Source: a virus. From it: a stretch of DNA of 21,024 nt. Below, in pieces: positions 1 through 21,024 of this stretch (its first letter is position 1; each line of letters opens with the position of its first letter). Location: positions 1-21,024 of IMG/VR virus record IMGVR_UViG_3300031886_000060. One strand, 5' to 3'. The notes under the pieces were generated by a model. That model saw nothing but the letters and a program-made list of their open reading frames with translations. It ran no database searches and was not told the DNA's origin. The position numbers were made by a program, and so were the translations under genes.

Positions 1-169
1 TAGGTGCATCAGGAAATGCACTTGTCTTTCTACTTTGCCATCCACCAACTGGTCTTAATGATCCATTATGCCATCTGACAAGACTAGCATCTCGCCATCT
101 ATTGGAAGACTCGAAATCTGTTCCGTTTCTATGTATGCCCGGTGGTAATTGTAAAGGTATTAATGCCAT
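1..169 (-). CDS. Phage structural (tail) protein, N-terminal fragment
   Basis: The first 56 codons of a minus-strand gene run off the left edge of the window; its 3' part is missing. The ATG at 167-169 lies 4 bases after the stop of the 542-residue tail gene. The visible N-terminus begins MALIPLQLPPGIHRNGTDFE and continues through NRWRDASLVRWHNG and LRPVGGWQSR. The string PPGxxRNGT...RWRDxxLVRW...LRPVGGW is one I recognise from large structural proteins of marine podophage-like genomes, usually annotated as hypothetical or tail proteins. Position downstream of the adaptor and tail genes fits that. Family membership is from memory; the length and the rest of the protein cannot be seen. Confidence 0.75.
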   Translation of the reverse strand, partial: MALIPLQLPPGIHRNGTDFESSNRWRDASLVRWHNGSLRPVGGWQSRKTSAFPDAP

Positions 170-173
170 AATG

Positions 174-1802
174 TTATGCCGCTATCTGTGTCCATGTTAC
201 TGAATCGTTAGTAATAATTTCCCATTTCTCTCTACCTATTGTAATTGTTACTGAAGTTGAGCTTACTATACCACCAGTTCTAAATGTCGCAAATCCTGAT
301 GCTAAAAATGAAGCCTCTGCTTCTAACACAATACTGCCTTGGAAAATTTGTTCTGAGTCTGATGTTACTACTGCCTCTGCCAAATTTGATGGAGTATTTG
401 CTGTTCCACCCATTGCTGAATGACTACCACAATAGTAATAAAGAGTTGGAGCATCAGCAGGAACTACAAACGTGCTTTGTGTTGAACTATTGTGTGTGAC
501 ACCTGTAGTGTATTCAGAACCACTATTATGTGTGCCATCAGAGGTCGTTGAAAACCTAAATGGATGAATTGCAGGATAATTAAAGACGTAAGTGTTGCCT
601 TCAACAAGCACTAGCGTTGGTTGCTGAACTTGTGTTCCTGTCTCTGATATAAAGTATTTGTGGTTTCCTCCCACATCTTGGTGTCCTACTTCATAGGTAA
701 TTGTGTAAGCACCAAGGCTTGTCGTTGATGCGATACCACCTCGTGTAGCAAATCCTAATACAGTTATACTCGCAACTGCTGTTGGCACACCTGATCCAAA
801 CCTTACCCTGTTACAAACTGCGGCTATGGTTGCTGAAGCTGTTAGTGTAGCATCTCCTACCACAACAGTCACAGCACTAGCTGTGTTTGAGGCTATGGCA
901 GTTACTGTTGCACTTCTCTCTCCAACTACCTGACCTGCTGTTGTAATCGTTGCTTCAGGAGTAGCTGTTGCACCACTCGTTCTGACTCTTGTACCATTGC
1001 CAGTTGAATTAACTGTAGTTGCTGATGTACCATCTATTATTACAGAACCTTCAGGTACTCTTCTACCACTTGCTGTTACAGTTGCAACAACAGATACTGT
1101 CGATTGCAGAATGTTCTGTACTCTATTACAAGTAGCTGTGGCACTCGATGTAGCTGTTACAACTGTCTGTAGGTCTGATTGATCATAAACCTGTTCACCA
1201 TAAATACCATGTCCATAAACCATCTTGTCCGATGCTTCAAGGAAGAACTCCTCTGCGGTACAGGTTGTAGCCGAAGCGACCGCAATCGGTATCGTAAAGT
1301 TAAACGTACAAGTTGAATTTGCTGTTATCGTAGCTGTAGAAGTCATAGAGGCACTAGCCAATCCAACAATCTCAGCACTACAAGTAGAAGCACTCGTTAC
1401 TGTTACAGTTGCCTCTGCATTACCTAAGAATCCACCTATAGCGGCGAATCCTGATGCACCTGCTGATAAAGCACCTGAAAGTAGTATCCTTTCACCTGAT
1501 GCTGTTACAGAAGATACAGCAGTTACTACTGTCTGTAAATCACCTTGAGTATATTCGTTCTGTCCATACAAGCCTGAACCATAGGAGAAAACATCTGTTT
1601 CTTCTAGGATTACAACTTCACCACTACAAGTAGCAGATGAAGCTACAGTTCCTGTTATTTGACCTGAACCACGAGCTACTTGCCAATTTACATTGGCAAT
1701 AGTACAGGTGGCTGTGACTGTAGCTGAAGCATTTTGTACTTCACCCACACTCGAACCATAGGTTCTTACACCATAGACCGATTCGCTATATTCAAAAGCC
1801 AT
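174..1802 (-). CDS. Ser/Thr/Ala/Val-rich tail protein with a cupredoxin-like C-terminal domain
   Basis: This 542-residue protein is dominated by alternating S/T/A/V strings typical of beta-rich tail fibre or adhesin segments. Two long copies of a module, YGxGxYG...Y....DLQTVVTA.SS.TA, lie at about residues 70-105 and 192-227, and a degenerate third YG motif sits at the N-terminus. Residues about 380-470 look like a plastocyanin/cupredoxin fold: IHPFRFSTTSDG with His413, a Tyr-Thr-rich middle, then LYYYCGSHSAMGG with Cys458, His461 and Met464. The Cys-x2-His-x2-Met spacing equals the type 1 copper loop of amicyanin. Whether copper is bound is inference; the fold may serve only as a binding or trimerisation module. 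There is no signal peptide, as expected for a virion protein. The gene follows the 127-residue tail gene by 13 bases without a strong Shine-Dalgarno sequence, suggesting coupled translation. Confidence 0.8.
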   Translation of the reverse strand: MAFEYSESVYGVRTYGSSVGEVQNASATVTATCTIANVNWQVARGSGQITGTVASSATCSGEVVILEETDVFSYGSGLYGQNEYTQGDLQTVVTAVSSVTASGERILLSGALSAGASGFAAIGGFLGNAEATVTVTSASTCSAEIVGLASASMTSTATITANSTCTFNFTIPIAVASATTCTAEEFFLEASDKMVYGHGIYGEQVYDQSDLQTVVTATSSATATCNRVQNILQSTVSVVATVTASGRRVPEGSVIIDGTSATTVNSTGNGTRVRTSGATATPEATITTAGQVVGERSATVTAIASNTASAVTVVVGDATLTASATIAAVCNRVRFGSGVPTAVASITVLGFATRGGIASTTSLGAYTITYEVGHQDVGGNHKYFISETGTQVQQPTLVLVEGNTYVFNYPAIHPFRFSTTSDGTHNSGSEYTTGVTHNSSTQSTFVVPADAPTLYYYCGSHSAMGGTANTPSNLAEAVVTSDSEQIFQGSIVLEAEASFLASGFATFRTGGIVSSTSVTITIGREKWEIITNDSVTWTQIAA

Positions 1803-1815
1803 TTACAGGCTCGTT

Positions 1816-2199
1816 TTAGTTAAGCGTTATATCTAGATCACCCGATGGAACACGAAATACGTCACCAGTAGCAATAGCTTTACTTGACGATAAAGTCGCA
1901 TAAGCCATTAAGTTGCCTGATGTAGATGCATCATATACACCAACATGAGTAACTGTACCCCACGATCCTGTAGCTGTAGGAAATTCTACTGCCGCATTGT
2001 TTGAAGTTGTGTTACCTGAAGTTGTAAATGCAACTGATTGTCTAGCATATGCAGAACCTGATAACTCAGTTACTGAACCTGCTTCACCATCAGAGATTGC
2101 TGTAAACAACGCTAAGTATTTAGTAGAAGGAGCTGTGTAAGCCGCCCCTGCAAATACATGGTCTAATATTTCTGTTTCTAAAAAGTTTGTAAAACTCAT
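1816..2199 (-). CDS. Small tail/fibre-like structural protein (Gp80-like)
   Basis: A 127-residue protein beginning MSFTNFLETEILDHVFAGAA and then TAPSTKYLALFTA. This opening, followed by a beta-rich Ser/Thr/Gly region (ARQSVAFTTSG, VTHVGVYDASTSG, LMAYATLSSSKAIATGD), matches a widespread family of small phage structural proteins annotated as Gp80-like or tail fibre proteins; the family name is from memory. It overlaps the adaptor gene by ATGA and precedes the large tail protein, so it probably belongs to the tail or neck module. No catalytic motif is seen and the exact position in the particle is unknown. Confidence 0.7.
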   Translation of the reverse strand: MSFTNFLETEILDHVFAGAAYTAPSTKYLALFTAISDGEAGSVTELSGSAYARQSVAFTTSGNTTSNNAAVEFPTATGSWGTVTHVGVYDASTSGNLMAYATLSSSKAIATGDVFRVPSGDLDITLN

Positions 2200-2822
2200 A
2201 CTAATCCTCTCACTTTAAGTTTCAACCCTGAACCACTATAACGAGCCAGTTCAGAGGCTTCATTTAATCTAGCTACTGCGGCAGAATACATCTGTGCCCA
2301 AATAGCTACCCTCTGATCTTCTGCTAGATAAGGTGCTGAATGTAATAACGATCCATAAAGATATACATCAGGCGAATCTAAAAGAAGCCAGTTATCTGAG
2401 TTGCTACTTAAAGACGGAATCTTCTGATAGTAGAGCAACTCAAAGTCTGTGTCTTCTGACGGAGTTGGGTACAATTGAAATTGTCCATCTGCGTGTGTGT
2501 AATAAATTGGTGTTCCACTTACATCTTCAGCACTAGCTCGTTTGTCTGCCATTGCATCTCTTGATATAAGATTAACTACTGTTGTTCCTGTAGCAGTTAG
2601 GTGTAATCTAATTGTTTCTACCCAATCAGCAGGATATTGCATATACTCATCTGCAACTGATTGCTGTCCACTTGAACGAGCTTCCATATTCCAATGTCGT
2701 ACATCTCTGTTGATCTGTGCTTCAGCCAGGGTTATGAAATCAGGTATGACTGCTGTCAGATCATCTCTGTTGAGGAAGTCAGCGATACTTGCTTTTAATG
2801 CTGTATATGTATTGAGTGCCAT
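2196..2822 (-). CDS. Head-tail adaptor protein (SU10 adaptor-like)
   Basis: A 208-residue protein starting MALNTYTALKASIADFLNRD, then VIPDFITLAEAQINRDVR. The arrangement 'short helix, LxRDDL, IPxFIxLAExxInRdlR' is typical of podophage and siphophage head-completion/adaptor proteins of the SU10 gp9 type, which form the ring under the portal. The middle region is beta-rich (IYYTHADGQFQLYPTPSED, FELLYYQKIP) and the C-terminus is helical with PDVYLYGSLLHSAPYL, also a familiar family signature. It overlaps its downstream neighbour by four bases and sits one base after the 222-residue gene. Assignment rests on recognised sequence pattern and location; no portal gene lies next to it in this window. 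Confidence 0.75.
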   Translation of the reverse strand: MALNTYTALKASIADFLNRDDLTAVIPDFITLAEAQINRDVRHWNMEARSSGQQSVADEYMQYPADWVETIRLHLTATGTTVVNLISRDAMADKRASAEDVSGTPIYYTHADGQFQLYPTPSEDTDFELLYYQKIPSLSSNSDNWLLLDSPDVYLYGSLLHSAPYLAEDQRVAIWAQMYSAAVARLNEASELARYSGSGLKLKVRGLV

Positions 2823-2823
2823 A

Positions 2824-3492
2824 TTAAAATCCTAGGTTGCTTTGTGCTTCTAACTCATAAGGTGATATTCTACCTTGCAAATATTGTATCTTAAAGTTTT
2901 CAACTTGAGCATCATTGTATCCCCTTGTAGCACTTATGATCTCTGATTGTTCAGCAGGAGTCAATGCACCTAAAGCCTGTGCAAACATTGTGTCTACATT
3001 GGATACTTGATTCATTCCTTCTCTTTCAGTAAATTGACCACCACCCTGTTCTTTTAAAAATCTCATGTATTCTTGTTGAGATGTGCTTAAATTTGGAGAA
3101 CTATCAGGTAAACCTAGTAATTTATTCCCTTCTCTTTCAGTAAATGCACCACCAAATGTTTCTTTTAAGTCTCTCATTGTAGTACCCGAATCAGGAACAT
3201 ATCCTTTCATGGTATTCAATGCACCTGTAGTCGCATTGTTATATGCTGTTGTATTTGCTAGAGGATCAATGTATTGCATCTGACCTGCTGTGTAGTTGTC
3301 ACCTGCTTTCATTTTGCTTTTATCAATAAATGATTGGTAACCACCATCTCCACCTTTATCTTTGTAATAATCGTACTCTGCTTTTGATGTGGTTGCTCCC
3401 ATTACACCTTGCTCTTCCTTTGAGACACCTTTGCCTCGTTCCTTAAAGAGTTTTTGTAGTAAGTCCATGATACCAAAATTACCCTCTGCCAT
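2824..3492 (-). CDS. Unknown structural-region protein with an internal 20-residue duplication
   Basis: I do not recognise this 222-residue protein. It is hydrophilic, rich in Gly, Lys, Glu and Gln, with no signal peptide or membrane segment. A segment is duplicated: MRDLKETFGGAFTEREGNK at residues 106-124 and MRFLKEQGGGQFTEREGMN at 143-161, matched by a DNA-level direct repeat. A strong GGGAGAG Shine-Dalgarno precedes the ATG, so it starts independently of the metallopeptidase gene 33 bases upstream. Its place between ejected-protein candidates and the adaptor suggests a scaffold, neck or minor virion role, but nothing in the sequence proves this. Confidence 0.65.
   Translation of the reverse strand: MAEGNFGIMDLLQKLFKERGKGVSKEEQGVMGATTSKAEYDYYKDKGGDGGYQSFIDKSKMKAGDNYTAGQMQYIDPLANTTAYNNATTGALNTMKGYVPDSGTTMRDLKETFGGAFTEREGNKLLGLPDSSPNLSTSQQEYMRFLKEQGGGQFTEREGMNQVSNVDTMFAQALGALTPAEQSEIISATRGYNDAQVENFKIQYLQGRISPYELEAQSNLGF
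3013..3154. repeat. Two-copy direct repeat encoding the FTEREG segment
   Basis: Two near-identical stretches at about 3013-3044 and 3124-3154 share ATTCC(C)TTCTCTTTCAG followed by TAAAT and CACCACC, and both are followed by TCTTTTAA and then a CTCAT. On the minus strand they encode GGxFTEREG preceded by MRxLKE. This is an in-gene duplication within the 222-residue protein, not a mobile element. Confidence 0.75.
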
Positions 3493-3525
3493 CTTATCTC
3501 TCCCTTGTTTTTCCGATAGTATATT

Positions 3526-4557
3526 CTATTTTTGCCTTCGTGTTTGACTGAATACATTTGCTAATGCACCCATAACATCCCTTCTTTGATCCTTTATTTG
3601 CTGACTATGACCTTCATCAACCCATTGATCATCCATAAATACTCCTAAAGCTCTAGCAATATTTTCTTGTATATCTTCCAAAAATGGATACTGTGGATTC
3701 TTCTTGTACTCTCCCATTAGAGCTGTCGTATAGAGCTTACCTAGAATTTCTCTTGGATTGTTTCTACCTTCGTGATGTGATACATTAACTTGATCTTCCA
3801 TATCCAAGTGAGCAGTTCTAGGATCACGCATCCATAACTCCATCAAATTCTCTTGTGTCATAGCATGAGGCTTCCTATTGATCATAGACTCTACCACATC
3901 ACTCAAAAAGAAATTGCCATCGCCTAAATTCCAATCTAGATAATGACCATACTCGTGTCCAGTAACATTTGAAAAAGGGATTAGAGTATTTCCCTGATGA
4001 CTAATAGCATCTCTTGACATTTCTGCACCATCCCTAGTTATAGCCAAATGATTTTCATTAGGATTGTATTTACCCCATGCTCTTAATAAACCACGTTGGT
4101 TTAAATCCCAGTTCATACCAGTATTCCTTTCTAGCCATTCTCGTTCATACTTATCTCTTGGTTCACTCTCTATATGTGGATTCTTTGCTACATTAACCAT
4201 AAAATTTTTACCATAAGGGATATCTCTATCAGCAGATGATGAAAGTTGAACATCCCAAGGGAATAGATTCTTTCGATCTACCTTCAATCCAAACTTCTCG
4301 AAGGTCTTTAATGTTCTATCACCAAACTCATTCCATATAGGATGGCTACCATGAACCATGTCAACTGTTGCACCAAAGGTTGATGGTGTGTACTGATCAT
4401 AATAATGTGGAGACTCTCGTTGAGGTATATCCATTACTCCTGCTCTTTGTTGGTACACTTCTTTAAGTTTATTTATCTCTGCTTGATTGGGTTTAGTGTT
4501 AGATGCTGAACCTAACAAACCACCAAGACCTTCGTATGCTTCTTTTAGTAGACTCAT
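3526..4557 (-). CDS. HExxH zinc metallopeptidase-like protein
   Basis: This 343-residue protein carries HEYGH at residues 201-205, preceded by hydrophobic SNVTG and followed by YLDWNLGD, the usual form of a zincin active-site helix with two zinc-binding histidines and a catalytic glutamate. The third ligand is not certain; glutamate or histidine candidates lie in the following 100 residues (VSHHEGRNNPREILGK, EDIQENIARALG). The gene overlaps the 1061-residue polyvalent protein gene by ATGA. Stand-alone or fused zincin metallopeptidases are known among polyvalent-protein domains (MPTase-PolyVal class), so it may be an effector ejected with the DNA or a prohead/virion maturation protease. No signal peptide is present. 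The enzyme class is well supported by the motif; substrate and stage are inference. Confidence 0.7.
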   Translation of the reverse strand: MSLLKEAYEGLGGLLGSASNTKPNQAEINKLKEVYQQRAGVMDIPQRESPHYYDQYTPSTFGATVDMVHGSHPIWNEFGDRTLKTFEKFGLKVDRKNLFPWDVQLSSSADRDIPYGKNFMVNVAKNPHIESEPRDKYEREWLERNTGMNWDLNQRGLLRAWGKYNPNENHLAITRDGAEMSRDAISHQGNTLIPFSNVTGHEYGHYLDWNLGDGNFFLSDVVESMINRKPHAMTQENLMELWMRDPRTAHLDMEDQVNVSHHEGRNNPREILGKLYTTALMGEYKKNPQYPFLEDIQENIARALGVFMDDQWVDEGHSQQIKDQRRDVMGALANVFSQTRRQK

Positions 4558-7500
4558 GCTAGTAACCCTTGTTCTATTATGTCTGTTTTGAGTAACCCGG
4601 AGTCTATTTTATTTGCTTCACCATATTGTGGCAATGGTATTACTTTGCTGTCTTCGGGTAAATTAGGTAATGCTTTCCTCATATTTTCTATCATTTCAGG
4701 AGTAATTTCGATGACATAATTTACCTCACCATCTATTTCCATTTCTTTGAGTTTACCACCTTTATACTTTTCTAATAGTTTACGAGCTGCATTAGGCAGT
4801 TGCTTGTCATATATATTTTTATATAGTTCTTGGTATCTAATATTGCCTTTTTCGTTTAACTCTCTACTTCTATTCCATTTATCTAAAATTTGCGAACTAC
4901 TAGACCAACTAACAAACTTTAATCCTTTTGCATGTGCCTTTTGTATTGCATCTTGTAACCCAGTTGTAATGTAAATGTCTTTATGTTTTAAAGGAGTACG
5001 ATCCATTACATCGTGATCTTCCCATCCCTCTCTTTTCCTGTCTGTAACATCTTGTTGATTAACTACATAGTCCTCTACATCACTAAACATACGAGTTTCG
5101 GAATATTTATGTATGTCAAAGTTAGCACTATCAGGATTGTATTCATTGTTTTCCCAATCTGCATTTATATCACTAATCACTCTCTTAGTTTGTAAATCAA
5201 AATCCTCAAATGCTTTTTTGAACTCTGGACTATTCATAGTAGCAGTAGAAAGACCTTGTTGGGCGCCTGGAATGTTATGAGATGTAAATTGATTCCATAT
5301 ACCTTTGTGAGACGTTTTTTTAACACTTGCTATAAATGCTGCTTTAAACATATAGTTAGGAACATCTTGCAAGGCTGCCCTTGCTGTATCTAAATGCGTT
5401 TTGTCATCAGGATAAAGATCATACTCATCCATAGTATCTTCAAACACACTTATTGCTGTACGATAAGAATGTAAATCTTTATCGTATACTCTTAATTTAT
5501 CACCTATATCATCGTATTCAGTTTGAGTGAAACCAAATTGTCTTCCATCTTGTATCCAATCAGACTGCATCTCTTCAATAAAATAAATAGGAGTATCTGT
5601 TTGAATCATATCCAGATAAGTTGAAGGATTTTCAGTAATAGATGAACCATCTTTATGGTAATCACCCCTAGGTCTTATTGTTTTACGATAACTGATTAAG
5701 GTATTTGGGTTAGTGGTTCCATAATGACCTTCTGTGTATTTAGATTCACCACTCCTAGGTACAAGACTGATTAATTCTTCGGAATATGTATTTTCATATT
5801 GCTTTGCAACAGAACCAAGATAACCATGATACTGGGATTGGCCATGACCTCGTTCATCACCTACAGACCTTACTGCTTCTAGGAAACCTCTTTCTTGTGC
5901 ATCAGTATTAAGCATTGCCTGTGCTCTTGGTAAATCTACGCTATCTGCAATTAAGTTCATTTCAGGATCGTAAACAAAATACCCATTATCATTATTTCCA
6001 GCAACTAAATACTCAACTGATTCCTCAGGACCGTCATATCCTTCGTGAGTATCAACTGTTATTCTTTGTTCAAAGGTTGGATTTTGTAAATAGTCCTTTT
6101 CTGCTATTGTATAAAGTGCATCCTGAAAATCAAGTACCTCATCCACATTTTTGTCATTTTGCCCCCATTGAGCTTGATTTGAACCTCTTGCCATCATATC
6201 CGGGCCTCCATGATGCAAGTCTTTAGCTAGAAGTTGATCCCATTGTTCTATACCTGAATTGTTTAGTTCTTGTAGTGCTGTTAAGGATGTCTTGTTCTCT
6301 TGAAGTAATTGACCAATAGCTGGTTGGTTTTCTCTAGCGGCTTTGTTTAACGCTTCCATTGATTGGAAGTTTATATGTGCTTCTAAACCATGTGTCAATG
6401 GATATTTTTCTGGCTTATCTTCATGCATTTGAAAGAAAACTCTTGCCATTTTATCATCATCTCTTGATGCATCAGCTTGTCTAACTGTAAATGAATAATA
6501 CTCATTATCTTGAACATAGTTAAATGGGTAATGCTCTCTATACTCCGTATCTCTTGCACGAAGACTACGATCTATATGACTTATTTCTGTGTCTGCATGT
6601 ACTTCAAATGAACCTCTCATATCTGCCATTAAGTTTTCGCTGATTTCTTGAACTACTTCAGGGTTTTCCACTACACTCAATGTGCCATCAGGAGTTTCAA
6701 TCTCACCAATCTGATAACGCTCATTAACTCCTCTCTCCACAGCAGGGGTTGGCCCGTATTCTTCCCACGTTTCGTAAGGATCGTGAACAAATGCCATATT
6801 TGGCGTGTAATTTAGTGTATTCACACCTGTATTAGTTGGTGACAACAAAGATGTAGAAAGTAGACTTGTTCGGTTAAGACTTATGTGATCTAACAAACCT
6901 TGTTGAGTTACTGATTGACCATCTAAGTTCTTCACATAATCATCAATGTTTAAATCTTTTATTTCAGCAGCTAATATGCCTCTTCCTTGTAAGTAAGGCA
7001 CAACTTGATTGGCAGCCATTGAGGGTTGTTTCATATCCATAACTGTCTTTTCAGCTTTAGAGTATGTACCTGCTGCATCAAAGAAAGGATTATCACCCAC
7101 ATCCTTTATTGATAGACCAACAGGGAGCGCTCCAAGAGTTCTTACTTGATCCGTTATTGCGGCTAATCTTTCTGCACTTAAATAATTCTCTAGTTTTCTT
7201 GCTCCCCATACACCACCGAATACCATAGCGACAACATCAGCTGGATGTTCAAGTGCCGCCTTTCTTACTGCGCCAGGAGTGCTAAAGAATTGTTGAGCAG
7301 AGTCCAGCACGAATGTTGCCATCTCTTCATTCGTAGTGTTGTCGATGTTTGGAAATAAACCTGCCTTTGTTGCCAGGCCCGATCCTAAACCGAATATTGC
7401 TTTACCTGTTTTGATAGGATTCATCGCAATATCAATGCCACCTTCAGCTATTTCAAACAAATTTGATGGTAAGTTCTTTCCAAATACTTTAGCATCTTGT

Positions 7501-7739
7501 ACAGTATTAGCAACTATATTGTCTAACAGACTCAGACCTGTTACTGGTTCATTGGGATGTTTGTTGATTACTGGAGGAGCTTCAATCTTGTCTTGATAAA
7601 GACCAATACTCTTGCCAAACTCGAATGGTTTGTCTACTAACAAGCCTGTAACTTTGTCTTGTCTCTCCTGTTCTGTACCTAAGAAACCTGTAACCTGATT
7701 CCCTACTACATCCCATACACTACCAAGAAAACTACTCAT
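4554..7739 (-). CDS. Large polyvalent protein (putative ejected virion protein)
   Basis: A 1061-residue multidomain protein. The N-terminal ~190 residues contain weakly hydrophobic Gly/Ala-rich helices (GKAIFGLGSGLATKAGLF, ADVVAMVFGGVWGARKL) of the type seen in internal virion proteins. Residues 253-290 (GILAAEIKDLNIDDYV...VTQQGLLDHI) resemble the 'vtk.Evldfl' segment of phage polyvalent proteins. Residues 719-736 read YFIEEMQSDWIQDGRQFGF, the signature usually seen as IEEiQSDWHQ.GR..GY. Residues 921-1016 follow the same family pattern: GLQDAIQKAHAKGLKFVSW, then YDKQLPNAARKLLEKYKG, then IEITPEM. Polyvalent proteins (Iyer and colleagues) are packaged in virions or conjugative particles and delivered with DNA to modify or protect in the new host. 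Here the gene follows TerL directly and overlaps it by ATGA. Individual enzymatic activities cannot be assigned by eye. Confidence 0.75.
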   Translation of the reverse strand: MSSFLGSVWDVVGNQVTGFLGTEQERQDKVTGLLVDKPFEFGKSIGLYQDKIEAPPVINKHPNEPVTGLSLLDNIVANTVQDAKVFGKNLPSNLFEIAEGGIDIAMNPIKTGKAIFGLGSGLATKAGLFPNIDNTTNEEMATFVLDSAQQFFSTPGAVRKAALEHPADVVAMVFGGVWGARKLENYLSAERLAAITDQVRTLGALPVGLSIKDVGDNPFFDAAGTYSKAEKTVMDMKQPSMAANQVVPYLQGRGILAAEIKDLNIDDYVKNLDGQSVTQQGLLDHISLNRTSLLSTSLLSPTNTGVNTLNYTPNMAFVHDPYETWEEYGPTPAVERGVNERYQIGEIETPDGTLSVVENPEVVQEISENLMADMRGSFEVHADTEISHIDRSLRARDTEYREHYPFNYVQDNEYYSFTVRQADASRDDDKMARVFFQMHEDKPEKYPLTHGLEAHINFQSMEALNKAARENQPAIGQLLQENKTSLTALQELNNSGIEQWDQLLAKDLHHGGPDMMARGSNQAQWGQNDKNVDEVLDFQDALYTIAEKDYLQNPTFEQRITVDTHEGYDGPEESVEYLVAGNNDNGYFVYDPEMNLIADSVDLPRAQAMLNTDAQERGFLEAVRSVGDERGHGQSQYHGYLGSVAKQYENTYSEELISLVPRSGESKYTEGHYGTTNPNTLISYRKTIRPRGDYHKDGSSITENPSTYLDMIQTDTPIYFIEEMQSDWIQDGRQFGFTQTEYDDIGDKLRVYDKDLHSYRTAISVFEDTMDEYDLYPDDKTHLDTARAALQDVPNYMFKAAFIASVKKTSHKGIWNQFTSHNIPGAQQGLSTATMNSPEFKKAFEDFDLQTKRVISDINADWENNEYNPDSANFDIHKYSETRMFSDVEDYVVNQQDVTDRKREGWEDHDVMDRTPLKHKDIYITTGLQDAIQKAHAKGLKFVSWSSSSQILDKWNRSRELNEKGNIRYQELYKNIYDKQLPNAARKLLEKYKGGKLKEMEIDGEVNYVIEITPEMIENMRKALPNLPEDSKVIPLPQYGEANKIDSGLLKTDIIEQGLLA

Positions 7740-9034
7740 ACCACTCCCTTCAAATTCCTTCGTAAAGGTTTATCCCAATTCTGATTGTAAGGTTGATACC
7801 CTATAGCGAGGTAACGGAATGCATCTGCTCCATGTGATGCCCAGTTGTGGTTTGGTCGCATCCTCCAAGTCTTGCCATTTTCATCCCAATCTCTCTGATA
7901 GTTTAACAGACAGTCTATTCCCTTCTCGCAGTTTTTTTCATCAAAGAAACATTTGTCTAGCATAGCTCTGACTGATTGTATGCCATCATCAATAAGTAAC
8001 TGAGGTGCAATTTCTATTTTGTCAGCGTGAATACCTAACTGATCTAATGTCTCAAGTCTACTCTTTCCTGTTCCAAGCTCTCTAACTCTGATGTCATGTG
8101 GAAAAACATACTGATCATAAACATAACCACGATCCTGAAGGACTTTGACATAGTGTTCTAGTCCTACACCTGATGCTTCATAGTAGTCTATTAGATGAAC
8201 TTCAGTACCAACAAACTGTGCAAACCAAAGTGCTGTTGAATCTCCAATGCCAAGATCGAATGCAACTACAACACCTGTGCCACGATCATATCTTACCTTA
8301 GTAATACGATCCTCATCTTTAGCTCTTCTCATTTCAGATGCGTAATAGCTTCCTTCGCTGTAGATTAGATAAGAACCCTCCCAAATATGTTCATACATGT
8401 CGGGCCGTTGCTCTTTATCTTCTAGTCTTGTCTGCTCAAGAACGTCTGGGAACCAAGGGTTATCCCTAAAATTCATCATCACACCCTTACTATCGTGAGG
8501 AGTCTTATCCCTGAATCTCTCATTGGTTGCTGAGTATTTGCTCTCTGGGTTCCAAGTTACCCATATTTCTGAGTCAACTTCCCGGACTGTTGGAATCAAC
8601 ACATCGTAAGCTCTACCACTTAATGCTTCTGCTTCATCTACCCAGCACAATAGAATACGGGCCTTAGACTTGATTGAGTCTAGTGATCGTCTTAGACCTG
8701 AGAACGTGTATGTGATGTGACCATCCTTAGATCGTATGTACTTTTCACCTATCTCGTAGTAATCGTTGAGCCAGGGAATAGATTGAATTGCGGTCTTAAT
8801 CTCTTCTAATGATGAATCACTCAAGGAGTTCATAAACTCTCTTGCGCAAAGTATCTGCCCTCTTCTTGGTGGATTAGCGTTTCCCCATTGATAACCTTTA
8901 ACTGCTGTCATCAACGCAAAGCTTCTGGTTTTTCCTGATCCTCTACCGCCGTAAGAATATCTTGTTCGGGCCTTTCCTTCAAAGACTGGTACTAATTTAG
9001 GTGGCAGTTCAATCTCAGCTCTAGTCTTCTTCAT
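7736..9034 (-). CDS. terL: Terminase large subunit
   Basis: The packaging motor and DNA-cutting enzyme. The ATPase domain has Walker A GGRGSGKT at residues 29-36 and Walker B ILLCWVDEAE with the acidic pair D133-E134. A coupling-type segment VTWNP follows at 159-163. The C-terminal RNase H-like nuclease shows its metal-binding acids at FDLGIGDSTALW (D260), FPHDI (D314) and SHGADAFRYLA (D404). At 432 residues the length is normal for the PBSX/Terminase_3-type branch. It overlaps TerS by 14 bases upstream and the polyvalent protein gene by four bases downstream, so all three are probably translated from one transcript. It is unusual that a portal gene does not follow. Confidence 0.96.
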   Translation of the reverse strand: MKKTRAEIELPPKLVPVFEGKARTRYSYGGRGSGKTRSFALMTAVKGYQWGNANPPRRGQILCAREFMNSLSDSSLEEIKTAIQSIPWLNDYYEIGEKYIRSKDGHITYTFSGLRRSLDSIKSKARILLCWVDEAEALSGRAYDVLIPTVREVDSEIWVTWNPESKYSATNERFRDKTPHDSKGVMMNFRDNPWFPDVLEQTRLEDKEQRPDMYEHIWEGSYLIYSEGSYYASEMRRAKDEDRITKVRYDRGTGVVVAFDLGIGDSTALWFAQFVGTEVHLIDYYEASGVGLEHYVKVLQDRGYVYDQYVFPHDIRVRELGTGKSRLETLDQLGIHADKIEIAPQLLIDDGIQSVRAMLDKCFFDEKNCEKGIDCLLNYQRDWDENGKTWRMRPNHNWASHGADAFRYLAIGYQPYNQNWDKPLRRNLKGVV

Positions 9035-9398
9035 TCACTTTGGCAACCAGTTCAATGACATTTGGCTGCATACTCTTATCACTAGAAATAATGTCTTGAT
9101 CCATCTTATCGTGGAACCCATGCTTACCCAATACAAGCTTAGTTATCGCTGAGTTGAATGTGTTATTGAGTCCTTTATTCACCAAGGTTTTCTGTTGAAC
9201 TTGCATACATCTCCCTAATATGTCGGAAAACTCCTTGCTTTCTTGCCTGGCCCAGTCGTATAAAGTGTCTCTGTGTAAGCCTAAATGCTCTGCCATTCCT
9301 TCAATGCTTGGGATCATATCTCCATACATCTCATAGTCATTAATGTAAGCTATTGCCTTCTCTACAATCTCTTTAGAATATTTAGTTGGTCTAGCCAT
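9021..9398 (-). CDS. terS: Terminase small subunit
   Basis: A 125-residue DNA-recognition subunit beginning MARPTKYSKEIVEKAIAYIN, with a helix-turn-helix at about residues 30-55 (PSIEGMAEHLGLHRDTLYDW) and a helical oligomerisation region after it (QVQQKTLVNKGLNNTFNSAITKLVLGKHGF). This is the classic form of small terminase/DNA-packaging proteins in which the HTH binds the pac or cos site and the ring hands DNA to TerL. It overlaps TerL by 14 bases and the upstream 61-residue gene by 8 bases. Confidence 0.92.
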   Translation of the reverse strand: MARPTKYSKEIVEKAIAYINDYEMYGDMIPSIEGMAEHLGLHRDTLYDWARQESKEFSDILGRCMQVQQKTLVNKGLNNTFNSAITKLVLGKHGFHDKMDQDIISSDKSMQPNVIELVAKVNEED

Positions 9399-9576
9399 TC
9401 AAGTGTACCTCCTCTTCAGGCACTTCGGTAGCCTCAAAACTTGTCTCTAATATAAACATCTCAACTTGCGTATCAATCTCTCCAACAGTAGTGTCTGTTA
9501 AATCTCCCATGATCTTACACAATGCTAAGTATTTAACTGGCAATGTAAGTGCATCTAATCGTAAAGGATTACTCAT
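9391..9576 (-). CDS. Small hypothetical protein upstream of terS
   Basis: A 61-residue acidic protein, MSNPLRLDALTLPVKYLALC... ending EVPEEEVHLNG. An upstream ATG at 9594 would add six residues, but it lies inside the preceding holin-like gene; the ATG at 9574-9576 is directly after that gene's TAG and has a GGAAG Shine-Dalgarno eight bases upstream, so I use it. No domain is recognised. It overlaps terS by 8 bases, so a role in packaging or just coupled translation is possible. Confidence 0.6.
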   Translation of the reverse strand: MSNPLRLDALTLPVKYLALCKIMGDLTDTTVGEIDTQVEMFILETSFEATEVPEEEVHLNG

Positions 9577-9577
9577 A

Positions 9578-9871
9578 CTATTTCTTCCATACACTAGCAG
9601 TAAGGATCGACAGGAACGTCAAGTGAAACAATCCACCGCCCATTAAAGTAAACGGATCGTGCTGCCCTGTGAGTTTCTTCATAAGTTCCATCTGTACTAA
9701 CGTGTCCTCTGTTGCATTAATTATCTCCATGAACTGGCTGATGTCAGGTCGATTGAGTCCGTACCAAACTGGCACAAACAAAAAATCGTAGAAGCAAATT
9801 AATAAATAAATTCCTAGTGCAGAGAATCTGAATCTTTGCATAGAGCGTTCTACTTTTGTCATCTCCTTCAT
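9578..9871 (-). CDS. Two-helix membrane protein, holin candidate
   Basis: A 97-residue protein with two hydrophobic segments: residues about 16-39 (FSALGIYLLICFYDFLFVPV, then WYGL) and about 73-95 (PFTLMGGGLFHLTFLSILTA). A short polar loop separates them and the N-terminus is charged. Size and topology fit a class II holin. The location just before terS parallels T7, where holin gene 17.5 precedes terS gene 18. The start ATG follows directly on the TAG of the 34-residue membrane peptide and has no Shine-Dalgarno of its own, implying coupling. Holin function is inference; no endolysin is visible in the window. Confidence 0.65.
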   Translation of the reverse strand: MKEMTKVERSMQRFRFSALGIYLLICFYDFLFVPVWYGLNRPDISQFMEIINATEDTLVQMELMKKLTGQHDPFTLMGGGLFHLTFLSILTASVWKK

Positions 9872-9976
9872 CTAAACACATGGTGGTTTGCACATAAGTG
9901 CATCAACACCAATGAACAAAGTTATCACAAAAAGAATCACACCTAAAACAATCAAAGCTATTACTGGCTTACTCAT
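9872..9976 (-). CDS. 34-residue single-pass membrane peptide
   Basis: ATG at 9974-9976 with GGAGAG seven bases upstream opens a 34-codon frame, MSKPVIALIVLGVILFVITL and then FIGVDALMCKPPCV, ended by TAG at 9872-9874. Residues 4-23 form one transmembrane helix. The C-terminus has a CxPPC motif that could form a disulfide or bind metal. The stop abuts the ATG of the holin-like gene. A pairing with that gene as holin/antiholin is possible but only suggested by position. Confidence 0.6.
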   Translation of the reverse strand: MSKPVIALIVLGVILFVITLFIGVDALMCKPPCV

Positions 9977-9995
9977 ATTGCTCTCCAATTCTGTG

Positions 9996-10020
9996 TGGGA
10001 GGCTTAACTCAGACCTCCCA
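9996..10020 (-). terminator. Intercistronic hairpin without U-tract
   Basis: TGGGAGG (9996-10002) and CCTCCCA (10014-10020) form a perfect 7-bp GC-rich stem with an 11-base loop, just after the ninB stop and before the small membrane gene. No run of T follows on either strand, so it is not a classic intrinsic terminator. It could be an RNA processing or mRNA-stability hairpin separating the recombination genes from the lysis/packaging genes. Confidence 0.4.
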
Positions 10021-10025
10021 CTCTC

Positions 10026-10442
10026 TCATTCTACTACTAATCCTCTCCACTCATCAGGTAAATTAAGTCGAATGCCTAAATCATTTTCTGCCCAAGTTAT
10101 TACTTCATCTAGATAAACTCCCATTTCTTTAGTCGTTAGTTCTGTGGTCGATTTTAGCACCACTCTTTGTCTCTTTGCAACTTCTTCAACTCTAGATTCA
10201 AGAAATTCTGACTGACAATGTACTTTTATAGCATCTTTTGTGTTACCTGTTTCAACTCTGATTTGGTCTATGATGCTATGATACAACCTGTTCTGCTGGC
10301 CTGATCTAGTCATTTTGTTAGGTTTAATACTTATGATCGCCTCCTCCCCACTAACATTCATAAAAAAAGTTCGAGTCATATTCTCTATAATCTCAGCTTT
10401 AGGTTTATCTCGTTTCAGTATTCTTGATAATGTTTCACTCAT
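10026..10442 (-). CDS. ninB: NinB/Orf-family recombination protein
   Basis: A 138-residue protein whose central and C-terminal parts match the NinB (lambda Orf) family. It has RSGQQNRLYHSIIDQI at residues 67-82, the conserved charged/polar pattern, then KSTTELTTKEMGVYLDEVITWA near residues 96-118 and a final LPDEWRG. Lambda Orf is a recombination mediator that binds ssDNA-SSB and helps load annealing or RecA proteins. It fits with the annealing protein and SSB on the other strand. The start overlaps the upstream nuclease gene by 4 bases (ATGA). Confidence 0.82.
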   Translation of the reverse strand: MSETLSRILKRDKPKAEIIENMTRTFFMNVSGEEAIISIKPNKMTRSGQQNRLYHSIIDQIRVETGNTKDAIKVHCQSEFLESRVEEVAKRQRVVLKSTTELTTKEMGVYLDEVITWAENDLGIRLNLPDEWRGLVVE

Positions 10443-10780
10443 TTACTATACCCATCTAATGTTGTGTCAGGATAGTGTTCATCTACAAGTAATTGCTTAA
10501 TCAGTTGTCTCTTGGTTCGAGTCATCGCAAACTGAGCCATCTCTCTAATGAAGTAAGGTTTGTAGTAAGGATGAACAAGGGAGTCATAGATTTGGTGACA
10601 ATTGTGACATCCATAGAACCCTATGTCATGTCCATTTCTATCTCTAGCCTTAAAACCTACGCCAGGAATATTTTCATGGCAGAATACTACTTTCTCTCCA
10701 TTAATTCCTGAGTCACAGCCATCAAGGTTCAATGTGCATCTTTTTCCACGAGCTGATTTAGTAATTGCTGTTTGTTTCAT
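10439..10780 (-). CDS. YbcO/DUF1364-family nuclease
   Basis: A 113-residue protein beginning MKQTAITKSARGKRCTLNLD. Conserved metal-type residues are C15, C22, H35 (VVFCHEN), C58, C61 and H62 (YGCHNCHQIYD). This matches DUF1364/YbcO, a beta-beta-alpha-metal nuclease family found in nin-like regions of lambdoid phages and the E. coli DLP12 prophage. The likely role is cutting of branched or single-stranded recombination intermediates. It lies between VRR-NUC and NinB genes with near-zero spacing, forming one recombination cassette. Confidence 0.8.
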   Translation of the reverse strand: MKQTAITKSARGKRCTLNLDGCDSGINGEKVVFCHENIPGVGFKARDRNGHDIGFYGCHNCHQIYDSLVHPYYKPYFIREMAQFAMTRTKRQLIKQLLVDEHYPDTTLDGYSK

Positions 10781-11131
10781 TCATTCTCCATACTTCATAT
10801 CTGCAAACCATACAATGACATCTGCCACACTATAACAAATTTTAACTTGTCCTCCTGCAGCTTCAATCTTACCGATCATAGATTTTTGGTTCTTAGTTAA
10901 ATACCCTTTGGGATGTGTAGAATCAGCAGGTCTCTTAATCTCTAAACCATAATATAAACCATCGATAATCAAAGTGAGGTCAGGCACACCACTTTTGGTA
11001 CCAGTTGCTTTGAGTTTAGCACCCTCTACTTTTGACCTAGCACCACCATTCGGAACTGCCCAATAACAAACTCCTCGTATATCTAGGTATTCACATATAG
11101 CCTTTTGTATTTTGTCTTCTTCAAACTTCAC
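10781..11131 (-). CDS. VRR-NUC domain nuclease (Holliday-junction resolvase type)
   Basis: A 116-residue protein with the full VRR-NUC pattern: E5 in the first helix (EEDKIQKAICEYL), PNGGAR at 27-32, the GVPDLTL motif with D51, the E-x-K pair in YGLEIKRP (E64, K66), and Gln82 in LTKNQK. PD-(D/E)xK-type VRR-NUC proteins are structure-specific nucleases able to process branched DNA, a role usually needed before packaging. The start codon is GTG (11129-11131), inside the end of the 76-residue gene; no better ATG is in frame upstream. The stop abuts the next gene's start. Confidence 0.88.
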   Translation of the reverse strand: MKFEEDKIQKAICEYLDIRGVCYWAVPNGGARSKVEGAKLKATGTKSGVPDLTLIIDGLYYGLEIKRPADSTHPKGYLTKNQKSMIGKIEAAGGQVKICYSVADVIVWFADMKYGE

Positions 11132-11351
11132 TGGACGGTCCTGTCATTATTTCGCCCTTGTTATGATTTTTTTCTTTCACCATGTTAATAATTAATCGAA
11201 ACTTGAGCTGATCACACATATCAATAAGATTTTGACATAGAGTTTGTTTGACATCTTCATCCTCGATCTCACCAATAACATGAATTACATCCAGCATTGT
11301 CTGTGTTAATTGGACTCGTTCTTCGTGGCTGATTTTACTTAACGTGGGCAT
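11121..11351 (-). CDS. Small helical hypothetical protein
   Basis: A 76-residue, mostly helical protein with no recognised domain: HEERVQLTQTMLDVIHVIGE and KQTLCQNLIDMCDQLKFRL suggest two or three amphipathic helices. It is the second gene of the minus operon, overlapping the HTH gene by 17 bases and the VRR-NUC gene by 11 bases, so it is almost certainly translated. It could be a regulator partner or an anti-host factor; the sequence alone does not decide. Confidence 0.6.
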   Translation of the reverse strand: MPTLSKISHEERVQLTQTMLDVIHVIGEIEDEDVKQTLCQNLIDMCDQLKFRLIINMVKEKNHNKGEIMTGPSSEV

Positions 11352-11541
11352 GATGCTGACTTTCTAAGTAATGCGCTAGACCATAAATTTGCCAATGAAA
11401 GCTGTTGTTGTCTGCCTTTATGTTGTGATTTAATGTTGATCTAGTAATTCCTAGCAACTTTGCAGCTTGAGATTGTGTTAAGCCTAGTCGTACAAGTTCG
11501 TCAGGGATAGATTTGTAATAAACATGTCTAATTTTTTTCAT
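11335..11541 (-). CDS. Cro-like helix-turn-helix regulator
   Basis: A 68-residue basic protein with a clear HTH: LGLTQSQAAKLLGITRSTLN at residues 19-38, where Gln-Ala-Ala in the first helix and ITRSTLN in the recognition helix are typical. It is the first gene of the long minus-strand operon and faces the control region. No Shine-Dalgarno precedes the ATG, and a TATAAT lies so close that the transcript would begin at or next to the ATG, as for leaderless phage repressors such as lambda cI. The likely job is to bind the TGTACGA sites at its own promoter and at the divergent early promoter. Confidence 0.78.
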   Translation of the reverse strand: MKKIRHVYYKSIPDELVRLGLTQSQAAKLLGITRSTLNHNIKADNNSFHWQIYGLAHYLESQHHAHVK

Positions 11542-11544
11542 ATA

Positions 11545-11577
11545 GTCATTATATCAAATATCGTACAAGTGCTTGGT
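11545..11577 (-). promoter_or_regulatory. Minus-strand promoter of the HTH/late operon, probably leaderless
   Basis: On the minus strand TGATATAAT is a consensus extended -10 (TATAAT at 11553-11548). The -35 region 17-19 bases upstream is poor (ACCAAG or CCAAGC). Seven bases downstream of the -10 is 11541, the A of the HTH start codon, so the mRNA would be leaderless. The -10 and its upstream flank belong to a 23-bp block (11545-11567) repeated inverted at the early promoter. A weak -35 plus a leaderless start is like lambda PRM and suggests activation or autoregulation. Confidence 0.6.
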
Positions 11578-11594
11578 TGGTTTAACTATATGTT

Positions 11595-11644
11595 TCGCTT
11601 TCAGCGACTCTCCTTGGTAGAGCTGAGGTCTAAAGACCTTTTTT
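11595..11644 (+). terminator. Three-hairpin structure ending in an intrinsic terminator
   Basis: Three short stems follow one another: TCGCT-TTC-AGCGA (11595-11607), CTCT-CCTTGGT-AGAG (11608-11622) and AGGTC-TAAA-GACCT (11626-11639), the last running into six T (11639-11644). The third is a good rho-independent terminator for plus-strand transcription, although the stem is only 5 bp. It could end a small RNA or block transcription that enters antisense to the HTH gene. No convincing plus-strand promoter was found just upstream. Confidence 0.45.
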
Positions 11645-11832
11645 AAAGAGCTCTTAACTTATCGGGTTAAGTGTGGAGTTGGGTTTTCGAGTAAGTCAAT
11701 CCCTAGAATACAATTAAGTAAACTAGAGATTGTCATCGGTATAAAGCGCATCGCAGTATAATCGAGTCTGAAACAATCACAGTCAGTCAGATCAGAGTCA
11801 TCGCTACCTTGTGATAGGTACTCAGCCTTCTG

Positions 11833-11950
11833 CACTCTGCGAGTGTATTAACACCCATCAATCAGCAGTTTTATGGAATACGATTGCTGAATCTCTTTTT
11901 TTGTAAGTGGTGTGAGTGCAGCCAAATAGCTAGACAGATCACCACTCGCA
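11833..11950. repeat. Inverted-repeat cluster
   Basis: CACTC-TGC-GAGTG (11833-11845) is a perfect palindrome; GTGT-ATTA-ACAC follows at 11843-11854. TGCGAGTG (11838-11845) is the exact reverse complement of CACTCGCA (11943-11950). AGTGGTG (11906-11912) pairs with CACCACT (11940-11946). The segment can therefore form alternative long-range stems. It may be a structured RNA, a protein-binding array or an origin element; nothing more can be said from sequence alone. Confidence 0.45.
11862..11902 (+). terminator. Terminator-like hairpin
   Basis: TCAGCA (11862-11867) pairs with TGCTGA (11885-11890), with two or three more inner pairs including G-U. Seven T follow at 11896-11902, but five bases separate stem and T-run, so it is an imperfect intrinsic terminator on the plus strand. 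With the -10-like TATAAT at 11757 it would bound an RNA of roughly 130 bases. Confidence 0.35.
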
Positions 11951-11959
11951 TCCTGAGAG

Positions 11960-11987
11960 TTGCCAATATGTCTTTATAGGGTATAAT
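11960..11987 (+). promoter_or_regulatory. Strong sigma70-type promoter
   Basis: TTGCCA (11960-11965), a 16-base spacer and TATAAT (11982-11987) give a near-consensus bacterial promoter on the plus strand, with predicted start near 11994. A terminator lies only ~65 bases downstream, so its main product should be a short RNA. Confidence 0.7.
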
Positions 11988-11993
11988 CCTTGT

Positions 11994-12061
11994 CAAACAG
12001 CAGGGGCAACTGCCAGTTTAGAAGAACCTCAAGAGAAATTATCAAGCTCTTGGGGTTTTTT
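11994..12061 (+). ncRNA. Putative ~68-nt small RNA
   Basis: The promoter at 11960 and the terminator ending at 12061 enclose a short, non-coding unit. Its 5' part contains a self-complementary AACT-GCC-AGTT (12008-12018), its 3' part the terminator hairpin. Size and position in the immunity-like region recall lambda OOP RNA (77 nt), but no antisense overlap with a gene is seen here, so it may act in trans, titrate a protein, or be an attenuated leader of the early operon. The 5' end is predicted, not known. Confidence 0.5.
12025..12061 (+). terminator. Intrinsic terminator
   Basis: AACCTCAAGAG (12025-12035) pairs with CTCTTGGGGTT (12047-12057) over 11 bp with one G-T pair and an 11-base loop; six T occupy 12056-12061, followed by GTTTT. 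This is the best rho-independent terminator in the window. It lies upstream of the early promoter at 12139, so early genes rely on that promoter unless read-through occurs. Confidence 0.8.
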
Positions 12062-12138
12062 GTTTTCTAAACCAAGACCACAAATCATACACTAAATTTT
12101 ACAGGACCGTCTATAGATTAAATTATTTTTGAAAATAG

Positions 12139-12197
12139 TTAACATATCTGTACGAAATTTGATACAATGACCTTGTCATCAAGCAAAAAAGGTGACA
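12139..12197 (+). promoter_or_regulatory. Early promoter with overlapping operator elements
   Basis: TTAACA (12139-12144), an 18-base spacer and extended -10 TGATACAAT (-10 hexamer 12163-12168) drive the plus operon; the start would be near 12175. The block 12149-12171 repeats, inverted, the HTH gene promoter with 21 of 23 matches. At the start site is a perfect palindrome ATGAC-CTT-GTCAT (12167-12179). In the leader TGTCATC (12174-12180) can pair with GGTGACA (12191-12197). An AGGAGA Shine-Dalgarno follows at 12211. Confidence 0.65.
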
Positions 12198-12221
12198 CTT
12201 TTAACTAGATAGGAGATTCAA

Positions 12222-12383
12222 ATGAGTCAATATAAAAAACAAACTGATCATCAACTAAAGGAAAATCTTGCGACCGCAATCAATAATAAATCTCACCACC
12301 CTTTCGTACAAGGGAGGGATTTTTTTGCCGAACAAGAAAAACTAATCAAAAATGAAATCAATAACAGAAAGGAGAATAAATAA
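12222..12383 (+). CDS. First early gene, 53-residue hypothetical protein
   Basis: ATG at 12222 with AGGAGA (12211-12216) at ideal distance opens a 53-codon frame, MSQYKKQTDHQLKENLATAI... ending INNRKENK. The protein is very polar, lysine- and asparagine-rich and probably helical; no domain is recognised. The last codons double as the Shine-Dalgarno of the next gene, and the TAA overlaps the next ATG (TAATG). As the promoter-proximal early gene it is a good candidate for a host-takeover factor, by analogy only. Confidence 0.65.
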   Translation: MSQYKKQTDHQLKENLATAINNKSHHPFVQGRDFFAEQEKLIKNEINNRKENK

Positions 12384-12793
12384 TGAAACTAACTAAAAAA
12401 CAATTTGAAAAAAAGTTATTCAAGTTAAACAAAAACGAAGTGTTGAGTTATAGAAAACACAATGAACACAACTACGAGGATGGTAGTAATTCTATTATCC
12501 ATCTTTACTACAATGACAATGGTCACATTGGAACTTGGCAAAAAGGTGGTCATAGTAAGATTTTTCACGAAAGACTACCTTACAGTAATGGTGATGCAAT
12601 ATGGCATACTCTAGGTTACTCCGATGAAATGATGTTGTCTAAAATGCACGAGTGGGAAGCTATGACAGGTAAAAAACACCCTAATAGAATAAAAATATTA
12701 TTAGCAAATGATAAGTTACCTCGTGGTGGTCTAAGCACTAAGGAGTTTAGAGAAGCTGCAGATTATCATGGATTATTAAAAGGAGAAAAATAA
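12383..12793 (+). CDS. Hypothetical early protein
   Basis: I do not recognise this 136-residue protein. It is basic and rich in His, Asn, Lys and aromatic residues (YRKHNEHNYEDGSNSIIHLY, GTWQKGGHSKIFHERLPY), with several histidines that might bind metal, and a C-terminal helical part ending LLKGEK. It is fully coupled to its neighbours through TAATG overlaps on both sides, with the Shine-Dalgarno of the next gene encoded by its last codons. Confidence 0.65.
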   Translation: MKLTKKQFEKKLFKLNKNEVLSYRKHNEHNYEDGSNSIIHLYYNDNGHIGTWQKGGHSKIFHERLPYSNGDAIWHTLGYSDEMMLSKMHEWEAMTGKKHPNRIKILLANDKLPRGGLSTKEFREAADYHGLLKGEK

Positions 12794-13056
12794 TGATTCC
12801 AAGTGCATACAAGGAAATGACAAACGCTGAAAAACCTTTACACCCTTTGTTGAAGTTACATGTCTATGACTGGTTGACTAAACTTAGAGAGAGTGGTGAG
12901 GTTAATATGTTTTTCATTAGACAAGACCTAGAAGATGAATGGTCTTTGACGAAGAAACAAAGTGTAGAAATTTTGAAACTTTTTCATAATGGAGAATTAG
13001 AAAAACATCATAAGGAGTTCCATAAAGGACATTCCACAAGATTGGGAGGTGAGTAA
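12793..13056 (+). CDS. Small early protein with helical, HTH-like middle
   Basis: An 87-residue protein, HPLLKLHVYDWLTKLRESGE followed by FFIRQDLEDEWSLTKKQSVE. The segment EWSLTKKQSVEILKLFHNGE has the shape of a turn-helix in small phage DNA-binding proteins, but this is weak evidence. It is preceded by AAAGGAGAAAAATAATG, a strong Shine-Dalgarno. It ends in TAATG with the next gene. Confidence 0.6.
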   Translation: MIPSAYKEMTNAEKPLHPLLKLHVYDWLTKLRESGEVNMFFIRQDLEDEWSLTKKQSVEILKLFHNGELEKHHKEFHKGHSTRLGGE

Positions 13057-13415
13057 TGAGTGATACTAAAGAAGAACTCCAAAAAGGTGAGGATTTTCAG
13101 ACTGAGTGGGAGTCTAATAAAGATGCCGCAAGGGATGAAATGATTGATCAAGCATCAAATATTCTTATCGAAGTTGAACACTTTATTAACGAGAGTGATC
13201 TAGAAGTTCCATTTCGTAATGTTCTTACACTAGCAGATGCTGTGCTGAAGGTGTCAAATCTTCGATATTACACATTTTCTACTACAATCTATGGAAGATA
13301 TAACGATTATGAAGAAGACTTCGATTATGACTTTACTGAGGAGGTCAAAGATATATTGCGTGACCAACTCGGTTTTGAGTGGCAATGGTATTTAACTTTT
13401 AAAGGAGAAAAATAA
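13056..13415 (+). CDS. Acidic hypothetical early protein
   Basis: A 119-residue, strongly acidic protein (KEELQKGEDFQTEWESNKDA; YNDYEEDFDYDFTEEVKDIL) that ends FKGEK. Acidic, small early phage proteins are often DNA mimics or inhibitors of host enzymes, but no homologous family is recognised here, so this is only a possibility. The start has a GGGAGG Shine-Dalgarno; both junctions are TAATG overlaps. Confidence 0.6.
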   Translation: MSDTKEELQKGEDFQTEWESNKDAARDEMIDQASNILIEVEHFINESDLEVPFRNVLTLADAVLKVSNLRYYTFSTTIYGRYNDYEEDFDYDFTEEVKDILRDQLGFEWQWYLTFKGEK

Positions 13416-13759
13416 TGAAAGGACATTCACTAGATTCAATTGACGATCCAAGCGAGGATTTTTTTGAACCACCATCTTTCGATGAAGAGAAGGAACGCAG
13501 AGCTGGTTTCTTTGAGGATCACGAAAATCCTAGCCAGGAAGTAATGTTGATAAACTACCTAAAGAACCAAGGTTCCGATGGTGGTATCACTTCAACAGAG
13601 GCTAATATTAAACTTTCAATAGGAAGGTTAGCCTCTAGGATTCATAACCTGATCCACAGAGATGGTTATGTTATTGATAAAAATTGGATAACTGTAGTAA
13701 ATCAATTCGGAAAAAAAGCACGAGTGATTAAATACAGTTATGATAAAACTAAAAATTAA
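13415..13759 (+). CDS. HTH_39-like winged helix protein
   Basis: A 114-residue protein. After an acidic N-terminal tail, residues 42-108 read EVMLINYLKNQGSDGGITST, then EANIKLSIGRLASRIHNLI, then HRDGYVI and a beta hairpin ending KKARVIKYSY. This follows the pattern of phage helix-turn-helix domains of the HTH_39 type (iTs.eA...lgi.rlaarI.eLr..Gy.I). A DNA-binding role, perhaps in replication or early regulation, is likely. AAAGGAG precedes its ATG. Confidence 0.75.
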   Translation: MKGHSLDSIDDPSEDFFEPPSFDEEKERRAGFFEDHENPSQEVMLINYLKNQGSDGGITSTEANIKLSIGRLASRIHNLIHRDGYVIDKNWITVVNQFGKKARVIKYSYDKTKN

Positions 13760-13768
13760 GGAGATATT

Positions 13769-14407
13769 ATGGATAACTTAGCAACAGTTGATATTAAGGG
13801 CAAACCTTATGTTGAGGTCAAGACTAGGGTTCAATGGTTTCGTAAGAACATTGAAAATGGTTGCATCGAAACTGAAATCTTACACTTTGACAAAGAGTCT
13901 ATTATGTGCAAGACCAAGATTCATATTAATGGTGCGTTAGTCGCTACTGGTATGGCTCACGAAGCAATGAATGCTTCACCTGTCAACAAGACTTCATTCG
14001 TAGAATGTTGTGAGACTAGCAGCGTGGGAAGGGCTTTGGGCATGTTAGGGATCGGTATTGCGACAAGCGTTGATACAGCAGGAACAGTTGCTGCAGCGAT
14101 AGCACAACAAGAGGCTTCACAACGTCACGATGAGTTGATGCAATACAAAGCTGAAAGTTTGTCTTCAAAGCTAATGATGGCTATCGAAAATGATGATGAA
14201 GAAGGTGTCTCTGAAGTTGAGAAAGACTATAGAGGAGACACTCCATTAGCCACAAGAGTTAAACTATCGTTGACTCCTGAGCATTTGGAATATATGGAAG
14301 AGCGTAAGGAAAGATTGTCTGCTGAACGCAAGGCTAAGTCAGTAGAGAAGGAAGCTCTAAACAAAAAATTAGCCAAGGACTTCGCTGAGAAGCAGAAGGC
14401 TAAGTGA
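13769..14407 (+). CDS. Putative single-strand annealing protein (Rad52/Erf-like)
   Basis: A 212-residue protein. Residues 14-60 form a beta-rich part (YVEVKTRVQWFRKNIENGCI, KTKIHINGALVATG) followed by VNKTSFVECCETSSVGRALG at 72-91 and MLGIGIA. The pattern 'atG.A.E...vNkTS..EncETSavGRALg.lGig' recurs in phage proteins in the Rad52/Erf-like annealing-protein neighbourhood. The C-terminal ~100 residues are charged helices rich in Lys, Glu and Ala. Adjacent ssb and the ninB/VRR-NUC genes support a recombination function. The exact family is not certain; a non-catalytic ssDNA-binding protein is the alternative. Two terminator hairpins follow the stop. Confidence 0.65.
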   Translation: MDNLATVDIKGKPYVEVKTRVQWFRKNIENGCIETEILHFDKESIMCKTKIHINGALVATGMAHEAMNASPVNKTSFVECCETSSVGRALGMLGIGIATSVDTAGTVAAAIAQQEASQRHDELMQYKAESLSSKLMMAIENDDEEGVSEVEKDYRGDTPLATRVKLSLTPEHLEYMEERKERLSAERKAKSVEKEALNKKLAKDFAEKQKAK

Positions 14408-14447
14408 ACATAGGGGTTTCATCTACCTACGCTATGTCGGGGTTTTT
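14408..14447 (+). terminator. Hairpin directly after the annealing-protein gene
   Basis: ACATAG (14408-14413) pairs with CTATGT (14432-14437) around an 18-base loop that itself has little structure; CGGGG and five T follow to 14447. It resembles a weak intrinsic terminator and precedes a better one by five bases. Confidence 0.45.
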
Positions 14448-14451
14448 AAAC

Positions 14452-14474
14452 AAGGGCAGTTTCACCCTTTTTTT
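14452..14474 (+). terminator. Intrinsic terminator between annealing-protein gene and ssb
   Basis: AAGGG (14452-14456) and CCCTT (14465-14469) form a 5-bp stem with an 8-base loop and a run of seven T (14468-14474). It should reduce transcription into ssb, so ssb probably has its own promoter. Confidence 0.65.
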
Positions 14475-14509
14475 CCTATCCCTCGTTAGTTAAAGACAAA
14501 CAGATGGGA

Positions 14510-14537
14510 TTGATCACCCTAAGTGATCACCTAATTT
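14510..14537 (+). promoter_or_regulatory. Candidate ssb promoter with a 19-bp palindromic operator
   Basis: TTGATC (14510-14515) and TAATTT (14532-14537) are spaced by 16 bases and could be a modest promoter. The spacer holds a perfect inverted repeat TGATCAC-CCTAA... precisely TGATCAC (14511-14517) and GTGATCA (14523-14529) with a five-base centre. This could be a repressor operator, or an RNA hairpin if transcription starts upstream. AAGGAG lies next to the ssb start at 14542. Confidence 0.45.
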
Positions 14538-14553
14538 TAATAAGGAGAAAGTA

Positions 14554-14991
14554 ATGATAAACAAAGTAATATTAGTTGGAAACCTTGGGCGAGAACCCGA
14601 TATAAAATTTACTTCAGATGGTAAAGCAATCGCCAATCTAGCGGTCGCAACAAGCGAATCTTGGACAGATAAAACCACAGGTCAGAAGGTAGAAAAGACC
14701 GAATGGCATCGTGTAGTTATCTTTGACAGACTTGCTGACATTGCACAAAAGTATCTTCACAAAGGATCAAAAGTGTATATTGAAGGTCAACTTAGAACAA
14801 GATCGTGGGATCAGAATGGCGAAAAGAAGTACACAACCGAGGTTGTTGTGTCACAATTTAACTCTACCTTGCAGATGTTAAACAAGGTAAGTGCTGCAGA
14901 GCCAATTCAAGAAGAGGCTGAAGAAAAACCTCCTCAAGAGAAGATCACACCTGTTGCGAAGGATGATTTTGAAGATGACATACCCTTTTAG
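14554..14991 (+). CDS. ssb: Single-stranded DNA-binding protein
   Basis: A 145-residue canonical SSB. The OB fold starts [20 protein letters not shown] and contains [37 protein letters not shown] and YTTEVVV. A short acidic/proline linker ends in DFEDDIPF, the C-terminal peptide that recruits partner proteins in bacterial SSBs. It coats ssDNA in replication and annealing and should work with the upstream annealing protein and with NinB. An AAGGAGAAAGTAATG start is well placed. A leader with terminators and a palindrome separates it from the preceding gene. Confidence 0.97.
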
Positions 14992-14992
14992 C

Positions 14993-15202
14993 ATGAAAAC
15001 ACTAACACTAATACTAGCACTAGCCTTAACAGGATGTAGTGCATTGGAGCAGAAATTAAGTTACCCTCCTAATACCTTACTACCAACTACGGTATGTGAG
15101 AAAAACGAGAGTCTCTTAGTGTGCGATTCAACAAAACTGGAAAGTTGTGTTGGATATTATAAAGATAAACCTTTAATAATAATTGAGGAGACAGAGTTAT
15201 GA
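14993..15202 (+). CDS. Small early lipoprotein
   Basis: The frame is open further upstream inside ssb, but the ATG at 14993, one base after the ssb TAG, gives a perfect lipoprotein signal peptide: MKTLTLILALALTGCS with lipobox L12-T13-G14-C15. Serine at +2 favours outer-membrane sorting. The mature part of ~55 residues has three more cysteines (C35, C44, C52), permitting periplasmic disulfides. Early phage lipoproteins such as T5 Llp block the receptor to prevent superinfection; Rz1 spanins are the other common class, but no Rz partner is visible and the position next to ssb argues for exclusion. Function is inference. Confidence 0.72.
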   Translation: MKTLTLILALALTGCSALEQKLSYPPNTLLPTTVCEKNESLLVCDSTKLESCVGYYKDKPLIIIEETEL

Positions 15203-15381
15203 ATGTTTTTAATAACAGTAAGTACAAGCCGTACATATCTAAATCTTTAAATAAGCAACATTTGATGGAGAACTTTACTAAGGAGTCGTTAGAGAAGGCT
15301 TCACGTAAAGTAGGATATGAAATTGACAGACGTAAGAAGTTATCTACTATAGTGGATGAGATTTATGACCTTCTTACTTGA
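15199..15381 (+). CDS. Small basic hypothetical protein
   Basis: A 60-residue protein, MNVFNNSKYKPYISKSLNKQ... with a helical second half (SLEKASRKVGYEIDRRKKLS, TIVDEIYDLL). It overlaps the lipoprotein stop by ATGA with a GAGGAG Shine-Dalgarno ten bases upstream, so translation is likely. No domain is recognised. Confidence 0.55.
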   Translation: MNVFNNSKYKPYISKSLNKQHLMENFTKESLEKASRKVGYEIDRRKKLSTIVDEIYDLLT

Positions 15382-15478
15382 AACTACAGTACCTTTACTG
15401 GCATTAATCGGAACAGGGTTAGTGTCAGCAGGACTTGTCATGTTATTTATGAGTTTGGGTATGCCAGATGAAAAATAA
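15365..15478 (+). CDS. 37-residue single-pass membrane peptide
   Basis: ATG at 15365, inside the end of the previous gene, opens MTFLLETTVPLLALIGTGLV followed by SAGLVMLFMSLGMPDEK and TAA at 15476-15478. Residues about 8-32 are a strongly hydrophobic helix. It overlaps genes on both sides (17 and 11 bases), in keeping with the dense packing, but has only a weak GGATGAG Shine-Dalgarno. Confidence 0.5.
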   Translation: MTFLLETTVPLLALIGTGLVSAGLVMLFMSLGMPDEK

Positions 15479-15659
15479 ATTTACAGATAAGGAACTAATG
15501 GCTTTTGCTGATGGTGAGCTAAAAGGTGGTAAGGCTATGGATATTCTAGCCGAATTATTGAAAGAAACCCCAGAATCCGAAATCCTGGCCAAGCGTCTTG
15601 AGGTCTTTACTTCAACTCGCAACGCTTTACTTAATGCTCTAATAGGAGAGAAGAAATGA
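15468..15659 (+). CDS. Anti-sigma-factor-like small protein
   Basis: A 63-residue soluble protein beginning MKNKFTDKELMAFADGELKG and continuing helical to LLKETPESEILAKRLEVFTS and TRNALLNALI. The string T-x-ELMA-F/Y-ADGEL, then helix, 'l..~pe......~~~~r..L..al', is the N-terminal pattern of group IV anti-sigma factors that sequester ECF sigma factors; the transmembrane and periplasmic parts of such proteins are absent. A phage could use it to redirect host RNA polymerase. Similarity is by eye and short, so a generic helical protein remains possible. Its stop overlaps the methyltransferase start. Confidence 0.5.
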   Translation: MKNKFTDKELMAFADGELKGGKAMDILAELLKETPESEILAKRLEVFTSTRNALLNALIGEKK

Positions 15660-16291
15660 AAATACTTGAATTGTTTGCAGGTAGTAGATCGTTTTCTAAA
15701 GCTGCTGAATCATTAGGACATGAGACGTTTACTTCGGATATAGAGGCGTTTGACAAAATTGACTATGTAACAGACATATTTGATTTTAATCCAGAAGAAG
15801 TTCCATTTCGCCCAGACATTATATGGGCATCACCTCCCTGTACTTTCTTTTCTGTAGGATCAATAGGCAAACATTGGAATAAAGACCATACTCCTAAGAC
15901 TGAAGGTGCTAAATTAGGCATAGCAATTATTAAGAAAACACTAGAAATAATAGATATTTTACAACCATCTTACTTTGTTATTGAAAACCCAAGAGGTAAA
16001 TTGCGCAAGTTAGGGTTGATTGATCCTAAGTTTCACGGTCGCAGCAATGTAAGACAAACAGTTTGGTATTGCCAATATGGTGATATGAGAGCAAAGCCAA
16101 CCGATCTATGGACTAATATCTATGACTGGACACCAAGACCTCTATGTTTTAATGGCAATAGAGATTGTCATCATCAACCTGCTCCAAGAGGTTCTCAGTC
16201 GGGAACGCAAGGATTAGCCAATAGTTATGAGAAAAGTAAGGTACCAGAAGAACTTTGTTTGGAAATTTTAAAAACTTTAGGAGATAAATAA
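15656..16291 (+). CDS. Short DNA cytosine-5 methyltransferase
   Basis: A 211-residue C5-methyltransferase-like protein. Motif I is LELFAGSRSFSKAAESLGH (residues 4-22) for S-adenosylmethionine, motif IV WASPPCTFFS with catalytic Cys62, motif VI IENPRGKLRK (109-118, with ENP rather than ENV). VRQTVWYCQYGD and KPTDLWTN are features common to small phage enzymes of this type. No large target-recognition domain is visible, so specificity is unknown. It may protect phage DNA from host restriction. AATAGGAGAGAAGAAATG gives a good Shine-Dalgarno; the stop overlaps the next ATG. Confidence 0.88.
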   Translation: MKILELFAGSRSFSKAAESLGHETFTSDIEAFDKIDYVTDIFDFNPEEVPFRPDIIWASPPCTFFSVGSIGKHWNKDHTPKTEGAKLGIAIIKKTLEIIDILQPSYFVIENPRGKLRKLGLIDPKFHGRSNVRQTVWYCQYGDMRAKPTDLWTNIYDWTPRPLCFNGNRDCHHQPAPRGSQSGTQGLANSYEKSKVPEELCLEILKTLGDK

Positions 16292-16410
16292 TGAAAGATG
16301 ACATTATAACTGCCGCCAAGGTAATTAAACACTTGTGCATTTGGGCAATAACTGGTTCAGCGTTATACATAGCCAGTTGGTTCTATCACTATGAATCGTA
16401 CATCCTCTAA
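16291..16410 (+). CDS. 39-residue membrane peptide
   Basis: ATG at 16291 in a TAATG overlap, with a strong TTAGGAGATAA Shine-Dalgarno, opens MKDDIITAAKVIKHLCIWAI and TGSALYIASWFYHYESYIL, ended by TAA at 16408-16410, itself overlapping the next ATG. Residues about 14-31 are hydrophobic enough to span a membrane, with aromatic flanks. Function unknown. Confidence 0.6.
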   Translation: MKDDIITAAKVIKHLCIWAITGSALYIASWFYHYESYIL

Positions 16411-16697
16411 TGAAGAAGCTACGAACTAAATCGTACACTTTACGAGATGGGCAAGTAGTCACCTGTAGATCAGTAGCAAAAAAAATTGGTGTTTCTGAAT
16501 CTGCCGCAAGGAATCGCTTAAATCGTTCAGACGATCCAAAGAAAATTTTTGCTCCCTTTAGTCCTGTCGGTAAAAAACCTAAAAAAGATAAACTACCCAA
16601 GAGTGCTACGATCCTACCCATTGACGATCCAATGTACATTTTGGCATTTGGTGGAGCAGAAGCCTACAAAAGGGCCATTGAGAAACAAAATGCTTGA
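16410..16697 (+). CDS. HTH DNA-binding protein paired with the methyltransferase
   Basis: A 95-residue basic protein. Residues 18-39 (TCRSVAKKIGVSESAARNRL) form a helix-turn-helix, followed by SDDPKKIF and a Lys/Pro-rich linker (PVGKKPKKDKLPK) and a C-terminal FGGAEAYKRAIEKQ. Phage proteins with a 'vaxxlGvsesaarnRl.rs.dp..i' arrangement are putative regulators or replication accessory proteins. Its gene overlaps the following methyltransferase by eight bases, so it might control or assist that enzyme; this is inferred from position. Confidence 0.65.
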   Translation: MKKLRTKSYTLRDGQVVTCRSVAKKIGVSESAARNRLNRSDDPKKIFAPFSPVGKKPKKDKLPKSATILPIDDPMYILAFGGAEAYKRAIEKQNA

Positions 16698-18075
16698 ACA
16701 AGACCTATTTGATGCGCACCCTATTATTGGGGAATCAGAGGAAAAAATCGAACTCGATGTGGTTTTGTCTGTCTTTGATGGTATGAGTTGCGGTCAGTTG
16801 GCCCTCAAACAAGCAGGTATGACACCTCGTGTCTACTATGCGAGTGAGATTGAAAAGTCTCCAATGTACATCACAAAGAAGAATTTTCCTTCAACTATAA
16901 TGCTAGGTGATGTGACTAAGGTTGTGGCTGATGATTTACCACACGTTAACTTATTACTGGGCGGTTCGCCATGCCAAGGATTTTCGTTTGCCGGAAAGCA
17001 GTTGAATTTTGACGATCCCCGGAGTAAGCTCTTCTTCGAGTTTGTTCGATTGCTTAACGAATTGAAGCCAGATTTCTTTCTCCTTGAAAACGTGTTAATG
17101 CAACAAGAATTTCAAGATATTATATCGGCCCATGTCAGCGGCAAACTAGAGCCAGGCGAAAGAGGTATTCAACCTCAGTTAATCAATTCAGCGGATTGTT
17201 CGGCCCAAAATCGTAAACGTCTTTATTGGTGGGGAAAAAGAGTGGGAGATAAATATATCCAACTGCCTATACCAGATATAGAAGATATGGGTATTGTATT
17301 GAAGGATATATTAGAGGATATACCTGTTGATAAAGAAGTGATGCCATATATGACTGGAACCTATGATGGAGCTTCTAGACTAGAGAAAGGGATTTTTAAC
17401 TTTACAGATCAAGATAAAGCAAAGTGTCTAACAACAAAGACTGGTCATGGCAACAAGTATTTAATCCATAGACCTTGCGAGATTAGGAAAGAGTGGACAC
17501 CTAAAAACGACCTTCAATGGGATATACATGAAGAAGAAGAAGAAGAAGGTCAAGAACTTAAAGATTTTACTGAAGAAACGAAATGTCATCATGTCGCAAC
17601 TGCAACTGATGTTGAAGGTCACGATATGAACAAACGAGTGTATGCGAATACCGGGAAAGCTCCATGTTTGCACACTCGTGCTGGTGAAACGAAGATATTA
17701 ACAGATGTAGTTGTATTAAATGAAAATCAAAAAAGAAAAATTGATGACATTGAAACAACAACAGATAAAGCAAATTGTCTTACTACTGCAATAGGTCGTG
17801 GTGGAAGTTCTAACGAATATCTGACTGCCGTTAAGAAGAAAACTTTAGCATTAGCAAAAGATGATGATCGCTTTGATCAACTAACCTATAGAAAACTGAC
17901 GGTCACAGAATGTGCTCGGCTGCAAACTGTTCCAGACTCGTATATGGAGGATTGCTTTGATGAAAAAGGCAAACCGGTGAGTGATACTCAAAAATTCAAG
18001 GCTTTAGGGAATGGCTGGACCGTAGCCGTAATAGTCCATATCTTACAAGGAATGAGGTATATCGTTAAAGACTAA
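16690..18075 (+). CDS. DNMT3-like DNA cytosine-5 methyltransferase with modular recognition region
   Basis: A 461-residue enzyme, starting at the ATG at 16690 inside the preceding stop; an upstream in-frame extension lies wholly over the HTH gene and is not plausible coding. Motif I VLSVFDGMSCGQLALKQAG (25-43), motif IV GGSPCQGFSFAG with catalytic Cys95, RSKLFFEFVRLL (111-122), motif VI LLENV (131-135), motif VIII QNRKRLYWWG (173-182), motif IX RKLTVTECARLQ (401-412), motif X LGNGWTVAVI (439-448). The FDG and SKLFFEF strings resemble the DNMT3 type. Between VIII and IX, modules A.CLTT..G.G recur at 243-255, 323-333 and 360-372, with a related segment at 296-312. Six glutamates encoded by a GAA run lie at 281-286. 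Confidence 0.92.
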   Translation: MLEQDLFDAHPIIGESEEKIELDVVLSVFDGMSCGQLALKQAGMTPRVYYASEIEKSPMYITKKNFPSTIMLGDVTKVVADDLPHVNLLLGGSPCQGFSFAGKQLNFDDPRSKLFFEFVRLLNELKPDFFLLENVLMQQEFQDIISAHVSGKLEPGERGIQPQLINSADCSAQNRKRLYWWGKRVGDKYIQLPIPDIEDMGIVLKDILEDIPVDKEVMPYMTGTYDGASRLEKGIFNFTDQDKAKCLTTKTGHGNKYLIHRPCEIRKEWTPKNDLQWDIHEEEEEEGQELKDFTEETKCHHVATATDVEGHDMNKRVYANTGKAPCLHTRAGETKILTDVVVLNENQKRKIDDIETTTDKANCLTTAIGRGGSSNEYLTAVKKKTLALAKDDDRFDQLTYRKLTVTECARLQTVPDSYMEDCFDEKGKPVSDTQKFKALGNGWTVAVIVHILQGMRYIVKD

Positions 18076-18096
18076 ACAGGTTTCATTTAATCCTGT
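18076..18096. terminator. Small hairpin at the convergent gene junction
   Basis: ACAGG (18076-18080) and CCTGT (18092-18096) form a 5-bp stem with an 11-base loop between two convergent genes whose stops are only seven bases apart. There is no long T-run, so if it terminates transcription it does so weakly; it may serve both strands. Confidence 0.35.
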
Positions 18097-18223
18097 CCTT
18101 CAACCACTTCCATATCTTAGCAAAGAACCCTAACTGTCTAGGTGCAACAACTACAGAGTCTGCAACTATTGGCTTCTTAGGTCTTCCTACTTTATTTGTT
18201 ACTTTTTTCTTAGTCTTGGTCAT
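18083..18223 (-). CDS. 46-residue strongly cationic peptide
   Basis: ATG at 18221-18223 follows an ideal AGGAGG Shine-Dalgarno six bases upstream. The product, MTKTKKKVTNKVGRPKKPIV ... LGFFAKIWKWLKDRIK, has 11 Lys and 3 Arg against 2 Asp. The N-terminal half is a Lys-rich tail with an AT-hook-like GRPKKP (13-18); residues 31-46 form an amphipathic aromatic-cationic helix. It is the last gene of the envelope operon. Options are an outer-membrane-disrupting lysis peptide (the disruptin idea), or an AT-hook DNA-binding peptide. The gene looks real; the function is open. Confidence 0.65.
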   Translation of the reverse strand: MTKTKKKVTNKVGRPKKPIVADSVVVAPRQLGFFAKIWKWLKDRIK

Positions 18224-18238
18224 TCTTTCCTCCTTATT

Positions 18239-18676
18239 TTAAGACTTCTTAGCTAACTGAGCTCCAAAATAGAACTCGATTATCATGGCTGCCCATTGAA
18301 AAACTTCATCAAATTTTACTACTGCTCCCGCTTGTATAGTAACGTACTCAACAACTTCAGGTACAAATTGAATACCAAAGAAGTTAAATCCCTCTATCTC
18401 AGTAGGTATGACCGTCGGTAAGTTTAATAGTGGTGGTGCTACTTGAGTGAAGATAATCAATCCTAATATCACGAGGATTATCACCCTGCGATTCATTGCA
18501 GCCATAGGTGACTCATTGCGAGACATCTCTCTAGCATCGTTAATTGCTTTATCCTTGGCTGCGAACTGTTGCATCATCAACTTTTGATTCTCTGATGCTG
18601 CGTGTTGTTTCAGAGCAAACAGTTTAGCCACAAAGCCAAGAGCTATTGGTGCTATGTTTGTAAGTAAGCCTATCAT
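18239..18676 (-). CDS. Three-helix membrane protein, holin-like
   Basis: A 145-residue protein with hydrophobic segments at about 3-21 (GLLTNIAPIALGFVAKLFAL), 63-84 (RVIILVILGLIIFTQVAPPL) and 126-142 (QWAAMIIEFYFGAQLAKK). A charged helix lies between the first two. The C-terminal IEFYFGAQLAKK is like the yFG.r..eK end of three-TM holins from phages and gene transfer agents (a family pattern from memory). It overlaps the upstream 64-residue gene by ATGA. It is a candidate lysis protein, though an endolysin is not in view. Confidence 0.65.
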   Translation of the reverse strand: MIGLLTNIAPIALGFVAKLFALKQHAASENQKLMMQQFAAKDKAINDAREMSRNESPMAAMNRRVIILVILGLIIFTQVAPPLLNLPTVIPTEIEGFNFFGIQFVPEVVEYVTIQAGAVVKFDEVFQWAAMIIEFYFGAQLAKKS

Positions 18677-18867
18677 AACATTTTTATAAGTGCATTAAAT
18701 ACACCTACATCAGTTGCTACCATTAAACCAAAGCCAATAAGTAAGCCTTTGCCCATAGACATGAACTTGAGATTCATATTTTTAATTTCACGAACTGACT
18801 TAAATAAGTCCTCAATCTGCTCTTCTTGTTTATTTATTTGAAGCTGCATCCTCTGTTGTGCTGTCAT
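18673..18867 (-). CDS. Small coiled-coil/membrane protein, XhlA-like topology
   Basis: A 64-residue protein: residues 1-38 are a polar helix with heptad-like spacing (QLQINKQEEQIEDLFKSVRE), residues about 40-58 are hydrophobic (KGLLIGFGLMVATDVGVF). An N-terminal helix with a C-terminal membrane anchor is the layout of XhlA-type phage haemolysin/lysis accessory proteins; this is topology, not proven homology. AGGAGA lies eight bases before its ATG. It overlaps the holin-like gene. Confidence 0.6.
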   Translation of the reverse strand: MTAQQRMQLQINKQEEQIEDLFKSVREIKNMNLKFMSMGKGLLIGFGLMVATDVGVFNALIKML

Positions 18868-18885
18868 AAATATTCTCCTATGATA

Positions 18886-19368
18886 TCAGTTACTGAGAGG
18901 ATTGTCTAATGACTGTTGTATTCTCTTCATTAGCTTTTCTTCAGTATCATCTAATTGAATGTCAAATTTATCTAACTTATTGTCCATTGTTGTGATCCGT
19001 ACATCAATAGACTGTAGCTTTGAGTCTATGCGATTTTCAAGATTATAACTGCTAGTTCTTAACCGAGCTAAATCTTCCTTCAATTCTATCTTTATAGCTG
19101 AAGCTACCTCCTCTACCCTTAATACATCGGCTGAAGTCGTTGCCATTTGTCCTGCAATAGCGCCTAAGTCCAAATTTGCGATTCCTTCCACTTTTTGATA
19201 CATTAAGAACCCTCCATAGAGTGAACCAACAATCGTGCTTAGAAGAGCAAATGCACCCACTAATTGAGTGTATGTAAACCTAAGACCTCCTAGTTTGAGT
19301 CTTTTATCGACCAAACCTTCGATTTCTGATACCTTGTCTCCTAGATCAGTTGTCAAATCCATCTCCAT
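18886..19368 (-). CDS. Membrane-anchored coiled-coil protein
   Basis: A 160-residue protein with an N-terminal cytoplasmic-type segment, one strong transmembrane helix at about 34-57 (YTQLVGAFALLSTIVGSLYG, then GFLMY) and a long C-terminal helical region (about 85-155) with repeated LxxRxxxxxNxL-type heptads (SYNLENRIDSKLQSIDVRIT, TMDNKLDKFDIQLDDTEEKL). It may act as a scaffold or spanin-like rod in the periplasm, or face the cytoplasm. A second ATG two codons later is an equally possible start. It overlaps the preceding secreted protein gene by 23 bases. Confidence 0.6.
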   Translation of the reverse strand: MEMDLTTDLGDKVSEIEGLVDKRLKLGGLRFTYTQLVGAFALLSTIVGSLYGGFLMYQKVEGIANLDLGAIAGQMATTSADVLRVEEVASAIKIELKEDLARLRTSSYNLENRIDSKLQSIDVRITTMDNKLDKFDIQLDDTEEKLMKRIQQSLDNPLSN

Positions 19369-19774
19369 CTTGAAGTGATTTTAAAAGTTCTATCTCCTGG
19401 CGCAACTTTTCAACCTCTAATCTTCGTCTCTGTAGCTCAAGTTGATACAGCGTGTTGCAATTGACTCTTTCTCGTGGTGCATCCAAAGGAATAACAATCC
19501 GAGCATATACCCCTAAATCTTTCGTTTGAGGGTTCAATGGATCAACATCTGTTCCGAAAAGACTATCTGCATTGGAAATAATGCCAGTTACACCGATTTC
19601 AAAATTTGTTGAACCTCCAATGGAGTTGGAACAGTCAAGATCACCTGCTTTAATACTATCTGTACCAAAGCTAGAACCACCACTTGGCAACTGTAGGTTC
19701 AGAGATGTACTGTTAGCTATCGCTTGTGTGCTTAACATAACTAACAGTAACCATTTTATTTGAATTTTGAACAT
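19346..19774 (-). CDS. Sec-exported protein with C-terminal coiled coil
   Basis: A 142-residue protein with a textbook signal peptide, MFKIQIKWLLLVMLSTQAIA, cleaved after AIA (residue 20). The mature part has GDLDCSNSIGGSTNFEIGVT (Cys48), GVYARIVIPLDAPRERVNC (Cys106) and then a charged coiled coil, LYQLELQRRRLEVEKLRQEI. I recognise the combination CSN.IGG.TN.E.GVTG ... GVYARI.IPL ... CN.LYQLEL from uncharacterised proteins of aquatic phages, but no function is known to me. The beta-rich body suggests an outer-membrane or periplasmic role. Its start lies within the PapD-like gene. Confidence 0.65.
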   Translation of the reverse strand: MFKIQIKWLLLVMLSTQAIANSTSLNLQLPSGGSSFGTDSIKAGDLDCSNSIGGSTNFEIGVTGIISNADSLFGTDVDPLNPQTKDLGVYARIVIPLDAPRERVNCNTLYQLELQRRRLEVEKLRQEIELLKSLQDGDGFDN

Positions 19775-20133
19775 ATTCTAGTAGCTAACAAGGTTTGACT
19801 CTTCTCATTACTCCTTAATTTAGATAAAGAACAGACATATCTAGCATCTGCTATGTTGCTTTCCCTAATATATATATCAAACTTTACTTCTTTTAAGTAT
19901 CCGACAGGGATTACTTTGTACCTTGTAACAAAGGGTATTGGTGTCTCCAAGTCATCCTCAAATACTCCTATTTCATAATACTGTATCTCTTTTCTAGCAT
20001 TCCACAGCCTAAGCTGAGTTTTTTTAATTCCAGTTATGTAACTTACTTCCCACTTTAAATACGTTGGTGTTTGCTCATGACTATATACTGAGTAATTAAA
20101 CAATAATAAACATAACGCTATTGAGCAACGCAT
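19756..20133 (-). CDS. Sec-exported PapD-like (pilus chaperone-like) protein
   Basis: A 125-residue protein with a signal peptide (MRCSIALCLLLFNYSVYS, probable cut after residue 18). The mature ~107 residues resemble one Ig-like domain as in the N-terminal half of PapD-type chaperones: strand KKTQLRLWNAR (the 'l.v.N' strand), QYYEIGVFEDDLETPIPF, RYKVIPVGYLKEVKFDIYI (the 'p.~i.Pg~.k.v.v' strand) and ARYVCSLS. Cys101 and Cys121 could form a disulfide. The second PapD domain and obvious usher-binding parts are absent. It lies right after a pilin/coat-like gene, which is what a chaperone would do. The similarity is by eye and moderate. Confidence 0.5.
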   Translation of the reverse strand: MRCSIALCLLLFNYSVYSHEQTPTYLKWEVSYITGIKKTQLRLWNARKEIQYYEIGVFEDDLETPIPFVTRYKVIPVGYLKEVKFDIYIRESNIADARYVCSLSKLRSNEKSQTLLATRICSKFK

Positions 20134-20615
20134 TCAGCTAAAACTACAGCTCTATAAGTACCACCGGGAAATGCTCTGTTACCACCATAGACAGCTATAG
20201 ACGTTGATTGTAGCCAAAGACTTCCTGCAACAGTCAAAGTGTAAGTTCGCATCGATCCACTTGTGGTACTTGCCGCATGATATCCTGACATGCCACTTTC
20301 ACCTGCCGCCTTAACAGTCACAGCACCTGTCCATGTCACATTATCTGCCAATGATGGACTAACACTAAAACTTGTAGGATAGCTCACTTGTGCTAGGTAA
20401 GCGTTAGCTAGAGTGGTATCAAATCTAATAATTGGCACTTGACCTCCACTTGCAGGATCAGTTGTCAGCGTATATGCGTTTGGGTTCCCATACTTTCCTG
20501 GCAATGTCGTTGCGACCGTGCATCTCGATTCAACTGAACCATCAATGTCTACTGCTATAGTTGGAGTTGCTGTTGCACCAAGGATCAAGCTGAGTGTTAT
20601 TAATAATTTTTTCAT
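20118..20615 (-). CDS. Sec-exported beta-rich protein, pilin/spore-coat-U-like
   Basis: A 165-residue protein with a signal peptide MKKLLITLSLILGATATPTIA (cut near residue 21). The mature part starts VDIDGSVESRC with Cys32 and ends FPGGTYRAVVLAECVAQ with Cys162, so a terminal disulfide is possible. In between are beta strands of alternating Ser/Thr/Val (SYPTSFSVSPSLADNVTWTG, MRTYTLTVAGSLWLQSTSIA). An early Cys after the signal, many short strands and a final 'GtY...v' strand recall chaperone-usher subunits and the spore coat protein U domain. It overlaps the PapD-like gene by 16 bases. Could alternatively be a generic secreted Ig-like protein. Confidence 0.55.
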   Translation of the reverse strand: MKKLLITLSLILGATATPTIAVDIDGSVESRCTVATTLPGKYGNPNAYTLTTDPASGGQVPIIRFDTTLANAYLAQVSYPTSFSVSPSLADNVTWTGAVTVKAAGESGMSGYHAASTTSGSMRTYTLTVAGSLWLQSTSIAVYGGNRAFPGGTYRAVVLAECVAQ

Positions 20616-21024
20616 TTGTATTGCTCCTCTATCATTTCATTCATTAGGTTATCTTGAGCTAATCTCCTTAATGCTTTCTTATTATCCACGATTGTACCAC
20701 CTTGTAATGTGACACTTTCAGGGTAATAACTGTCAGGTATGATCGCAACATAGTAGCTTGTAACATTTGTAGCTTTGTTTATAGTTGCCATAAGAGCTGA
20801 TTGAGATATGCCATCTGCAATAGCTAATGCGTTTTCAGTAGTTGCTAAAAGCATTTCCATATCCTCTTCTTCCTCTTCTTCCTCATCCTCCTCTTTAACC
20901 TCCTCATCATCAAGTAATTCTCTGTCTGTTTCCTCTTGTGCTAATTTAACTGATTCGTCTTGCAAGGCATCATAGTCAGGGAGATCAGGAAGTTTAGGAG
21001 GTGGAGGTTTTTTATATCCCGGAC
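20612..21024 (-). CDS. Acidic protein, 5' end outside the window
   Basis: The frame is open from the right edge to TGA at 20612-20614; a TTG at 20963-20965 could be taken as a start, but coding continues upstream with PGYKKPPPPKLPDLPDYDAL, so the true start is probably beyond the window. The visible 137 codons encode a Pro/Lys-rich segment, a very acidic tract (EEDEEEEEEED from a CTT/CTC-repeat-like DNA stretch at about 20862-20912) and a folded-looking C-terminus, AIADGISQSALMATINKATN, then YYVAIIPDSYYP. Function is unknown. Its stop overlaps the next start by ATGA, making it part of the envelope operon. Confidence 0.6.
   Translation of the reverse strand, partial: PGYKKPPPPKLPDLPDYDALQDESVKLAQEETDRELLDDEEVKEEDEEEEEEEDMEMLLATTENALAIADGISQSALMATINKATNVTSYYVAIIPDSYYPESVTLQGGTIVDNKKALRRLAQDNLMNEMIEEQYK
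20862..20912. repeat. Pyrimidine-rich low-complexity tract
   Basis: A run of CTCTT, CCTC and TCTTCC units, nearly pure C/T on the plus strand (G/A on the minus), encodes the polyglutamate/aspartate tract of the acidic protein. It is prone to slippage and may vary in length between related genomes. Confidence 0.6.

Follow-up and report, generated by a model that had tools for sequence, protein, structure and literature searches.

What does a short, terminated RNA do in the control region of a phage when no protein gene lies opposite to it? This question is raised by the IMG/VR virus record IMGVR_UViG_3300031886_000060, of which positions 1 to 21,024 were analysed (21,024 nt, in the following called the window). 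A sequence-only reading had assigned a small-RNA gene to 11960-12061. These coordinates hold for the small RNA itself, but they comprise merely the 3' fifth of a functional element that spans about 11577-12115.

The small plus-strand RNA and its homologues

Relatives of the region were gathered from IMG/VR using neighbouring proteins and conserved DNA patterns. Among the loci collected, 167 fit a profile of the region, some of them as overlapping pieces of one contig; 144 matches were condensed to 82 distinct sequences and these to 52 with differences above 7%. The noncoding stretch of approximately 11590-12100 between the divergent operons is retained in the relatives with 60-93% identity, usually in full length. 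No protein frame is conserved across the noncoding block on either strand; protein coding, including a 58-aa ORF at 11659-11835, was rejected because the frame is not conserved in relatives. The small RNA comprises the following features.

11960..11987, plus strand: promoter of the small antisense RNA, -35 TTGCCA (11960-11965), 16-nt spacer, -10 TATAAT (11982-11987)
11995..12061, plus strand: predicted small antisense RNA (RNA I-like) of ~67 nt, based on its fold and the two-hairpin form in relatives
11995-12019, plus strand: 5' hairpin of the small RNA, loop GGGCAA
12021-12061, plus strand: terminator hairpin of the small RNA, U-run at its end

The promoter TTGCCA-16-TATAAT is present as originally described. 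It is an 11/12 sigma-70-like match and the top of 15 promoter-like sites between 9 and 15 kb, a class that is not enriched as such (15 found vs 18.2 +/- 4.4 expected in shuffles). Its TATAAT is kept in all 52 non-redundant homologues and a TTG -35 at a spacing of 15-18 nt in 45 of them (exactly 16 nt in 34); the hexamers are conserved, the spacer between them is not. The segment 11995-12061 folds with -24.8 kcal/mol (z = -4.9), which none of 200 shuffles equals. The intrinsic terminator expected after the promoter is a strong hairpin with an equivalent in 52/52 relatives; with its loop of 11 nt it escaped a simple scan that allowed loops of up to 8 nt.

A generic alignment misaligns the stems of the small RNA (51-66% paired), and the RNA was therefore judged by per-sequence folding. 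When each sequence is folded singly, a 5' hairpin and a terminator hairpin are predicted downstream of the promoter in 52/52 homologues, giving RNAs of 57-74 nt with two stem-loops. The first stem covaries among relatives (GCAG/CTGC, GGTG/CACC, GGAA/TTCC, GGTA/TACC), so that the covariation check proposed at the outset finds stem changes compensated among the 52 relatives. Read on the plus strand, the terminator has 69 G.T wobbles vs 3 A.C, as expected if the plus-strand RNA is the folding molecule. This is in good agreement with the earlier proposal of a self-contained unit from promoter to terminator (about 67 nt instead of ~68 nt), with no conserved protein frame in between. Judged by this conservation, the predicted small-RNA gene is real in evolutionary terms.

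Known RNAs and genomes were searched for the element. Rfam gave no match at the gathering threshold in the window or in 5 relatives, where relaxed E-values yielded chance-level hits only; this includes ROOL, GOLLD, OLE and all other Rfam covariance models. By blastn, the element was not found in cultured phage records, and it has no DNA similarity to any phage record. A plasmid match (NZ_CP126866, E 3e-4) falls in protein genes and was judged to be chance. In cellular genomes, nine pattern matches were obtained, none of which was confirmed by the profile. No published account of the element was found in the literature searched, mostly excluding subscription journals and preprints.

A predicted long structured RNA on the opposite strand

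It had been stated that the small RNA is not antisense to any visible gene. This holds for protein genes, but not for noncoding ones. A second conserved promoter on the minus strand faces the small RNA, and the block to its left carries an extended fold.

12084..12113, minus strand: promoter of the long RNA, -10 TATGAT (12084-12089), weak -35 TAGACG (12108-12113) in the window
11639..12077, minus strand: predicted long structured RNA (putative primer, RNA II-like), ~440 nt to the A-tract, may reach ~11577 (~440-500 nt)
11725-11730/11891-11896, minus strand: long-range closing helix L1 of the core domain, 96% paired
11767-11771/11787-11791, minus strand: hairpin Pa, 100% paired, double changes in all 5 pairs
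11777-11781 with 11810-11814, minus strand: kissing loop K1 between Pa loop and Pc loop, 92% paired, double changes in 3 pairs
11793-11798/11834-11839, minus strand: helix Pb, encloses Pc, 100% paired, compensatory changes
11805-11809/11816-11820, minus strand: hairpin Pc, 100% paired, compensatory changes
11822-11826/11886-11890, minus strand: pseudoknot helix Pd, 99% paired, double changes in 4 pairs
11843-11846/11851-11854, minus strand: hairpin Pg, 96% paired, double changes in 4 pairs
11878-11881/11948-11951, minus strand: pseudoknot helix Pe, encloses Pf, 99.5% paired, 3 pairs doubly changed
11908-11912/11940-11944, minus strand: helix Pf, 97% paired, double changes in 5 pairs
11639-11644, minus strand: A-tract AAAAAA, with H3 a candidate RNA-to-DNA transition site
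11627-11630/11635-11638, minus strand: hairpin H3 after the A-tract, varies with compensation, 90% paired
11548..11553, minus strand: -10 TATAAT of the left (late) operon promoter, beyond the long RNA, in 41/52 relatives

The promoter of the long RNA is of the sigma-70 type; its -10 (TATNAT) is present in 50 of the 52 relatives, in promoters such as TTGACC-17-TATGAT, TTGCAA-17-TATTAT and TTGACA-16-TATAAT. With this conserved box at 12084-12089, the long RNA should therefore start near 12077. We infer its 5' end from the promoter position, and its 3' end is likewise a prediction. The small RNA (11995-12061, plus) falls wholly inside 11995-12077 of the long RNA (minus), an arrangement found in 52/52 relatives. 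By its position, the predicted small RNA is antisense to the first ~80-82 nt of the long minus-strand RNA and not to a protein gene.

The long RNA contains at least nine conserved helices, including pseudoknots (two crossing helices), and a kissing loop. Covarying helices were picked by mutual information and counted on a separately made alignment in minus-strand reading. Helix cells are 91.8% paired, vs 29-41% when the partners are slid by 1-3 columns, and doubly changed cells number 344 vs 87 in shuffles; the slid controls correct for relatedness while the shuffle counts do not, and the sequences counted are also those from which the structure was deduced. Five helices are 99-100% paired. 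An example of covariation in K1 is the change from AUCAC/GUGAU to AUUAC/GUAAU, while L1 has no covariation support because it is nearly invariant. Among helix cells that are not Watson-Crick pairs (H3 excluded), G.U on the minus strand occurs 62 times vs 7 times for A.C. From these counts, the large fold is that of a minus-strand RNA.

Two other readings of the block were rejected. A plus-strand RNA that comprises the whole ~480-nt block and ends at the 12061 terminator is contradicted by the G.U/A.C asymmetry. The T-run after AATCTCT (11897-11904) was considered as a second plus-strand terminator; helices Pe and Pf extend beyond it.

Past the A-tract hairpin, at 11594-11606, lie small stable hairpins whose sequences differ between phages (CGCTGAAAGCG, TCCGAAGGAG, GGTGCTTCAGCACC), with equivalents in L048, L077, L201, L215 and L222. 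They might represent single-strand initiation signals. A motif TAAACCAA(C) occurs at both block ends (11577-11584, minus; 12069-12076, plus) as well as near the small-RNA and long-RNA promoters of relatives (L020, L060, L100, L134, L129). A protein may bind to it, or it might serve a pairing of the long RNA's 5' and 3' ends that competes with the small-RNA target.

Replication genes and the exchange at the locus

Five near-complete RNA-bearing relatives (31.7-40.7 kb) were inspected for replication genes. Every ORF of at least 100 aa was called; the Pfam scan covered all five, in G001, G004 and G007 with the ORFs outside the main structural blocks. Pfam recognised virion genes, methylases and nucleases, SSB and single-strand annealing proteins, and recombination genes of the NinB/YbcO type. 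Among the scanned ORFs of the five relatives, none matched a helicase, primase, polymerase or Rep family, and Helicase_C, DnaB_C, Prim-Pol and PolA were all without a match in a six-frame search of nine RNA-bearing contigs (G001-G009). Of the terminase relatives that lack the RNA, Paracoccus phage KLEP18-1 has an annotated helicase and primase-polymerase; Helicase_C was found there, and the Prim-Pol negative is weak because this model missed the annotated protein. Another terminase relative that lacks the RNA (L029) carries PolA and a D5-like protein, as judged by inspection. The RNA-bearing genomes come from metagenomes, their completeness is not certified, and a novel initiator protein could be hidden among their many early genes of unassigned function.

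The minimum of the GC skew coincides with the element, which could be explained by the divergent genes alone. The RNA module was seen together with an SU10-like portal and capsid (G001-G004) and with apparently another portal and capsid type (G007). Given these different virion types, it seems to move between phage lineages.

A direct comparison is provided by 35 loci that are anchored by a VRR-NUC gene and have at least 1.5 kb of upstream sequence. The RNA is present in 29 of them, and the remaining six all carry a replication-initiator-type gene in the same place, accompanied in four cases (L105, L107, L108, L109) by a lambda-P-like loader. No initiator of that type was found in the RNA-bearing anchored loci. 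The naive probability of this partition is 6e-7, an overstated value since the loci are related. Two loci with the same order of HTH, VRR-NUC, YbcO and terminase (L022/L023) have a replication-initiation protein at the position of the RNA (PHROG E 1e-16). For the same reason of relatedness, the eight swap cases represent few independent events.

One group of relatives (the L100 group; L101:6308-6505) has the RNA and, in addition, a stretch of 67 aa with 33% identity to the ORF that adjoins the initiator of L023. This loader-like match sits between VRR-NUC and YbcO, and no initiator occurs in the group. An earlier protein-based module may have left it as a remnant.

A putative RNA-made replication module and its alternatives

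The two promoters, the terminator, the antisense overlap, both folds with their strands and the replacement by initiator genes are read from the sequences directly. We consider it probable that the block of ~11577-12115 is a replication-initiation module made of RNA and organised like that of ColE1, in which the long RNA would be the primer and the small RNA its RNA I-like regulator. The replication role is proposed because near-complete RNA-bearing genomes (36-41 kb) show no recognisable helicase, primase, polymerase or initiator, because of the swap at the locus and because the layout is ColE1-like. The replication primer was the closest of the three roles first suggested for the small RNA, with the difference that priming would most likely fall to the long minus-strand RNA and regulation to the small one.

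For transcription, the long RNA's 3' end, priming and inhibition, we propose the following course by analogy. Host RNA polymerase would transcribe an RNA of ~440-500 nt leftwards from ~12077, which would adopt the conserved domain with pseudoknots and kissing loop. This fold would keep the 3' end hybridised to the template near the A-tract and H3 (11627-11644), as in ColE1 RNA II. RNase H would cut the hybridised RNA, and host DNA polymerase I would extend the primer in leading-strand synthesis. The RNA of ~67 nt from the opposite strand would pair early with the 5' end of the long RNA, block its productive folding and limit initiation in the manner of RNA I.

RNA-primed, antisense-controlled replication is the textbook mechanism of the ColE1 plasmid. 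The arrangement here is similar: opposite the 5' end of a predicted long noncoding transcript lies a shorter, fully antisense RNA that has a promoter and a terminator of its own. Promoters lie on both strands at similar distances, no encoded initiator is recognised, and an A-tract lies near the presumed 3' end. A ColE1-type primer transcript starts at a sigma-70 promoter several hundred bp upstream of the origin; the candidate for such a transcript is the structured minus-strand RNA, which is conserved together with its promoter. As a positive control, Rfam finds RNAI (RF00106) at 645-749 of the ColE1 record, opposite to the ~555-nt RNA II; no RNAI match was obtained in the window, and an nhmmer profile of the region misses ColE1. 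ColE1 RNA I has 108 nt and three stem-loops, whereas the small RNA here has two hairpins and 57-74 nt. Unlike ColE1, the long RNA here has a conserved pseudoknotted domain and is carried by virulent-looking phages instead of a plasmid. The idea of a ColE1 origin having AAAAAAAGGATC and a hairpin is contradicted by the ColE1 record, in which AAAAAAAGGATC is located where the RNA I terminator and the RNA II promoter are; the origin has GGAAAAACGCC instead, which makes the A-tract a loose analogy. The element would operate like ColE1, but by sequence comparison it is not a ColE1 homologue or family member. For ColE1, nt 2-110 of the ~550-nt primer RNA II are covered by RNA I, and no initiator is encoded (PMC5043065).

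Other systems share single traits with the element. Lambda OOP RNA is likewise a short terminated phage RNA in a control region. It is antisense to the cII mRNA, while the target here is a noncoding RNA with no conserved frame opposite. ROOL, GOLLD and OLE, two of which occur in phages, are also large, knotted and conserved noncoding RNAs; they differ from the element, which has a dedicated antisense RNA, is replaced by initiator genes in relatives and has no Rfam match. In Synechocystis, plasmid pSYSA has a ColE1-like pair of overlapping RNAs, ssr7036 and asRNA1, in which the abundant antisense RNA sets the copy number; unlike here, the primer is an mRNA, and the helicase-primase CyRepA1 is also needed (PMC9978351). 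According to those parts of Wetzel et al. 2020 (PMC7157519) on which we draw, the non-RepA parABS mycobacteriophages Alma, LadyBird and RedRock have RNA-based origins for their extrachromosomal prophages. There, a noncoding transcribed region of 400-500 bp fulfils the role that repA has in close relatives, and the modules are interchangeable, which resembles the exchange with a protein initiator module described above. That region serves prophage maintenance beside parABS, and its deletion leaves lytic growth normal. The same parts mention neither an antisense RNA nor a covarying fold, both features of the element here. In the scanned ORFs of the RNA-bearing relatives, no integrase or parABS family was found, and the element has no detectable similarity to the mycobacteriophage origins.

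Four other explanations have to be weighed. The long RNA may be the 5' leader that controls the left (late) operon, with the small RNA as an antisense attenuator of the pT181 type or the P4/P1 c4 type. This is the strongest rival because the long RNA reads into the left operon, as it does in the examined loci, with no hairpin and U-run terminator seen on the minus strand before the operon; all the same, we regard it as unlikely. That strand shows no attenuator hairpin or terminator either, the operon has its own conserved -10 past the RNA (41/52), which argues against the long RNA as merely its leader, and the initiator-gene swap and the missing replication genes would be left unexplained. The proposed antitermination-controlled leader of the early operon found no support. 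Size, pseudoknots, kissing loop and phage location would also suit a trans-acting ornate RNA like ROOL, GOLLD or 6S RNA, regulated by the small antisense RNA and without a role in replication. It is rather improbable, as it has no Rfam match and as replacement by replication initiators at the same site is not expected of a trans-acting RNA.

A double-stranded DNA origin, bound by a host protein or an unknown phage protein, would draw on the same swap and missing-initiator evidence and on the small variable hairpins near 11594-11606, with the covariation reflecting DNA hairpins or cruciforms. However, DNA hairpins would not favour the retention of G.U on one strand (62 vs 7), and two promoters and a terminator that are all conserved speak for transcription, which makes this origin a very doubtful candidate. 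Least credible is a small RNA that acts alone in trans or as an OOP-like primer. Its self-contained promoter and terminator fit such a role, but all of it falls in the stretch opposite the long RNA's conserved 5' end, and its information is mostly in stems and overlap; the suggested trans-acting RNA found no support. No immunity function was found for the position described as immunity-like.

If the locus is an RNA-made replication module, a wider statement follows towards which we lean with some caution. A large, mostly marine and apparently virulent phage family would start lytic replication without an initiator protein, by a ~450-nt tertiary-folded RNA that relies on host enzymes, is throttled by an antisense RNA and is swapped wholesale with lambda O/P-type genes. 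Here, marine is deduced from what the related contigs and phages are and not from sample records, and virulent means solely that the scans found no integrase or partition family. Such a mechanism would account for the replication of small podoviruses without recognisable replication proteins, and would make RNA and protein initiators exchangeable during evolution. It would also provide a new folded RNA and possibly a new replicon for vectors. The RNA forms a distinct family outside Rfam that occupies the lambda O/P-type gene position of sister phages.

Some further features of the window and its relatives were noted. The divergent left (11548-11566, minus) and right (12150-12168, plus) promoters share TGTACGAwATTTGATAyAAT, which suggests a common operator or activator site, perhaps with the HTH protein at 11335-11541 as its ligand. 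The 1061-aa protein that adjoins the large terminase (4554-7739, minus) has no PHROG match. The promoter and leader of the right operon (12119-12248) have a second, diverged copy ~5-6 kb away in some relatives (L051:8824-8940, L053:8556-8682, L054:9795-9921). The early operon contains two DNA methyltransferase genes (15656-16291 and 16693-18075), the second of which matches the large phrog_116 family.
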